Part shown: positions 1-62,151 of the stretch, piece by piece
How positions within the stretch are numbered: the first letter of the stretch is position 1
Layout of the letters: each line of letters begins with the position of its first letter
NCBI GenBank assembly: GCA_016936235.1
Contig: JAFGPK010000009.1
Span: 1 to 62,151 of the forward strand
DNA length: 62,151 nucleotides
DNA from: Candidatus Fermentibacteraceae bacterium
Lineage (GTDB): Bacteria > Fermentibacterota > Fermentibacteria > Fermentibacterales > JCC-6
Direction: 5' to 3'
The notes under the pieces: model-generated
Told to the model about the DNA's origin: nothing
Database searches by the model: none
The model's input: the letters and a program-made list of their open reading frames with translations, nothing else
Made by a program: the position numbers and the translations under genes

Positions 1-129
1 AAGGCGCTTGAGATCACCAGGAGGAACCGACCGGAACTGCTGGACGATCAGGATGAGGAAAAAGTGAGAGAACGATTCGTCCGCTCGCTCAGGCATGCGG
101 ACCGGCAGAAGGAGCAGAACGATGGATGA
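1..129 (+). CDS. trmD: tRNA (guanine-N1)-methyltransferase, C-terminal fragment
   Basis: Only the last 42 codons are present; the gene enters from the left edge and stops at TGA 127-129. The tail carries an [15 protein letters not shown] stretch of the kind that closes TrmD proteins, which methylate G37 of tRNAs. The assignment rests mainly on position, because trmD directly precedes rplS in many bacteria. The stop overlaps the rplS start inside ATGGATGA, so the two genes are probably translationally coupled. Too little remains to see the SAM-binding knot. Confidence 0.75.
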
Positions 130-484
130 GCTGATAAACAGTGTTGAGTCACCTCAGATAAGGACCGACCACCCTGATTTCAGGGCTGGTGACACGATCA
201 AGGTGCACTTCCTTGTGATGGAAGGCGACAAGGTGAGGACCCAGATCTTCCAGGGGATGGTCATTTCCCGCAGGGGAAGCGGTATTTCCGAGACTGTCAT
301 CGTGAGGAAGATGTCCGGCGGCGTCAGCGTGGAGAGGGTCTTCCCCGTTCACACTCCCCTGATCGAGAGGATCGAGGTCACCAGGGCAGGCAAGGTCAGA
401 AGGTCCAAGCTCTTCTTCCTCAGGGACAAGAAGGGCAAGGCCGCAAGGATCAAAGAGAAGAAGACCTACGGCACCGGGAACTGA
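122..484 (+). CDS. rplS: 50S ribosomal protein L19
   Basis: A 120-residue protein of normal L19 length. It has the family pattern [13 protein letters not shown] near the N-terminus, then [25 protein letters not shown] and a basic C-terminus. L19 sits at the 30S-50S interface. I start it at ATG 122, which overlaps the trmD stop, because an upstream in-frame ATG at 95 would add nine residues read from trmD codons and not found in the family. It belongs to a trmD-rplS-rnhB-yraN run. Confidence 0.97.
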
Positions 485-1116
485 AAACCCTGGGAACTCC
501 CCTTTTCCTTTTCGATCGTGATTACAGGCTGAGTTACCCGGCCATTGCAGGTATCGACGAGGCCGGCAGGGGTCCCCTTGCCGGTCCCCTCGTGGCTGCG
601 GCCGTATCGTTCCCCCCCGATCTGGAGCTGGACGGTGTCAACGACAGCAAGACACTTTCCTTCGGCAGGAGGGAAGAACTCTACCGCCTCATCACCGAAC
701 ATGCCCTTGGATACTCCGTCGGAATGGTGGAATCATCAGAGCTGGACCGTGTGGGCATGTCGGAGGCTGTGAGGCTTTCTTTCCTCAGGGCGGCCTCCTC
801 GCTGAAGGTGAGCGCCGACCTGTTCATCATCGACGGTCTGCCCGTCAGGGGGCTGGGCATTCCTGCGGAGTTCGTTGTCAGAGGGGATTCCAGGAGCCTC
901 TCGGTGGCGGCAGCAGGAATAATCGCCAAGGTCACCAGGGACAGGATCATGATCAAGGCCGACGCCCTCTACCCCGGTTACAGCTTCAGCACGAACATGG
1001 GCTACGGGACCCGGGAGCATATGCTGGCCCTGGGGAACCTCGGCCCGTGCCCCATTCACAGACGCTCCTTCTCACCCCTGAGGGACCAGGGGCAGATGAG
1101 GCTTCCCCTTGAGTGA
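481..1116 (+). CDS. rnhB: ribonuclease HII
   Basis: Degrades the RNA strand of RNA-DNA hybrids and cuts at single ribonucleotides in DNA. The N-terminal signature [17 protein letters not shown] carries the Asp-Glu metal pair. NDSKTL, FIIDGL and [16 protein letters not shown] follow, the last two holding further acidic active-site residues. The start is odd: no in-frame ATG, GTG or TTG exists between an upstream stop at 190-192 and the catalytic motif. The best candidate is CTG 481, which overlaps the rplS stop as CTGA and gives 211 residues, normal for the family. CTG 490 or 529 are alternatives. The 3' end overlaps yraN by 8 bases. Confidence 0.93.
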
Positions 1117-1459
1117 GATCTCGAAACGGGCGGAGTCCTTCGTCTGCCGATGGCTGGAAAAGAGGGGATGGGAGATATTCAAGAGGAACTACCGCACCAG
1201 AAGGTCCGAGATAGACATAATAGCCGTCCGTGGGGATATCACGGCTTTCGTCGAGGTCAAGTACGCGTGTGACGGTTCAGGGACCGTCACCCTTGAGAAG
1301 ATAGACGAATCCAAACAGGAGCGGATCGTCCATGCGGCATCGGTTTTCATAGCTTCACATCCTCCTTCGGGACAGCTCCGCTTCGATGTCGCCGTTGTCA
1401 GGGGGTCCCATGAGGAACTCAGGATGGAAACCTATATCGAGGACGCCTTCCGGCCCTAG
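1109..1459 (+). CDS. yraN: YraN family (UPF0102) endonuclease-like protein
   Basis: A 116-residue protein with the family order RAESFVCRWLEKRGW, then RSEIDIIAV and FVEVKY. The E-D-(E/V)K pattern matches a restriction-endonuclease-like fold, and the family is predicted to bind or cut nucleic acid; its cellular role is not settled. TTG 1109 is the start, overlapping the end of rnhB. The rnhB-yraN adjacency is common in bacteria and supports the call. Confidence 0.92.
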   Translation: MSEISKRAESFVCRWLEKRGWEIFKRNYRTRRSEIDIIAVRGDITAFVEVKYACDGSGTVTLEKIDESKQERIVHAASVFIASHPPSGQLRFDVAVVRGSHEELRMETYIEDAFRP

Positions 1460-1493
1460 CACGCTCATGTTCCGGTGATCCGCACGGAGCGGA

Positions 1494-1523
1494 TTGACGG
1501 GGGTTTGCCGGGAGTAATATCAT
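1494..1523 (+). promoter_or_regulatory. candidate sigma70-type promoter for the C25-like protease
   Basis: TTGACG (1494-1499) and TATCAT (1518-1523) are separated by 18 bases in the 126-base gap after yraN. The gap suggests a new transcription unit. Called by eye only. Confidence 0.45.
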
Positions 1524-1585
1524 AACCCTGCAATAACTGCCATGCCGGACCCTCGGCAATACTCAAGCTTGTCAGGGGATGGGAT

Positions 1586-4081
1586 ATGTTACAGATACTG
1601 GCAGCAGTCGTTTATGCGCTGGCCGGAGTTCCCACCGGACCTGCCGGACTCCCCCGGGACCAGGTCGAGAGATCGCCGATTGAGATTCTCCCGGCATCCT
1701 TCCATGAAGTGGCCACCGTGGCCGGGAGCAGGGGGGACAGGGTACTCATAGTGGCGGCCGAATACCTGACGGCACCTCTTGCTGCACAGCTGGCGCAGCT
1801 CCAGAGCGATATAGCCTCCGACGGCTGGACCGTGGAGATGCAGAGCATGAGCGGAGGTACCGCATCCGACCTGCGCTTCCTTCTGCAGAGCACTCCGGAC
1901 CTTGACGGCGCCGTCTTCGTCGGATTCCTTCCCTGCGCATGGTACGAGGACGACTACTGGGCGGCCGAGGAGTTTCCCTGCGAGCTATTCTTCATGGACC
2001 TGGACGGCACATGGGTCGATGCTGACCAGGACAGTCTTTTCGATGGCCATACAGGCGATGTGGCCCCCGAGATCTGGGTGGGACGCATTGATGCCCATAC
2101 CGCATTCGGTCCTGAGCTGTACCTGCTGGCGCAGTACTTCGAGAAGGATCACCTGTACAGGACCGGATCCATGGGGCTCAACTCCAGGGCGCTGGCGTTC
2201 AACGACGACGACTGGTCCTACTATGACGACTGCGGACTGAATTATGTATACGGCTCGTCCGGCGTGTCGGTCATCAACTCCCAGAGTCAGACCACGGCGG
2301 AAAACTACCTCTCGGTGCTATCCCAGGATTACGAGTTCGTTCACCTGATGGCCCATTCATGCCCCTGGGGACATACCTTCAAGGTGCCGGGGGGTATGTC
2401 GGGGACGGTGATGGCCCCTGAGATATCCCAGGTGAATCCCCGCACCGCCTTTCTCCAGCTCTTCAGCTGCTCCAACGCCAGATGGGTCGAGGAGGGCTGT
2501 CTGGGGAACTGGTACCTCTACGGCACCGACTCCGGACTTCTGGTCACCGGAGCCGCCAAGACCGGCTCCATGCTGGACTTCGAGGAGTACTACGGCCCGC
2601 TGGGCACAGGCCTCTGCTTCGGAGAATCGTTCCGGGACTGGTGGGAGTACGAGGCCCAGGGCGGGTTCTCATCCAATGAGGTGGCCTGGTTCTACGGCAA
2701 CGCACTGCTGGGAGACCCAACGCTCAGACCCGTGGGCGGGGGAATGGCCGTCCGGGGACTGTACTTCCCCGAAGAGACCCCGGCCGATCTCACCCAGCTG
2801 TCCACCAGCCAGTTCTCGGACTGCCACCCTTCCGTGTCCGCTTCCCGTGATTCTCCCCACAGAGCGGTGGCTGCCTGGCTCAGCGGCCAGAACGGAAGGC
2901 TGGACATAGCGGCAAGGCTCTACGACGAGGCATCCGGCTGGGGACCGGTGCTCTACGTCGACCCCGACGAGTACTGGGACGTGGGCGTCTCGGCATGCTA
3001 CCATGACACGTCTCCATGGATCGCATGGAGCGATTTCGAGTACGCGACCTTCAGTTACAGGATAAAGACCGCCTGCGGTCCGGGATTCTCCCAGGTGGAG
3101 GTCCAGGTGGCACAGGAGGGGTACCAGATCAATCCCGTCCTTGCCTCCACCGGAAGCCGCCTCTGGCTTGCCTGGCTGGACTGGGACGGGCAGGGCGGCG
3201 CCGTGATGCTCAAGAGCATCGACGAGGTATTCCCGGCCCAGCGTATAAGCGAATGGGGAAGCTGGTGCCAGAACCCCTGCATGTCCGCCGACGTCTCCGG
3301 CCTGGTCCACCTTGCATGGGAGGAGAGGGAGCCCGGCGGAAGCAGGATCATGTGGTCCTGCGGAGGCTCCTCGGGTTTCTCCGCGCCGGTTGAGGTTTCC
3401 TCCGGCCAGTTGTGCCATTCCCCGAGTCTGGGCAGTCGTCCCTCCGATGGCGTGACCTGCCTTGCCTGGATGGACGAGACCGGCGGTACATCCATCAGGA
3501 CGAGAAGCTTCGATGGAGCGGTCTGGGAACCGGAGGAGACAGTCCATACCAGTGACCGGCGCATATCCGGCGTGTTTCTCAGCCCGCTGCCGGAGCCTGA
3601 AGCGGAGGGCCTGGTCTGGCAGGAGGGGTGCGGCCAGGACGCGAGGATAATGGCCCTTCCATCGGGAGCCTCGGAGCCTGCCCAGCTGATCTGGTTCGGC
3701 GGTCCCGCATGGTCCCCGGTATCCACTTCGGAAGAGATCTGCTGGGCCGGAGATCTTGGAGAAGGATGGGAGATCTACTGCCAGGGCCTCTCAGAGCTGG
3801 GCATCGGCCAGCAGGAGCAGGAGGAGGGGGCGCCGGCGTATCCTGTCGTGGCCTCCAATCCCGTCCGCGGGAACCTCATCATCTCCCTTGGTCCCGGCGG
3901 CCCGGATTACGGATCAGCCATCCGGATATACGACCTCGCCGGCAGGATAGTGATGGATGCCTGTGCGGACATACATGCCGGTTCCTCCATTTCCGTCGAC
4001 TGCTCAATGCTTCCTCCGGGAGTCTACATGGTCATGTTCGATGACGGGGCTCCGCCGGCCAGGTTCCTCCTGCTCAGATGA
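1586..4081 (+). CDS. secreted C25 (gingipain-like) cysteine protease with C-terminal sorting domain
   Basis: An 831-residue exported protein. A short hydrophobic N-terminus (LQILAAVVYALAG) acts as a signal peptide without an obvious basic start. Residues about 50-390 resemble the gingipain caspase-like fold: HLMAHS offers a catalytic His near residue 257 and LFSCSNARW a Cys near residue 295, followed by GNALLGDPTLRP, typical of the end of the domain. The middle is rich in Trp and Asp like beta-propeller repeats. The last 80 residues (ASNPVRGN, IRIYDLAGRIV, LPPGVYMVMF) look like a Por-type secretion-sorting domain. A GGGATGGG element precedes ATG 1586. Inferred cargo of the PorU/PorV-like system at 20707-25600. 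Dyad assignment is by motif only. Confidence 0.75.
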   Translation: MLQILAAVVYALAGVPTGPAGLPRDQVERSPIEILPASFHEVATVAGSRGDRVLIVAAEYLTAPLAAQLAQLQSDIASDGWTVEMQSMSGGTASDLRFLLQSTPDLDGAVFVGFLPCAWYEDDYWAAEEFPCELFFMDLDGTWVDADQDSLFDGHTGDVAPEIWVGRIDAHTAFGPELYLLAQYFEKDHLYRTGSMGLNSRALAFNDDDWSYYDDCGLNYVYGSSGVSVINSQSQTTAENYLSVLSQDYEFVHLMAHSCPWGHTFKVPGGMSGTVMAPEISQVNPRTAFLQLFSCSNARWVEEGCLGNWYLYGTDSGLLVTGAAKTGSMLDFEEYYGPLGTGLCFGESFRDWWEYEAQGGFSSNEVAWFYGNALLGDPTLRPVGGGMAVRGLYFPEETPADLTQLSTSQFSDCHPSVSASRDSPHRAVAAWLSGQNGRLDIAARLYDEASGWGPVLYVDPDEYWDVGVSACYHDTSPWIAWSDFEYATFSYRIKTACGPGFSQVEVQVAQEGYQINPVLASTGSRLWLAWLDWDGQGGAVMLKSIDEVFPAQRISEWGSWCQNPCMSADVSGLVHLAWEEREPGGSRIMWSCGGSSGFSAPVEVSSGQLCHSPSLGSRPSDGVTCLAWMDETGGTSIRTRSFDGAVWEPEETVHTSDRRISGVFLSPLPEPEAEGLVWQEGCGQDARIMALPSGASEPAQLIWFGGPAWSPVSTSEEICWAGDLGEGWEIYCQGLSELGIGQQEQEEGAPAYPVVASNPVRGNLIISLGPGGPDYGSAIRIYDLAGRIVMDACADIHAGSSISVDCSMLPPGVYMVMFDDGAPPARFLLLR

Positions 4082-4154
4082 CCGCGGGGGCAGGAGGTCT
4101 TGAACTTTCCCCCGGAGGGGAGTACACTCTCCTCAAAGGGAACGGGGAAAGTGA

Positions 4155-5690
4155 ATGCTTGCAGTCACCAGAAGCCTGGCCGTATACGGAATAGACTCGT
4201 ACCCGGTGGAGATAGAGGCCGACATGTCCCTGGGCCTCCCCACCTTCACAATAGTAGGCCTTCCCGACAACGCCGTCCGTGAAGCCAGGCAGCGCATCCG
4301 TTCCGCCATATCGAACCTCGGGCTGAAGCTGCCCGGCAAGAGGATAACCATCAACATGGCCCCGGCCGGCATGAAGAAGGAAGGGCCCGGGTTCGACCTG
4401 CCCATAGCGGTGAGCATACTGGCAGCATCCGGCATACTATCGCCGGAGTCCGTCCGTGACCACTATTTCGTGGGTGAGCTGGCCCTTGACGGTTCCCTGA
4501 GGCCTGTCCGGGGAGTTCTGTCCATGTCCGACAGGGCCAGGCGGGAGAGGCATTCGGGTCTTGTGGTGCCTCTTTCCAATTCCAGGGAGGCTGCGGTGAC
4601 CGGCGGGCAGAAGGTCTTTCCCGCTGAAAACCTGGAAAGTGTTATAGAATTCCTGAGGGATAAAAGTACTATATCACCTGCCGTATGGTCCGCCGCCGAT
4701 CCCTGCAAGCCCACAGGAGCAGAGCCGGACTTCAGGGACGTAAGGGGGCAGGAGTTCGCCAAGAGGGCCATCGAGGTGGCGGCCGCCGGCGGCCACAACA
4801 TACTCATGATAGGTCCTCCAGGTTCGGGGAAGACCATGCTTGCCCGCAGGCTGCCCTCCATCCTGCCTCCTCTTCTGCCCGACGAGGCCATCGAAACCAC
4901 CAAGATACACAGCGTCGCGGGCCTTCTTGGACGGGAGGACGCCCTTCTCCGCACCAGGCCCTTCCGATCTCCCCATCATACCGTGTCAGACGCCGGGCTC
5001 ATCGGCGGGGGAGCCATACCCGGGCCGGGGGAGGTGAGTCTCGCACATAACGGCGTGCTGTTCCTTGACGAGCTCCCCGAGTTCAGGAGGAACGTGCTGG
5101 AAGTGCTCAGGCAGCCCCTGGAGGACGGCCGGGTTACCATAACAAGGGCCGCCATGACCATGACATTCCCGGCTGACTTCACTCTGGCCGCGGCAATGAA
5201 TCCCTGTCCCTGCGGTTACTTCACCGATCCCACCCACTCATGCAACTGCACCGGGCCGCAGATACAGAGGTACCTGAACAGGATATCCGGCCCGCTGATG
5301 GACAGGATAGACATTCACGTAGACGTTGCGCCCGTTAGATACCGCGAACTCTCCAGCGACCTTCCCACAGGCGAGTCCTCCGCCGAGATAAGGGAGAGGG
5401 TGGTGAGGGCGAGGGAGACACAGTCGAAGAGGTTCGCCGGTCTGCCCGGCGTGCACTGCAACGGTGGAATGACCTCATCCCTGGTCAGGAATTTCTGCAG
5501 GCTTGACCGGGAGGGGAGGGCGCTCCTCAGGTCGGCCATGGACCTGTACGGGTTCTCCGCCAGGGCCTACGACCGTATTGTCAAGGTATCGCGTACAATA
5601 GCCGACCTTGCCGGTTCGGAGGAGATCGGCCCCTCCCATATCGCTGAAGCGGTTCAGTACAGATCCATGACGGGAAATCTGTACCGGTGA
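4155..5690 (+). CDS. comM: YifB/ComM family Mg-chelatase-like AAA+ ATPase
   Basis: A 511-residue protein of normal family length. The N-terminal ChlI-like part reads [20 protein letters not shown]. The AAA+ core has Walker [17 protein letters not shown] and Walker [27 protein letters not shown] cysteine cluster typical of this family follows. ComM is a helicase promoting branch migration in natural transformation; some members have other roles. ATG 4155 is weakly preceded by GGGAAAGTG. It stands alone between the protease and a convergent minus-strand gene. Confidence 0.95.
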
Positions 5691-5710
5691 CCCGGCGTCT
5701 GAATACGCTT

Positions 5711-6223
5711 TCACCCCGGACCTTCATCCCCGGGCAGCGGGACACCGGCCAGACCCGGCAGGTCCCCGGGAGCTGAGGCGAACAGTCCGGCCTCCCTGAT
5801 CATCTCTACGGTGACGGCGCTGAGAGCGTTCTTCCGATGGTAGCCCTGTTCCAGCAGGAACCTCGCGAAGGTCACGTAGAGGACCCCGTATCTCTGCCGA
5901 TCATCCTCGGTCAGATGCTCCGACGAAGGCCTGAAGAGAATTTCGAAAACGTGGTTCGGCGTGACGCTGCCGATGAGGGTGTATTCGTCCTCCCCCGGAA
6001 GACGGCTGTCGTAGTGGTAGGTCCTGTGACCGTGCAGGATGCAGGGAGTGAAGCCGAGGACAAGGTGCCTTCGGTTGCCGGTCTCCAGACGGGCCTTGAA
6101 GAGGAAACCGCCCTTCTCGGTGATCGTGCCCTGGTCGTTCAGAGCCTTGAGTAGGTCCCGGGCAAGCTCAGGCCCGCCCGAAACGCCGTTCAGAGTCAGC
6201 CTGTTCATGCGGCTGGGATGCAC
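5711..6223 (-). CDS. hypothetical protein
   Basis: A 170-residue soluble protein that I do not recognise. No signal peptide or membrane segment is visible. It contains a SEHLTEDDRQRYGVLYVTFARFLL stretch, predicted helical, and a glycine/proline-rich end. GTG 6223 is preceded by GGAGGAGG at good spacing; ATG 6208 is an alternative. It lies 25 bases downstream of the ActP-like gene on the same strand and probably shares its transcript. Confidence 0.6.
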   Translation of the reverse strand: MHPSRMNRLTLNGVSGGPELARDLLKALNDQGTITEKGGFLFKARLETGNRRHLVLGFTPCILHGHRTYHYDSRLPGEDEYTLIGSVTPNHVFEILFRPSSEHLTEDDRQRYGVLYVTFARFLLEQGYHRKNALSAVTVEMIREAGLFASAPGDLPGLAGVPLPGDEGPG

Positions 6224-6248
6224 GGGACCTCCTCCCGGTCGACGTCGT

Positions 6249-8168
6249 TCAGTCGACGGTTTCCGCTCCGGGTTCCGGGGCCTTCCTGCTCTGTGTCATC
6301 AGGGAGACTATGACCAGCACCAGGAAGCTCAGCGGGATGGAGACGATGCCGGGGTTGTCCAGCGGCAGCGGAGCGGATGAGGGATCCATTCCGTACCTGC
6401 TGTACATGCTGGGTGAGAGCAGGATGATGCCAACCGAGGATACGATGCCCGTTGCGATGGACGCCGCTATGCCCCTGGACGTGACCTTCTTCCAGAAGAG
6501 AACCATGACTATGGATGGGAGGTTGGCCGAGGCGGCGATGGCGAAGGCCAGACCCACCAGGTACGCCACGTTCATGCCCCTGAAGGCTATGCCAAGAAGG
6601 ATGGCCACGATACCCGTACCGACCGCCGCGAACTTGCCGGCGATCACCTTCTTGTGGTCCGAGAGCTTCCTCTTGAGGAAGGTGTCGATGAAGTCGTGCG
6701 CCACGGCGCCGGATGAGGCCACGATCAGCCCGCTCACCGTGCCCAGCACTGTGGCGAAGGCTATTGCTGATATCACGGCGAACATAAGCGGGCCGAAGGA
6801 CTGCGCCAGCAGGGGAGCAGACATGTTCGAGCTCTCCACGTCGATCACCCCGTTGATCATGGCGCCGAGGCCCATGTAAAGGGTGAGGATGTAGAAGAAA
6901 CCGATGGCCGCGATGGCCACGATGGTGCTCTTCCGCGCGGCGGAAGGCGTGGGCACCGTGTAGTAGCGGATGAGAACGTGGGGAAGAGCCGCGGTTCCGA
7001 AGAAGAGGGCCAGCATCAGGGAGATGAAGTTGAGGCGGTCGGAGAATGTGGCTCCTTCGTCCAGGTGGAACTTCAGACCGGGGCTGAGTATCTCGTTACC
7101 GGGAGTGACCTGCTGCGTCCATATGCGGACCCGCTCTCCGTCCATGCTGAAGGCGTCCGGCACCCATAGGACGACGTCGCTCTCCTGAATGATAGCGAGG
7201 AAGCTTACGGCGTTCAGGCCGGAGACTCCATCCACCCTGTCTCCGCCCACCCGGATGTCGGCCATGTTCCCCACCGGGTAGAAGAGCTGCTCGCTCCTGG
7301 GTGCTCCGTTGTAGAGAATCGCTCCGTCAGACTGAGTCACTATGCTGAGGGCTTCGGTGAGGGTCCCGCTTTCCGGCTCGAAGTTCCACCAGTCGGCTAT
7401 TCCGTCCTTCTCCAGCTTGACGTAATGGTGCCCTCGCTCGGTGTACTCGGCGAGGATGCGGTAACCCGGGTCCTCCACCGAGGTGACGGAGCCGTCGGTC
7501 ACCCTCGCCTGGAGTGTGACGAAGTCGTGATAGTCCTCGTAGGGGTCCTGCTGGACTCCCTTCCCCAGAACCAGGAAGACAAGGATCAGGGAGAAGACCA
7601 GGAGCATTGCTCCCTTGAGGAACTGGACATAGGTGGTGGATGTCATTCCGGCGGTGGTTACGATGAATATGACTATGCTGCCCACCATGGTGACGCCCAC
7701 CCAGTGAGGTAGGCCCAGGAGCGGTGTGACCAGCGCTCCGGCTCCCACCATCTGGGGTATCAGATAGAAGATGGAAACGACAAGGGTGCTGATTGCGGCC
7801 GCCAGCCGGATCCCCTGCGAGCCGAACCTTGCGTCCAGCGCGTCTGCGAAGGTGAACTTGCCCATCCGCTTCAGGGGCTCGGCCACCACGAAGAGGGCCA
7901 CTATCCATCCTGCCAGGTATCCGATGGAGTAGAGGAAGCCGTCGAAACCGGAGAATGCTATCATTCCGCAGATACCAAGGAAAGAGGCGGCGGAGAGGTA
8001 GTCGCCGGCGAAGGCTATACCGTTGACTGACCAGTGTATGGTCCCACCGGCGGCGAAGTAGCCCTTGGCGGACTTGGTCTTCCTGCCGTAATAGAAGGAG
8101 ATGCCGAGAACGGCGGCCACCACGGTGAAGAAAATGATGACAGCCAGGGGCGAGGCGGTGTAGATCAT
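6249..8168 (-). CDS. actP: sodium:solute symporter, ActP (acetate permease)-like
   Basis: A 639-residue SSS-family transporter, predicted to import acetate or another small monocarboxylate with sodium at the inner membrane. Helices begin with LAVIIFFTVVAAVLGI. The family pattern GYFAAGGTIHWSVNGIA and GDYLSAASFLG follow. Residues about 205-370 form a long polar insert between helices, which makes it longer than a typical ActP. ATG 8168 overlaps the stop of the upstream DUF485 gene as ATGA, the usual actP-yjcH type of pairing. Substrate is inferred from the family. Confidence 0.88.
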   Translation of the reverse strand: MIYTASPLAVIIFFTVVAAVLGISFYYGRKTKSAKGYFAAGGTIHWSVNGIAFAGDYLSAASFLGICGMIAFSGFDGFLYSIGYLAGWIVALFVVAEPLKRMGKFTFADALDARFGSQGIRLAAAISTLVVSIFYLIPQMVGAGALVTPLLGLPHWVGVTMVGSIVIFIVTTAGMTSTTYVQFLKGAMLLVFSLILVFLVLGKGVQQDPYEDYHDFVTLQARVTDGSVTSVEDPGYRILAEYTERGHHYVKLEKDGIADWWNFEPESGTLTEALSIVTQSDGAILYNGAPRSEQLFYPVGNMADIRVGGDRVDGVSGLNAVSFLAIIQESDVVLWVPDAFSMDGERVRIWTQQVTPGNEILSPGLKFHLDEGATFSDRLNFISLMLALFFGTAALPHVLIRYYTVPTPSAARKSTIVAIAAIGFFYILTLYMGLGAMINGVIDVESSNMSAPLLAQSFGPLMFAVISAIAFATVLGTVSGLIVASSGAVAHDFIDTFLKRKLSDHKKVIAGKFAAVGTGIVAILLGIAFRGMNVAYLVGLAFAIAASANLPSIVMVLFWKKVTSRGIAASIATGIVSSVGIILLSPSMYSRYGMDPSSAPLPLDNPGIVSIPLSFLVLVIVSLMTQSRKAPEPGAETVD

Positions 8169-8467
8169 GCCTCACCTCCATCGGGGTCGATGCCGCCGGT
8201 ATCGAGACGACGCTCCACCCTCGAGCACATGGCGTTGTATACAAGGCCCAGGATGATGGCGATGATAATGAGGCCGAAACCGTAGACGATGGCGAGGTTG
8301 AGGCCGAAGAGGACGGCCGACTCCATCATTGCCGGGAAGACCGTGTTCAGCAGGACGAACACGGCGTAAATGGCTGAGTAGACGAAGAAGAGCCTGAGCC
8401 CGGCCTTCTGCTTGTACTTCAGGAGTTCATCGCACTCGTGGTAATCGACGTTCGGGCCATGGTCCAT
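8165..8467 (-). CDS. DUF485 (YjcH-like) small membrane protein
   Basis: A 100-residue protein with two predicted membrane helices (residues about 25-48 and 58-85) after a short polar N-terminus, the usual DUF485 layout. Genes of this family precede actP-type symporters, as here with a 4-base overlap. ATG 8467 follows GGGGAGGACAAA, a good ribosome site. The longer reading frame upstream is not protein-like. Confidence 0.85.
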   Translation of the reverse strand: MDHGPNVDYHECDELLKYKQKAGLRLFFVYSAIYAVFVLLNTVFPAMMESAVLFGLNLAIVYGFGLIIIAIILGLVYNAMCSRVERRLDTGGIDPDGGEA

Positions 8468-8864
8468 TTTGTCCTCCCCGCTGTGCTTTGCTGCAAACCG
8501 TAACAGATGGATCGCCGGGAAAACCTGCGGGGCCCTGAGGGCTCCCTCGCATAAGACCTGGACCCATCTGTGTACATACATTCAAGGGGGCACGATACGT
8601 GCAGCGACGGGTGGCGTCAACGGAGAAATACACGGATTGCCGGAACGGTTTGAAATCAAGATCCATGCTCCTGATCGACCGGCGCCAGGGCTGATGCTTC
8701 TTCTCATCCATGGTCCTGAGCGTCCCGAAGGAGCAGCTACTCCCGCGCGTCCCTGGGAAAACCGAATCTATCGTTCAGATTGACAGGCAAATAGCTGGAC
8801 AATAGCTTATCTGTTGTTCTAAACGGGATCAAGTTCTGTATTGTCGAGCAGAGGGGGGATCCGA
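8468..8864. other. 397-base intergenic region between divergent genes
   Basis: No believable gene in either direction; open frames here have unnatural composition. The right end holds a candidate promoter (8780-8808) and the ribosome site for the LVIVD-repeat gene. I found no convincing promoter for the minus-strand symporter pair. Confidence 0.5.
8780..8808 (+). promoter_or_regulatory. weak candidate promoter for the LVIVD-repeat gene
   Basis: A perfect TTGACA (8780-8785) is followed after 17 bases by TAGCTT, which matches the -10 consensus poorly. The start codon lies 57 bases downstream. Confidence 0.35.
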
Positions 8865-11048
8865 ATGTCAATACTGTTACTGACAGTGGCAGTTCTTTCG
8901 CAGGGGTTCATGGACCGCTCTGAAATGACGCAGATCAGCGATACTAATCCCCCCGTTATGTTACATGCCTGTCCGAACGAACCCGTACGAACATCAGCGG
9001 ATTCCTTGAACGTCACACTGGTAGGCAGCTGGCCCTTCGGCATAGCATATGATGCGGAGTACGATCCGGCGGGAGACATGGTCTACTGTGCCGCCGGCGG
9101 AGGTGTTCTCGTACTGGATGTCTCGGACTCCTCAGCCCCTGTTCTTCTGTCGGAGACGATCCGCGCGGAAGACCTGGTGCTGGGACTCTTCTATGATGGG
9201 TCGACAAAGAGGCTCTACCTCGCGGCATCGGAGGCCGGGATCGAGATATGGGATGTTCAGGATGCCTGGAACCCGTTCCTGCTGGGCGGCTGTGATACAC
9301 CCGGCTCGGCCGTGCAGATAACCGTGTCAGGCGGGTACGCTTATGTGGGAGACACCGGGGAGGGCCTTCGGGTCATAGATGTGTCGGATCCCTATGCCCC
9401 GTTCGAAACGGGTCATCTCGACACCAGCGGTTTTGCCCGGGGACTGGACGTCCGGGGCGCCTACGTATACCTGGCCGACGCTTACTCCGGCCTTCGGGTG
9501 ATAGATGTCTCATCACCCTCCGGACCTGTGGAGGTAGGCAGCTGCCTGTCGTCAGGATCCGCGTACGATGTAGCGGTCTCAGGTGATTACGCCTACGTTG
9601 CGAACGACCTGTACGGGCTTCGCGTAATAGACATATCAGTGCCTTCCGACCCGACTGCCGTGGGCAACTGCAATACGCCGGGCTCTGCGCAAGGAGTGGA
9701 GGTCGACGGTGACATGGCGTACATCGCGGACGGTTCATCGGGGCTCCGTATCATAGATGTCGCCGTGCCTTCAGATCCCTCAGAAGTCGGGCACTGCGAT
9801 ACCCCCGGCCAGGCAAGGGGAATAGCCGTATCGGACAGCTGCGCCTTCGTCGCCGACCATGACGGGCTTCAGGTGATTGGCGTGGATCCCCCTTCGAGTC
9901 CCGGTATAGCAGGCAGTTATGATACTCCAGGATATGCCAGAGGTATTGCGGTGGATGGAACCCTTGCCTTCATCGCCGACTGGGAAGACGGCCTGTGGGT
10001 GGTGGATGTATCCGACCCGACCAATCCGGCGGGAGCGGGGAGCTGCGGCGGATTCGACGTATCATTTGCAGTGGCGGTCATGGACGATTATGCATATCTG
10101 GTTGATTACTCGACAGGCCTTCATGTGATCGATGTATCCATACCCTCTTCCCCGATGGAAGTGGGGAACTGCGGGACCCCGGGGAATTCCATGGATGTCG
10201 ATGTACTTGACTGCTACGCTTACGTGGCTGACGGCGATCATGGTCTCCGCGTGATCGACGTCTCCATTCCCTCCGCCCCCTTCGAAACGGGTGGCTTAAG
10301 TTTCTACGACGACGCATACGGGGTCAGGGTCAGGGACGGCTTTGCCTATCTGGCTCTGGGGGCGACACTGAGGATCATCGATATCGCCAGCCCCTCGAAT
10401 CCCCTGCTGACAGGCACGTGCAACTTCACATCCAATGTCCTTGCGGTAGATGTCAGCGGAAGTCATGCCTGCCTGGCAGGAGGGGACCTGATTCGTATCG
10501 TGGACGTGTCTTCGCCTGCGAACCCGGTGGAAGTCGGGAGTTGCAGCCTTCCCGGACCCTGTTACGATGTCGCTGTCTCGGGTGATCTTGCCTATGTGGT
10601 GACCAGTAACGCCGGCCTTCGGGTAGTAGATATGTCGGACCCCGTGAATCCCTTCGAAGCCGGTTACTATGTCATACCTACCACGGCGCTGGGCGTAACG
10701 GTGTCAGGGAACATGGCGTATGTCGCCTCATCGGTCTTCGGTATGCAGATATTTTCCTTCTCCCCCACCGGCATTGCCGGTGATCACGCCGCCGGGGCTC
10801 CATTCCTTTTACAGGTATCTCCCAATCCCGCCGTAGGTGTGGTATCGATAGTCGTGGAGCTCCTTGAACCCTCGTACATGGAAATGGGTGTGTATGACAT
10901 GGCGGGCAGGCTGGTTGCGCTGCCGGCCGAGGGAGAATACCCTTCGGGACTGCATGTGCTGACGCTGGACGGCCTGCCGTCGGGAGCATACATGGCGCGG
11001 TTGCAGGCTTCCGGCCATACCGCCTGCAGGCTCTTCGTGGTCATCTGA
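8865..11048 (+). CDS. secreted LVIVD-repeat beta-propeller protein with sorting domain
   Basis: A 727-residue exported protein. The N-terminus MSILLLTVAVLSQGF is a signal peptide. Residues about 65-640 hold 13-14 repeats of about 41 residues built on GLRVIDVS-P---P-E-G, the LVIVD repeat, expected to form one or two beta-propellers. The final 85 residues (SPNPAVGVVSIVVELLEP, MGVYDMAGRLVAL, LPSGAYMARL) resemble a Por/FlgD-type C-terminal sorting domain. ATG 8865 follows GAGGGGGG at ideal spacing; an in-frame TTG at 8841 has no such site. Likely surface-exposed or released; ligand unknown. Confidence 0.85.
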   Translation: MSILLLTVAVLSQGFMDRSEMTQISDTNPPVMLHACPNEPVRTSADSLNVTLVGSWPFGIAYDAEYDPAGDMVYCAAGGGVLVLDVSDSSAPVLLSETIRAEDLVLGLFYDGSTKRLYLAASEAGIEIWDVQDAWNPFLLGGCDTPGSAVQITVSGGYAYVGDTGEGLRVIDVSDPYAPFETGHLDTSGFARGLDVRGAYVYLADAYSGLRVIDVSSPSGPVEVGSCLSSGSAYDVAVSGDYAYVANDLYGLRVIDISVPSDPTAVGNCNTPGSAQGVEVDGDMAYIADGSSGLRIIDVAVPSDPSEVGHCDTPGQARGIAVSDSCAFVADHDGLQVIGVDPPSSPGIAGSYDTPGYARGIAVDGTLAFIADWEDGLWVVDVSDPTNPAGAGSCGGFDVSFAVAVMDDYAYLVDYSTGLHVIDVSIPSSPMEVGNCGTPGNSMDVDVLDCYAYVADGDHGLRVIDVSIPSAPFETGGLSFYDDAYGVRVRDGFAYLALGATLRIIDIASPSNPLLTGTCNFTSNVLAVDVSGSHACLAGGDLIRIVDVSSPANPVEVGSCSLPGPCYDVAVSGDLAYVVTSNAGLRVVDMSDPVNPFEAGYYVIPTTALGVTVSGNMAYVASSVFGMQIFSFSPTGIAGDHAAGAPFLLQVSPNPAVGVVSIVVELLEPSYMEMGVYDMAGRLVALPAEGEYPSGLHVLTLDGLPSGAYMARLQASGHTACRLFVVI
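9060..10740 (+). repeat. tandem LVIVD-coding repeats
   Basis: About 13 in-frame units of roughly 120-126 bases encode GLRVIDVS-type motifs. Units are diverged at the DNA level but keep the GGxCTxCGxGTxATxGAxGT frame. The first and last units are the most degenerate. Confidence 0.8.
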
Positions 11049-11150
11049 CACTATCTCGCTCTTCTGGATCGAGGCCCATCGCATGTTGTTCTATTGCTGT
11101 TCATTATGTTCAATAATTGATTGACCCTTCTATGATCGGGAAGGCTGGTT

Positions 11151-11556
11151 ATGTTGACAAAGATGATCTTTAGTCTGATGGCTATTATCCTGATCATTAT
11201 CCTGTGGAGACAAAGTAACGGGTACGCCTGGAGAAAGCGGTCCCCATATCTCAGTCACACTTACGAATAATTCAGGTGTGACACTGTATCTGATCATTCA
11301 CAGAGCTGACGGTTACTGGTTGAAGGATATCGGAGCAGGATCCTCCTGGACCACCGGCTTCGATCCATCCGATTGCATGGTTTCCGCAGGGACGGGAACC
11401 TCTTTCCCCTTCTCATTCCCCGAGTACACAACGGGTTACGGCAGCAGGATGTACATTGGAAACACGGCCTTTGAAGGAGAGCCGGATCTTGCAACTTATG
11501 AGCACGTATACGACAAGGTCGAGATGGGCTGGAACGCGGTCTGGAACATCACCTGA
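11151..11556 (+). pseudogene. frameshifted and truncated lipoprotein remnant
   Basis: ATG 11151 opens a lipoprotein signal (MLTKMIFSLMAIILI) in one frame. The matching lipobox LSC-GDKVTG and a long protein-like continuation (HISVTLTNNSGVTLYLIIHR to KVEMGWNAVWNIT) lie in the next frame, reached if one base between about 11193 and 11205 is removed. The frame ends at TGA 11554, inside the start of the convergent DUF6790-like gene. The body vaguely resembles thaumatin/GH64-like beta-sandwich domains, which would normally continue further, so the 3' end may also be lost. It could instead be a sequencing error in an intact small lipoprotein gene. Confidence 0.6.
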
Positions 11557-12004
11557 GTGTATCCGCCAAATAAAGGCCGATGAGGACGACAGGGATGAGA
11601 ATGTCGTCATACAGCACAGGACCGGCGTTGAGGATATTCGAATTCCTGCTTTTCTTCAGATCGACTATATGACCGTAGGCGGCTCCCCAGGAGAACACCG
11701 AGCGTCCGATGATGGCAGCCAGCCAGAAGTAACCGCAGAACCAGATCGACATTATACCCAGGACTCCCATACTCAGATTGGCGAAGGCGATCTCTCTCTG
11801 AAAAGGACTTCCCGTCGGCCATCCGATTCCCCTTGCAACTTCATCCGCCCTGAAAAAATGACCAATGAACGCGAAGATCCCCTGAAGCCCGATGTTGCTT
11901 ACGATGAACGCGAATAGAAATGCGGTGACGGCATCGGTCTTCCAGAGGAGTATTTTAAGGAACCCCAGGATCACGCTGATAGCTATGAAGTATAATGGAT
12001 ACAT
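11549..12004 (-). CDS. DUF6790-like integral membrane protein
   Basis: A 151-residue protein with four predicted membrane helices. It shows LQGIFAFIGHFFRADEVAR, IGWPTGSPFQREIAFANL and GAAYGHIVDL, a pattern I associate with the DUF6790 family of unknown function. ATG 12004 follows GAAAGGGGG. Its 3' end overlaps the remnant gene on the other strand by 8 bases. Family name recalled, not searched. Confidence 0.75.
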   Translation of the reverse strand: MYPLYFIAISVILGFLKILLWKTDAVTAFLFAFIVSNIGLQGIFAFIGHFFRADEVARGIGWPTGSPFQREIAFANLSMGVLGIMSIWFCGYFWLAAIIGRSVFSWGAAYGHIVDLKKSRNSNILNAGPVLYDDILIPVVLIGLYLADTLR

Positions 12005-12214
12005 AGCGTCCCCCTTTCAGCAGTCAGCAACCGGGTTGTCCAGGCCGGAGTACGACGGACCGGAACGGATCAGGTTCTATTCTGACCGGAATTCCGTCAC
12101 GGGTTTACAATACCACGGGCATTCCCTGATTGCCAGGTTCATTGGGGTTCCGGCGGTTCTCGACTATACTTGTCATCGATGCGTTCCGTCCCATACGGAA
12201 GGGGTGTTCGGATA

Positions 12215-13723
12215 GTGAGGTACGGCTGCTTCGAGATCCGGACCGCGTGCCGCGCCTGCGGGAGGTCAATCCCCGTCAACGGACCCGTCAGACTACTAAT
12301 CTGCACCGCGTGTTTCGAGGAGACCCCCGTCGATCCCCGGGTGCTTGCGGGATTCCTGAACGATTTCGAAGAGGAGTACGAAGCCCTGACAGAGGGGCAG
12401 GGGCGGGGGGGGACACTGATAAGCGGAAGCGGGACCTTCAAGTACGGCTACTGGAAACTTCCGCCCCGCTGCAGTTCCTGCAGGCATCCGCTGCCGGTTC
12501 CCGATGGTCCGGGAGTATCTTCGGTAACCTGCTCTGAGTGTTCCACGGTCCATTACGCATACCCGGTCCCGGATTGGCTGCGGGAGCCGGCGCCCTCCGC
12601 CTGGCTCTGCATCACGCCGGAACCGCCTCCGGGAAGGGAAGAGCAGGGCTCCGGAGCTATGGGGGACGGGTCAGAGCAGCCGGTCGTGATGTCATGTCCC
12701 CAATGCGCGGGAGCGGTATCGATCTCCGCGGATACCGGGAGGGTAATGAGATGCGATTACTGCGATTCAGAGGTCTACATACCCGATGCGGTCTGGCTCA
12801 GGGTCCATCCGGTGGAAAGGACCAGGGAGTGGTTCGTGTCCTTCCAGGGTAGGAACATCCGGCAGCTCCGGACCGAGAGACGCGCCATGGATGCCGGGGC
12901 GGAGAAGAAGGAGCTGAGGACCTGGATGCTGAGGAATGCTCCCGGGATGGCGTGGTGGAAGATGAAACCGATCCTGTCAGTCCTCGGAGCTTTTCTGCTG
13001 GTCACGGCGGCCGTGAGCCTGGTATTCACCTTTCCGGGAAAGCATTCCGGGGACTTCCTCCGGAACTTCTCCCGGGCGGCTCCTTACACCTTGACTCCTG
13101 CGGCGGTCCTGGTCCCCGTGGGTTTCGTTCTTCGTATGATGTTCTCGGCGAAGATCGGGAAGCGAAGGAAGTGCAAGCAGGCTATGACGGCTCTCGCCGG
13201 GAAGCATGGCTGGAAGCACGAGTCCGCCGGCTACGGGAGCACGCTCGGGAGCATCAGCGCGAAGTACCGCGGCAGGGAAATAGAGATCGACCCCGGTGGT
13301 GAATACGCCATCACCGTCGAGATAAACCGTTCCCCGTTCTATCTGAAGACCGAGCCCCCCGGCTACCCGCAGGAAAGTGTCCGCCGCTTCACCACAGGAG
13401 ACGGTTACTTCGACGGTCTCTTTCCCGTCCGTTACGCTGAGCCGAAGATGGCGGAGAGGATAGAGAGATCGCCTGAAGGCGCCGGACAGTCGCTGGCGCC
13501 GGTCTACCGGTTCCTGGAAAGATGGGGCGGAAGGCTGGGCAGACTCATCATAGACGGGTCCGAAGCCGGAGTGCACCTGAAACCCGGGCATTCGGAGTTC
13601 ATGGACAGCGGGACCAGATTCCTGCTCGTCGACGACATCGAACCGCTTCTCGAGGATATGACAATACTGGCCGGAGGTATCGATGCCCTTGCCTCGGGGA
13701 GGGATACTGAGCTTCCGGAATGA
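12215..13723 (+). CDS. multi-zinc-ribbon membrane protein
   Basis: About 502 residues. Three zinc ribbons are visible in the N-terminal half: CRACG...CTACF, CSSCR...CSECS and CPQCA...CDYCD, each a CxxC pair set. Two hydrophobic segments follow near the middle (ILSVLGAFLLVTAAVSLVF and TLTPAAVLVPVGFVLRMMF). The C-terminal half is a soluble domain with KHGWKHESAGYGSTLGSISA and ends near LLEDMTILAGGIDAL, reminiscent of domains found in uncharacterised membrane proteins. Start is uncertain: GTG 12215 has an upstream GGAAGGGG; ATG 12179 and TTG 12170 are longer options. No function can be assigned. Confidence 0.7.
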   Translation: MRYGCFEIRTACRACGRSIPVNGPVRLLICTACFEETPVDPRVLAGFLNDFEEEYEALTEGQGRGGTLISGSGTFKYGYWKLPPRCSSCRHPLPVPDGPGVSSVTCSECSTVHYAYPVPDWLREPAPSAWLCITPEPPPGREEQGSGAMGDGSEQPVVMSCPQCAGAVSISADTGRVMRCDYCDSEVYIPDAVWLRVHPVERTREWFVSFQGRNIRQLRTERRAMDAGAEKKELRTWMLRNAPGMAWWKMKPILSVLGAFLLVTAAVSLVFTFPGKHSGDFLRNFSRAAPYTLTPAAVLVPVGFVLRMMFSAKIGKRRKCKQAMTALAGKHGWKHESAGYGSTLGSISAKYRGREIEIDPGGEYAITVEINRSPFYLKTEPPGYPQESVRRFTTGDGYFDGLFPVRYAEPKMAERIERSPEGAGQSLAPVYRFLERWGGRLGRLIIDGSEAGVHLKPGHSEFMDSGTRFLLVDDIEPLLEDMTILAGGIDALASGRDTELPE

Positions 13724-13900
13724 TCTCGTGAGACGTTCCCGTTTTCATGGAATGCCGTCAGGACCCCGTCCGCCCTCAGACCTTTAGCGCTTCAAACCCG
13801 GACTGGTCAGGACCCGCCTATCCTTTCTATTCTATGTACGTACTTGAGGAGATCCGGAAGTCGGTCACGGGGGATTGGACCTTACGATCAAGGAGTCACT

Positions 13901-14188
13901 TTGAATATCAGACTTTTGCTTACTGTCTTCTCAGCAGTGTTCATAGCCGAACTGGGAGACAAGACCCAGATAGCCACCATGCTCTTCTCCTCGGACAGGG
14001 AGATAAGCAGGCTCACAGTTTTCACGGCTGCTTCGGCAGCCCTGGTCTGCTCGACACTCGTTGCGGTGCTTGTCGGAGGGTCGCTGTCCAGGCTTGTAAG
14101 CAGGAGGGCACTGACCATTGCCGCCGGGGCCGTGTTCATTCTCATCGGCGTCTGGACTCTGGTCCAGGGCATTCGGGCTTCGGCCTGA
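13901..14188 (+). CDS. GDT1/TMEM165 (UPF0016) family, single-repeat transporter
   Basis: A 95-residue protein with three predicted helices and the family signature AELGDKTQIATMLF, which binds divalent cations. Full-length members have two such repeats; single-repeat forms are expected to work as dimers. Members export manganese or exchange calcium or manganese with protons. TTG 13901 has an AAGGAG five bases upstream (13890-13895). No partner half-gene is adjacent, so a homodimer is the simplest reading. Confidence 0.88.
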   Translation: MNIRLLLTVFSAVFIAELGDKTQIATMLFSSDREISRLTVFTAASAALVCSTLVAVLVGGSLSRLVSRRALTIAAGAVFILIGVWTLVQGIRASA

Positions 14189-14196
14189 GGGGGAAA

Positions 14197-15255
14197 ATGA
14201 AATACATACTGCTTCTTTCGATGGTATCCGTGGTCTTCAGCGGGAGCGCCACGGTGCTTACCGACGATGTCGATTCCTATTGCTGCGGTCTTGCCGTCAC
14301 GGACTGGGGCGCCATCATCCATGTGAACGGAGAAGGAGAACTGTGCATACTGAACCCCGACTATTCCGGAGGCCCCATCCGGATGTTCCTGGACTGGGGC
14401 ACCGCCCTGGATGGGTGGGGAAGCCTGTCCCGCGTGGGCAGTCTGGCCGGCAGTCCGGATGGAAGGTTCCTGTGCTTCACTCAGGTGGTCGCAGTGCCGG
14501 ATGAGTACTACTCCGACGATGCGCAGTACATCCCGTATCCGGAGATCGTGGCGGTCTGCAGGTCCGACGGTACCTCTCTCAGGGTCATGGGGCTCTCATT
14601 CGACGTTGGGAGCGGCCCTCACTTCGCCTTCACCGGCGATTCAAGATTCGTCTACGGAGGTCCCTGGCTCGAGTGTCTTCCCACGCCGGCTGATTTCATT
14701 GAGTATTTCTCCGGCGACGGGACCGGTCGGTTGGAACCATGGCTCATGATGGACGTGGATACAGGAGAGCGAAGCGGCGACCCTTCTGTAATAGGGGACG
14801 GTTTCATCGAGAACCCTTATTCTGACCTTGTGGCCGCCGGATGGTACCCGCCGAACACCATCGTCGACATCAGGACCCAGGAAGTGCTTCTGGAGGACAC
14901 CTCTTCCAGCAGTCCCGCCATCGTGGAGCAGTGGGTCCTGCCCGATGCCGGGCTGGCGCGGACCGATGACGGACGGCAGGTCCTCCGCTACGCGGACGGC
15001 AGGGAGACGGTGAATCCCGGTCCCCGGGTCGATGTCTACTGCGGGCTTGCCGATGGGAGGTACATCTTCACCGAAGACGGGGGAGAGTCGGTGATGCTGG
15101 GAGGTATCGACTGGTCGGACTTTTCCTCCACCTGGTCCGTGCCTCTCCACTCGCTTGACGGTCTGTACCCTGGAAGCATCATGAAGGAGATCCCCGATGG
15201 CACGGGAGTGGTCTTCGTCGACGGGGGTTCGCTGAAGCTGGCGCAGCTGCCCTGA
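14197..15255 (+). CDS. exported protein of unknown function
   Basis: A 352-residue protein with signal peptide MKYILLLSMVSVVFSGSA. The rest is rich in Asp, Gly, Tyr and Trp, with short repeated DGRFLCF-, DGTSLRV- and DGRYIFTEDG-type turns suggesting a beta-propeller. ATG 14197 follows GAGGGGGAAA. A longer frame opening at 13747 overlaps the transporter gene out of frame and is not real. No sorting domain is visible at the C-terminus. Only eight bases separate it from the transporter gene, so they are probably cotranscribed. Confidence 0.7.
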   Translation: MKYILLLSMVSVVFSGSATVLTDDVDSYCCGLAVTDWGAIIHVNGEGELCILNPDYSGGPIRMFLDWGTALDGWGSLSRVGSLAGSPDGRFLCFTQVVAVPDEYYSDDAQYIPYPEIVAVCRSDGTSLRVMGLSFDVGSGPHFAFTGDSRFVYGGPWLECLPTPADFIEYFSGDGTGRLEPWLMMDVDTGERSGDPSVIGDGFIENPYSDLVAAGWYPPNTIVDIRTQEVLLEDTSSSSPAIVEQWVLPDAGLARTDDGRQVLRYADGRETVNPGPRVDVYCGLADGRYIFTEDGGESVMLGGIDWSDFSSTWSVPLHSLDGLYPGSIMKEIPDGTGVVFVDGGSLKLAQLP

Positions 15256-15260
15256 TGGGA

Positions 15261-16280
15261 TCAGACCTTCCGTAGTTCTCTCTGTCCGGATGTGTTCACC
15301 GGACACTGAAGGCAGTTGCCCAGGAGTCTTCCGCGATCCACGCTCTCCCTCAGCCGGCGGTAGGGCTCGCCGTCCCAGATCTCCGCGAAACTCTCCCGGG
15401 AAAGGTCGCCGAGCGGTCGGGACGTGTCCCAGTAGGGACAGGGGTTCACTCTCCCCTGGGGATCGATGTAGACCCAGCCGGAGAGGTACGGACATCCCCC
15501 GCCTCCTCCATCGGGGGTCGCGGGGACCAGTTCCACACCAAGCCGTGAAGCCCCGGCACTTGCCTCATCCATGATCGAAGCCACTTCCTCTGAGTCCATT
15601 TCCAGCACCTGGCCCGACATGTCAAGGCCGTGGTAGGGTACCAGGGGGACGACTCCCACGGAAACGGCTCCAACTCCGGCCGCGAGTTCGATGACTTCGG
15701 GAAGCTCCCGGAGGTTCGACCTCTGCAGTGTCATGCTGAAGGCAACCATGGGGAACCTGCTTCCCCTCTCGTCGCGAAGCCTGACCAGACGGCGGACATT
15801 GCCGAGAACCCCTTCCAGGTCCGCGCCGCCCCTTATCAGGGCATGGGTACCTGGGGTGGAACCGTCTATGGATACCGTCAGGGAAGTCGGGGGAGTGCCC
15901 AGCAGCGAGGCTGTCATGTCTCCGCTCATGAGGGTGCCGTTGGTGACTACCTCTCGGACCGGCACGTCGGCCCGGTACAGCTTTGCGAGGTAATACGGAA
16001 AGCTGTCGTTGCAAAACGGCTCGGCGCCGCAGGAGAGCCCCACCGTCCATGCCAGGGGGAAAACCTGGTCCTCTATCCTGCGGAAAAGCTCCGGGTCTAT
16101 ATCGGCCCATTCCCGTTCCGGATCTTCGTCCGACAGCCTCATCGGGCACATCCTGCACCTGAGGTTGCACCTGTTGGTGGTGTCCATCCTTACGGTGAGG
16201 AAGCGTTTTCCGGTCCTCATGCGGAAACCCGGGAACCTCGTGGACCTGCGCAATACCCTCCTGATCAATCCGGAGATCAT
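15261..16280 (-). CDS. radical SAM/SPASM protein in the znu operon
   Basis: A 339-residue radical SAM enzyme. CNLRCRMCPM (residues about 38-47) binds the SAM 4Fe-4S cluster. A SPASM-like C-terminus shows CPYLSGW, NPCPYWD and NCLQC, for auxiliary clusters. The core also has SCGAEPFCND and VTNGTLM. Members modify peptides or proteins or act in cofactor synthesis. ATG 16280 overlaps the znuB stop as ATGA, so it is the distal gene of the zur-znuACB operon. No small precursor peptide gene was seen nearby. A zinc-linked role is only suggested by position. Confidence 0.85.
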   Translation of the reverse strand: MISGLIRRVLRRSTRFPGFRMRTGKRFLTVRMDTTNRCNLRCRMCPMRLSDEDPEREWADIDPELFRRIEDQVFPLAWTVGLSCGAEPFCNDSFPYYLAKLYRADVPVREVVTNGTLMSGDMTASLLGTPPTSLTVSIDGSTPGTHALIRGGADLEGVLGNVRRLVRLRDERGSRFPMVAFSMTLQRSNLRELPEVIELAAGVGAVSVGVVPLVPYHGLDMSGQVLEMDSEEVASIMDEASAGASRLGVELVPATPDGGGGGCPYLSGWVYIDPQGRVNPCPYWDTSRPLGDLSRESFAEIWDGEPYRRLRESVDRGRLLGNCLQCPVNTSGQRELRKV

Positions 16281-17086
16281 GCCCAGCCGGACCTCGCCTT
16301 CTCCACAACCAGCGCGGCGGAGTACACGGCAGCGGCGATGAGAATGATCACGGCTCCCGGGGGCAGGTCCAGGAGAGCGGCCAGGAAGAGGCCCGCGATG
16401 CTGAAAAGCGCTGCGAGAACCGATGACAGGACCATCATCTTCCAGAGGCTGCCGGTGAACATCTCGGCGATCGCCGGGGGTATCGCCAGCATGGCGATGA
16501 CCATTATGAGTCCCGTCACTCTCATCAGCAGCACCGCGGTCAGGGCGGTGAGTATCAGGAACACCACCATGAACAGCGTGACGGGAACGCCCTGGAGCCT
16601 GCTGTACTGCTGGTCGTAGGCCACCGCGAGGAATTCCTTGTAGAAGCCCGCCACGACTGCGAGAATGACCAGGTCAAGGATCGCGGCGTAGAGTATGTCC
16701 GTGGGGGATACCGCCAGCAGGCTTCCGAATAGCCAGCTCATGAGGTCGGCTGTGTAGGTGCCTGACAGTTTGATCAGCACGAGTCCCGTTGCCATTCCCG
16801 TGGCCCATACCGCCGCCATGGCGGTGTCCGCCTTCCTGCGGCTGCGTGAGGATACCGCCGCGATACCCATGGAGGATATCACCGCGAAGCCCGTGGCTCC
16901 CAGGAGGGGGTTGAATCCGGCTACATACGCCAGCCCCAGTCCGCCGAAGGACGCGTGGGCAATGCTTCCCGCAAGGGCTGACATCCTGTTTACAGTCACC
17001 AGCGTACCTATGATGCCTGCGGCGATGGAGGCGAGAAGGGATACCGCCAGGGCATTCTGCATGAAGGTATAGGAGAGTATGCCCAT
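16277..17086 (-). CDS. znuB: zinc/manganese ABC transporter permease
   Basis: A 269-residue inner-membrane protein with about eight helices, matching the ABC-3 permease family: SALAGSIAHASFGGLGLAYV, VLLMRVTGLIMVIAMLAIPP. It forms the channel for metal handed over by ZnuA. ATG 17086 shares a base with the znuC stop (TGATG), showing coupling. A longer frame upstream is an antisense artefact within znuC. Confidence 0.93.
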   Translation of the reverse strand: MGILSYTFMQNALAVSLLASIAAGIIGTLVTVNRMSALAGSIAHASFGGLGLAYVAGFNPLLGATGFAVISSMGIAAVSSRSRRKADTAMAAVWATGMATGLVLIKLSGTYTADLMSWLFGSLLAVSPTDILYAAILDLVILAVVAGFYKEFLAVAYDQQYSRLQGVPVTLFMVVFLILTALTAVLLMRVTGLIMVIAMLAIPPAIAEMFTGSLWKMMVLSSVLAALFSIAGLFLAALLDLPPGAVIILIAAAVYSAALVVEKARSGWA

Positions 17087-17868
17087 CAGTCCTGCACCTT
17101 TCCGGATCTTCCCAGGACCCGGTGCGGTATGCCTCCGTGGGAGATGAGCTCGAAGGGGCATCCGTAGGCCCTTGCCACCGATTCGGAGGAGATCGAGTCC
17201 CCGTGGCTTATGAGAAGCCTGTTTATGCACGCTATGTTCTTCACATGCGAAGACACAGCTCCTACGTCGTGGGTCACGAGGACCACGGTCAGCTCTTCGT
17301 TCAGTTCGGCGAGCAGATTGAAGAAGCTTTCCTGTGTCTCATGGTCCACGCTGGCCACGGGCTCGTCCAGCAGCAGTATCTCCGGACTCCCGGCAAGGGC
17401 CCTTGCTATCAGTACGCGCTGTTTCTGACCCCCAGAAAGGGAGTTCATGTCTGATCCCGCCAGTTCCCCCACATCGAGGCGTTCCAGGTTACGGACCGCC
17501 GCCTCCCTGTCGCGCCGGCCGAACCTGCCGGGCCTCCTTGCGCTCTGAAGGCGCCCCATCAGCACCACGTCCATGACCGTTATCGGGAAGGTCTCCTCCG
17601 GGATCACCTGGGGCACGTAGCCCACAGCGCCCCTGGACCCGTCCGGTGTACCGCCCAGCACCGTCACCGTTCCCTCCCACGGGACCAGCAGTCCCAGCAT
17701 CACTTTGAGCAACGTGGTCTTACCACCCCCGTTGGGCCCGATGACGGCCAGGAAATCGTTCCTGCAGACTGTAAGGTCGATGGCATCTATCACGGGCCTG
17801 TTCCTGTCGTAACCCGCCGTGACCCCGTCCAGCTCTATGACCGTTTCAGGCCCGGGACAACCGTTCAT
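17086..17868 (-). CDS. znuC: zinc/manganese ABC transporter ATPase
   Basis: A 260-residue ATPase with Walker A GPNGGGKTTLLK, Q-loop VGYVPQ, signature LSGGQKQRVLIARAL, Walker B ILLLDEP and switch histidine VTHD. It powers the ZnuB channel. Its ATG overlaps the znuA stop as ATGA. Confidence 0.94.
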   Translation of the reverse strand: MNGCPGPETVIELDGVTAGYDRNRPVIDAIDLTVCRNDFLAVIGPNGGGKTTLLKVMLGLLVPWEGTVTVLGGTPDGSRGAVGYVPQVIPEETFPITVMDVVLMGRLQSARRPGRFGRRDREAAVRNLERLDVGELAGSDMNSLSGGQKQRVLIARALAGSPEILLLDEPVASVDHETQESFFNLLAELNEELTVVLVTHDVGAVSSHVKNIACINRLLISHGDSISSESVARAYGCPFELISHGGIPHRVLGRSGKVQD

Positions 17869-18827
17869 CGAGACTCCCTTCCGGCAAGCCGTTCCGCAAC
17901 GCGGAGCAGGTTGTCCGCCCAGTCCCGGGCCAGGGGGTCCAGATGCGATACCTCACCGTGGATCTCCGACGCGATGGCCCGGGCGGAAGAAGTGCTGAAC
18001 TGAGGGGATACGAATATCGTGGAGATGCCGTTGGCCCTCGCGTAGTCCACGAGCAGGGCCATTTCACCCGGCGACGGTTCGCTCCCGCCGCTCTCCACGG
18101 GCACCTGGATCAGCCCGAACTCGTCCGCGAAGTAACCCCAGGCGGGGTGGAAGACCATGAAACTCCTTCCGGAGAGGGTGTCCAGGAGAGAGTGAATGCC
18201 GTTCTGAAGAGAATCTATCTCCCGCTGGAAACTCTCCAGGTTCTCAATGTAGAAATCGGCCGCCGACGGGTCGATGGCCGCAAGCTCCCGGGCCATGACA
18301 GAGGCCTGGCTCCTGACGAGCTCCGGTGAAAGCCAGACATGGGGGTCGGGGGAGCCCTCATCATGGGTATGCCCCCGGTCACCGTCGACGTCATCGAAGT
18401 CAAGCGACTCGATGGAGTACCTTCCCACAGGCCGCCTCTCTATCTCCGATATGGTGCTCACCACCCTCAGGTCCGGGTTGGACCCTGTGAAACGAGGCAG
18501 CCAGGGTTCCTCGAAGGCCACTCCCACGGTGAACCAGACCTCCGCCTCGCTCATGGCCCTCATGTCCGAGGGCGACGGTTCATAGGTCGCCGGGCTGGCT
18601 CCCGGCGGGACCACCACGGTGACTTCGACCCTGTCCCCCCCCACCTTCTCAAGAAAGTAGCCCTGGGGAAGAACGCTTACTGCGGCGGAGATCGGCGAGT
18701 CCGAAAAGCTTCCTTCGGCGAGCGATGCGGCTTCACGGGGACCTCCGCTGCCGCAGCCCGCGGTGAAGAGCGACATCGACGCGGTAGTGAGAAGAACTGC
18801 CGGTATCAGTTTCCCTTTGATGAGCAT
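17865..18827 (-). CDS. znuA: zinc ABC transporter substrate-binding lipoprotein
   Basis: A 320-residue cluster A-I metal-binding protein. A lipobox FTAGC near residue 24 predicts a lipid anchor. VLPQGYFLEKVGGDRVEV opens the mature fold. A His/Asp-rich loop (DRGHTHDEGSPDPHVWLSPE) matches the zinc-handling loop and the first liganding His. VFHPAWGYFADEFGL carries the central His. ATG 18827 lies within the last codons of zur, overlapping by 22 bases. Zinc over manganese is favoured by the Zur-like neighbour. Confidence 0.93.
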   Translation of the reverse strand: MLIKGKLIPAVLLTTASMSLFTAGCGSGGPREAASLAEGSFSDSPISAAVSVLPQGYFLEKVGGDRVEVTVVVPPGASPATYEPSPSDMRAMSEAEVWFTVGVAFEEPWLPRFTGSNPDLRVVSTISEIERRPVGRYSIESLDFDDVDGDRGHTHDEGSPDPHVWLSPELVRSQASVMARELAAIDPSAADFYIENLESFQREIDSLQNGIHSLLDTLSGRSFMVFHPAWGYFADEFGLIQVPVESGGSEPSPGEMALLVDYARANGISTIFVSPQFSTSSARAIASEIHGEVSHLDPLARDWADNLLRVAERLAGRESR

Positions 18828-19231
18828 CTTCCGCACTTCCCCTCCAGAAAAAGGTCTGAACCGGCTATGATGAACCCCCCCGATCTCTCCATCTCCCTGA
18901 GGAAATCCTCCGGGAGCCTGTACCTGACGGGAAACCGCCTTCCGCAATCCTCGCACCTGAAGTGGCCGTGGTCGGGGTAGAAGGACCTCGAGCACCTGTA
19001 TCTGAGCGCACTCTCCTCGCTCCTGTCCGGTCTGAGGAAACCGGCCCCTTCCAGGGATGCGAGGCACCGGTGCACCGATGAGATGTGCGGGCTGCCGGCA
19101 AGCTCCCCCAGGATCTCCCTGGCGGACAGGCCGCAGGCGCCTGAGAGGAACAGGCATACGATCTCCTTCTTCAGAGGAGTCATTCGCAGACCCTTCTCCC
19201 GCAGTCTTGCCCATATGTGCTCCAGGTCCAT
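18806..19231 (-). CDS. zur: Fur-family regulator, probably Zur
   Basis: A 141-residue repressor. A winged helix (GLRMTPLKKEIVCLFL, SSVHRCLASLEGAGFL) is followed by the metal-binding half with HGHFRCEDCGRRF and a terminal CGRC, the two CxxC pairs that hold structural zinc. It is first in the zur-znuACB operon, so autoregulation by zinc is likely. A palindrome GCAAA-ACA-TTTGC (19246-19258) sits just upstream. ATG 19231 follows AAGGAGG. Confidence 0.92.
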   Translation of the reverse strand: MDLEHIWARLREKGLRMTPLKKEIVCLFLSGACGLSAREILGELAGSPHISSVHRCLASLEGAGFLRPDRSEESALRYRCSRSFYPDHGHFRCEDCGRRFPVRYRLPEDFLREMERSGGFIIAGSDLFLEGKCGRCSSKGN

Positions 19232-19245
19232 GAAACCTCCTTATC

Positions 19246-19258
19246 GCAAAACATTTGC
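19246..19258 (-). promoter_or_regulatory. candidate Zur operator
   Basis: A perfect inverted repeat GCAAA/TTTGC around ACA, placed between a -10-like TATAGT and the zur ribosome site. A repressor here would block the operon start. The motif does not match the classic AT-rich Zur box closely, so the binder is inferred. Confidence 0.5.
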
Positions 19259-19261
19259 ATT

Positions 19262-19290
19262 ACTATAAACGATCCCCGTGTGACAGCAAA
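19262..19290 (-). promoter_or_regulatory. candidate promoter of zur-znuACB
   Basis: On the minus strand TTTGCT (19290-19285), 17 bases, then TATAGT (19267-19262). The -35 match is modest. It sits directly upstream of the palindrome at 19246-19258. Confidence 0.45.
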
Positions 19291-19328
19291 GGCATGTTTC
19301 CTCATATTCCCTCAACCGGGAGGTGGAT

Positions 19329-20039
19329 TTGGACTTGTCGATGGAAACCGTCAGGGACAACCTGGAACTGGCGCGGGAACTCGTAGGTAAAGCTTTAGGT
19401 TCCTCAGGGGAGGATGGCCGTGATGTAAGGATCATGGCCGTGACCAAGACGCATCCCCCGGAGGTTGTCACAATGGCTCTCCGTGCCGGGGTCAGGCTCA
19501 TAGGCGAGAACCGTGTGAGCGAGGGGGGAAGGAAGATCCGTGCCGTAGGCGCGGAAGCGGCGGAATTTCACCTGATCGGCCCCCTTCACACGCGGGAGGT
19601 TCGCCAGGCGGTCCGGGACTTCCACTGGATCGATTCGCTGGACAGGGTGAAGATAGCAGGAGAGATAGCCAGGAGGACGGTGGACAGGGATCAGGTCCAG
19701 CCTGGTCTTCTCCTCGAGGTGAATACCTCAGGCGAAGGCTCGAAGCTGGGTTTCCAGCCGGATGCCGGGCTGCTGGAAGAGGTGCTGGGACAGATGGCGG
19801 AACTGGGCCTGAAGGTATCCGGGTTTCTCACCATCGGCCCGCTGAACGGGTCCCTCAGTCGAGTCAGGGAAGCTTTCGCTCTTCTTCGGGATCTCCGGGA
19901 CAGGCTCAGGGAGAGATGCTGCGTGCCTCTGGATGAATTGTCCATGGGAATGAGCGACGATTTCGAACTTGCGGTGAAGGAGGGGGCGACCACGGTGAGG
20001 CTGGGCAGGTTCCTGTTCGGAGGGAGAAGGAGGATCTGA
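19329..20039 (+). CDS. yggS: YggS/PROSC family PLP-binding protein
   Basis: About 236 residues with the YggS barrel pattern: RIMAVTKTHPPEVV carries the PLP lysine, then GENRVSEG, FHLIGPLH, LLEVNTSGEGSKLGF and LSMGMSDDFELAVKEG. The family maintains PLP balance rather than catalysing a known reaction. TTG 19329 has GGGAGG five bases upstream (19318-19323); GTG 19323 and ATG 19341 are alternatives. It precedes divIVA, as yggS-type genes do in Gram-positive division clusters. Confidence 0.93.
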   Translation: MDLSMETVRDNLELARELVGKALGSSGEDGRDVRIMAVTKTHPPEVVTMALRAGVRLIGENRVSEGGRKIRAVGAEAAEFHLIGPLHTREVRQAVRDFHWIDSLDRVKIAGEIARRTVDRDQVQPGLLLEVNTSGEGSKLGFQPDAGLLEEVLGQMAELGLKVSGFLTIGPLNGSLSRVREAFALLRDLRDRLRERCCVPLDELSMGMSDDFELAVKEGATTVRLGRFLFGGRRRI

Positions 20040-20044
20040 CGGAA

Positions 20045-20072
20045 TTGACTTGCCGGGATGCGGGACTATTAT
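20045..20072 (+). promoter_or_regulatory. candidate promoter for divIVA
   Basis: TTGACT (20045-20050), 16 bases, TATTAT (20067-20072). It lies in the gap after yggS and about 80 bases before the divIVA start; it could also serve the long secretion operon downstream. Confidence 0.6.
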
Positions 20073-20150
20073 CATTCGAGGAAGAACCCGCGTGTGCGGT
20101 GCTCAAAGGTGCTTTTAACGGGGTTTCACAAACGGGAATGGAGAATCACC

Positions 20151-20684
20151 TTGCGTATAACGCCACTGGACATTAGAAGGCAGAACTTTCGCAAGACCAT
20201 GCGGGGATACGATGTCGACGAGGTGGAGGCATTCCTCGAGATGGTGGCATCGGCCTGGGAGGAACTGGTGGAGAACCTGGAGAAAGCCGAGAAGGAGCTT
20301 ACCGTCCTCCGGGCCAGGGCTTCCGACTTCGACCGCATGGAGGGGGCCGTGAGGGATGTCCTTGTGCAGCAGCAGCAGAGTGCCGCCCAGGCCCGCAAGG
20401 AAGCCGACAGGGAGGCGGAACTCATCATAATGGATGCCGAGGTGAAGGCCTCGAACCTCATATCCGAAGCGCGCGAGAGGGTCCAGGTGCTTACGGAGAC
20501 CATAAGGGAACTTCAGGACAGGCGGCTCTCGGTGCTTTCCCAGATCAGGTCATTCGTCGATTCCCAGGGCAAGATGCTCGACATGGAGGAGGGCCGCATC
20601 AAGTCCGAGATGATACCTGAGGAGGAGAAACTCCCCGGTGAGGAGAATGGCGACTCGCCGATGCTGGAACTCACGGAACTCTGA
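20151..20684 (+). CDS. divIVA: DivIVA-domain protein
   Basis: A 177-residue protein with the DivIVA N-terminal motif: ITPLDIRRQNFRKTMRGYDV, then DEVEAFLEMVA. A long coiled coil follows (residues about 35-150, rich in Glu, Ala, Arg, Gln). The family marks negatively curved membrane and recruits division or polar proteins. TTG 20151 has GGAG eight bases upstream; the frame before it is not protein-like. It ends 22 bases before the PorU-like gene, so it may be cotranscribed with the secretion operon. Confidence 0.88.
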   Translation: MRITPLDIRRQNFRKTMRGYDVDEVEAFLEMVASAWEELVENLEKAEKELTVLRARASDFDRMEGAVRDVLVQQQQSAAQARKEADREAELIIMDAEVKASNLISEARERVQVLTETIRELQDRRLSVLSQIRSFVDSQGKMLDMEEGRIKSEMIPEEEKLPGEENGDSPMLELTEL

Positions 20685-20706
20685 ACCTTAGGATGGAGAA
20701 CCTTCT

Positions 20707-23700
20707 ATGAGCCTCCTGCCTCTGCTGCTGGCCCTCTCCGGGATTCCGGCGGGATCGGACGAAGTATTGCCGATGGACCCGGTGGAAGTCGGTCCCGCGC
20801 AGACCGTGATGACCTGGGAATGCCCCCGGCCGGTCCCCCTTGGTTATGCCGGCGAGGATCTGATCGGATACACGGCCCCCGGCTGCTCGTTCTCGGGACC
20901 TGACGGCAGGGTCCTCCTGCCGTGCAGGGATGTCATGCTGGCAGTCCCCCCGGGGGCCGAGATAGCTCTGGAGGTGCTCCCGGAGGGAGTTAGAACCCTC
21001 GGCCGGTCGACAACGGTGGCAAGGGTCGACGTCTCCCCGGAAGGCGCTGATGTGTACAGCGCCGCGCGGGAAGGCACGGTTCCTTCATCATGGGGCGAGA
21101 TACTTGATACAGGGCTGTTCAGGAGGTCCGGATTCGTCCGACTGAGGCTGCACCCTGCGGTGATGGACGCCGGGGGCCTGGTCACGGCCGACAGACTCAG
21201 GGTAAGGGTGAGTTATCCCGACGCCGGCAGACCGGCACCTGCCGGAGGAGTATCGGGCATTATCTTCGATGCGCTCTTTCAGGGAGGTGATCTCGTATGG
21301 GAGACACCAAGGACAAGGCAGGGGCCCGGCCCGTTCTGGGGTCTGCCGTGGTACGCAATTGAAGTCGATACCGCAGGTATCTATAGAGTAGACTGCTCCG
21401 ATGTCCCCCAGGCCCAGGGAACGCCATCGTCCAGCCTGGCGCTTTTCTGCGGAAGAGGAAGGGACATGGGTGATACGCCCTGGGAGGTAGTCTACTCACC
21501 GCTGCCGGTGCCCATCATGGTCGAGGACGGCGGCGACGGGTCCTTCGATCAGGGGGACAGCTTCTGCTTCTTCGGTCGGGGACTCGCATGGTGGGAAACC
21601 CTGGGCCAGATCATGCCGGACCATTACGATCATATGTTCGACGACCGCAACACTTACTGGCTTTCATGGGGCGGGGAGGACGGGAAGAGGATGGAAGTGC
21701 AGGACGGTGTCCTCACAGGAGCTCCCGCCATGCCGGACACTTTCCTCTGCCGGAACCATTACGAAGAGAACATCGAACGGTGCAGGGGAACGGTGAGTTT
21801 CCTGGACGACTGGGCCTGGATGCGTTCCGAGGGCAGCTCGGACAGCTGGCACTATTTTGATTTCGATGCTCCGGGAGCCACGGGCAGCGGTCAGCTCAGG
21901 ATGAGAATAGCGTCAACAAATAGCATACAGCACCGTATCCGTATCTTCGTCAACTCGCAGCTGATGTGTGATACCACATGGAACGGCACCGGTTTCTTCC
22001 AGCCCGTCATCGATGTGAGAGGGTTCCAGCCGGGAGGCAACAGTCTGGCGCTGCAGATAGTCCGGGAGTTCGGCAGCGACATCATGTATCTTGACTGGTT
22101 CGAGGTATTCCCGTGGTCCGGAAGCACCGCCGCCGGCCTGTCGCATGTACCGCTGGAATGGTGGCACCTCTACGACAGGCAGGAATTCACCTGGGAAGCC
22201 GGGCTGGAGAATTCCCTCGTCTTCCTCGTGGGAGGGGACACGCTTGCCCACAGGATAATTCCCGACGATCCTCTCCGCTTCGAGTTCCAGGTCCCGGGGT
22301 CGTGGCTGTCGAGGGAGCTGTGGATAGTCGATGAGGATGCCGTGCCTTCGCCGGCGGAGGTCAGGTATGAATCGCCCGGCAGGATCATGGGCTCCGCGGG
22401 CGGGGCTCAGTGCGTCTATGTGGCCGCTGACCAGTTCCTTGACGATATCGATCCCCTTGCCGGGAGGGAGGGAGCCCTCTCTTTCTCTGCCACCGAAGTC
22501 TACCAGGAGTTCAACGGCGGGGTCCGGGACCCCGGGGCGATCAGGGCCATGGTCTCCTACATTGTGGATAACTGGGACCCGATACCCTCCGACCTCGTGC
22601 TCGTGGGGGGAGGCACCTGGGACCCCAGGAACTTTGTATCGTCGAAGATATCCCACATCGACATCCAGTACATCGGAGTAACGAACCTCGTCAGTGATGA
22701 CGAGTTCGCCATCACAGAGGGCTGCAGCGTTCCCCAGCTGGCGGTTTCGAGGATAGGCACTGGAAATGCCGCGGATCTCCAGATGGTGGTGGAGCGTTCC
22801 TGTGAGTACCGCGAAGGGGGAAACAGGGGAACCTGGCAGACCATCGTGATAGGAGCGGCGGATGACGAGCTTTCACCCCTGCATTCAAGCGACGAGAGGT
22901 ATCATACGCAGGAAGTGGAAAGGCTTCTCACCGATTCACTGCCCGGCGTTCTCAGACCCGAGAAGCTCTACATGATCTTCTACGACTGGAACAGCAGCGG
23001 TAAGAAGCCGGAAGCCAGATCCGACTTCATAGACCTGTGGAGCCGGGGGGCTCTTGTGGCGTTCTATCAGGGTCATGGCTCCTTCGACCAGCTGGCCGAC
23101 GAGGGTCTCCTCTACCTTGAGGACGTTGGGCTCCTTGCCTGCGGTCCCCGCCTTCCTGCGGCCTTCTTCGGCTCCTGTGACGTTGGCCGGTTCCAGAACC
23201 CTTCCACCGAATGCATCGGGCAGCAGGTGACCACCTCTCCCGCAGGCGGCGCCATAATTGGATTAGGAGCTTCGGACAAGACCACGGGTCCCCTGAACGA
23301 GATCCTCATTGGGCGGATATTCAGCCACCTCTTCACCAGGCGGGAGTCCTCGATAGGGATGTGCGTGCTCATGGGCAAGATAGACGCGGGTTACAGCACC
23401 AACAACGCCCAGTACATCCTCTTCGGTGACGGCAGCGTTCCCCTGGCCTACCCATGGGACACTTTCGAGATCGACGGCGACTCCCTCTTCGCAGGAGAGC
23501 GGAACTCGGTCACTGGCACCGCTCCGGACCAGGGGCTTTTAATGGTGGAAGCCTGGGAATCCTGCACTCCTGACACATATTACACCTTCAGGGAGCACCT
23601 TCCCATCGGCTATCTCACCATTCCCGGCAGGTTCTTCTCCGGGACCGCGGTGGCGGGACCGGGTTTCTCAGCCGAGATGTTCGTCCCCATTGACTCCGAT

Positions 23701-24447
23701 ACCGGCCGATTGGCAAGGACCCAGCTTACCTTCATCAGCGGACAGGGACTGGCGGCTTCTTCCACATACCCCGCCAGGCTTCTCAGAGGCAATCCTTCGG
23801 CGGATGCCCAGGGTCCCGAGATCGAGCTCTGGATCGAGGGGTACAGGAACTCCGCCAGTCCTGAAGTATCAGGCGAGATAGTCGTGCGCGCCCAGCTCTC
23901 GGACAGTTCCGGGATAAACCTCCTCGGGAACGTGGGACTTCAGCTGGCCCTCTATATCGACGGGACGCCGCAGGATGTGTCGGATTACTTCGAATACAAC
24001 AGGGGCTCCAGCACCGAGGGAAACCTGAGCTGCGGCATCGGGGTCCTCGAACCCGGAGGACATACTCTGGGCCTCAGGGCCGCGGACGGCCTGCTGAACA
24101 TCTCCGAAGCGGAGATGGATTTCTCCGTGACCCAGGACAACAGTTTCGGGATCTTCGATGTATTCCCGTACCCGAATCCCTGTTCTGACGGCACGTCCAT
24201 AAACTGGACCCAGACCTCCCCTGGGACGGTGGAGATTTCCTTCTATACCGTGGCCGGAAGACGGGTGGCCCGTTTCGGGAACATCGAGGGTGGTGCAGGA
24301 TATAACCAGTACTGGTGGGACTGCCGGGATGCTGACGGAGATGAAGTCGCCAGCGGTGCTTATATTTTCCTGGTGTCCGCGGCTTCCTTGTCGGAATCCG
24401 GCGATGCATCAGAGGTCACGGGGATCATGGCCGTCATGAGAGAATAG
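20707..24447 (+). CDS. porU: PorU-like C25 sortase/peptidase
   Basis: A 1246-residue protein with a short signal peptide (LLPLLLALSGIPAG). A beta-rich N-terminal half precedes a gingipain-like C25 domain: VLVGGGTWDPRN, then FYQGHGSFDQ with His near residue 790 and FFGSCDVGRF with Cys near residue 824, and ILFGDGSVPLAYP closing the domain. It ends in a FlgD-like segment (FPYPNPCSDGTSINW, RDADGDEVASGAYIF). This order and size match PorU, which in type IX secretion cleaves the C-terminal signal of cargo and attaches it to the surface. The PorV-like gene next door supports this. Homology to true PorU is inferred from architecture. Confidence 0.82.
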   Translation: MSLLPLLLALSGIPAGSDEVLPMDPVEVGPAQTVMTWECPRPVPLGYAGEDLIGYTAPGCSFSGPDGRVLLPCRDVMLAVPPGAEIALEVLPEGVRTLGRSTTVARVDVSPEGADVYSAAREGTVPSSWGEILDTGLFRRSGFVRLRLHPAVMDAGGLVTADRLRVRVSYPDAGRPAPAGGVSGIIFDALFQGGDLVWETPRTRQGPGPFWGLPWYAIEVDTAGIYRVDCSDVPQAQGTPSSSLALFCGRGRDMGDTPWEVVYSPLPVPIMVEDGGDGSFDQGDSFCFFGRGLAWWETLGQIMPDHYDHMFDDRNTYWLSWGGEDGKRMEVQDGVLTGAPAMPDTFLCRNHYEENIERCRGTVSFLDDWAWMRSEGSSDSWHYFDFDAPGATGSGQLRMRIASTNSIQHRIRIFVNSQLMCDTTWNGTGFFQPVIDVRGFQPGGNSLALQIVREFGSDIMYLDWFEVFPWSGSTAAGLSHVPLEWWHLYDRQEFTWEAGLENSLVFLVGGDTLAHRIIPDDPLRFEFQVPGSWLSRELWIVDEDAVPSPAEVRYESPGRIMGSAGGAQCVYVAADQFLDDIDPLAGREGALSFSATEVYQEFNGGVRDPGAIRAMVSYIVDNWDPIPSDLVLVGGGTWDPRNFVSSKISHIDIQYIGVTNLVSDDEFAITEGCSVPQLAVSRIGTGNAADLQMVVERSCEYREGGNRGTWQTIVIGAADDELSPLHSSDERYHTQEVERLLTDSLPGVLRPEKLYMIFYDWNSSGKKPEARSDFIDLWSRGALVAFYQGHGSFDQLADEGLLYLEDVGLLACGPRLPAAFFGSCDVGRFQNPSTECIGQQVTTSPAGGAIIGLGASDKTTGPLNEILIGRIFSHLFTRRESSIGMCVLMGKIDAGYSTNNAQYILFGDGSVPLAYPWDTFEIDGDSLFAGERNSVTGTAPDQGLLMVEAWESCTPDTYYTFREHLPIGYLTIPGRFFSGTAVAGPGFSAEMFVPIDSDTGRLARTQLTFISGQGLAASSTYPARLLRGNPSADAQGPEIELWIEGYRNSASPEVSGEIVVRAQLSDSSGINLLGNVGLQLALYIDGTPQDVSDYFEYNRGSSTEGNLSCGIGVLEPGGHTLGLRAADGLLNISEAEMDFSVTQDNSFGIFDVFPYPNPCSDGTSINWTQTSPGTVEISFYTVAGRRVARFGNIEGGAGYNQYWWDCRDADGDEVASGAYIFLVSAASLSESGDASEVTGIMAVMRE

Positions 24448-24560
24448 TGGAAGCAGAACATGAACCGCCATGGAATTATATGGCACGCCATGCGTCGGCA
24501 ATGGCGCCGGAACCTGACCCGCGAATGCAGTGTTCAGTATTCTGATGAAATAACATAATG

Positions 24561-24577
24561 CCGAAGCAGGACTTCGG
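24561..24577 (+). other. hairpin before the PorV-like gene
   Basis: CCGAAG-CAGGA-CTTCGG forms a perfect 6-bp stem with a 5-base loop in the 148-base gap between the PorU- and PorV-like genes. No T-run follows, so it is not a clear terminator; it could tune expression or stabilise the 5' end of a processed transcript. Confidence 0.4.
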
Positions 24578-24595
24578 TGCTTTGCAGGAGGAACC

Positions 24596-25600
24596 ATGAT
24601 AAAAGGACTTTTTATCTGTACCGTTGTTCTGGCTCTGGCGGGTGTTTCCTACGGGTCCACCGCCAGCGTGATATGGATGACCATCACTCCCGGCGCCAGG
24701 CCCAATGGCATGGGAGAGGCCTTCACGGCCCTGGCGAATGATGCCACGGCTTCCTACTGGAATCCCGCCGGCCTTGCCTTTGCCGACACTTCCGCCCAGG
24801 AGATAACGCTTCAGCACAGCAACTGGCTGCCGCAGCTGGCCAATGACCTCTACTACGAATTCCTCGGCTATTCCAACTACATTGACGGCTGGGGAGGCGT
24901 GGGGGGCAACATAACGTTCATGTCCATGGGAGAGCAGCTGGAGACAACCGAGTCCGGGCAGGAACTCGGCGAGTTCTACTCCTACGGAATCGCCGCCACC
25001 GGCTCCTTCGGCACCGAGGTCGCACAGGGCGTTTCGGTGGGACTTGGCCTCAAGTTCATCTACGACCACCTCTACTACCAGGATTCGGGCAAGGGCACTT
25101 CCTTCGGGGCGGACCTCGGAGTGCTCTACCGGCTTCCGATGCAGCAGCTGGGCATCCAGAACATAGGGCAGATCAACATCGGAGCCTGTCTTTCCAACCT
25201 GGGACCCAACATGAGCTACGGCGGGAATACCGAGAACAACCCTCTTCCCCGGACCCTCAGGGCGGGCCTTGCCTACATCCCCTTCGACAGCCACCTCTCC
25301 AGGCTCCGCTGCACCGCCGACTACAGCAAGATCCTGACTAATGTGGAGGACGGCCTGGGGGAGGAGTTCAACGAGAACAAGTGGGGCGCGGGGGCGGAGT
25401 TCTGGTACTACGACCTTCTGGCTCTGAGGGCAGGGTACATCCACGACACCGAGGGCATCTCGACGATACAGGGGCCGACGTTCGGCGCCGGTCTGCAGTA
25501 CTCCGGATTCCAGCTGGACATGGCCTTCATACCTGTGGAGGAGAACCTCCAGGGCTCCGGCAAGTACAACTCCAAGTACTCCCTTTCGGTTAGATTCTAG
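24596..25600 (+). CDS. porV: PorV/PorQ-family outer-membrane barrel protein
   Basis: A 334-residue protein with signal peptide IKGLFICTVVLALAGVSYGS. The mature N-terminus PGARPNGMGEAFTALANDA followed by ASYWNPAGLA is the hallmark of the PorV/PorQ/UPF0164 group of FadL-like barrels. It ends in SLSVRF, an outer-membrane-type terminal strand. PorV shuttles type IX cargo from the translocon to PorU. AGGAGG lies upstream of ATG 24596. Confidence 0.87.
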   Translation: MIKGLFICTVVLALAGVSYGSTASVIWMTITPGARPNGMGEAFTALANDATASYWNPAGLAFADTSAQEITLQHSNWLPQLANDLYYEFLGYSNYIDGWGGVGGNITFMSMGEQLETTESGQELGEFYSYGIAATGSFGTEVAQGVSVGLGLKFIYDHLYYQDSGKGTSFGADLGVLYRLPMQQLGIQNIGQINIGACLSNLGPNMSYGGNTENNPLPRTLRAGLAYIPFDSHLSRLRCTADYSKILTNVEDGLGEEFNENKWGAGAEFWYYDLLALRAGYIHDTEGISTIQGPTFGAGLQYSGFQLDMAFIPVEENLQGSGKYNSKYSLSVRF

Positions 25601-25606
25601 CCGCCG

Positions 25607-28438
25607 ATGGCCAGGATCCTTCCTTCAATACTGCTGGTCCTGACGGGAGCCGCCGCTGCGGCTCCCCCCCTGGTGACCGGGATTATGCCCCCTCTGCACG
25701 AAAGGCCTTCCGATGGGAGGGCAATAACCGGACCTGCCTCGCGCGACGGTACCGACGAGACGATGAACGTGTGCATGATAAGGGTCCAGTTCCTCGAGGA
25801 CTTCACGGAACTCACCAGCGGCAACGGCAGGATGGACCTGGATGCGGACCCTCCCCACGACCGGGTCTACTTCCGGACGATAGCCGACGATGTCTCCTCC
25901 TATTATGAGGATGTCAGCGGCGGAGAACTGGTCCTGGAAATAGACATCTACCCGTCGGAGCTTGACGGCTGCTATACCGCGGACCACCAGATGATGCATT
26001 ACGGAGACGACGCGTATTATGTTGAAGGCTCATGCCTCCTGCTTCACGACGCCGTGCTCCTCGCGGACCAGGACATCGATTTCAGTCAGTACGACGCTGT
26101 GATAGTCATTCACGCAGGATCGGGCCAGGAAGCGGACATCTACCGCAACAGCCCTGGTGACATAGGCTCTATTTTCCTCACCCTCTCCGATCTGACGTAC
26201 TACCTCCCGGGAGCGGGTCAGGGCTACAGAGGCATTCCCACGAATGACGGGGTATACGTCGCCGAGGGCATGATCGTGCCGGAACAGGAATCCCAGGACG
26301 GTTTCGGGCTGGGCGTCCTGGGCACGATAGTCCACGAGTTCGGCCACCAGCTGGGGCTTCCAGACCTTTACGACACCTATACCGGCAATGTCGGAGTGGG
26401 AGGCTGGGACCTCATGGGCTACGGCCAGTGGATGATGAGCGGCTACTGGCCTTCAGCTCCGGGCGCCTGGTGCAGGATCTTCCTGGGATGGGACTCTCCG
26501 AAGGAGGTGGATAGCGGAACATTCACCCTTGCTCCGGACGATTCCATTCTCATGGTCCCCCTCAACGGGACCGAGTACCTCCTTATAGAGAACAGGCAGC
26601 GGGACCCGGACGGAGACGGGATGTGCGGGGTGGACGAGCACGACTTCGGCCTGGCGGGTTCCGGGGTGCTCATATGGCACATCGATCAGACACGGCTGGG
26701 CGACTACGTGGGAGCCAACATCGTTAACGTGGATCCTGACCACAAGGGCGTGGACCTGGAGGAGGCGGACGGGATACAGGACTTCGACTATTCACTGCCG
26801 GACATCTACGGATACGAGGGAAGCGAGTTCGACCCCTGGTTCCCCTCGGGCTACGCATGGGAGTTCTCTCCCTCCTCCGAACCCTCCAGCGACGCCAGCT
26901 GGGGCGGCAGGACCTTCGTGACCGTGGAAGTACTGGACGATCCGGGGAACCAGATGGACGTGAAGGTCACAAGGTCCACCGTATGTCAGGGATGGCCGGT
27001 CCATGCCGGCCCCCTGGGCTACGGACCCGTGCTCTGGGAAGATGCCGACGGCATGGACGACAGGCTTGTGGTGACCACTTCCACCGGGATAGCACTCGCT
27101 TACGGCATCGATGGGGAAGGACCCCAGTCAATGGGTCTCGGGATCACGGCTCCGCCAGTGGCGGGGAGTCTCTCCGGAGGCGATCAGTTGCTGCTCGTCT
27201 GCGGGAACGACGGCCGGGTACATCTTCGGGACCTGGAGTGGAACGAGCCCGGCGGATGGCCGGTCACGCTCCCCGGAGGAGTCATGGGGGTCCAGGCGCT
27301 GATCAGTTCCGGACTGGGCATCGTGGCTGTGGCTGATAACGATCAGAGAATACACATGTTCGACGAATCAGGCGAGAAGGTCAACGGATGGCCCGTGCAG
27401 GTTCAGGCGCCCGTGACCGGACTGGCCGTCTACCCTGATGGAGAGCGGCCGGGCCTTGCGGCAACCACGTCTGACGGAAGGGTGCACCTCTGGAGACTGG
27501 ACGGACGGAAGGCGGAGGGTTGGCCGGCGGCCCCGGGTGAAGAGAACATCAGTATCCCGATGGCCGCCGACATAGACAGGGATGGAGACATTGATCTGGT
27601 AGCGGCAAGCGGGGAATGCATATATGCATTCGATGGATCCGGGGAGCTGCTGCCGGGGTTTCCGGCGATGCTTCCCTCGCCTCCGCTCTCCTCTCCCTGC
27701 CTTGCGGATCCCGACGACGACGGGCGGCTGGAGACCGTTATCCTCACATGGGACGGTATTGCGGCTGTGGGAGCTTCCGGAGCCACTCTGGAGGACTGGC
27801 CCGCCCATCTGGAGCAGGACAGTCTGGTGGCTTCCTACAGCAGCGGCCGCAGCGGCGTGGGAGGTTCCGGCTTCGCCATGGTCACCATGGATGACGGAAG
27901 GGTCTGCCTGTTCGACGGCACGGGCGGACAGAGCGGAATCTTCCCGGTATCCGTCGGGGACAGGCCTGTGGGAAGACCGGTGATCTGGGACCCTCAGGGT
28001 ACCGGCGAATGGAGGGCAGCGGCCGCGGGGAGCAACGGAACCGTATACTGCTGGAACACGGGTTTCCAGCCCCAGGGATGGTTCACGGGCCGGGACCAGT
28101 CAGGGAGCAACTGCTGGTGGAGCCAGGACCTTCCCCCGCTTCAAACCTCGGGCTCGGTTCTCGAACAGGGCTCTTTCTACGTCTATCCGAACCCGGTCCG
28201 GACAGGAAGCGGCGTCATAAGGTTCCGACCCGGCCATGACTGCACCTGGGAGATCAGGGTTTTCAACATGGGAGGCGACCTCGTGACCATGATGAGCGGC
28301 AGCGCCCCCGGCGGCTCGGCCTGGGAGGAGACCTGGGATACGGAGGATCTTGCGCCCGGGGTATACTTCGTCAGCCTCGGCATATCCTCCCCCGAAGGTT
28401 CGACAGAGGCCATATTCCACGCGGCGGTGATAAACTGA
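25607..28438 (+). CDS. secreted M6-family (immune inhibitor A-like) metalloprotease with sorting domain
   Basis: A 943-residue exported protein; signal peptide LPSILLVLTGAAAAAP. The catalytic zinc motif HEFGH is at residues 243-247 in IVHEFGHQLGLPDLYD, followed by GVGGWDLMGYGQWM, typical of M6 peptidases. Residues about 465-840 form repeated VHLW/GWPV-type units, likely a propeller. The C-terminus (FYVYPNPVRTGSGVIRF, LAPGVYFVSL) is a Por/FlgD-like sorting domain. Starts six bases after the PorV-like stop and shares TGATG with the next gene. Inferred cargo of its neighbours. Confidence 0.87.
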   Translation: MARILPSILLVLTGAAAAAPPLVTGIMPPLHERPSDGRAITGPASRDGTDETMNVCMIRVQFLEDFTELTSGNGRMDLDADPPHDRVYFRTIADDVSSYYEDVSGGELVLEIDIYPSELDGCYTADHQMMHYGDDAYYVEGSCLLLHDAVLLADQDIDFSQYDAVIVIHAGSGQEADIYRNSPGDIGSIFLTLSDLTYYLPGAGQGYRGIPTNDGVYVAEGMIVPEQESQDGFGLGVLGTIVHEFGHQLGLPDLYDTYTGNVGVGGWDLMGYGQWMMSGYWPSAPGAWCRIFLGWDSPKEVDSGTFTLAPDDSILMVPLNGTEYLLIENRQRDPDGDGMCGVDEHDFGLAGSGVLIWHIDQTRLGDYVGANIVNVDPDHKGVDLEEADGIQDFDYSLPDIYGYEGSEFDPWFPSGYAWEFSPSSEPSSDASWGGRTFVTVEVLDDPGNQMDVKVTRSTVCQGWPVHAGPLGYGPVLWEDADGMDDRLVVTTSTGIALAYGIDGEGPQSMGLGITAPPVAGSLSGGDQLLLVCGNDGRVHLRDLEWNEPGGWPVTLPGGVMGVQALISSGLGIVAVADNDQRIHMFDESGEKVNGWPVQVQAPVTGLAVYPDGERPGLAATTSDGRVHLWRLDGRKAEGWPAAPGEENISIPMAADIDRDGDIDLVAASGECIYAFDGSGELLPGFPAMLPSPPLSSPCLADPDDDGRLETVILTWDGIAAVGASGATLEDWPAHLEQDSLVASYSSGRSGVGGSGFAMVTMDDGRVCLFDGTGGQSGIFPVSVGDRPVGRPVIWDPQGTGEWRAAAAGSNGTVYCWNTGFQPQGWFTGRDQSGSNCWWSQDLPPLQTSGSVLEQGSFYVYPNPVRTGSGVIRFRPGHDCTWEIRVFNMGGDLVTMMSGSAPGGSAWEETWDTEDLAPGVYFVSLGISSPEGSTEAIFHAAVIN

Positions 28439-29097
28439 TGAGAAGAACATGTGCCCTTATGCTGCTGATAGTCCTGCTGACGGCGGGGACCGCCCAGGCG
28501 GTCAGCTCCCGGGGAGGGGCCATGCTCAGATCGGCCCTGCTGCCGGGGTGGGGTCAGATGCACCTCGGCCACGGGACCAGGGGGCTTGTTTTCATGAGCC
28601 TGGACCTGGTCACATGGACCGGCGTGGGCCTCTCGTACCTGGAGGGCACCTTCAAACGCGACGACTACACCTGGCTGGCCATGTCCGAGGCGGGCATCTC
28701 GGTGGACGGCCTGTCCGGTGATTTCCTCGACGACCTGTCGGATTTCGACTCCAGCATGGAGTACAACGACTACATTCACAGGCTGGCCCGGTACTACTAT
28801 CCGGATGATCCGGAAGCCCAGCGCGATTACTACGAATCCCACGCGAAATACGGAGACGAAAGCTGGGACTGGTCCTCCGACGCGGCCAGGGCCCAGTTCG
28901 CCAGCCGCCTCCAGGACAGCAGGGAGTGGTTCAGGAGGAGCCTGTACATTGCCGCTTTCGCCCTGGTGAACAGGGCGGTCAGCGTCATCGACGCGTCCCT
29001 TCTGGACGAGACTGCCCCGGGCATCTACACGTCTCTTTCCTTCCCTGAAAGGCGCGACTTCTCGTCCTTCAGGTTCTCCATCGGAGCCAGGTTCTGA
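28438..29097 (+). CDS. DUF5683-like membrane protein
   Basis: A 219-residue protein. After a signal-like N-terminus, ALLPGWGQMHLGHGTRGLVF and the following hydrophobic stretch match the DUF5683 pattern of short, probably membrane-associated proteins. A mid region rich in Asp and Tyr and a C-terminal SFRFSIGARF, outer-membrane-like, follow. ATG overlaps the protease stop (TGATG), and its own stop overlaps the next start the same way. Function unknown; its place inside the secretion operon suggests an envelope role. Confidence 0.72.
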   Translation: MRRTCALMLLIVLLTAGTAQAVSSRGGAMLRSALLPGWGQMHLGHGTRGLVFMSLDLVTWTGVGLSYLEGTFKRDDYTWLAMSEAGISVDGLSGDFLDDLSDFDSSMEYNDYIHRLARYYYPDDPEAQRDYYESHAKYGDESWDWSSDAARAQFASRLQDSREWFRRSLYIAAFALVNRAVSVIDASLLDETAPGIYTSLSFPERRDFSSFRFSIGARF

Positions 29098-30758
29098 TGG
29101 CCGCGCTGATGCTGGCCATAATGCTGGGCGCCTCTCCCGCGGTCTACTGGACCGACGGGACGCTCCGGGTGCCGGGCCTGATGGAGATAGACAGGCGACA
29201 CGATCCGGCGTACACGCCCACGGGTCCCCTGGCGGGGACCAGGGGCCACGAGCCGGGGGACACGATCAACTTCTGGTCAATAGACTACAGCGAGGCTATT
29301 CCCAGGTTCTACCTCACGCCGGCAACCTGCAGGTACGTAGGGTACCACACGTATATTTTCGTGGAGGATTCCCAGTGGGACGTCCACTACGACCAGGACG
29401 CCGTCAGCGCCTTCGCGGCGGCGCTGGAGACAGAAACCCCTTCCGGACCCGGGGGAATAGTCGAGAAGGACATAGATGTATTCGGACAGCCGCCCGACGC
29501 CATCGATGACGATCCCAAGGTCTATTTCCTCGTGCTTGACATTCGGGACGGATTCGATCCCCAGCAGGGGGGAGCCTACATAGCCGGCTTCTTCAGTCCC
29601 TACAACCAGTTCACCGAGACCGAGGCGTACCTCTACTACGGGGGACATTCCAACGAGGTGGAGATGCTGTACATAGACTGCTTCCCGGCTGACCAGTACG
29701 ATGCCGCCTACACAGCGTCCCACGAGTTCGTCCACCTCATCCAGTGGGGTATCGGACCCTTCAGCTCGGAGGAGCTGTGGGTGATAGAGAACCAGGCCCA
29801 GTCCGGCACCTTCGTCTGCGGTTTCCCGGCTTTCCAGGTGGAGACCTTCCTGGAGGTGGGGGGAATAACGCCCATAAAATGGACGAACCTCACCGACGAC
29901 ATTGAGTACGTGGCCGGCTACGGCGCAGGTTATCTCTTCTTCTCATACCTGTGGGAGAATTACGGCGGGGACGATTTCCTTCACAGGTCCCTCAGGGTCT
30001 CCGACAGAGGTATCTCGGGGATCAGCCAGGCCATTCGCGACGTTACAGGACAGACCCCGGACATGGACCAGGTGCTGGCCGACTGGATGCTGGCCTGCTG
30101 GATAGACGATCCCGATTTCGGAAACGGCATTTACGGCTGGGATTCCTTCAGGATATCCGACTACGATACGGTGTCACCCGGCAACAGGCCCGGCCTCGAC
30201 TACAGCTTCGTGATAGAATCGGATCCCTTTCAGCACATAGGCGGCTCGATGTCCTCCTACCAGGGAAGCTACTGCACGGTGGATGAAGGATTGTCCGGCA
30301 GTTTCAGGGCTGACGGCACCGGCCTCGGGGACATGCGGGCATACCTGTTCGACCATGATGAGGGACTGCTGCGGACATTGGACACAGGATCAGCCAACGA
30401 TGTGGCCGTACCCCTTCCCGAGACCGCCGACATCCTTCTGATGTGCAGCTCCTTCAGCGGTCTGGACCTTGACGTTTCCGCGGGTTCAGTGGTGTCCGCC
30501 CCAGGGCAGTTCGCCCTCTACCCCCAGCCATGCCCCGGGACTCTGTACATCCAGATCTGGTCCTCGGGAGGAGATGCGGAACTGTCCGTATTCACCCTGG
30601 ACGGCGGGTATGTGGAGACAGTGGAGTTCCCCTCCGTCGGAAGCGGGGAGGCCACGCTTGCCTATCCGGGGGCATCCGAACTCTCCTCGGGCGCCTACTT
30701 CTTCAGATTCAGCCAGGGAGGCAGAGTGGAAACCGGTTCGTTCGCAGTTGTCCGGTAA
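29097..30758 (+). CDS. secreted HExxH metalloprotease (M30-like) with sorting domain
   Basis: A 553-residue exported protein with signal peptide ALMLAIMLGASPA. The zinc motif HEFVH is at residues 209-213 (ASHEFVHLIQW), with a nearby ELWVIENQAQS whose Glu is a possible third ligand, as in hyicolysin-type M30 peptidases. The C-terminus (LYPQPCPGTLYIQIW, LSSGAYFFRF) is a sorting domain. Start overlaps the previous stop (TGATG). Family call is by motif only. Confidence 0.75.
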   Translation: MAALMLAIMLGASPAVYWTDGTLRVPGLMEIDRRHDPAYTPTGPLAGTRGHEPGDTINFWSIDYSEAIPRFYLTPATCRYVGYHTYIFVEDSQWDVHYDQDAVSAFAAALETETPSGPGGIVEKDIDVFGQPPDAIDDDPKVYFLVLDIRDGFDPQQGGAYIAGFFSPYNQFTETEAYLYYGGHSNEVEMLYIDCFPADQYDAAYTASHEFVHLIQWGIGPFSSEELWVIENQAQSGTFVCGFPAFQVETFLEVGGITPIKWTNLTDDIEYVAGYGAGYLFFSYLWENYGGDDFLHRSLRVSDRGISGISQAIRDVTGQTPDMDQVLADWMLACWIDDPDFGNGIYGWDSFRISDYDTVSPGNRPGLDYSFVIESDPFQHIGGSMSSYQGSYCTVDEGLSGSFRADGTGLGDMRAYLFDHDEGLLRTLDTGSANDVAVPLPETADILLMCSSFSGLDLDVSAGSVVSAPGQFALYPQPCPGTLYIQIWSSGGDAELSVFTLDGGYVETVEFPSVGSGEATLAYPGASELSSGAYFFRFSQGGRVETGSFAVVR

Positions 30759-31515
30759 ACCTGTTCCGCTTACACGGCTTTTCCTCTCCCTGTTCCTGGC
30801 CGCGCTCCAGCCGACGCTGTCTTCCGCCGCCTTTCAGGATTTCCGTTACATAGAGCTGCCAGGGGGGGACCTTGTGGAGGCCGAGATCAACAGTGCCGGA
30901 GATGTCTTTCTCCTTATGCGCGGCCTGCCCCATCTCGTGATAGCATGGGCCGACGGTTCCACCACCGAATATGACCTGGGCGAGATAGTGCTGCCCGGGG
31001 GAATGTGCGTCGACCAGACCTGGGGATGGTACGCCACCGGGGAAGTGACGGACATGGTCTACCGCTACGACAGGAGCGGGGTTCTCATGGACTCCTGGGA
31101 AGCCGGCAGCCTGCCCGGTGACATATCAATATCGGGGCTCTCCGTAATCTACGTCTCCAGGGCCGAGGGAAGTATCAGGTCCCTCAGGAACCCTGATACG
31201 GAGGTGGCCAGGCTGCAGGGCTCGGGCGGGGGCCGGCTGGTCCCCTTCGGTGACAGGTTCGTCTACTCGGCGCCGGATGAGTCAATGATCCTGGGGGAGT
31301 TCCATGCCCGCCAGCCCCTGCCGGCATCCGGCGCGTGGTCGGCGATGGGGGAGACCCTGGTGGTGCTTCTTGATTCCTGTCTGTGCACCAGGGATGGTAC
31401 GGAGCTCTTCAGACTTCCAGCGGGACAGGAGTTCTCCAGGATCTCCTTCTCCAGCGGGGGGGGGTACTGCCTTCTCTGGTCTCCGGGGGAAGAGAGGGCC
31501 ATGGTGCTCAGGTGA
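30748..31515 (+). CDS. small exported protein in the secretion operon
   Basis: A 255-residue protein of unknown family. TTG 30748 gives a fine signal peptide (LTRLFLSLFLAALQPTLSSA). The body contains propeller-like turns (GGMCVDQTWGWYATG, DGTELFRLPAG) and no cysteine-rich or membrane segments. The start overlaps the previous stop by 11 bases and its stop overlaps the next start as GTGA, so it is translationally coupled on both sides. It lacks a sorting domain. A structural or accessory role in the envelope is inferred only from position. Confidence 0.65.
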   Translation: MSGKPVPLTRLFLSLFLAALQPTLSSAAFQDFRYIELPGGDLVEAEINSAGDVFLLMRGLPHLVIAWADGSTTEYDLGEIVLPGGMCVDQTWGWYATGEVTDMVYRYDRSGVLMDSWEAGSLPGDISISGLSVIYVSRAEGSIRSLRNPDTEVARLQGSGGGRLVPFGDRFVYSAPDESMILGEFHARQPLPASGAWSAMGETLVVLLDSCLCTRDGTELFRLPAGQEFSRISFSSGGGYCLLWSPGEERAMVLR

Positions 31516-34500
31516 GCATGATCGCCCTTGTCCTGCTGGCCGTTTCATCGATAACACTGGAATACCAGAGTGACGGCTCATCGTTCCTGGAGATCCCCGA
31601 CTCTCTCTGGATCGCCCCGGGAACCCTGACCGCCGTTGTCGGAGGGGACACCCTGGACGCGGTCCCCGGCACATCCGGCTCCAGGACGGGCGTTCTGCTG
31701 TCCCCCCCTCCCCCCGCCGGCAGCACGGTCACACTGAGCTTCGAGACCCTGGACCTCAGCGTCCCCTCGTCCACCACCCTCGATGTGGGTTTCGCCGACA
31801 GGCAGGAGATCGAACAGCTGCCCACGTACCTGGCCAATCCCTTCCTCGAGCGGGGCCTGTACATCTCCGGCTCCAAGAGGATAGGCTTCTCAGTGGGCGA
31901 AGGCGGAGGTCTCGACCAGGGCACCAGGATATCCGTGGAGGGCACGGCAGCACCCGGAATAACCGTTTCAGGCAGCGTAACGGACCGTAATCTCGCCTCG
32001 GGTCCCTATTCGTCGGAACTGGTCTCCCAGCTGGACAGGATATTCTTCATTGTGGACGGAGGCAGCTGGAACGCCAGACTGGGCGACATGGAATGGCGAA
32101 GCGGGGACGGCGAGACCGGCCCTCTTTCGTGGAGAAGAGAGGTCAGCGGCATTGACGCAAGCGGCGCACTCACGGACACATACTCCGCCGGGGCCGGTTA
32201 CGGGACCTCCAGCGATACGAGGCAGAGGACCGTATTCTACACCCGGGAGGGCATTCAGGGTCCATACCAGGTGACCTCCGGCTGGGAGATCGTGCCGGGG
32301 AGCGAGAAAGTATGGCTGGACGGCCAACTGCTTCAGCGGGGCGCCACGGAGGACTACGAGATGGAGTACACCGCCGGGCTCATCACCTTCACGGCCACAA
32401 GGCTGATCAGGAGCGACCAGAGAGCGGAGATCACGTTCTTCCAGAGAGGCGACGGGTTCCGGAAGGATTTCGTCACGGGCTCCGGAAGCTATTCGGCCGG
32501 TCCCCTGCTGATCGACGTCAAAGGTTTCTACAGTGAGGACGACAGGGGCTCTCCCCTGGGATTCGTACTTACGGAGGAGGCGGAGGAGGTGCTGAGCCGG
32601 GCGGGGGAGGACCCTTCGGAGGCCTGGATCGACGGCGCCGAGTACGTTGGGGAAGGCCATGGAGACTATTCTCTGGATTCCCTGGACCACTATGTGTACC
32701 GGGGTCCCGAGCAGGGGGACTGGAGCGTGGTGTTCGGACGCCCCCCGGACGGCGGGGGAGATTACCTCTACGACAGTTCCACAGGCGGATACCTGTGGGT
32801 GGGGGAAGGGAACGGCACCCATCTGCCCAGGCAGTACGTGCAGATACCCGTGGGTTACAGGACGGGGGGGATGTCCCTCGCCTACGGAGGGGACCTGCTT
32901 GACCTGGGAGTGGAAGCAGCATTCTCAGGAAGGACCGGCAACATGTTCAATCCCGACGCCACCACAAGAGAGGGTACGTACATCTCCGGGTCGGGAAGGC
33001 TGGAATTCTGGAAGGACGGTCCAGGACTCGGAATCGGAGGCAGACTGGTCTCAAGCGGGTACAATCCTCCCGGTCAGCTGGAGGCGGACAGCTCCCTCTA
33101 CGCCTGGTCCCTTCCCCCTGACCATTCCGGCAACGACGACATAGTGACCGTGAACCTCGGGGGACGGGGACTGATGTTCGAAGGCGCCGGGCGGTTCATG
33201 GAACAGGGCGGCGTGCTTGAAAGGTACAGGGTCCGCGCCACTCCCGTGGCGGCCGGGGTCGGCCTGACCTCCGGAGCCGGATACCTGAGGCGGAACGGCA
33301 CTGACAGCCTCGCCCGCGGCGAGACTTCGTTCATGGACCTTTCCGGCACTCCCGTATCGGGCGACCTCAAGCCCTTCGCCGGTTTCAGTCTCTCCAGGGA
33401 GTCCTGGCAGGACAGCCTCTCCGGTTCCGTCAGGACCGGTTTCACTGGTCTCTCCTTTTCACGCGGGGCATCGGAAGCGCTGCTCAGGCTTGAGCTCAGG
33501 AAGGACACCAGGGTCGGAGGTCTCTCGCCGGGCCCTCTTACCCTATGGCGGGCGCGGCTGGAAGGCTCGGGTCCCCTCGGCGAGCTCAGGTACAGGGGCA
33601 GCATCGAGCACTCCTCCACTTCCTACGAGCTGGGCGGGGAACTGCAGGCGGATGCCATAAGGATGACCATCACAGGCACACTTGATGACATCTGGTCTGA
33701 AACGGTGTACAGCGGTTCGGGAACGGTCAGTCGGTCCCTTGACGTGGTCTACGTATTCGTGGGGGAGGGCGAGGGCGGTTTCAGCTACGACCCGGAAAGC
33801 GGTCAGTACTACCCCGACCCTGACGGTGACTACATCGTGAGCTATCAGCCCGGGAGCCAGGGGCAGACGGTCACCTCGGCCACACTCGAGACCACCGTTT
33901 CTGTCGTTGAGGAATCTTCCGGTTTGAGCGCCGTGATAAGGCTCGCCTCCAGCAACGGTGACGACAGGGCCAAGGCCCTGCTGCTCTACGGAGCATTCGA
34001 TGTCGACCAGGAGGGCGGATACAGTCTGGACCTCTCACCCTGGTTCAGATGGAGGGAGGGTCTCCTGACCAGGCTGAGCTTCACCGGGAAATACAGCGAC
34101 CAGAGGATCTCCTACAGCGTGGCGGGTCTCAGGGAGAAGAGAGGATGGTCCCTGAGAGCGGCGCCCGAGCTGACACCCTTCGAGGAACTGGTCATAGACA
34201 TCTCGGGAAGAATATGGAGGGAGGAGGATGAACTCTACTCCCCCAGGGATACAAGAGGTATCAGGCTGGAAGTGGATCCGACGGTGGAGGCTGCCCCCGG
34301 TTTCATGCCGGGTCTGCTCACCGCCTGGGAATCACGCCGGGAGGTGATCTCCGACCTGTCCGGCTACATGCTGGAAGCCGGTCCACACCTCTCCTGGGCC
34401 GGAGGCGGCTGGACCGCCACCGCAAGGGTCACCGCCGGCTACATCCCTGGAGAAGGGGAGCTTCCTGCGTGGTTCTTCGACGGTAACGACACGGGAGTCA

Positions 34501-34634
34501 CATGGAGGGCCAGTGCCAGGGTGGGGAAGAGCCTGGCATCGGGTCTTGACATAAGCCTCTTCTACTGGGGTAGAAGACCGGCCGGCAGCAGCTGGAACCA
34601 CAGGGCGGGCCTTGAGGGTACGGTGAACTTCTGA
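31512..34634 (+). CDS. large outer-membrane beta-barrel protein (SprA-like features)
   Basis: A 1040-residue exported protein. GTG 31512 overlaps the previous stop; ATG 31518 is an alternative. A short signal (MIALVLLAVSS) precedes a region with ISGSKRIGFSVGEGGG, VSGSVTDRNLA and WNARLGDMEW, then SEKVWLDGQLLQRGATEDYE and AGLITFTATRLI. These repeat-like segments recall the plug and repeat regions of SprA/Sov-type and related large barrels. Alternating hydrophobic strands run to the end, which closes with GLEGTVNF (terminal Phe). It is less than half the size of SprA. Function as a pore or translocon is inference from neighbours. Confidence 0.6.
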   Translation: MSMIALVLLAVSSITLEYQSDGSSFLEIPDSLWIAPGTLTAVVGGDTLDAVPGTSGSRTGVLLSPPPPAGSTVTLSFETLDLSVPSSTTLDVGFADRQEIEQLPTYLANPFLERGLYISGSKRIGFSVGEGGGLDQGTRISVEGTAAPGITVSGSVTDRNLASGPYSSELVSQLDRIFFIVDGGSWNARLGDMEWRSGDGETGPLSWRREVSGIDASGALTDTYSAGAGYGTSSDTRQRTVFYTREGIQGPYQVTSGWEIVPGSEKVWLDGQLLQRGATEDYEMEYTAGLITFTATRLIRSDQRAEITFFQRGDGFRKDFVTGSGSYSAGPLLIDVKGFYSEDDRGSPLGFVLTEEAEEVLSRAGEDPSEAWIDGAEYVGEGHGDYSLDSLDHYVYRGPEQGDWSVVFGRPPDGGGDYLYDSSTGGYLWVGEGNGTHLPRQYVQIPVGYRTGGMSLAYGGDLLDLGVEAAFSGRTGNMFNPDATTREGTYISGSGRLEFWKDGPGLGIGGRLVSSGYNPPGQLEADSSLYAWSLPPDHSGNDDIVTVNLGGRGLMFEGAGRFMEQGGVLERYRVRATPVAAGVGLTSGAGYLRRNGTDSLARGETSFMDLSGTPVSGDLKPFAGFSLSRESWQDSLSGSVRTGFTGLSFSRGASEALLRLELRKDTRVGGLSPGPLTLWRARLEGSGPLGELRYRGSIEHSSTSYELGGELQADAIRMTITGTLDDIWSETVYSGSGTVSRSLDVVYVFVGEGEGGFSYDPESGQYYPDPDGDYIVSYQPGSQGQTVTSATLETTVSVVEESSGLSAVIRLASSNGDDRAKALLLYGAFDVDQEGGYSLDLSPWFRWREGLLTRLSFTGKYSDQRISYSVAGLREKRGWSLRAAPELTPFEELVIDISGRIWREEDELYSPRDTRGIRLEVDPTVEAAPGFMPGLLTAWESRREVISDLSGYMLEAGPHLSWAGGGWTATARVTAGYIPGEGELPAWFFDGNDTGVTWRASARVGKSLASGLDISLFYWGRRPAGSSWNHRAGLEGTVNF

Positions 34635-35992
34635 TGATGATCCTTCTTCTTTGCGTCCTCACGGTTCCCGGTTCTGCAGCGGACCCAGTGCAGGTGGTAA
34701 TCGAAGGCAGCCCGCCCCTCCCTCTCCTGTACCAGCTCGACATCGATTCCGTTACAGTGTCCGACTCATCCATAGCCCTGCTGCAGGAACGGATGCTCCA
34801 GTGGTATCTGGAGGAGGGGTACCCCTTTGCTTCCGCGGGATACTATTTCACCTCTGCGGATACCCTTGCGGTCAACACCGTGCCCGGGAGGCACGCCCTC
34901 CTGGAGGAAGTGAGGATCGAGGGCATGCCAGGGACCAGAGCGTCGGTCTTCATAAGGCTTCTTCCCATGAAACCCGGGGAGAGCTACAGCAGGGAAGCGG
35001 TTGAGGAGTGGGTATCGAGGCTCCAGCGCATACGCTTCGTAGGGTCTGTGGGGCCGACACAGCTCCTTCTCGGCAGGGGTGGTAATCTGGTGCTGGTCCA
35101 GCAGCTTCAGAAGGGAAGCGCCGGGTACTTCTCAGCTTCCATGGACTGGCAGGGGGACTACCTGGAGGGGATGGGTGAGATTCTCTTCCTGAACCTGGCC
35201 GGGACCGCCAGGGAACTGGAGATCTCCGGGCAGACCACAGAGTGGGGCGGGCTCAACGCTTATCTCAGGTACAGGGAACCCTGGCTCTTCGGGATCCCCC
35301 TTTCCCTTCAGCTGGAGCTGTCCCAGGACACGCCGGAAAGCGCCTGGGTCAACAGGGAGGGGAGCATAACGGGCATTTGGAGCCTCAGCCGGACGGAGCT
35401 CCGGGCCGGCGCGGGCTTGTGGAGGGGTTTCCCTCCCGACGGCGAAAGGCAGGAGTACGATTACGGCCTGGCCGGGATCGGATACCTTCGGGGCAGGCGG
35501 GTCCCCCAGGGTTTCAGCGGCATAGAGCTTGACCTGGAGGGCCGGAGCGGCAGCAGAACGGGTCAGGATTCCTCCGGGATACTGACCATGGCCGAACTGA
35601 CATTCAGGGCCGATGTCTACAGCGGCCTGCTGGGTTTCGGAGGAAAGGTCCTGGCCGGAGGAGTAATGCAGGGAGACTGGTTCGAAGGTCTGTTGAAGAA
35701 GCTGGGTGGCCAGACCACCCTCAGGGGTTACCCGGAGAATGCTTTCAGGGGTGTCCGATATGCGGTGGCCCGGCCGGAGATCTCTCTCGGAGAGACCGAG
35801 ACCAGGATTTACCTTTTCGCGGACCTGGCCGTGATCAGGACCGACACCGACGAACTCAGGTACCCGGTGGGCTCGGGATTGGGCATAAGGGGCTACAGCG
35901 GAATATTCCATGCCGACGCCGCGGCTGGATTCCCCCTCAGCGAAGGGCTGGGGAGCGCAAGGCTCTACCTCAGGCTCACGGCTTCTCTTTAG
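34634..35992 (+). CDS. Omp85/TamA-like outer-membrane protein
   Basis: A 452-residue protein; signal peptide MILLLCVLTVPGSA. Residues about 35-150 resemble one or two POTRA domains (VRIEGMPGTRASVFIRLLP, KPGESYSREAVEEWVSRLQ). The barrel carries TTLRGYPENAFRG (LRGY at 363-366), the conserved loop-6 motif of Omp85 proteins that insert or export barrels. It is shorter than BamA. Its start overlaps the stop of the large barrel (TGATGATG), so it may help assemble that partner. Confidence 0.78.
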   Translation: MMILLLCVLTVPGSAADPVQVVIEGSPPLPLLYQLDIDSVTVSDSSIALLQERMLQWYLEEGYPFASAGYYFTSADTLAVNTVPGRHALLEEVRIEGMPGTRASVFIRLLPMKPGESYSREAVEEWVSRLQRIRFVGSVGPTQLLLGRGGNLVLVQQLQKGSAGYFSASMDWQGDYLEGMGEILFLNLAGTARELEISGQTTEWGGLNAYLRYREPWLFGIPLSLQLELSQDTPESAWVNREGSITGIWSLSRTELRAGAGLWRGFPPDGERQEYDYGLAGIGYLRGRRVPQGFSGIELDLEGRSGSRTGQDSSGILTMAELTFRADVYSGLLGFGGKVLAGGVMQGDWFEGLLKKLGGQTTLRGYPENAFRGVRYAVARPEISLGETETRIYLFADLAVIRTDTDELRYPVGSGLGIRGYSGIFHADAAAGFPLSEGLGSARLYLRLTASL

Positions 35993-36006
35993 GTCCGGCG
36001 GGAAGT

Positions 36007-36012
36007 TATAAT
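36007..36012 (+). promoter_or_regulatory. isolated -10 element before the amidohydrolase
   Basis: A perfect TATAAT 72 bases before ATG 36084, without a good -35 at standard spacing. It suggests the amidohydrolase begins a new transcript. Confidence 0.3.
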
Positions 36013-36083
36013 CTCAGGCAAAACTCATTCTCACGATCCGGAACCGTATCCGGGACGTGTGAAAGTTACTGAAAGGATTGGTC

Positions 36084-37316
36084 ATGGCAACCAGCAGACA
36101 GATACTCATTTCCGCCGATGTCCTTTACGACGGCCACGGGAAGCAGGAGAACTGCACCGTGGTCGTGGAGGGAGGCAGGATAGTCGATGTGGTGAAGAAG
36201 AAGATGAGGGCCGATTTCCGCGGATTCGTTACACCCGCCTTCATTGACGCCCATTCCCACATCGGCATGGACAGGGAGGGAGAGCCCTGGACCGAGTCCG
36301 AGACCAACGATATCCTCGGTCAGATCCTGCCCGTAAACGACCCGCTGAACAGCATCTATTTCGATGACAGGGCGTTCAGCGACGCGGTGGACTTCGGCGT
36401 TCTGTACAGCTGCGTGGTCCCGGGCAGCGGGAACCTCCTCGGGGGCAGGGCCAGGGTCATAAGGAACTTCAGCCCCAACAGGAAGGACGCCGTGGTCAGC
36501 GATTACGGCTACAAGATGGCCCTCGGCTTCAATCCGCGCTCCACCACCGACTGGAAGGGCGATCGTCCGAACACCAGGATGGGCGTTTACGCCATGCTGG
36601 AGCAGAAGTTCGACGAAGTGATCAACAAGAGGAGCAAGGCCGTACTGAAGAAGGAGAGGGATCTTCACAAGCTGGAGCTGGACTCGAAGGAGAAGAAACT
36701 CTCGAAGCAGGAGCAGGAGTTCCAGAGGAAGGCCGTCGACCTGGAGTACGACCAGACCTTCAGCCCGGCCGAGAAGGCCGTGATAGAGATACTGGAAGGC
36801 AGCAAGACCGCCAAGGTCCACGTTCACAAGGAGGATGACGTCCTGTACCTGATAGAGCTTGCGAAGAAGTACGGCATGAAGGTGACGGCGGACCACACCT
36901 GCGACGTGTTCCACAGGGAGATATTCGATGAGCTGGGGAAGGCGGGGATCCCGGTGGTGTACGGTCCGATGGGATCAGTGGGATACAAGGTGGAGCTCAA
37001 GCACGCCTACTACCAGAACGCGGCGCTGCTCATGAAGTCGAAGGCGTTCTACGGCCTCATGACCGATCATCCCGTGATCTGGTCCCCCTTTCTCAGGGAC
37101 AGCCTGAAGTTCTTCCTGATCGCAGGCATGTCGCCGGAGGAGGCCATATCGGTGATAACCTACAGGAACGCGAAGATACTGCACCTGGAAGACCAGCTCG
37201 GTTCCGTGGAGAAGGGCATGACCGCCAGCCTGCTCGTATGGGACCGCCACCCCCTGGACCTTGCCGCCTTCCCGTCAATGGTGATGGCCGAGGGCAGGGT
37301 GATAAGGAAGAGATAG
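36084..37316 (+). CDS. amidohydrolase family protein (imidazolonepropionase-like)
   Basis: A 410-residue cytosolic enzyme. TPAFIDAHSHIGM gives the paired metal His; AKVHVHKEDD, VTADHTCDVFHREI and MTDHPV supply the further His and Asp ligands. VEKGMTASLLVWDRHPLD is the usual end of the fold. A charged coiled-coil insert (residues about 190-225, KKERDLHKLELDSKEKKLSK) is unusual for the family. ATG 36084 follows AAAGGA at six bases. Substrate unknown; related enzymes hydrolyse cyclic amides or dipeptides. Confidence 0.87.
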   Translation: MATSRQILISADVLYDGHGKQENCTVVVEGGRIVDVVKKKMRADFRGFVTPAFIDAHSHIGMDREGEPWTESETNDILGQILPVNDPLNSIYFDDRAFSDAVDFGVLYSCVVPGSGNLLGGRARVIRNFSPNRKDAVVSDYGYKMALGFNPRSTTDWKGDRPNTRMGVYAMLEQKFDEVINKRSKAVLKKERDLHKLELDSKEKKLSKQEQEFQRKAVDLEYDQTFSPAEKAVIEILEGSKTAKVHVHKEDDVLYLIELAKKYGMKVTADHTCDVFHREIFDELGKAGIPVVYGPMGSVGYKVELKHAYYQNAALLMKSKAFYGLMTDHPVIWSPFLRDSLKFFLIAGMSPEEAISVITYRNAKILHLEDQLGSVEKGMTASLLVWDRHPLDLAAFPSMVMAEGRVIRKR

Positions 37317-37341
37317 GACCGTCCCGGGCGAAAGGGTACTT

Positions 37342-37806
37342 ATGAGATCTACGGCAGTCATGCTGACAGGATGCGCGTCCCTCATGGCCAGCCAGATATT
37401 CTATATGGATCTTGATCAGGTTGTCTGTCTTGTGGAGAACATACTGGTCGTGGAGGTGGTGCAGGCGGTCCACTTCCCCATGGACTACATGGACAGGATG
37501 GAGTACACCATCAGGGTGCTTGAGGTCCTGCACGGTGCTGATGTCCGGGAAGGTGACTTCATAGCATGGTACACGTTCGACCTGCCAAGGTCCTACACCG
37601 GTTCCGACGGAATGGAGGTATGGGAATCACCCCTGGTGACCGGTTCGGGGCTGGAGATGTGCGTGATGGAGGGTGACACGGTGATAGCCCTGACTTACTC
37701 CCTCTCCGACGACTCTTCCCGAGCGGCGGAACTGGTGCGCCTGGAGCCTCCCGACAGCCTCGAGAAGATAATGGGGCTTCTTGAAGGGATCTCCCCGGAG
37801 GACTGA
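37342..37806 (+). CDS. small exported or lipid-anchored protein
   Basis: A 154-residue protein of unknown family. The N-terminus MRSTAVMLTGCAS contains LTGC, a possible but unusually early lipobox. The body has no recognisable domain; it reads as a small beta-rich domain (MEYTIRVLEVLHGADVREGD, similar in style to OB-like modules). GAAAGGG lies upstream of ATG 37342. It follows the amidohydrolase by 25 bases and probably shares its transcript. Confidence 0.6.
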   Translation: MRSTAVMLTGCASLMASQIFYMDLDQVVCLVENILVVEVVQAVHFPMDYMDRMEYTIRVLEVLHGADVREGDFIAWYTFDLPRSYTGSDGMEVWESPLVTGSGLEMCVMEGDTVIALTYSLSDDSSRAAELVRLEPPDSLEKIMGLLEGISPED

Positions 37807-37830
37807 AGAGCCGGTCTATCCGATTGATTG

Positions 37831-37850
37831 AGATCCTGAGACCGGGATCT
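37831..37850. terminator. weak hairpin between convergent genes
   Basis: AGATCC and GGATCT form a 6-bp stem around an 8-base loop in the 54-base gap between convergent genes. No long T-run on either side, so termination here is only suggested. Confidence 0.3.
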
Positions 37851-37860
37851 TCCGCGGGTT

Positions 37861-39027
37861 TCAGAAGAAGGTCGGGACCTTCTTCAGGACCGAGTTCCCG
37901 TCGAAGGGCTCCGAATAAGGTCCCTGACAACGCTGGTCCCTGCTTAGATAGGTACCGGACAGCATTCCGCATGAGGCTCTGCAGCCTCCCGTGCACACCG
38001 ACCTGTAGGTGCAGGCGGAGCATTCTTCCGGAAGTCTCTTGAACTCCCTGAGCCTCGTTCCCCTGTAGCGGTTCCGGTAGATGGTCCAGATATCGTCGGT
38101 ATGTATGCTGCCAAGGGGTATGTCGTATACGAACGGGCAGGGCTGGACCGAACCGTCGGACCTCACCGTAAGCACGAAATTACCTCCGGAGCACGCGCTG
38201 CCTGTAAGCTTGTAGAAATCCCCGACGAAGTCCATGTGCGATCCGTCGGTGTTGTCCACTATCCAGTCTCTGATCCCCGCCCATTCCCGGCGTCCCAGCG
38301 CCAGCGGGTCGTCCGCCAGCTGGGGTATGTACTGGTAGAAGACGGAGTGGGCGCCCAGCTCCTCTCGGACGAACCGGCTGATCTCCCTTACGTCTCCAGC
38401 GTTCTCCCTGTGGACGGCTGTGAATGCATAGACCTTCACACCGGCATCCATTAGATGTCCCATCCCCTCCAGGGTGCGCCTCCAGGTTCCTTCGACACCG
38501 CAGAATGAGTCATGGACTTCTTCACGATGGGATACCATTGTGACAAGGGCTCCGTGGAGCCCTGCTTCAGCAAGGCTTCGGCTGGTCACTGGATCGGCAT
38601 GGACCGCGTTTGTGTAGAGGGTCACCACGGGAGACAGAGCGGTCTCCCTGGCGGCCCGTACTATGCTGTGTATATCATCCCTGAGAAGAGGCTCTCCGCC
38701 CAGCAGCTCGATCCTGACACCGCAGCCGCGGAGATCGCGGAACACCTTGTCCAGCAGTCCCATCGGAATGGCGCTGTCGTCGTGCTTCACGTAGCACATT
38801 TTGCACTTGAGAGTGCACCGTGTGTTGAGTTCGAGTTTCAGTGAATACAGGTGGGCTCCGATCAGCTTCCTGGCTGCTGCCGAGAAGAGCCTGCCGCCGT
38901 GATGAGCCTTCTCGAGTCTCCTGAAGGTTTTCAGGATACTGTCCTGCAGCCGTGTCATCAGCCTGTTCTTGAGCCTGGGAAACAAGTCCGGGGGTCTGGT
39001 TCCCGCTATCTCTCTACCGTAATCCAT
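37861..39027 (-). CDS. radical SAM/SPASM protein
   Basis: A 388-residue protein. CTLKCKMCYV (about residues 70-79) binds the SAM cluster. IELLGGEPLLRDD is the typical GGEP strand. The C-terminus CSACTYRSVCTGGCRASC with later CQGP is a SPASM region for auxiliary iron-sulphur clusters. The family includes peptide-modifying enzymes and heme or PQQ-type maturases. It is the last gene of the minus-strand operon from 42746, four bases after the PlsC fusion. No precursor peptide gene is evident beside it. Confidence 0.87.
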   Translation of the reverse strand: MDYGREIAGTRPPDLFPRLKNRLMTRLQDSILKTFRRLEKAHHGGRLFSAAARKLIGAHLYSLKLELNTRCTLKCKMCYVKHDDSAIPMGLLDKVFRDLRGCGVRIELLGGEPLLRDDIHSIVRAARETALSPVVTLYTNAVHADPVTSRSLAEAGLHGALVTMVSHREEVHDSFCGVEGTWRRTLEGMGHLMDAGVKVYAFTAVHRENAGDVREISRFVREELGAHSVFYQYIPQLADDPLALGRREWAGIRDWIVDNTDGSHMDFVGDFYKLTGSACSGGNFVLTVRSDGSVQPCPFVYDIPLGSIHTDDIWTIYRNRYRGTRLREFKRLPEECSACTYRSVCTGGCRASCGMLSGTYLSRDQRCQGPYSEPFDGNSVLKKVPTFF

Positions 39028-39031
39028 TCCT

Positions 39032-40690
39032 TCAACTCCTGTTCGGCGCCCGTCCCGAGGAGAGCTCCGCCATGGAGATTGTCATGTCCTGCCACATGAG
39101 AACGCTCTGGCGGGTGAAACGAAGCTGGTAGAGCAGGTCGTGCCGCCCGTCCAGGACGTGGAGCCGTTCGGAACCCTCGGTAGTGACGCTGCTGATGTCC
39201 GCCAGTCTTATCACGGTGGTCACAGCGCCGTCGAGCCTCAGAGTCTCCTCATCAAGTCTGACGGCCACCTTTCCCCTTCCGGTCAACGAACCGCCGGAAG
39301 GTCCCGAGAACATGGCAACCCCCGGGCATGACGCGGGGACATCAGGAACGCGCCCCACTCCGGCGGAGTACCGGATGCTTCTGTACGCTACCGGAATGCT
39401 GCATTCCTCAGGGGAACCATCCTGCCCTTCGAGGATCAGGGAGAGCCCGGCGAGTCTGAAGCGCTGCCCGCATGCCCGGCACTGGAATCCCCGGGAATGA
39501 TGGCGGTATCCGCTCTGCAGGAGGCAGGCCGGACACCTGTAGAGCACTTTCTCTATTCCTCTGCCAGCGGTCCTTCTTCTGCTGAGTGATGCCGGTTCCG
39601 TCAGGTCGCGGAGCATTGAAGCCACCCGGCTTTCAAGATCGGTGCAGGACGAGCTCCTGAGGGATTCCAAAACCTTGACAGCGACTTCGCCGGATGACGG
39701 GAAGCTTCTCCATCTGGGCCAGATGCCATAGCTTCCCGTGATGGACATAAGGACCACCGGTACGTCCGGGAAGAGCTCAAGGAGCTTCAGGCATTCATTC
39801 TTGACAGGCCCGGCCCCGCCTGTCCACGATCGCTCACCCTCGGGAAACACCACCACGGCCCCGCACCGTCGGATCGTCCCGGCGATCAGCCTGACGCATT
39901 CCATATCCCTGGTGTGCCGTTTTCTTGGAATGCAGCCGAGGCGCCTGAAGAGAACTGCAGCACCACTGTTCCTGAACATCTGGTATGTGGTGACGAAGTT
40001 CAGATACCTTCCGGTCGCGCAGGCCACGAACACCGGATCCAGGTAGCTCCTGTGCGGAGCGAGTATGAAGACCGGCCCCTCCCCGGGAACAGTTCCTGTG
40101 TGTCTGACCTTCACCCTCAGCAGGGTCCTGACCAGTATGAGCACCGGAAGCCTCAGAAGCGTCTGCAGACGGGGCAGTATTATTCCGGTCCTCTCCTGGC
40201 GGCCTTGTGCGCACTCGCCCAGTCTCAGCCGGAGATCCCTCTCCTCCCTGGATCCGTGGAGTACCACTACCAAGTAGAATACGGGAAGCACAAGGAGCAG
40301 CATTCCCCCCGAGCCGACAAGCACGGCGATGGGGAGGAGGCACAGGCAGTAGAACAAATAGACGGGGTGCCTCCATATGCTGTAGAGACCCCTGAGGGCA
40401 AGCCGGTCCGAAGGAAGTGACGAGATCGGCCATTCACCGGTCTGCAGCCTGAACTGGACCACGGCGGTGATAAGGACCGGGAAGAAGACTGCAAGGAGGA
40501 TTGATGCCGGAAGTGTCAGGGCATGACCAGCCTGGAAACCGAGCTCCAGCCACCGGTCGAGCATCAGTGATACCGCTACGATGAACCCCGGGAGAAGGAA
40601 CCAGAATACGACCGTGTACGAGGTGATCAGAAGGAATCTTCCCGCACCGGACTGACGGGAGTCGCCGCTGACACCGGGGACCCGGTGCAT
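39032..40690 (-). CDS. fusion of ICMT-like membrane domain, PlsC acyltransferase and zinc ribbon
   Basis: A 552-residue multidomain protein. Residues about 20-145 have four helices and GLYSIWRHPVYLFYC, the pattern of isoprenylcysteine/phospholipid methyltransferase-like membrane proteins. Residues about 190-370 are a PlsC-type lysophosphatidic acyltransferase: HRSYLD (213-218) is the HX4D motif and FPEGERS (282-288) the glycerophosphate-binding motif. A zinc ribbon follows (Cys 386, 389, 404, 407). The last 80 residues look like a PH/GRAM-type beta domain. Acyl transfer to a phospholipid precursor is likely; the methyltransferase part may be inactive. Start shares TGATG with the channel gene. 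Confidence 0.8.
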   Translation of the reverse strand: MHRVPGVSGDSRQSGAGRFLLITSYTVVFWFLLPGFIVAVSLMLDRWLELGFQAGHALTLPASILLAVFFPVLITAVVQFRLQTGEWPISSLPSDRLALRGLYSIWRHPVYLFYCLCLLPIAVLVGSGGMLLLVLPVFYLVVVLHGSREERDLRLRLGECAQGRQERTGIILPRLQTLLRLPVLILVRTLLRVKVRHTGTVPGEGPVFILAPHRSYLDPVFVACATGRYLNFVTTYQMFRNSGAAVLFRRLGCIPRKRHTRDMECVRLIAGTIRRCGAVVVFPEGERSWTGGAGPVKNECLKLLELFPDVPVVLMSITGSYGIWPRWRSFPSSGEVAVKVLESLRSSSCTDLESRVASMLRDLTEPASLSRRRTAGRGIEKVLYRCPACLLQSGYRHHSRGFQCRACGQRFRLAGLSLILEGQDGSPEECSIPVAYRSIRYSAGVGRVPDVPASCPGVAMFSGPSGGSLTGRGKVAVRLDEETLRLDGAVTTVIRLADISSVTTEGSERLHVLDGRHDLLYQLRFTRQSVLMWQDMTISMAELSSGRAPNRS

Positions 40691-42543
40691 CAGCGTTCGG
40701 CGATCACGATGATCTTCGTGCTGCCGTCATCCGGAAGGCTCGCATATCCAGGAGGATTGAGACTCACGACTGCTTCGGAGCCGGTTCCCGTGAGCCATCC
40801 CAGGGCCACCTCTCTCCTGGCCAGCCCCTCGACGATCAGACGGTCGAAGGTCCGCGAGTCGTAAACCCTCGGGCACCTGAGCTGTATCTCGCACCCCTCG
40901 GGATCGAAGATCTCATCGTACAGCGGCCTGAGATCCGGCTGCCTCACAAGCTGGGCCATTATCATGCTGCATACTTCGTTGGAGATCACGAAATCGTCTA
41001 TACCGGCGGCTGAAGCCAGTCTGCGGTTCCTGGGATTCCGTATCTCCGAGACCACGGTGGCGCCCCACTTTCCGCCCATTCTGTCGGCTATGTCCCTCAA
41101 TATCAGCAGCGACACTATACACTCCGAATCGGCGTCCTCATCGGTCATCCCCGGCGCCTTGCCCGAGACCACCATGATGCTGTCGTATATCTCCGGATGA
41201 AGGGACTCGATGCACTCCGGATCGGTCCTGTCGGTCCGCAGATACCGAAGGGTGCTGCCGGAGGCGCCGGCGGCTTCCATAAGTGCCTCACCCTCGTCTG
41301 AGGGTATGCCTCCCGCCACTACTATCTCGGCGCCGTCCACGGAGTACTCTTCCAGGAGCCTCAGCATCAGGGTGAACCTCCTGCTCTGGCCGGACAGGAC
41401 CAGCATCCGCAGCGGCTGCCTGCAGGTGTCCCTGCCCAGGTCCTCCAGATCATCTGTTCCGGACTCTTCCCGGCTGAACACCGTGGGTCTCGAGTCCTCG
41501 GCGAGGACAAGGAGGCTGTTCCCCCTGTTGAATATCGTTTCCGGAGCGGGGTTCAGCTCCAGTTTCCCGTCTGACATGATCCCGGCGGCCACCTTGCCGC
41601 GTATCCTCCGGGCTATCTCGCCGAACGTTAGTCCCTCCGCTTCCGGCGTCTCCTCGATATAGAATTCGTTGCCGGCGAAACTGAGTATTTCGCTGTAGAC
41701 GGCGCTGAGCCCCGGCTGCCTGCAGACCTGGACGATGAGACGCATAACCACTTCCCTTACTGGAACGCAGTGGATGTCATGGAATGCCATACCGGCTATC
41801 CGCTCCCTGGACCTGCTCCTGAGTTCGCAGACACCCACGGGCCTGTTGCCTTCGCGGAGCGAATTGATCCCGACAAGGGTCTTGATTATCCTGCTGTCGT
41901 CATCCCCCACTATCACGAACCCGCTGCACCTCTGGAAGCACGGCAGCTGAAGGGAGTCCACATCGGTGGTGTTCCCCGATCTGCAGATGACCTGCTTTAC
42001 GCTCTTCCTTCCCAGACGCTGGGCGAGTATCTCCTCCATCACCTCCCTGGAGCTTTCTGAGAAGATTACTATCTTTCCGTCCTTCCTGGTCTCCTCCCTG
42101 GCCCTCAGGAGTTCACGGGTGACTTCGTAGAGCCTGTCCCCGGTACCGCACACGATGTAATGGTCCTTCTCCAGTACCGTGGACCTGCCGCGCTTCAGGG
42201 CGTCCAGCTGCTCGGTTATCTTTGAGGAGAAGATACCTATCAGCAGAGAGAGGACGAGTATGCCGCCTATGGTCACCATGACGCCCACGGTGGCCACCTG
42301 CGGCTCGTACTGGTTGTCGCCTATGAAGGTTCCCTGGTCCAGCAGCCGAGTGAAGGACCACCAGAAACTGCCCTGGATCAGGTCTCCCACCAGAAGCATT
42401 CCCAGGACTATTATCACGGCGGAGACAGTCACCAGGGCAAGTATCTGCCAGGCGGGATTCCTTATCAGCAGGTTGTTCACGAAGTACCTGATCCTGCTTC
42501 CAGGGCTGATCCGCCTGGGGCCGCCCCCTGAGGGGAAGCTCAT
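40690..42543 (-). CDS. CASTOR/POLLUX-type ion channel with RCK domains
   Basis: A 617-residue membrane protein. Two helices (about residues 30-57 and 85-108) flank a pore-like segment, FWWSFTRLLDQGTF. A long cytosolic region begins with a Rossmann-type RCK domain (HYIVCGTGDRLYEVTREL) and a second RCK-like repeat near residues 360-600. The order matches bacterial homologues of plant CASTOR/POLLUX/DMI1 channels, which conduct cations and are gated by ligands. The pore lacks a plain potassium-filter sequence such as TVGYG, so ion preference is open. ATG 42543 overlaps the stop of the LapA-like gene. Confidence 0.82.
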   Translation of the reverse strand: MSFPSGGGPRRISPGSRIRYFVNNLLIRNPAWQILALVTVSAVIIVLGMLLVGDLIQGSFWWSFTRLLDQGTFIGDNQYEPQVATVGVMVTIGGILVLSLLIGIFSSKITEQLDALKRGRSTVLEKDHYIVCGTGDRLYEVTRELLRAREETRKDGKIVIFSESSREVMEEILAQRLGRKSVKQVICRSGNTTDVDSLQLPCFQRCSGFVIVGDDDSRIIKTLVGINSLREGNRPVGVCELRSRSRERIAGMAFHDIHCVPVREVVMRLIVQVCRQPGLSAVYSEILSFAGNEFYIEETPEAEGLTFGEIARRIRGKVAAGIMSDGKLELNPAPETIFNRGNSLLVLAEDSRPTVFSREESGTDDLEDLGRDTCRQPLRMLVLSGQSRRFTLMLRLLEEYSVDGAEIVVAGGIPSDEGEALMEAAGASGSTLRYLRTDRTDPECIESLHPEIYDSIMVVSGKAPGMTDEDADSECIVSLLILRDIADRMGGKWGATVVSEIRNPRNRRLASAAGIDDFVISNEVCSMIMAQLVRQPDLRPLYDEIFDPEGCEIQLRCPRVYDSRTFDRLIVEGLARREVALGWLTGTGSEAVVSLNPPGYASLPDDGSTKIIVIAER

Positions 42544-42746
42544 TCCCCCTTCTTCCTCTCGGCTGCATTGTGACGGGTCAGCCAGCCTATGGCGAACCCG
42601 ATCAGAGCCACGGAGAATATCAATACTATCATGGACATGCTGATCCTCCAGAACAGCAGCTGGACCACCGCCACATCCGAGTTCTGGATGATGATTATGG
42701 TCAGTAACACGGCCAGGACCAGTATGAGCGTCTGTTTGGGCTTCAT
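42540..42746 (-). CDS. LapA-domain (DUF1049-like) small membrane protein
   Basis: A 68-residue protein with two helices: LILVLAVLLTIIIIQNSDVA and SMIVLIFSVALIGFAIGWL, separated by VQLLFWRIS. This is the layout of LapA/YciS proteins, which act in lipopolysaccharide assembly in enterobacteria. First gene of the minus-strand operon; GGGGGGG lies upstream of ATG 42746. Confidence 0.8.
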   Translation of the reverse strand: MKPKQTLILVLAVLLTIIIIQNSDVAVVQLLFWRISMSMIVLIFSVALIGFAIGWLTRHNAAERKKGE

Positions 42747-42784
42747 TGGACCCCCCCTGAATGATAGGTTTTCAATACCGGATG

Positions 42785-42813
42785 AACATATCCGGGCGCG
42801 GCTTCACCGTCAA
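42785..42813 (-). promoter_or_regulatory. candidate promoter of the LapA-channel-PlsC-radical SAM operon
   Basis: On the minus strand TTGACG (42813-42808), 17 bases, TATGTT (42790-42785), 39 bases before the LapA-like start. Confidence 0.55.
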
Positions 42814-42842
42814 AGAACCGGACACCGGGGTATTCCCGGACA

Positions 42843-42871
42843 TTGCATTAGGAACGGCCATGGGATATAAT
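42843..42871 (+). promoter_or_regulatory. candidate promoter for the lipoprotein at 42936
   Basis: TTGCAT (42843-42848), 17 bases, perfect TATAAT (42866-42871). It is back-to-back with the minus-strand promoter at 42785-42813. Confidence 0.65.
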
Positions 42872-42935
42872 GAAAAGCGATCCGGCGGATGGATGTACCA
42901 CTTCGAGCCTGGAACGGCTCAAGGGAGGAAATGAG

Positions 42936-43517
42936 ATGAAACGCATACTCAGAGCGGCGGCATGTCTCCTTGCCGCCTGGCTGCTTGCGGCGGGGTGCGG
43001 CGATGATTCCACGGGACCGGGAAGCATCATCCCCGATGACCACAGCCTGGGGTGGGGACAGGCTATAGCCGACGGGGTGCGGGATACCGAGTTCCCCGCC
43101 GGGCACCTCTACCTGGTCTCGTGCATAGACGTGAACGAAGACGGGGAGCCGGAGACCGCCATACCATGGCAGTTCTACTACGGCGACCAGGCGGATTCCA
43201 ACAACGTCCTGATAGTAATGGTCCAGTACATAGGGACCACCAATATCCTGTGGGAGAGCGACCCCACGGTACCGTCGGGGGAACTGCCGGCCTACGATGA
43301 CGCCGGTCCCTGGGTCAGCGCCGCCAGGGAACAGCTCGGTTCGCAGTACAGCGACTGGGAAGAGTACGCCCTGATAGTCAAGGGCAACGACTATTCACAG
43401 TTCCCATGGGTATTCAACGTCGCGGTCCTGCAGTTCATGTCGCCCGATACCACGGAACAGATGACGGCCGTGATAGACGCGGACACCGACTCGGTCCTGG
43501 TGATATTCCAGTACTAG
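42936..43517 (+). CDS. lipoprotein of unknown function
   Basis: A 193-residue protein. MKRILRAAACLLAAWLLAAGC is a classic lipoprotein signal with lipobox LAAGC; the mature part begins GDDSTGPG. The rest is acidic and rich in Tyr, Trp and Gln with no known motif. AAGGGAGGAA lies before ATG 42936. An earlier frame from 42870 lacks a ribosome site. Monocistronic, between divergent and convergent neighbours. Confidence 0.75.
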   Translation: MKRILRAAACLLAAWLLAAGCGDDSTGPGSIIPDDHSLGWGQAIADGVRDTEFPAGHLYLVSCIDVNEDGEPETAIPWQFYYGDQADSNNVLIVMVQYIGTTNILWESDPTVPSGELPAYDDAGPWVSAAREQLGSQYSDWEEYALIVKGNDYSQFPWVFNVAVLQFMSPDTTEQMTAVIDADTDSVLVIFQY

Positions 43518-43665
43518 GTCTGCCGAGGGTTCGACTCCCTGGTAACAGTTTCCCGGTGAAGACGGAGACCCGTCCTCCAGGATCAGGCGGGATACATTGA
43601 ATGGGATACTGACCGCCTGTGAACCTGTGCCCGGCCCGCCGGTTCTGCCAGGAGGCCGGAGGCGG

Positions 43666-44226
43666 CTACAACTTGCCGACCAGCTCGAGGATGGTCAGAA
43701 GGACCATCAGGACCACGACCGTGCAGTGGTAGGCCATCCGGCGCGTAAAGGCCAGTGAAACGGATACCGCTCCCATGAGGAAGTTGGAGATGACCGGTGG
43801 CCAGAATATCGCAGCCCCTGCGATGGCGGGGTGCAGGAGCGAGAAGACCAGCATTATCAGGTAGACCCCTGACAGCAGGCCCCAGAATTGGGTACGGTTC
43901 TCCAAGTAGAAGCTCCTGAGGTCTATCCCTTCTGCCGGAACCTCGTCCGGCAGGGTCGCCGCCGCCACCAGGTACAGGAGGAGCAGCAGGTGTCCGTAGA
44001 AGAGGAATATCCAGCCTCCGCTCCAGGCATCGATGTTCTCCATTGCCACAAGTGCCCACCAGTTCTTCAGAACAGTGGCCAGAACGTACCATGAAACGAG
44101 GATAGGCAGCCAGTGCCATCGGACACGATTCCTGCTCCGTAAAAGACGGTGCGCACTTGAGAACAGGTCCGCGAGCATCAGGCCGAACAGGACGGAAACA
44201 AGTGCTGCAATGCTGCCGCTATGCAT
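43666..44226 (-). CDS. integral membrane protein, unknown
   Basis: A 186-residue protein with about five helices (IAALVSVLFGLMLADLFSSA, WLPILVSWYVLATVL, IFLFYGHLLLLLYLVAAA and two more). No known motif seen. ATG 44226 follows GAGGAGAG. It stands alone on this strand. Confidence 0.65.
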   Translation of the reverse strand: MHSGSIAALVSVLFGLMLADLFSSAHRLLRSRNRVRWHWLPILVSWYVLATVLKNWWALVAMENIDAWSGGWIFLFYGHLLLLLYLVAAATLPDEVPAEGIDLRSFYLENRTQFWGLLSGVYLIMLVFSLLHPAIAGAAIFWPPVISNFLMGAVSVSLAFTRRMAYHCTVVVLMVLLTILELVGKL

Positions 44227-44518
44227 CAGGCTTCTCTCTCCTCATTCAAAAGGACCTGGAGGACACCGGGAACGAGCCCGAGGGGATCATTCCCGCTCTC
44301 CTCCCGATACTAATGTTTTCGAATACCCACCGGAAGCCGCCGCAAGAAACCTGTCATCATCAGTATCCCCCAACGGGACTCCGAGTGTTACCCGGTAATG
44401 GAAAACCCGGCCCAGTGCTTATATTAGACGGACAGGTGCCGGACGGATCATCCGCCAGGGTGCTTTACGCCGGGCGTGAAGGCGGAGGAAGCGCCGCCGT
44501 GATGGAAAGGTGGAACAG

Positions 44519-44950
44519 ATGCCCGATACGGAATCAAAGCTGAAAAGCGAAGCCTGGGCCTGGCTTGGGCCGGTTCAGACGGTCCATCTCGCCACATGGG
44601 ATGGAACGAGCCCCAGAGTAAGGCCCGTCAGCCTGATCTTCGACGATGGCAGGTTCTGGTTATGCACGGGATCGGCGGACGCCAAGGTCCGTCAGCTGGA
44701 GCAGGATCCGGGTTTCGAGTTCTCGCTGATGCTGGAAAAGGGAGACTTCAGTGGCACTCTCCGCTGCTCGGGACGAGCCCGGATAGCCGCTGACCCCGAA
44801 GAAAAGAGCAGGATGTCCGCCAGGATCCCCTTCTTCGGCCAGTACTGGGAGTCTCCGGAGGATCCTTCCTACTGCCTGGTGGAACTCCATGTCAAGGACG
44901 TGGAATTCATGCGGCCGGGAGAGATGACCTCGACACGGTTCAAGGTTTAG
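44519..44950 (+). CDS. pyridoxamine 5'-phosphate oxidase-like FMN-binding protein
   Basis: A 143-residue protein with the split-barrel pattern VHLATWDGTSPRVRPVSLIF, DGRFWLCTGSADAKVRQLEQ and TLRCSGRARI, found in PNPOx-like flavin- or F420-binding proteins. The substrate is unknown. ATG 44519 has AAAGG eight bases upstream; GTG 44510 is an alternative. The 292-base region before it holds an 11-bp palindrome TTACC-C-GGTAA (44388-44398) and no other clear feature. Confidence 0.8.
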   Translation: MPDTESKLKSEAWAWLGPVQTVHLATWDGTSPRVRPVSLIFDDGRFWLCTGSADAKVRQLEQDPGFEFSLMLEKGDFSGTLRCSGRARIAADPEEKSRMSARIPFFGQYWESPEDPSYCLVELHVKDVEFMRPGEMTSTRFKV

Positions 44951-44985
44951 CACAGGAGGCCGGAAGATGACGGAGGCCCTGACCT

Positions 44986-45447
44986 TTGCTTGATATCTAC
45001 GTCGACGCGGATGCATGCCCGGTGAAGCACGAGATCTACAGGGTCGCTGGACGGTACGGTCTCAGAGTGATACTCGTATCGAACTCATGGATGCGCACCC
45101 CTGAGTCGAGCCGGATCGAGCTGGTCGTAGTGGACAGGGGCGCGGACGTGGTCGACGACTTCATCGCTGAGCAGGCAGGCGATGACGATATTGTGATCTC
45201 CGGCGACATACCGCTGGCATACAGGTGCCTGAAGAAGGGTGCCCATGTTCTGGGGAACACCGGCCGTCCATTCACGGAGGAGAATATCGGTGACGTCCTG
45301 TCCATCAGGGACCTGCTCCACGACCTAAGGGAACAGGGGATGGTAACGGGCGGCCCCGGGCCCTTCGAGAAAAAGGACAGGTCGAGATTCCTTCAGGCGC
45401 TGGATCGGATGATTGTGAGCATCCGCCGCAGGAACCGTGTCCCGTGA
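44986..45447 (+). CDS. yaiI: UPF0178 (YaiI/YqxD) family protein
   Basis: A 153-residue protein with the family opening DIYVDADACPVKHEIYRVA and later GDIPLAYRCLKKGAHVLGN, FTEENIG. The fold is a PIN/NYN-like nuclease type, but the activity is not established. TTG 44986 lies 35 bases after the flavin-protein stop, with a GGAGG upstream. Confidence 0.92.
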   Translation: MLDIYVDADACPVKHEIYRVAGRYGLRVILVSNSWMRTPESSRIELVVVDRGADVVDDFIAEQAGDDDIVISGDIPLAYRCLKKGAHVLGNTGRPFTEENIGDVLSIRDLLHDLREQGMVTGGPGPFEKKDRSRFLQALDRMIVSIRRRNRVP

Positions 45448-45749
45448 ACCTGCCGATCTCTGCAGGTGCCTGCTGCGGACGGTACTCACCACTTCAAAAC
45501 CGGCCCGGCGTATAGCTTTTCCCGGTTCCCGGGCAAGCTTCCATCGGCTTCCAGGAAAAAGCTCCAGAAGCAGGTCCGTAACCAGGGTCAGCTGCCGCAT
45601 CATCTCAGCTGCAGCGGTCTGACGCCGCCGAAAACCTCGCCCAGCCTGACCTGTGTATGACCGAGCGTATGTACGGCCGGACGCAGGTCTCCGGGCGCGA
45701 CTGCCATTGCTGCTGTCACGGAGGATATCTCCATTCAGCTGATGATTAT

Positions 45750-45767
45750 ATGTATCATGACATACAT
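45750..45767. promoter_or_regulatory. 18-bp inverted repeat, operator-like
   Basis: ATGTAT-CATGAC-ATACAT: arms are exact inverted repeats with a 6-base, partly symmetric centre. On the minus strand a TATAAT lies at its edge (45750-45745). Confidence 0.45.
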
Positions 45768-45809
45768 CAGGTTTATATGAAGTGAGGGACACGGTCGATC
45801 AACCATACC

Positions 45810-45822
45810 GGATACCGTATCC
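45810..45822. promoter_or_regulatory. 13-bp perfect palindrome
   Basis: GGATAC-C-GTATCC, 43 bases from the neighbouring 18-bp repeat and 33 bases past the stop of the minus-strand signalling gene. No T-run, so a terminator is unlikely. Confidence 0.4.
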
Positions 45823-45854
45823 CGTTGCATGTCATGAGCTGGCGGGATTGCAGA

Positions 45855-48629
45855 TCAGGGAGACTTACCGGATATGACCGACCTGAGCAGCGTGATCAGG
45901 CTGTCCACATCGACGGATTCACTTTCTGTTCCATGAAGCGATGCCGGTTTTCCGAGGACCCTCTGGACCTTCCCTTTCAGATAGGAGGAGAGCATTCCCC
46001 CCTGCAGCGCCGCGGCAGCGGTTTCCATCGCCTCATCGGGGCGTCCGGATTCTGACAGGAAGACAGCCGAGACGGCCATCATCTCCGGGAGATGCTGGCT
46101 CCATCTGTGGGCATCGAACAGCTCCACCGAACGTGAGAAGGAAGCGCGCGCCGATTCAGGGTCCCCGCGTTCAAGAGCCGCCACCGTCAGAAGGAGATGG
46201 ACCCATGTAACCCACCATATGTGTCCCTGCGCCTCCAGGCACGACAGTATCCGATGGAGGACCTTCTCCGCCTCTTCCGGCCTTCCCTCGGCTATCATTA
46301 TCTCGGCCATGTAGCAGCAGATCAGGGATGTGTTGAAATCGTCCCCTATGCTCCGCTGGATCGAAAGGGCTCTGTCAAGGAGTTCCATGGAACCCCGGAG
46401 GTCCCCCTTGTCCCGTATGATCGTGGAGAGATTGGTCAGGCTCATTGATTCGCCGTGCTGATTGCCAAGCCTTCCGCATATCTCGGCGGATTCCCTGTAC
46501 AGCTCCTCCGCTCTGTCAAGATCGCTCCTGCGCTCCGCCAGTATCCCGAGGTTGTTGATGGTGGCCGACATTCCGAGCAGGTCCCCTATGCTCCTGCTGA
46601 TTTCCAGGCTCTCGTTGTAGAGGGATTCCGCTCTCTCGTCCTCGCCCTTCACGTTCAGTACGTTCGCGAAGTTGTTCAGGCCGTAGGCGAGACCCTTGTC
46701 ATCGCCGCCGCTTCTGTAGAGCTCCAGACTCCTCTCCAGCGGTGGAATGCAACTATCCAGAGGAAGGATGTGCGATCCGGCCCATCCGAGGTGGCCAAGC
46801 AGTTCCGCCATCAGCAGGACTTCGGCATCCTTCTCATCCAGCGCCTCGATAGTATCCTCGAGGACACCGTAAACCTCGCGGAACTGACCCTTGACCGCCA
46901 TGAGCATCACGAATCCCCTCAGGCAACCCCGGAGCAGATCGGTCCTCCCATACCGCACCGCGCAGGTCCAGGCCGCTCTTATGTTCTCCAGATCACGCTC
47001 CAGGTCCGCAAGGGCGCCTATCCTGTCCCCCCTGACCAGGTCATTCTCCCTTGAAGCAAGGAGATTGAGATAATACTCCGAATGCGCTGAACGCACTGCT
47101 GCCGGATCTTCCATCACATCGGTCCTCTTCTCGGCGAAGTACTTTATCGTACCGTGAATACCGAAGTAACCCTCCTGCAGCTGCCATATCAGTGACCTGT
47201 CCCTGAGCGCCAGCAGGACTTGTATTCCAATGCCGCACACGAATTCGGCGGCCCTTCTGTCGAATCCCCCCTTGAACACCGTGAGCAGGCAGAGGGCGGA
47301 CTTGTGAGAGGACTCCAGGAGATTCCAGCTGAAGGAAAAGACCGCTTCGAGGCTGCTGTGCCTGTCCGGATGATCCCTCATCACGGATTCCATGGAGAGC
47401 GGATCCATGACCTGCTCCGCTATCTCGGAAAGGGAGAGGATACCGCACATCGACGCGGCCAGCTCGATGGCCAGTGGGCTTCCCTCCACCGTGCGGCAGA
47501 TGCCCTCCACCTTTTTTCTCTCACCATGTGCGATATCCAATCCGTAGATCCTCTTTGCGGTCCGGGCGAACAGTTCAACGCTGTCCGAGTCTCCGTCCGT
47601 CTCTCCCTCTTCCGAGAGAGACATCCCCGGGACCTCGAACACCCATTCGGCCCTCAGCCTCAGGCGCTGTCTCGAGGTCACCAGGATATTCAGCCTGTCC
47701 GTTCTCTCGAGAAGGGTACCGACTGTTCCGGCCTGGTCCGTCAGATGCTCGAAGTTGTCAAGGACCAGCAGTATTTCCCGGCGGGAAAGATGTTCTGCCA
47801 GCTGGTCGTCGAGAGAGCCGCTGCCCTCCGGGGTGAATCCTATGACCAGCGCTATCCTGGACGCGATACTCTCGTTACGCTCCAGCTCGGCCAGAGGCAC
47901 GAAGAACGCCCCGTCGCCGTACATGTGCGACAGCTCGTTCGCTATCCTGATGGAGAGCCTCGTCTTGCCGGTGCCTCCCGGTCCCGAGAGCGTAAGGAGC
48001 CTGCAGTCCACCGAACGCATCATGGAACTGATCCGGAGTACCTCTATCTCGCGGCCCACGAAGGGAGACTGCTCCCTGGGCAGGTTGCCCGGTACGGAGA
48101 GGACCCGCCTGGACCAGCTGTACCTCTCCCCGAGGTCGGGGTGGATTATCGAGTACAGCCTCACCGGCTCACGGACATCCTTGAGAACGTGGAAACCGAG
48201 ATCTCTCATCCTTATCCCGGCGGGAAATCCGCTCTCCAAAACCCGGGCCGTTGCCAGGACCTGTCCCCCCGCCGCAACCCCCATTACCCTCGCGGCGAGA
48301 TTGACATCCGGGCCGAACAGGTCCCCGTCCCTCTCCAGGGCGGATCCCGCATGGATCCCCACCCGTATCCTCAGCGCAACTCCTGAGGATTCCTCCACAG
48401 AGTTCATCCCCTGGAGAATGTCCAGGGAGCATCGGATGCAGTCGGAGGGATCGGCAAAACTTGCGAAGATACCGTCGCCCGTGCGCTTGATAATGCTGCC
48501 GTTATGTTCATGGACGCTCTCGCCGAGGACTCTGTCGTGTTCCCGGAGGATGTCGGGCATTTCCCTGGAATGTGCCGACCAGAGCCTGCTGGATCCGACG
48601 ATGTCCGTGAACATGAAGTGACTGTCCAA
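45855..48629 (-). CDS. class III cyclase domain-AAA/NTPase-TPR signalling protein
   Basis: A 924-residue protein. Residues about 1-170 are a class III nucleotidyl cyclase: FMFTDIVGSSRLW with the first metal Asp, IIKRTGDGIFASF and GPDVNLAARV. A STAND-type NTPase follows: P-loop GPGGTGKTRLSI near residue 220 and ILLVLDNFEHL as Walker B. The C-terminal half holds TPR repeats (YGLNNFANVLNVKGEDERAE, TINNLGILAERRSDLDRAE and others). TTG 48629 has GGAAGGTGG just upstream; ATG 48614 is next. The open frame runs on to 49220 but that part is antisense to the peroxiredoxin. Stress-responsive signalling is inferred. Confidence 0.88.
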   Translation of the reverse strand: MDSHFMFTDIVGSSRLWSAHSREMPDILREHDRVLGESVHEHNGSIIKRTGDGIFASFADPSDCIRCSLDILQGMNSVEESSGVALRIRVGIHAGSALERDGDLFGPDVNLAARVMGVAAGGQVLATARVLESGFPAGIRMRDLGFHVLKDVREPVRLYSIIHPDLGERYSWSRRVLSVPGNLPREQSPFVGREIEVLRISSMMRSVDCRLLTLSGPGGTGKTRLSIRIANELSHMYGDGAFFVPLAELERNESIASRIALVIGFTPEGSGSLDDQLAEHLSRREILLVLDNFEHLTDQAGTVGTLLERTDRLNILVTSRQRLRLRAEWVFEVPGMSLSEEGETDGDSDSVELFARTAKRIYGLDIAHGERKKVEGICRTVEGSPLAIELAASMCGILSLSEIAEQVMDPLSMESVMRDHPDRHSSLEAVFSFSWNLLESSHKSALCLLTVFKGGFDRRAAEFVCGIGIQVLLALRDRSLIWQLQEGYFGIHGTIKYFAEKRTDVMEDPAAVRSAHSEYYLNLLASRENDLVRGDRIGALADLERDLENIRAAWTCAVRYGRTDLLRGCLRGFVMLMAVKGQFREVYGVLEDTIEALDEKDAEVLLMAELLGHLGWAGSHILPLDSCIPPLERSLELYRSGGDDKGLAYGLNNFANVLNVKGEDERAESLYNESLEISRSIGDLLGMSATINNLGILAERRSDLDRAEELYRESAEICGRLGNQHGESMSLTNLSTIIRDKGDLRGSMELLDRALSIQRSIGDDFNTSLICCYMAEIMIAEGRPEEAEKVLHRILSCLEAQGHIWWVTWVHLLLTVAALERGDPESARASFSRSVELFDAHRWSQHLPEMMAVSAVFLSESGRPDEAMETAAAALQGGMLSSYLKGKVQRVLGKPASLHGTESESVDVDSLITLLRSVISGKSP

Positions 48630-48670
48630 AATCCACCTTCCGGCCCGGTCGGATTTCACATCCGCTCCCG

Positions 48671-48702
48671 AAAAAAGGGCCTTCCCGAAGAGGGGAAGGC
48701 CC
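48671..48702 (-). terminator. Rho-independent terminator of the peroxiredoxin gene
   Basis: On the minus strand GGGCCTTCCC, 6-base loop, GGGAAGGCCC, then six T. A 10-bp GC-rich stem starting 20 bases past the peroxiredoxin stop; it insulates the cyclase gene. Confidence 0.87.
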
Positions 48703-48721
48703 TGTGTCGCGATCCTGTGAG

Positions 48722-49369
48722 CTATTCCAGCGGCTTGTGGCAGAACCACCAGTCGAAGCACTCGTACTTGCCCCTGCGCTCCTTCGCTGTCTTTTCGTCC
48801 GAGGGGGGCGGAACGATTATCCTGTTCCCGATGAGCTCGTTCTCCGGCCATCCCGCGGGCACGGCGCCCTGCCTGTCCGAGATCTGGAGTGCTTTTACGG
48901 CACGGACTATCTCGTCCATGTTCCTTCCGACTTCCTGGGGGTAGTACATGATGAGCCGGACGATTCCCTTCGCGTCGACTATGAAGACCGCACGCACAGT
49001 GTTGGTGCCCTTGCCGGGATGGAGCATTCCCAGTTTCATCGCTATGGCGTCGTTGGCGGCCACTATGGGGAACAATATCTCCACGTCCAGCTCGCTCTTG
49101 ATCCACTCCACCCATTTGATGTGGGAGAAGACCTGGTCCACCGACATGCCGATGAGCTTGCATCCAAGCGCCTCGAACTGGTCGAACCTCTTCTGGAACG
49201 CCACGAACTCGGTGGTGCACACCGGCGTGAAATCAGCCGGATGGCTGAAGAGCACGAACCAGCTCCCCTTGAGGTCGTCGGGTATGGTCATGGGCCCGTG
49301 GGTGGTCTTCACCGTCATCTTCGGAAATTCGTCCCCGAGCAGCGGCATGTTCATCTCTCTGCCTTCCAT
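48722..49369 (-). CDS. peroxiredoxin, Prx6/archaeal-type
   Basis: A 215-residue thiol peroxidase. The peroxidatic Cys is at residue 51 in [26 protein letters not shown] and the extended C-terminus with Cys 204 and 210 ([11 protein letters not shown]) match the Prx6-subfamily two-Cys forms known from archaea and thermophiles, which reduce peroxides and peroxynitrite. ATG 49369 follows AAAGGAGG at six bases; a longer start would sit on the ribosome site. Monocistronic, with its own terminator. Direct repeats upstream may bind a regulator. Confidence 0.93.
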
Positions 49370-49401
49370 TCTCAACCTCCTTTAACGGTGATCCTTGATT
49401 A

Positions 49402-49450
49402 ATGAGCATTTGATATCATTACGAAGTCCGTGCATTGCGGCAATGAGCAT
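49402..49450. promoter_or_regulatory. paired direct repeats upstream of the peroxiredoxin gene
   Basis: ATGAGCAT occurs at 49402-49409 and again at 49443-49450, 41 bases apart, about four helical turns. Each copy is followed by an AT-rich stretch containing ATATCAT. The surrounding DNA is the most AT-rich of this area. Confidence 0.4.
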
Positions 49451-49497
49451 ATAACATATCATATCAATAGGATATAATCCGAATGGACCATATGCAG

Positions 49498-49632
49498 TCA
49501 GGTCCCGATCGGCGCGTGCTCCCCCAGCCACGACCTCAGGGGCTCCTCGATCCCCATGTCGTCCATCAGGGAAGGATGGAGGGATCTGTTCTCGTACGCT
49601 GCGTACACAAGTTCGTGAACGGCTGGGATCAT
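49498..49632 (-). CDS. small protein translationally coupled to the AbrB-like gene
   Basis: A 44-residue frame whose ATG (49632-49630) overlaps the stop of the upstream gene as ATGA. It has natural composition: an amphipathic helix (PAVHELVYAAYENRS), then DDMGIEEPLRSWLGEHAPIG. No known family. It could be a separate small protein or the C-terminal part of the AbrB-like protein cut off by a frameshift. Confidence 0.5.
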   Translation of the reverse strand: MIPAVHELVYAAYENRSLHPSLMDDMGIEEPLRSWLGEHAPIGT

Positions 49633-50096
49633 TCATGGATAATCTCCAGTTCCGGATGTTTCACCGCCTCAAGAATGATTGGGCCCTTCAGGATCATCGA
49701 AAGGGCCAGTCCGCTTCCCCTGACCGCAAGGAGCCTGTCTCCGATGCCGACGCCGTAGTCCTTCAGCGTCTCGGCCGGGATATCCACTCCTCCGCCGCTC
49801 ACCGTCACTCTGCACAGGACCTTCTTCCCGGAGCGGACGGCTATGCCGCAGGGGATTCTCCCTTCGACGAATCCTCCGCATCTTTCCAGTATTGCACCCA
49901 TGGGAGAACCCAGGAGCGAGCTGAAAGAGCCGAGGATCAATCCGCCGGAGGTCCTGCTGCCGGGAAGCACGGCCAGCTGTATTCCCTCATGGAACCCGTA
50001 TTCCCTGAAAGCCTCGGGGGGTATCGGTATGCGTCCATTCTCACCCACGACGGACCATGCGAAAGCATGCTTGCCCCCCTTCACGAGCTGCGGCAT
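49629..50096 (-). CDS. AbrB/SpoVT-like double-domain protein
   Basis: A 155-residue protein. Residues about 10-50 (FAWSVVGENGRIPIPPEAFR, EYGFHEGIQLAVLPGS) and 100-140 (VDIPAETLKDYGVGIGDRLL) each resemble the swapped-hairpin motif of AbrB-type DNA-binding proteins. A transcription-factor or antitoxin-like role is possible. ATG 50096 has GAAGGGGGG five bases upstream; ATG 50147 would overlap the upstream gene and lacks such a site. Confidence 0.65.
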   Translation of the reverse strand: MPQLVKGGKHAFAWSVVGENGRIPIPPEAFREYGFHEGIQLAVLPGSRTSGGLILGSFSSLLGSPMGAILERCGGFVEGRIPCGIAVRSGKKVLCRVTVSGGGVDIPAETLKDYGVGIGDRLLAVRGSGLALSMILKGPIILEAVKHPELEIIHE

Positions 50097-50124
50097 TACA
50101 GCCCCCCTTCGAGAAGAGTCTCGG

Positions 50125-50919
50125 TCATCTCTGTCCATCCCGTTCATTCTTCATTAATTCCTTCAGTCTTTCTATTGATATCATGTTGTCTGCCAGACCG
50201 TCTGATTCCGCTACCAGCAATGCATCCGGCGCATGTCGCTTCAGGGCACGGATGAGTTTCTGCCAGTCCTCGATCCCTTCGCCCACCGGAAGATGCTCGT
50301 CCATCTCCCCCATGTTGTCGTGCAGATGGCAGTGGACGATGAAGCGACCCAGCCTTTCAACCCATTCCGTGGTTGACAGCCGGGAGAACACCAGGACATG
50401 GCCGTTGTCCAGGGTCATCCTGAGACTGTCATGGTCCGCCTTTTCGAGGAGTTGCTGCAGTGTGTCAGGTACAGGCTCCCAGAGGTTCTCCAGACAGATG
50501 ACCATTCCACTCCCGGCAGCCCTGTCCGCCAGGGGCATCCAGAAATCCAGCATCCTTCCCGTCCAGCCATCCCTGTACCGCGGGTTCCTTATCACGGGAG
50601 TATAGTTGGTGTGGGCTATGTAGTACCCTGCTCCCAGAGCCGCGGCTGCCGCAATGGCTTTCTCGTGCCTCAGCCTGGCCACATCCACAATCCTGGGATC
50701 AGGGCTCGTGGCGATCAGATCGAAGAACGGGCCGTGGAAACTCAGGGGGTGTATTCCTTCGACTGCTGCCCTGTGAGAATCCACCAGGGAATCCACATCC
50801 CCGTCCAGCTTCTCCGGGAATGCGAACGCGGTAACTTCGATTCCAAGGTCCTGTTCCCGACAGAATGCGGCCGCATCCTGAAGATCCTCCTCCAGAACGT
50901 TCATTGAGAGCCTGTTCAT
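50125..50919 (-). CDS. sugar phosphate isomerase/epimerase-like TIM-barrel protein
   Basis: A 264-residue member of the xylose-isomerase-like/AP-endonuclease 2 fold. Metal-ligand candidates are in ICLENLWEP (Glu), MTLDNGHVL (Asp, His), VHCHLHDNMGEMDEHLPVG (His, Asp) and LLVAESDG (Glu). Reaction unknown. ATG 50919 overlaps the stop of the truncated hydrolase as ATGA. Confidence 0.85.
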   Translation of the reverse strand: MNRLSMNVLEEDLQDAAAFCREQDLGIEVTAFAFPEKLDGDVDSLVDSHRAAVEGIHPLSFHGPFFDLIATSPDPRIVDVARLRHEKAIAAAAALGAGYYIAHTNYTPVIRNPRYRDGWTGRMLDFWMPLADRAAGSGMVICLENLWEPVPDTLQQLLEKADHDSLRMTLDNGHVLVFSRLSTTEWVERLGRFIVHCHLHDNMGEMDEHLPVGEGIEDWQKLIRALKRHAPDALLVAESDGLADNMISIERLKELMKNERDGQR

Positions 50920-51527
50920 CTCCCGCGCCTCTCGGTGGTATCAGCCAGGAATGCTCTCAATGCGCTTTCCGTCTCACCCGCGTGGGTGAGCCAGACATAA
51001 TGCCCCGCCGCCTCCATGTTGATCTGTGCGGCATTCCTCATCAGAGCGGCCAGCTGTCTCGCCGGCCATGATGGCCTAATGTCCCGCCCGGCATGGATGA
51101 ACACCGCTGGCACGTCAAGCTCCGATATCCTTTTCAGGAAGTCCGGCGCCTTGATATAGTCGTACCATGAACGGTTGACCCGGACGTTGACCTCGTCGTT
51201 GCCCGGGCAGGCATCGTCCGGCCTGCTCTCGCCCGTTTCGTACAGAGCGCGCTGGTAGCCTTCCCGCCAGTCCACGTCATGCTGGGCGCCGCTGCCGCAC
51301 ATGTATATCAGCCCCGTGACCCTGTCGGGATGCTCCATGGCGTACGCAAGGGCCAGATTGGCTCCCCACGAATGTCCCCCCGCCACCCATTCTTCAATGC
51401 CGTGGTGCTCTCTCAGTATCTCGATATCGGAAATGGTCGTCCGCAGATCGTAGGGACCGTCATGGGATGACCTGCCGCAGCCCGATCCTACGTATTCCTC
51501 TTTGCACATTGACGCGGTTATCCCCAC
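50916..51527 (-). CDS. alpha/beta hydrolase, N-terminally truncated
   Basis: A 203-residue frame. The nucleophile elbow GGHSWGANLAL (Ser 53), the acid loop IHAGRDIRPSW and the final His in AGHYVWL are all present, as in proline iminopeptidase-type hydrolases. The first three strands and the oxyanion-hole HG motif are missing: the frame starts at GTG 51527, just after an in-frame TGA, and joins the family pattern only at GSGCGRSSHDGPYD. Only 33 bases separate it from the ABC permease, so the missing part is not nearby. Probably a non-functional remnant. Confidence 0.75.
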   Translation of the reverse strand: MGITASMCKEEYVGSGCGRSSHDGPYDLRTTISDIEILREHHGIEEWVAGGHSWGANLALAYAMEHPDRVTGLIYMCGSGAQHDVDWREGYQRALYETGESRPDDACPGNDEVNVRVNRSWYDYIKAPDFLKRISELDVPAVFIHAGRDIRPSWPARQLAALMRNAAQINMEAAGHYVWLTHAGETESALRAFLADTTERRGR

Positions 51528-51560
51528 TCACTTCATACAGGGGCGGTGAATGACGCGAGG

Positions 51561-52325
51561 TCAGTACTGCCCCAGCTTGTTGAGCTTCCTTGCCCGTTTC
51601 TCGAAGAGCCTGAAGACCAGTATGCCCACCGCGAGGTAGAAGATGCTGTTGGCTGCTATGTACAGGTACCACCATGCAGGAAAGGTGGCCTCACCCGTGA
51701 TCTGCGCGTTTATGGTCCTCGCTCCCGCCAGGAAGGGCAGGAGGGAGTAGGTGGTGAAAGGGTAGACGGGCAGCAGCATGAGGCCGATCATGCCGAAGGA
51801 GATGATGCCGTAGACGGCGTTTACACGCTTGTGGATAAGGCCTATCCCGCCCATCATGAACCCTATGCCGTTGAGAGAGAGAAGTGACATCAGCAGCATC
51901 CCGTAGAAGTAGGGCAGGTTCACCGAATGGTACCTGCCGGTGGTCAGCATGGCCAGGTACAGCAGCACAGTGATGAAGAAGAAGTTGAACAGCGTGGCCA
52001 GGATGGCCTTGCTCAGGAAGATGAGTTCCGAACCAAGCGGAGAGAGGTAGAGCTGCTCAAGGGTCCCTCTCTGTGATTCCTCCAGTACGATGCCTCCCGT
52101 ACCCTGCAAAGCGAACATGGCGCTCATCCACAGGACGTATCCCACCACCATGGAATCCAGGGAACCCGCCTGCATGTTCTCCCCGGCAATGGATTTCACG
52201 CCCCAGAACATGCCTATGAAGATGACGTACATCACCACAACCATCGAGACCGTGTTGAACATGTAGCGCTTCATGCTCCACAGGGTCATCCTGGTTTCCG
52301 CCGCAAGGAGGCTGACTATTCCCAT
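51561..52325 (-). CDS. ABC-2 type transporter permease
   Basis: A 254-residue inner-membrane protein with six predicted helices (YVLWMSAMFALQGTGGIVL, AILATLFNFFFITVLLYLAM and others), matching ABC-2 exporters. EESQRGTLEQLYLSPLGSEL is a conserved cytosolic segment of the family. The start overlaps the ATPase stop by 10 bases. Cargo unknown. Confidence 0.87.
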   Translation of the reverse strand: MGIVSLLAAETRMTLWSMKRYMFNTVSMVVVMYVIFIGMFWGVKSIAGENMQAGSLDSMVVGYVLWMSAMFALQGTGGIVLEESQRGTLEQLYLSPLGSELIFLSKAILATLFNFFFITVLLYLAMLTTGRYHSVNLPYFYGMLLMSLLSLNGIGFMMGGIGLIHKRVNAVYGIISFGMIGLMLLPVYPFTTYSLLPFLAGARTINAQITGEATFPAWWYLYIAANSIFYLAVGILVFRLFEKRARKLNKLGQY

Positions 52326-53257
52326 ATCTTGCCGATCAGATCAAGGAAAATGTCCTCCAGGCTTGATTCCACCACACGGATGTCTTCAAGGGTGATCCCG
52401 TGCTCACGGACCATCGAGAGGACGTCCAGCAGCTGCATCGGCGCATCCAGGCGCAGGTTCACGGTCACCTCCCCCGAGGCCGATTGCTCGATCACACCTC
52501 CGAAGTCGTCCGTCATCCTGCCCCGGAAGTCCTCGCCCACGGGACCGCGCAGCTCGAGGAGATATATCTTGTTCGCGAACTTCTGCCTGAGGCTCGTGAT
52601 GGTCTCGTGTGAAACGATACTGCCTTCCCTGATTATCAGTACCCTGTCGCACACGGACTCGACGAAGGACATGTCGTGGGACGTTATCAGTATGGTCTTG
52701 CCTCTGTCTTTCACCAGCGATCTGAGCATACCTCGGACCGAGGAGGAGGTCTCGACGTCCAGTCCCAGCGTAGGCTCGTCCAGGAGGAGGATCTCAGGAT
52801 CATGGACCAGGGCGCAGGCAAGGGCGGTCTTCTGCTTCATGCCGCTGGAGAATTCCCTTACCTCCTTGTCCCTTACATCATCCAGGCCCAGTTCGGTCAG
52901 CAGCCGGTCTATCCTGGAGGTCACTGATCTCCTGGAGTAACCCTTGATCCCGGCGAAGTATATCAGGTTTTCCTTCGGGGAAAGGTACCAGTAGATGTTC
53001 CTGGCTCCCTCCAGGATGGCTCCCATGTGTCCCACGGCCCTTGTCCTGCTCTTCTGGACATTAACGTCCTTCACCGTAATGGAACCGCTGTCGAAGGTTA
53101 TAAGCCCCAGGATGGACTTGAGAGTCGTGGTCTTTCCGGAGCCGTTGGGACCGAGTATGCCCAGTATCTCGCCCTTCCTGGCCTGGAACGAGATGTTGTC
53201 CACCGCCACCAGGTCTCCGTAGGTCTTCCGCAGACCGTCCACACTGATGATGCTCAA
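52316..53257 (-). CDS. ABC-2 type transporter ATPase
   Basis: A 313-residue ATPase: Walker A GPNGSGKTTTLKS, signature EFSSGMKQKTALACAL, Walker B ILLLDEPTLGLD and switch His ITSHD. A C-terminal extension (residues about 225-313) is typical of drug or antibiotic exporters. TTG 53257 is the start. It forms a two-gene exporter with the permease. Confidence 0.92.
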   Translation of the reverse strand: MSIISVDGLRKTYGDLVAVDNISFQARKGEILGILGPNGSGKTTTLKSILGLITFDSGSITVKDVNVQKSRTRAVGHMGAILEGARNIYWYLSPKENLIYFAGIKGYSRRSVTSRIDRLLTELGLDDVRDKEVREFSSGMKQKTALACALVHDPEILLLDEPTLGLDVETSSSVRGMLRSLVKDRGKTILITSHDMSFVESVCDRVLIIREGSIVSHETITSLRQKFANKIYLLELRGPVGEDFRGRMTDDFGGVIEQSASGEVTVNLRLDAPMQLLDVLSMVREHGITLEDIRVVESSLEDIFLDLIGKIWE

Positions 53258-53386
53258 GGAAGGATCCCCCCCGCAGGTGTTCTTCGTTCAGCCCCGATAA
53301 GGATGGCAGGCGCAGTTGCACCTGCTGCTCCTAATATACGGTGAGTCTCCTTCATTTCAAAAATCCGTCAGGGATCGTCACCCGGG

Positions 53387-53757
53387 TTATCCCGCCGTTA
53401 TCATTCCTTCGAGGACGCCGGTGACGGCTGGTTCCACATCCTCGATCCGGGCGACGGTTCTGATGTCGGCTGTCTTCTCCAGTTCCAGTATGACCTCGTG
53501 GCCCAGGTAATGGCCGCAGTGTTTTCTTCCGCTGACACTGAACCAGGAACCGAAGAAGGGCTTGATATCCTCTCCCTTGCGACCTCCCGCCAGTCGAGGG
53601 ACATGTTGCTGTAATCGTTCACCTGTTTCTCAAGTAGTCCCGGCCATTTCGCCATGTACTCCCCGGCCCAGTCCCTGATACGGGATTCGATATCCTCTTC
53701 TCCGAACATCTCCCAGAACGACAGAAAGTCCGAGAATGTGTCGATCGTCCTATTCAT
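53387..53757 (-). pseudogene. frameshifted small conserved protein
   Basis: ATG 53757 opens a natural reading frame (FSDFLSFWEMFGEEDIESRI to SLDWREVARE) overlapping the acetyltransferase stop by 8 bases. At about 53570-53582, near the minus-strand run AAGGGAGAGG, the sense switches frame: DIKPFFGSWFSVSGRKHCGH, VILELEKTADIRTVARIED, then stop TAA at 53389-53387. Restoring one base gives about 122 residues. The unshifted frame instead runs through an unnatural Ser/Pro-rich tail to 53401. Either recent decay or a sequence error; family unknown. Confidence 0.65.
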
Positions 53758-54193
53758 CCGCGTCCAGTCTCTTTCCCATGCTAACCACATCGTCGACTTT
53801 GTAGCCTATGCTTCTGTAGAACTCTATCACCTGTCGATTGGACGACCTCACCTGAAGGTTGACCTTGGGACAGCCGGCTTCCTTCAGCAGGTGCTCGGCT
53901 CTCTCCATCAGAAGACTGCCGATGCCCCTCCGCATGAGGTCCGGGTGGACCGCCAGATAGTTGATCCATCCCCTGTGACCCTCGTAACCGGCCATCACGG
54001 TGGCCACCACCCGATCTTCCGACACTCCCACCAGGAACATTCCCGGCCCGACCGTCATCTTGCGCCGGATGTCCTTTCCAGGGTCGTTCCACGGCACCAC
54101 CAGACCGCATTCCTCCCACAACCTGATCACGGCTTCCTCATCCCTATGCCGATATGGCCGGATGGATATTCGGTCCATATCTCGGTCCGTCAC
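53750..54193 (-). CDS. ypeA: GNAT acetyltransferase, YpeA-like
   Basis: A 147-residue N-acetyltransferase. VIRLWEECGLVVPWNDPGKD near the start and the acetyl-CoA loop VHPDLMRRGIGSLLM match the YpeA group; MAGYEGHRGWINYLAV and FYRSIGYKVDDVVSMGKRL also agree. Target unknown. ATG 54193 overlaps the tautomerase stop as ATGA. Confidence 0.9.
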   Translation of the reverse strand: MTDRDMDRISIRPYRHRDEEAVIRLWEECGLVVPWNDPGKDIRRKMTVGPGMFLVGVSEDRVVATVMAGYEGHRGWINYLAVHPDLMRRGIGSLLMERAEHLLKEAGCPKVNLQVRSSNRQVIEFYRSIGYKVDDVVSMGKRLDADE

Positions 54194-54384
54194 TTACCGG
54201 ACCTGTCCGCGAGCAGGATGCCTCCCACTGCGACATTCTCGGGCGGGTTCTCCCTTATTATCACCACGAAGGCCTCCCTGTTGAGACCGTAGGCCTCCTG
54301 GACTGCATCGGTGATCTTCTCCACCATTTTCCTCTTCTTATCCATGTCCCCGAGCCGGGGTCCTTCGATCTCGATATTCGGCAT
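54190..54384 (-). CDS. 4-oxalocrotonate tautomerase family protein
   Basis: A 64-residue protein, normal 4-OT length. MPNIEIEGP supplies the catalytic N-terminal Pro after Met removal. KKRKMVEKITDAVQEAYG and FVVIIRENPPENVAVGG fit the family. Substrate unknown. First gene of a coupled three-gene set. Confidence 0.9.
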   Translation of the reverse strand: MPNIEIEGPRLGDMDKKRKMVEKITDAVQEAYGLNREAFVVIIRENPPENVAVGGILLADRSGK

Positions 54385-54590
54385 TCTGATCTCCCTTCAA
54401 CGAACTCGTGAAGCTTAGTCACGAATGAAATCGCTGTCGGCATTATACATGTTTTCTGCCGGCATCAGAAGAATCAGCGGGTGACCGTGATTCGCTGTCG
54501 CTCTCTTCTTCGAATCCATGGATCGTGTATAATTAAAGTATACAATAAAGAGAAATAAAAACTAAGTTAATGAAGGAGATGCAAAAGGTA

Positions 54591-54621
54591 TTGACAACAC
54601 TTTTTTGTTTAATTGTATATT
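54591..54621 (+). promoter_or_regulatory. strong candidate promoter of the lysine-rich peptide gene
   Basis: Perfect TTGACA (54591-54596) and TATATT (54616-54621) 19 bases apart, in the most AT-rich DNA of the region. Spacing is slightly long. Confidence 0.6.
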
Positions 54622-54627
54622 ACTCAT

Positions 54628-54645
54628 GTGCCCAATGGTGGGCGC
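54628..54645 (+). other. 5'-leader hairpin
   Basis: GTGCCCA-ATGG-TGGGCGC forms a 7-bp stem (one G-U) between the promoter and ribosome site; it may protect the transcript or control translation. Confidence 0.5.
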
Positions 54646-54662
54646 AAGAAAGGACGTTTCAA

Positions 54663-54740
54663 ATGGCTGGGAAGAAGATCCCGGAGAAGAAGGCCAAGCC
54701 TGTAAAGACCGAGAAGCCCAAGAAGGCCAAGAAGAAGTAA
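54663..54740 (+). CDS. 25-residue lysine-rich peptide
   Basis: MAGKKIPEKKAKPV opens the frame, which ends KKAKKK. Twelve of 25 residues are Lys and three are Pro, similar in style to histone H1 or nucleoid-protein tails. AAAGGA (54649-54654) is eight bases upstream. A promoter, leader hairpin and strong terminator surround it, so it is a separate transcription unit. Nucleic-acid or ribosome binding is inferred from charge. It is too short for routine gene callers. Confidence 0.7.
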   Translation: MAGKKIPEKKAKPVKTEKPKKAKKK

Positions 54741-54814
54741 GACAGGACTCAATGCAGAATCGGGAACCACTACTGCTGACAGACTGAAACCCCGATATTA
54801 CAGGTGCTGAAGAT

Positions 54815-54856
54815 CAGGGCCGAGAAGGACGAAGTCCCCTCGGCCCTGGTCTTTTT
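54815..54856 (+). terminator. Rho-independent terminator after the lysine-rich peptide gene
   Basis: CAGGGCCGAG (54815-54824) and CTCGGCCCTG (54839-54848) form a perfect 10-bp stem, 14-base loop, then GTC and five T. Confidence 0.85.
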
Positions 54857-54977
54857 CTGCGCGCATGCCTCTGCTGAAGCTTGCAGAACCCTTGGCGTCA
54901 ATGGAACCGCAGTGATTCTCGCGATATATAACCCTTGTGTCGCGCTCTGATCGATGACTCTACTGGAAGGAGCCGGA

Positions 54978-55550
54978 TTGAGACTGAATCTTCTCGCGGA
55001 CGCGGTCCTGCTGGCCGCGGCAATGACCTTTGCAGGATGCAATACCGCCGGACAGATGGCCGCTCTTGGCGTTCCTGCCGATTACGCCAGGTCACCGGTG
55101 CTGGATTCCAGAGCGGTCTGGCGAACCGTGGTGCTGCCCCCTTCATCCGGAGGTTCCAGTGAGATGGAGGCTGACTTCCTGTGCGACTACGCGGGAATGG
55201 CACTCCTTCGAACAGGCATGTTCTCGCTGATCGACAGGTCAGTGGTGGACCAGCTCCTCACGGAGCAGGAGTTCTCCTACTCCGGGGTGGTGGACCCGTC
55301 CACGGCGGTGGAACTCGGCAGGCTGCTGGGAGCGGAAGCGGTAATGACCATCAGGATCGGCTCCGTTACCCATGACGGTTTCTGGGACGACGAGCCTGAT
55401 CAGAGAGACGCCACCGTGCACGTCAAGATAATTTCTGTGCAGACCGCCGAGGTGCTGTACACATCCACCGGGCGGGGAAGCAGCTTCGAGGGAGCGGAAA
55501 GCGCTCTGGAAATGGCCACGGAAGTATCCCTGATAGGTCTCTTCAGATAG
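54978..55550 (+). CDS. CsgG/FlgO-like lipoprotein
   Basis: A 190-residue lipoprotein: lipobox FAGC after a signal peptide starting at TTG 54978, with AAGGAG five bases upstream. FSLIDRSVVDQLLTEQEF and LGRLLGAEAVMTIRIGSV match the CsgG/FlgO/LpoB-type periplasmic fold, in which a lipoprotein oligomerises at the outer membrane. First of three lipoprotein genes. Confidence 0.75.
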   Translation: MRLNLLADAVLLAAAMTFAGCNTAGQMAALGVPADYARSPVLDSRAVWRTVVLPPSSGGSSEMEADFLCDYAGMALLRTGMFSLIDRSVVDQLLTEQEFSYSGVVDPSTAVELGRLLGAEAVMTIRIGSVTHDGFWDDEPDQRDATVHVKIISVQTAEVLYTSTGRGSSFEGAESALEMATEVSLIGLFR

Positions 55551-55563
55551 AACAGGACCCGAT

Positions 55564-56529
55564 ATGAAACTCATTATCAGTACACTCGCTCTGGGCGCAG
55601 CGTTTCTCTCAGCCTGCGGCACCACTGCTTCCAGCTCCGAACGGGTGCCCGAAGCGGATCACGCGATCACTGCGATTGAAGACTCGGATACATCTTCGGA
55701 AGCGGTGGAGCTCGCGCCGGAGTTCGAACCCGTCCGTTTCTCGATACCTGGCGATGTCGCCGAATCATCCTCCGAAGGGCAGATAGACTGGTCCGGCAAC
55801 ACCGTTAGAGCAACCGGAACAGGCGTTGTGGATACGCGGAATACCAACCGGGCCCAGGCCAGGCTCATGGCCGAGAGGGCGGCCGTAGTCGTCGCCCAGC
55901 GGAACCTGCTGGAGGCGGTAAAGGGGGTGAGGGTGGATTCCGAGACCCGTGTGGAGAACTTCATGACTGATTACGATGTGATTTACACCAGGGTCGAGGG
56001 AGTAGTGAGGAACGCCAGACAGCTGGGTCCGGCCGTTTACGACTCGCTGTCCGGAACGGTGGAAGTCGAGCTGGAGATGGATATCCACGGTTCCCAGGGT
56101 CTCTCGGGCGCTATCAGCGAGGCTCTGACCGGACAGGGACCGGTCCCGGTCTCGATGTCCGACCAGACCAGGGATTTCCTGCAGCAGTATTCGGCCCTTG
56201 TCTTCGACGGGAGCCAGGCGGGGCTTCAGCCGTCGATGTATCCCAAGATATACGATGCCGACGGCAACCTCCTCATAGACACCAGTCAGTACGCCTCATA
56301 CCTCGGCGCGGGAGGTCAGACCGCAATGCAGTTCATTTCGGACCTTGACGCGTTACTCTCTCAGCCGGCCTTCTCAGGTTCGCCCCTGGTTGTGAACGTC
56401 CGGCAGATCACGGGTCAGCTGGGCACCGACATCGTGCTGGGCAGGGAGGAATCGGATGCCCTGGGATGGCTCAAGACCGGGCTGCCGTTCCTTATGGGCG
56501 CCGGCAAGTTCCTTCTCAGCGTGATCTAG
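55564..56529 (+). CDS. LPP20/FlgP-like lipoprotein
   Basis: A 321-residue lipoprotein (lipobox LSAC). VRATGTGVVDTRNTNRAQAR and MAERAAVVVAQRNLLEAVKG, then VRVDSETRVENFMTD, match the LPP20 domain shared with FlgP. The C-terminal half is unique to this protein. It starts 13 bases after its neighbour. FlgP-type proteins form rings at the outer membrane. Confidence 0.8.
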   Translation: MKLIISTLALGAAFLSACGTTASSSERVPEADHAITAIEDSDTSSEAVELAPEFEPVRFSIPGDVAESSSEGQIDWSGNTVRATGTGVVDTRNTNRAQARLMAERAAVVVAQRNLLEAVKGVRVDSETRVENFMTDYDVIYTRVEGVVRNARQLGPAVYDSLSGTVEVELEMDIHGSQGLSGAISEALTGQGPVPVSMSDQTRDFLQQYSALVFDGSQAGLQPSMYPKIYDADGNLLIDTSQYASYLGAGGQTAMQFISDLDALLSQPAFSGSPLVVNVRQITGQLGTDIVLGREESDALGWLKTGLPFLMGAGKFLLSVI

Positions 56530-56538
56530 GAGGGGCTG

Positions 56539-57744
56539 ATGAGACCGATGCGGTTGGTAGCCTCAGTGATTCTGCTCTGCGTCTTCGCTTCATGCGGCGG
56601 GCGGACGGTAACTCGCGGAGGCGGATACCCGGACGGGTCCCGGCCCGATCCGGACCGGTACGCTGTGCCTGCAGCCGGCGAGACGGAGATTCTGGCGGAA
56701 GGTGTTTCGGCAGTCTCGGGCACCTCCCTGGACATCGCCCGGGACCATGCCTTGGATGACGCCATAAGGAATGCCGTGGAGCAGGGAGTAGGCGCTTACA
56801 TAGACTCGGAGACACGGGTCAGCAACTTCCAGCTCATCTCCGACGACATCTACTCAAGGTCACACGGGTACGTTTCATCCTACAGCATCATCAGCGAGAG
56901 CCTGGAGGGGGATCTTTACCGCGTATCGATAAGGGCCTGCGTGAAAACCGGGGAAATAGAGGATGACCTGACGGCCATCGGCATTCTGCTGGCGGGCCAG
57001 GGCAGGCCCCGCATAATGGCCTTGATCATCGAAATCTCATCCCCCTCTGATCCGGAGGAGGAGAGTGTCCTCATGGATGCCGCCCTCTTCGAGACGGCGG
57101 TCCTTGACCACTTCCGGCAGAAGGGATTCCCCGTAGTCGACGCGGCTGCCGTCCGGGAGATCCTGGAGGACGACCAGCTCAGGCTCATCCTGCAGGGTGA
57201 TGATGAGACCGCCGCCCTTCTGGGCCTTGAAGCCGGAGCGGAGATAATCGTATCCGGCACCGCACTGCACAATATGGAATCAAGGCTCATCGCCGGATCT
57301 CCCAGGGACGTGCACCGGTACTCGGTCAGCACCAGGGCTGTCAATACTCGTACGGGAAGCCTCATGGCAGGCTCTGCGTTAACGATCGAACTCCCTTTCA
57401 GCGAGAGCCTGGCAAGGTCCAGGGCCGCGGACAGCACGGCCCGTTACCTGGAGTCCGCTATTCTGGAAGGATGGGTCCGCGGTGAGAACACCACTGTTAT
57501 CGTGGCCTCCAACGCTGACTTTAAGATCGTTCAGGACCTCAGGGCCGACATCCTGAACGGAGTAAGGGGAGTAATCGATGTAGTGAGCCGGGACCTGACC
57601 GGATCGAGGGCCACGATGGAGGTGGTCTCTGAGACATCCAGCGCCGAAGTGCTGGATGACCTGGCATCACTGGACACGGGTTTCACCATCACCGGTTTCT
57701 CAGGGAACAGGGTGGAGATAAGGTTCGACGACCATGATCCATGA
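56539..57744 (+). CDS. FlgT-like lipoprotein
   Basis: A 401-residue lipoprotein (lipobox FASC). Residues about 50-150 (ARDHALDDAIRNAVEQGVGA, YIDSETRVSNFQLISDDIYS, GYVSSYSIISES) match the FlgT N-terminal domain; the middle, FPVVDAAAVREILEDDQL and LGLEAGAEIIVSGTA, looks CsgG/TolB-like. AGGAGGGG lies just upstream of ATG 56539. With its two neighbours it gives the same set as Vibrio flgO-flgP-flgT. Confidence 0.75.
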   Translation: MRPMRLVASVILLCVFASCGGRTVTRGGGYPDGSRPDPDRYAVPAAGETEILAEGVSAVSGTSLDIARDHALDDAIRNAVEQGVGAYIDSETRVSNFQLISDDIYSRSHGYVSSYSIISESLEGDLYRVSIRACVKTGEIEDDLTAIGILLAGQGRPRIMALIIEISSPSDPEEESVLMDAALFETAVLDHFRQKGFPVVDAAAVREILEDDQLRLILQGDDETAALLGLEAGAEIIVSGTALHNMESRLIAGSPRDVHRYSVSTRAVNTRTGSLMAGSALTIELPFSESLARSRAADSTARYLESAILEGWVRGENTTVIVASNADFKIVQDLRADILNGVRGVIDVVSRDLTGSRATMEVVSETSSAEVLDDLASLDTGFTITGFSGNRVEIRFDDHDP

Positions 57745-57887
57745 CCTTTTGATTACGGCCCGGTGCGTTAACAATCGGTACTGCTGTTGCTCCATCTGTC
57801 GATACTGCGATGGATATCCCGGGAATCAGAGTTTATATATACATATGATATGACTTTGATGTACGAACTCCGGAGGGGGGATCCATC

Positions 57888-58382
57888 ATGCGGCTGGCTT
57901 TGTTCGCTTTGCTGTCGGCGGTTCTTTTCCTGTCGTCCGTCTGCCCGGCCCAGAAGGCGCAGGGAAATGTCAGGGATATCTACGAGTCCGGGATCAGCCT
58001 CGATCTTGGAGGCGTGGTTTTCGGAGGGGCTTCATTCGATACGTATATCAGCAACAAGCTCAATCTCGAGCTTTCCCTCGGGGTAATATTCGGAGCCGGT
58101 CTGAACTACCACTTCATAGGAGACGATCCGGACACGAGATGGTCACCTTACATCGGGGTTCATGGAGGCCTGATACCGGATCTCGAACTGAATCTTTTCG
58201 GCGACGACAGTGATGAGCCCACAGTAAGACCTAACGTGTACTTACCCGCAGGAGTGCATTACATATCGGGCTCCGGGTTCTCGCTGGCCCTGGAGTTGGG
58301 CTATATGCACGCATTCGAGAACGACGACGCGAATTCCTTCGACATCCCGTGGTTCGGCTGCAAGATAGGTTTCAGGCTATGA
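57888..58382 (+). CDS. small outer-membrane beta-barrel protein
   Basis: A 164-residue protein; signal peptide LALFALLSAVLFLSSVCPAQ. Eight or so amphipathic strands (LELSLGVIFGAGLNYHFIG, SLALELGYMHAFE) end in CKIGFRL. ATG 57888 follows GGAGGGGGG. AT-rich sequence at 57827-57855 precedes it and may contain its promoter. Function unknown. Confidence 0.7.
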   Translation: MRLALFALLSAVLFLSSVCPAQKAQGNVRDIYESGISLDLGGVVFGGASFDTYISNKLNLELSLGVIFGAGLNYHFIGDDPDTRWSPYIGVHGGLIPDLELNLFGDDSDEPTVRPNVYLPAGVHYISGSGFSLALELGYMHAFENDDANSFDIPWFGCKIGFRL

Positions 58383-58464
58383 CCATGAGAAGTATGCGCG
58401 GGAGTTGAATCCGGTCCCTGCTGCGAATTCCGTTTTCCGCCCGGGGATTCCACGGGGTGAGCAT

Positions 58465-58863
58465 CTACGGTTCCGGAACCTCGGGCGCATCAGGGCTGAA
58501 CAGCCATTCCTCCGCTTCTTCAATGGAATCGAATATCTCCACCGTCATTGGGATGTTGTTCAGCAGTACTGCCAGCATTCTCATCATTCCGATCGATGCG
58601 GCCTTCCGGGAGACTACGGCCCACCTTGAGCCCGACATGATGTCGATGAGCTTATGAAAATGGTCCGCCATCTCATGTGCCTGGGGTGTGGTCAGCGGTT
58701 CGCCCACTCCAGTATGGTCGGAGAGAATGTTGAATCCCGGCTCTGTCCTCGGATCGCTTACAGCGCTGTCTATTGCATCGATTATCTCAGCGGTCGACGA
58801 ATCACCCACGATCTCGATTCTTACAAGTCTGCGTTCAGGTTCCACCCACACTCGGATACCCAT
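58465..58863 (-). CDS. STAS/SpoIIAA-like protein
   Basis: A 132-residue protein with a VWVEPERRLVRIEIVGDSST beta start, MADHFHKLIDIMSGSRWAVV core and IEIFDSIEEAEEWL end, as in SpoIIAA-like/STAS proteins of unknown partner. Single gene between convergent and same-strand neighbours. Confidence 0.7.
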   Translation of the reverse strand: MGIRVWVEPERRLVRIEIVGDSSTAEIIDAIDSAVSDPRTEPGFNILSDHTGVGEPLTTPQAHEMADHFHKLIDIMSGSRWAVVSRKAASIGMMRMLAVLLNNIPMTVEIFDSIEEAEEWLFSPDAPEVPEP

Positions 58864-58959
58864 GATCCCCTCCAGGTTTCCCGATTGCGTATTGTCTGCG
58901 CAATTCCACTAGGATACTATCAGAACCCCCATCGATACTCCGCTACCGACATGATGCCA

Positions 58960-59310
58960 TTATTTTTCCGGATTGCCAAGTGTTATCCCGGGAACCCAGC
59001 CCCTGGCACCCGTTTCGTTCTCCACCAGACTCCATCCAGCTATCTCTAGGACCACTGACACCCTCTCACCCCTGCGGGTGTCGAGTTCTGTGGAATCGTA
59101 GCCGCAACGGGCCCTCGCCCTGCCCCCCTCGATCTCCAGGTATTCCTCAGGGGCCCATCCCTTCCTTCCGTCGCCGGTCTCTATCCATACCCACCCCGGG
59201 TATTCGTCGTCCCCATGATCGACAACGACTTCCTCCCCCTCATGAAATCTGACCGGATCCGGGTAGCACGAAATATGACCAGTAAGGACCAGCCGGTTAT
59301 CAGTGCTCAT
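58960..59310 (-). CDS. SH3-like domain protein
   Basis: A 116-residue protein with two SH3-type units: EEVVVDHGDDEYPGWVWIET ending GWAPEEYLEI, and GERVSVVLEIAGWSLVENE ending GWVPGITLG. Cytosolic by composition. ATG 59310 (MSTDNRLVL) is preferred to an earlier frame that overlaps the methyltransferase. Function unknown. Confidence 0.7.
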   Translation of the reverse strand: MSTDNRLVLTGHISCYPDPVRFHEGEEVVVDHGDDEYPGWVWIETGDGRKGWAPEEYLEIEGGRARARCGYDSTELDTRRGERVSVVLEIAGWSLVENETGARGWVPGITLGNPEK

Positions 59311-59317
59311 TATTCCG

Positions 59318-60106
59318 CTACTTTCTTCCCGTCTCAGGGACGGGTGGTTTCCGCGCGACGGTGAGCAGATGGTGAGCCTCTTCATCGTATGGAGCCCCGC
59401 TCAAATCTCCGTAAGCGCATATTTCATCGAAACCCGCACGCCTCATAAGATCTCTCATGCCCTCTTCACTGTAAATTCTCATCCCGTACTCGCAATTACG
59501 CCTCCTGGCGCCTTCGAGGACGATCCATCTGTTGTCGATCCAGCTGAAGTCCTCGTCAACCGTGCTCTCCTCAAGGACCGTAAGGCCACCCTCTTCCCGC
59601 CAGTACCGGCTGCTTCTTGAAGGCATGCTCCGTTGCAGCACCTCCCTGCCCACCACGCCTGTAAGCAGCCTCCCGCCGGGCAGGAGGGAGGTGAGGCAGT
59701 TGCGCAGCACCCGCATGTCGTCACGGGGGTCCCGGAAGTATCCGAAGGAATTATAGAGAATGACAATATGATCGAACGAATCCTGTTCAGCGAAATCCCG
59801 CATGTCCGCCAGTACGAATACCGCATCCAGGCCTTGCGATCTCGCTTTCTCCCCGGCTTCATCGATCAGTTCACGGTTGAGATCGACCCCGGTGACCCTG
59901 AAACCCCTTACGGCGAATTCCAGTGAGTGCCTTCCGAAACCGCACGCAAGGTCGAGAACCGAATCCCCTTCCTTCATGTCAAGCAGCTTCACTACTCTAT
60001 CGACAGCTTTCCCGGAAGACTCTGTCAGTTTCTTGCTCCAGATCAGGCTGCGGTTCTCCCGCCAGTAATTCCGGTCAAGGAACCACTCCTGCTTTTCTTC
60101 AGGCAT
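59318..60106 (-). CDS. SAM-dependent methyltransferase
   Basis: A 262-residue class I methyltransferase: motif I SVLDLACGFGRHSLEFA, then VTGVDLNRELIDEA, FVLADMRDF and ILYNSFGYF. Substrate unknown. ATG 60106 is preceded by CAGGGAGAAA. Confidence 0.88.
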   Translation of the reverse strand: MPEEKQEWFLDRNYWRENRSLIWSKKLTESSGKAVDRVVKLLDMKEGDSVLDLACGFGRHSLEFAVRGFRVTGVDLNRELIDEAGEKARSQGLDAVFVLADMRDFAEQDSFDHIVILYNSFGYFRDPRDDMRVLRNCLTSLLPGGRLLTGVVGREVLQRSMPSRSSRYWREEGGLTVLEESTVDEDFSWIDNRWIVLEGARRRNCEYGMRIYSEEGMRDLMRRAGFDEICAYGDLSGAPYDEEAHHLLTVARKPPVPETGRK

Positions 60107-60201
60107 TTTCTCCCTGTCATGAAGGGATTGAACGGTCCGTTCATCGGAACGAATATTCCATTGCCCTGTGGAATATGCAAATCATCCATCCCTTCGGGCC
60201 A

Positions 60202-60231
60202 TTGACCTTCATGCACGAACTCATGTATTAT
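60202..60231 (+). promoter_or_regulatory. candidate promoter of the UGA-interrupted secreted protein
   Basis: TTGACC (60202-60207), 18 bases, TATTAT (60226-60231). It leaves a leader of about 118 bases. Confidence 0.6.
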
Positions 60232-60257
60232 TATTAAACAGGTAGGAAATTGGTGAC

Positions 60258-60280
60258 CGGCAACCTGAATGCGGTTGCTG
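60258..60280 (+). other. leader hairpin
   Basis: CGGCAACC, 7-base loop, GGTTGCTG: an 8-bp stem with one wobble pair in the long leader. No known riboswitch class recognised. Confidence 0.4.
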
Positions 60281-60355
60281 GAAACGAAGCGGCATATTGC
60301 ATGACCGTAGTATGTATTCACCGTCAGGTGTTCATTTTGGCTGGAAAGGAACTTG

Positions 60356-61354
60356 ATGAAGATAATTCTACTGATTGCTCTGATACTCCCTGCCCTGGCA
60401 TCGGGAGCATCAGTTGTCAACAGCTTCGATGCTCCGGACACGGGTATCTCGGCCCTGGCGTGGGACGGGACCAGCCTCTGGGCAGTTGATGGAACCACCC
60501 AGAACGTCTATCAGCTGGATCCATCGGACGGTACGGTGCTGTCCAGCTTCTATGTAGCGGATCAGCCGTCTTCCTATAACCCCGTTCCCGGGGGCGCCAC
60601 GTTCCACGGCACCACTCTCTACGTCGCAATGCATTTCAGCACGAACTACGGCAAAGTGTACAAGTATGACACTTCGGGCAGCTACCTCGGGATGTTCGAC
60701 GTCTACTGTTGAGGCAGTTCCATTTACTCGTCGGTGACGGGTTTGGCAAACAATGGAAGCTACCTTCTTGTTCACGGCAACAATTACTCCGGCAACCCCA
60801 TTATCCAGCAGTTCAGCACATCCGGTTCGACCAGCAGTATCTACATGAGCAATTTCCCCGGATTGGGAAGCACCAGGTACGATACCGCCTGGTTCAGCGG
60901 CGGGATCTGGATTGCCAGGGACAATGCCGACAGCCCCATACTGGCCTTTAACACCAGCGGTATGATGGTGGGCTGCGTCGAAGGCGCCACCGTAAGTGCC
61001 GCCGCCGGACTGACGGTTGACTCAAGCGGCTATCTCTGGGCGTCCAATCCCGATGATGACACCATCTACCAGCTGGATGTCTCAACGGGCATCGAGGAAG
61101 GCTCCTCAGCCCCTGTTAACCGCGGGATCACTGTCGACAGGAATCCCTTCGCCTCATCCGTGATCATCACGGCGGAGGGATTCAGCAGCGACGCTTCCAT
61201 AGAGGTGTTCGACCTCACCGGGAGAAGGGTCCGGGCTGACAGATTCTCCGGTGTATATACATGGAACGCGGTCAACATGCCTTCAGGCGTCTACTTCGCC
61301 GTGGTGAGCGACGAAGCGGGTTCCTCTGTCGCAAGGTTCACCAAGGTCCGCTAG
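60356..61354 (+). pseudogene. secreted propeller-like protein with an in-frame UGA
   Basis: ATG 60356 (AAGGA upstream) starts a signal peptide (IILLIALILPALASGAS). One frame then runs to 61354 with a single interruption, TGA at 60710-60712, between FDVYC and GSSIYSSVTG. Both halves are natural: DGTSLWAVDGTTQNVYQLD before it; DSSGYLWASNPDDDTIYQLD after it. The end (VDRNPFASSVIITAEG, VFDLTGRRVRAD, MPSGVYFAVV) is a Por-type sorting domain. The full frame has 332 codons plus the UGA. A nonsense change (for example TGG to TGA) is simplest; selenocysteine is an outside option because of the hairpin at 60726-60742. Confidence 0.7.
60726..60742 (+). other. SECIS-like hairpin after the in-frame UGA
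   Basis: A 7-bp stem (one G-U) ACTCGTC/GACGGGT with GGT apical loop, the loop starting 20 bases after the UGA. Size, loop and spacing fit the loose bacterial SECIS pattern, but such hairpins are common by chance in GC-rich DNA. Confidence 0.3.
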
Positions 61355-61375
61355 GAACAGCGGCTGAAAAGAAAT

Positions 61376-61402
61376 CGGGCGGTCGCTGCAGGCGGCCGCC
61401 CG
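61376..61402. terminator. GC-rich hairpin between convergent genes
   Basis: CGGGCGGTCG, 7-base loop, CGGCCGCCCG gives a 10-bp stem. On the minus strand it is followed by ATTTCTTTTC, so it would best terminate the CAP-domain gene, and possibly both. Confidence 0.65.
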
Positions 61403-61540
61403 TTCCTGATACCGCCATTCCCCGCGAACAGGCTCAGGAATCATCAGCGCATCAGGGCATGATGTGAATGCCCGTGGGTATTGTCCGGGCACTTTCAATC
61501 AGTTGTTAATGATGCAGCATGATAATTTAAGGCATCAGCG

Positions 61541-62151
61541 TCATTCATATCCCGCGTATGTGTAATCACCGGCGAAATCTATCACGCATACGTTACCGAA
61601 TGCGGAATGGTCCTCCACCGCTATACCCGCCAGGGTGAAGGCGGGATTGAGCACGTTCCTTCTGTGGCTGTCGTCCGGGACACCGTCATCGATAAGCAGT
61701 CCCAGGACTATCTCACGTCCTGTCAACGGACCGTAGGAGATGACCTCTCCTATGGTGTTCCTCCATTCCCCGTACCGTTCTATACGTAGGGAGAACTGAG
61801 AGCCGTCGCTTCCCGTGTGACCGGTTTCACCGGTTCTCGATAGATCAAGGGCATGATCCAGTGCAGCCATGGCGATCCCTTCCGAAGGGTACAGAGGCTG
61901 CATGGAATCCATGTCCTTCATATCGGAGATACAGTCTTCCAGAGCATCGACTCCCTCAGCCGTGATGAGGATGGGCTTTCCGGGTTCGCGATAGAGCATT
62001 CCGGAGAAGTACTGCAGCCTCGGCTCTATGTATTCCTCGGCGTACCTCGCGGGATCCGTCCGGGCCATGTTCAGATGAAGCAGCACATCCTTCTCGAGAT
62101 CACTGAAGTAATCGACATCGTTCCCGGTGGACAGTCCCTCGGTATCCCAGC
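61541..62151 (-). CDS. CAP/SCP-domain (YkwD-like) protein, partial
   Basis: The gene runs off the right edge; the same frame stays open from 62086 to the window end with natural sequence (WDTEGLSTGNDVDYFSDLEK). LHLNMARTDPARYAEEYI opens the CAP fold. AALDHALDLSRTGETGHTGS holds the two His-containing motifs, and DDSHRRNVLNPAFTLAGIAV the H-R-N motif. It ends CVIDFAGDYTYAG. CAP proteins are usually secreted; the signal peptide would lie outside. GTG 62086 is an internal codon, not the start. Confidence 0.85.
   Translation of the reverse strand, partial: WDTEGLSTGNDVDYFSDLEKDVLLHLNMARTDPARYAEEYIEPRLQYFSGMLYREPGKPILITAEGVDALEDCISDMKDMDSMQPLYPSEGIAMAALDHALDLSRTGETGHTGSDGSQFSLRIERYGEWRNTIGEVISYGPLTGREIVLGLLIDDGVPDDSHRRNVLNPAFTLAGIAVEDHSAFGNVCVIDFAGDYTYAGYE

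Follow-up and report, generated by a model that had tools for sequence, protein, structure and literature searches.

A proposed attachment operon of a divergent type IX secretion system in Fermentibacterota that includes a propeller, a very large barrel and a short Omp85 protein

The window, a stretch of 62,151 nucleotides from a Candidatus Fermentibacteraceae genome (G000), carries eight open reading frames that fill positions 20707-35992 on the same strand (Table 1). From the PorV-like gene to the Omp85 gene (24596-35992) all neighbouring pairs touch or overlap, with gaps of 6, -1, -1, -11, -4 and -1 bp; only the 148-bp spacer between the PorU-like and PorV-like genes stands apart, in agreement with the first-pass annotation, which had described an eight-gene, same-strand and mostly touching locus. 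A scan for promoters and terminators gave counts near those of shuffled sequences, and five proteins matched none of the phage families.

Table 1. Genes of the operon, with the evidence for each assignment
Feature	Coordinates	Strand	Evidence
PorU-type sortase, peptidase C25 fold, GHG and Cys motifs	20707..24447	+	NF033707 E 7.5e-93, 312 bits; PF01364 E 7e-50
PorV/PorQ-family outer-membrane barrel	24596..25600	+	NF033709 231 bits (cut-off 90); PF19572 E 9.5e-18
M6-type metalloprotease, propeller-like repeats, borderline C-terminal sorting domain, HExxH	25607..28438	+	NF052323, TIGR03296
DUF5683-like small membrane protein	28438..29097	+	PF18935 weak, 12/13 relatives, best E 3e-4
Second HExxH protein, weak C-terminal sorting-type domain	29097..30758	+	NF045524 E 0.0065; TIGR04183
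NHL-type beta-propeller, signal peptide (by eye), no sorting domain	30748..31515	+	conserved frame and start; model
Very large outer-membrane beta-barrel, 1,040 residues, not SprA	31512..34634	+	residues 258-341 SprA-like; model strands
Short Omp85 (BamA-type), LRGY motif, 452 residues	34634..35992	+	BamA profile E 5.9e-19; PF07244 23.7 over 21.3

Among 32 named Fermentibacterota loci compared by tblastn, 13 carry all eight genes in order and four carry seven in order, the propeller being missed by tblastn; an ORF sits at the propeller position in all three of these four that were inspected. The other 15 loci are cut by a sequence end, and the genes detected there follow the same order; among these, tblastn likewise missed the propeller in L085 and, within a short upstream part, in L089. 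The eight-gene operon is confirmed, and its gene order, whose lack of conservation in relatives would have counted against the first-pass annotation, is shared throughout Fermentibacterota beyond chance.

The PorU-like reading of the first product holds, given that NF033707 (312 bits, below its 420-bit equivalog cut-off) outscores the Pfam C25 model (171 bits). The catalytic GHG and Cys motifs are kept in 12 of 12 and 12 of 13 aligned segments, respectively. Two further PorU paralogues are encoded in the source genome at G000:C116 (NF033707, 392 and 353 bits), and all three proteins score below 420 and retain both motifs. Likewise, the second product was rightly called PorV-like: it exceeds the family cut-off (231 over 90 bits), stays under that of the PorV equivalog model (168 vs 250) and matches FadL with an E of 0.011 only. 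By analogy, this PorV/PorQ-family protein may act as a cargo carrier. The M6 protease matches NF052323 with E 6e-92 (309 bits, below the 600-bit cut-off of that model) and TIGR03296 with 117.5 over a cut-off of 110.8, and its HExxH motif is found in 18 of 20 aligned segments; the motif of the second protease is found in 26 of 26. The two HExxH proteases of the earlier annotation are recovered. The sorting domains assigned to both fare less well against the 23-bit cut-off, being borderline in the M6 protein (20.6 and 25.3 bits in two scans) and below it in the second (TIGR04183, 14.6 and 18.8 bits in two scans). A DUF5683 match was likewise found where one had been proposed; it is weak in Fermentibacterota and strong for a gene of G036, a genome of another phylum (2e-20).

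Profile search of the source genome places SprA at G000:C2 (315 bits in frame, cut-off 200), which settles the suggestion that a full SprA might lie elsewhere. A profile of 11 SprA sequences, that of G000 included, aligns with the SprA of F. johnsoniae (6h3i) at E 7e-172, and relatives of the G000 protein match F. johnsoniae SprA over its full length. Type-A sorting domains reach 90 matches at E<=1, 75 of them over cut-off; the same search in control genomes gave matches at E<=1 in 13 of 14 and over cut-off in one of 14. Since SprA, three PorU proteins and 75 sorting domains over cut-off occur together, an SprA-type type IX secretion system (T9SS) is present in this genome, and the T9SS context first ascribed to the locus is supported by PorU and the PorV family here and by SprA and the sorting domains elsewhere. 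As for the motor, profile searches returned GldL in 0 of 40 genomes and GldM in 0 of 40 and 0 of 39; the absence of both is unproven, because no positive control gave a match. Across 30 Fermentibacterota genomes PorU is found in 30, SprA in 29 (one as a fragment) and the barrel in 26, the four drafts missing it being 66-92% complete; G005 (98% complete) carries the operon, and no SprA was found in it. The surroundings of SprA, scanned at one locus (L054) and for one gene of L053, do not form a T9SS cluster: they hold LptF/LptG, SerC, LigA and PilB-PilB-PilT-PilC, and no T9SS gene.

The propeller gene, unlabelled in the first reading, encodes 255 residues from a best start at TTG 30748, overlapping the previous gene. 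Its AlphaFold2 model (pLDDT 89.3, pTM 0.83) has designed six-bladed propellers and NHL domains as best Foldseek matches, and on this model the protein is probably six-bladed. The propeller profile also picks up other NHL-like genes, for instance one near tandem PorU genes, so single weak matches mean little. The last gene was correctly recognised as a short Omp85: besides the BamA profile match, one POTRA domain passes the Pfam cut-off, a second is visible by eye, and the RGY/RGF motif is present in 26 of 26 aligned segments. The POTRA model is matched by 12 of 19 family members; the Pfam Omp85 model itself stays below cut-off for the operon's protein, whose alignment to BamA starts near BamA residue 300. 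Canonical BamA has five POTRA domains, a complement that this protein does not show.

The barrel had been suggested to replace SprA as a reduced translocon. Its residues 258-341 do align with SprA 542-633 of a relative (hhalign E 1e-7, 82 columns), a region that would correspond by extrapolation to 693-780 of F. johnsoniae SprA, and 14 of 16 barrel family members match the SprA model. The suggestion does not stand, however, because SprA is encoded elsewhere and the homology is confined to this single domain of ~80 residues; against TIGR04189 the barrel reaches 19.5 bits (cut-off 200), at positions 600-651 only. Family members measure about 1,030-1,200 residues and identity drops to 38% across Fermentibacterota (the L102 barrel, with 21 stops within its range, was left out of alignments). 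The predicted structure, of low confidence (pLDDT 67.6, pTM 0.49), holds 38 strands of >=8 residues after residue 110, and SprA is absent among the 50 best Foldseek matches to this weak model. LptD appears among them, as do other generic barrels; an identity as LptD was rejected, as the 16 members gave no Pfam LptD match at E<=0.1. The best match, the S-layer deinoxanthin-binding complex protein SlpA of Deinococcus, is also a large outer-membrane barrel and is aligned with 10% identity, TM 0.27 and rmsd 19.8, which is not evidence of homology. By sequence, no solved relative was found, only a weak match to a phage protein (E 0.19), and a search against plasmids gave no match.

Propeller, barrel and Omp85 recur together beyond Fermentibacterota. 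In the phylum of G036 the barrel profile matches 39 of 39 genomes and SprA is found in 36 of 39 (35 over cut-off). There the barrel is usually flanked by a propeller gene on one side and an Omp85 gene on the other; Omp85 adjoins it in 12 of 16 loci, whereas four have no Omp85 gene beside it. The propellers and the Omp85 proteins are homologous across phyla (E 4e-9 and 3e-38, respectively, by profile comparison). G036 itself encodes the PorU-PorV-M6 trio at one locus and the propeller-barrel-Omp85 trio at another, and in none of the loci viewed in its phylum does the latter adjoin PorU; a gene recurring beside it is, judging by its motif, presumably glycogen-synthase-like. Outside Fermentibacterota, G038 shows PorU-PorV-M6-DUF5683-propeller-barrel-Omp85 in the same order, that is, seven of the eight genes, the second HExxH protein not being seen and a second DUF5683-like ORF being present. 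The parts of this operon detectable by tblastn are 25-34% identical, and Omp85 and the propeller (E 5e-9) are recognised by profile only. The barrel profile gives no match in the five outgroup genomes without SprA and PorU. G033, which lacks both and is silent to the barrel profile itself, encodes an 853-residue protein related to ~140 barrel columns around the SprA-like domain (E 6e-7).

These findings allow us to propose, with a probability of roughly 0.47, that the operon joins a divergent attachment half of the T9SS to a new outer-membrane partner module. PorU, PorV and the M6 protease (module A) would form the surface attachment half, served by the SprA translocon encoded elsewhere, and propeller, barrel and short Omp85 would form the partner (module B). 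The sequences show what module B consists of, that it recurs in other lineages and that it is fused to module A both in Fermentibacterota and in G038; the exact step we infer. Omp85 would insert the barrel, probably with BamB-like help from the propeller, and the barrel, once in the outer membrane, would act together with PorV and PorU, either as a docking and anchoring platform or as an additional channel through which processed cargo leaves. In line with this notion, the order is kept in the phylum and in G038, and the barrel and SprA are almost always found together in the phylum of G036. The earlier idea of an assembly factor is supported in part: the last gene is BamA-type and, in the phylum of G036, commonly sits beside the barrel. 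It is unlikely, in our estimate, that the trio amounts to an undescribed outer-membrane machine of the wider FCB group, a further channel of very large size with a built-in assembly pair that is the obligate partner of a T9SS form without the PorLM motor.

Several observations speak against the proposed partnership: module B lies away from PorU, beside the glycogen-synthase-like gene, in the phylum of G036; G030 (59% complete) and G035 (82%) bear SprA without the barrel, which is missing from four Fermentibacterota drafts too, and G005 shows the converse; the barrel model is weak; and some loci have no adjoining Omp85. The partial relative in G033 counts against a strict link between barrel and T9SS. 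It speaks for the alternative that module B serves the FCB-type envelope more generally, in outer-membrane biogenesis or transport, for example in glycolipid or polysaccharide export or in the assembly of very large barrels; its adjacency to PorU and PorV in two lineages would then reflect shared surface biology with no direct role in secretion. A barrel present in all 39 genomes searched in one phylum, as for a core function, lying away from PorU in the loci viewed there and resembling unrelated large barrels in Foldseek would suit such a unit; the seven-gene order shared with the distant G038, the silent outgroups and the missing LptD matches do not, and we regard it as possible yet doubtful.

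A further reading, which seems improbable, has the barrel as a second translocon related to SprA, working in parallel to it and handling its own cargo set with the operon's PorU and PorV. This reading would account for the shared SprA domain, the similar number of predicted strands (about 38 vs 36 for SprA), the neighbouring PorU and PorV genes and the G005 operon, but the homology spans 82 columns only, the fold search does not retrieve SprA, and nearly all carriers of the barrel also keep SprA. Large barrels and Omp85 proteins are widespread and the genes of the T9SS often lie scattered, so an ordinary attachment operon could by chance be followed by a porin-like barrel of no relation to it and by a BamA paralogue; with overlapping genes, a gene order conserved in the phylum as well as in G038, and a trio that recurs away from PorU, this reading is disfavoured and very improbable.

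Compared with the T9SS of Bacteroidota (P. gingivalis, F. johnsoniae), the source genome shares SprA, PorU, the PorV family and type-A sorting domains, and differs in its three PorU genes, in the lack of GldL and GldM matches (again with no positive control ringing) and in an SprA of about 1,870 residues in six relatives vs 2,403 in F. johnsoniae. To our knowledge, the propeller, the very large barrel and Omp85 figure in no list of T9SS components. The barrel is about half as long as SprA/Sov, does not align with it outside the common domain and coexists with a genuine SprA. BamB is the propeller partner of BamA, and the POTRA domain, the RGY motif and the propeller gene recall the BAM machinery; the Fermentibacterota Omp85 differs in its one or two POTRA domains, in a six-bladed propeller lacking a lipobox (by eye) and in adjoining one client-like barrel. 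PorU, PorV, PorQ and PorZ make up the attachment complex of the T9SS, which the clustering of PorU and PorV-family genes near a propeller protein resembles; unlike PorZ, however, the operon's propeller has no sorting domain, and the matches of the PorZ model are far below cut-off and located in the tail regions of the PorU and M6 proteins.

The T9SS has been studied in Bacteroidota, and a 2016 survey detected it in no further clade (PMC4793230); a 2025 paper describes SprA as FCB-specific, implying its occurrence in further FCB phyla (PMC12611786); SprA outside Bacteroidota is therefore not new in itself. Among titles and abstract openings of the best-matching papers, none was found on Fermentibacter with type IX secretion, on the T9SS in Fermentibacterota or on a propeller-barrel-Omp85 module, and the best matches made no mention of PorU2/PorV2. 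Our results add a Fermentibacterota genome in which SprA, PorU and 75 sorting domains occur and neither GldL nor GldM is detectable. The propeller-barrel-Omp85 module would be a conserved, unnamed candidate component, with the predictions that the barrel needs the Omp85 protein encoded next to it and makes contact with PorV or PorU. Our results also add SprA without detectable GldM throughout the phylum of G036; if the motor is truly absent, the power source of SprA would become testable by comparing lineages.

The type IX secretion system (T9SS)-type attachment operon, a separate gene for the T9SS translocon SprA and a recurring linked propeller-barrel-Omp85 module are shown here for a draft genome of 2.68 Mb at 94% completeness; the window is its contig C50. 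The operon comprises eight ORFs on one strand: PorU, PorV, M6 protease, DUF5683-like protein, second HExxH protein, propeller, barrel (P0010, 1,040 residues) and Omp85. As the first-pass annotation described, the genes are consecutive and mostly touching: neighbours touch or overlap from PorV through Omp85, and PorU lies 148 bp from PorV. Its PorU-like and PorV-like assignments also hold in the family scan (NF033707, E 7.5e-93; NF033709 above cut-off). That scan also puts the M6 protease above the TIGR03296 cut-off, with weak matches for the second HExxH protein and the DUF5683-like one and none for the propeller. The propeller's start is conserved, and its N-terminus appears signal-peptide-like by eye. 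A DivIVA gene is likewise upstream of PorU at three other loci (L062, L063 and L064).

Coordinates of the operon and of other features
Feature	Location	Positions	Strand	Remarks
Operon	C50	20707-35992		Eight ORFs
YggS-like and DivIVA genes	C50	19323-20684		Alanine racemase N-terminal domain (YggS-like); directly upstream, 22 bp before PorU
Propeller start	C50	30748		TTG, best start
Barrel	C50	31512-34634
Type-A sorting-domain proteins	C50	1586-4081, 8841-11048, 60734-61354		One has 11 LVIVD-repeat stretches
Ion-channel protein	C50	40690-42543	-	Castor/Pollux-type domain
Cyclase protein	C50	45855-49220	-	1121 residues; adenylate/guanylate cyclase domain, NB-ARC, TPR repeats
Tandem PorU pair	C116 (L147)	27508-34918
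PorV gene of G038	L066	766-3447		893-residue frame; long insert between PorV halves, with weak LysM and regulator-propeller matches
Barrel-like protein of G033	L069	8107-10665		853 residues

Gene order is conserved in relatives, in agreement with the coupled locus proposed earlier. The 32 named loci at which a barrel relative was found all belong to Fermentibacterota (Aegiribacteria, Sabulitectum, Fermentibacter and Hyd24-12); tblastn finds all eight genes in order at 13 of them and seven, with the propeller missed, at four, while 15 are cut by a sequence end and agree in their detected part. Five further long loci also agree (propeller missed in three), four being apparently on the same contigs as among the 32, which leaves only L065 as additional. 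Outside the phylum, genome G038 has seven genes in the same order, PorU-PorV-M6-DUF5683-propeller-barrel-Omp85, with two DUF5683-like ORFs and no second HExxH gene seen in the operon. Its propeller matches the Fermentibacterota profile weakly (E 8e-4, probability 24) and that of a second phylum, to which genome G036 belongs, clearly (E 5e-9, probability 96).

The suggestion that the barrel is a reduced translocon is not supported. A separate SprA gene lies on contig C2, running into the contig end, and a profile of this SprA and ten relatives aligns at E 7e-172 with residues 72-2379 of the F. johnsoniae SprA (6h3i). Between the barrel and SprA profiles the alignment covers 82 columns (E 1e-7, probability 94), which correspond to about positions 693-780 in the F. 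johnsoniae protein. NCBIfam and Pfam hold no family for the barrel. The SprA model is matched by 14 of 16 barrel family members (in P0010 at positions 600-651 only) and a phage tail family by one. The AlphaFold2 model from 25 sequences (pLDDT 67.6, pTM 0.49) has 38 strands of at least 8 residues beyond residue 110, a weak prediction to set against the 36 strands of SprA in an excerpt of PMC10994853. The Foldseek matches were large barrels with low TM-scores, headed by Deinococcus SlpA; SprA was not among the 50 hits listed. Profile, model and Foldseek results together thus indicate that this is probably a very large barrel having one domain in common with SprA, with at most a possible kinship of fold. 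At the Fermentibacterota SprA loci L051-L056 and L061, LptF/LptG-type and type IV pilus genes (PilB-PilB-PilT-PilC) adjoin SprA, as assigned by family scan in L054 and by homology elsewhere, as far as the contig allows.

Propeller-barrel-Omp85 counts as a distinct module, which Fermentibacterota and G038 combine with the PorU-PorV-M6 sortase trio: it recurs in G036's phylum and, in G036, PorU-PorV-M6 forms an operon apart from it. In that phylum, the barrel profile is found in 39/39 genomes (in some as fragments only) and SprA in 36 (over cut-off in 35). Among 16 loci, Omp85 lies directly 3' of the barrel at 12 and a propeller-profile match directly before it at ten; five of the other six have a similar-size ORF there and one is doubtful. 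Cross-phylum alignments reach E 4e-9 for the propellers (146 columns) and E 3e-38 for the Omp85 proteins (390 columns). In genome G032 an NHL-like gene precedes the barrel, and no Omp85 was seen downstream of the barrel, close to where the contig stops. The propeller model (pLDDT 89.3) resembles designed six-bladed propellers and NHL domains in a structure search, and the Omp85 profile matches BamA (E 5.9e-19). The earlier idea of an assembly factor is plausible for the last gene. Omp85 and the propeller would insert the barrel, which would serve cargo docking, anchoring or exit.

A general envelope role for the module is the chief alternative to such a T9SS function. Across 30 Fermentibacterota drafts, PorU is found in 30, SprA in 29 (one a fragment) and the barrel in 26, the remaining four being negative with the barrel profile too. 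No SprA was found in the 98% complete, 1.9 Mb genome G005, which keeps PorU genes and the eight-gene operon (L078). Among ten genomes outside the phylum, a small number, barrel, SprA and PorU occur together in G032, G036 and G038; of two incomplete genomes, only the barrel is missing from G030, and G035 has SprA alone; in G031, G034, G037 and G039 none of the three was found. In G033, SprA and PorU were not found, and one protein aligns with about 140 barrel columns around the SprA-like domain (E 6e-7), which speaks, in this small set, against a strict barrel-T9SS tie.

The motor genes GldL and GldM gave no matches in 40 relatives, nor GldM in the 39 genomes of G036's phylum, control genomes being silent too, so that absence is not proven. 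The type-A sorting domain has 90 matches in the genome at E<=1, 75 over cut-off, and the three proteins carrying it in the window outside the operon are likely cargo. The genome has three divergent PorU sortases, the two further ones in tandem; identity among the three is 31-36%, and each has the GHG and Cys motifs. Among the matches listed, the tandem pair also occurs in a genome of the same genus (G001, contig C1, L148) and in several relatives.
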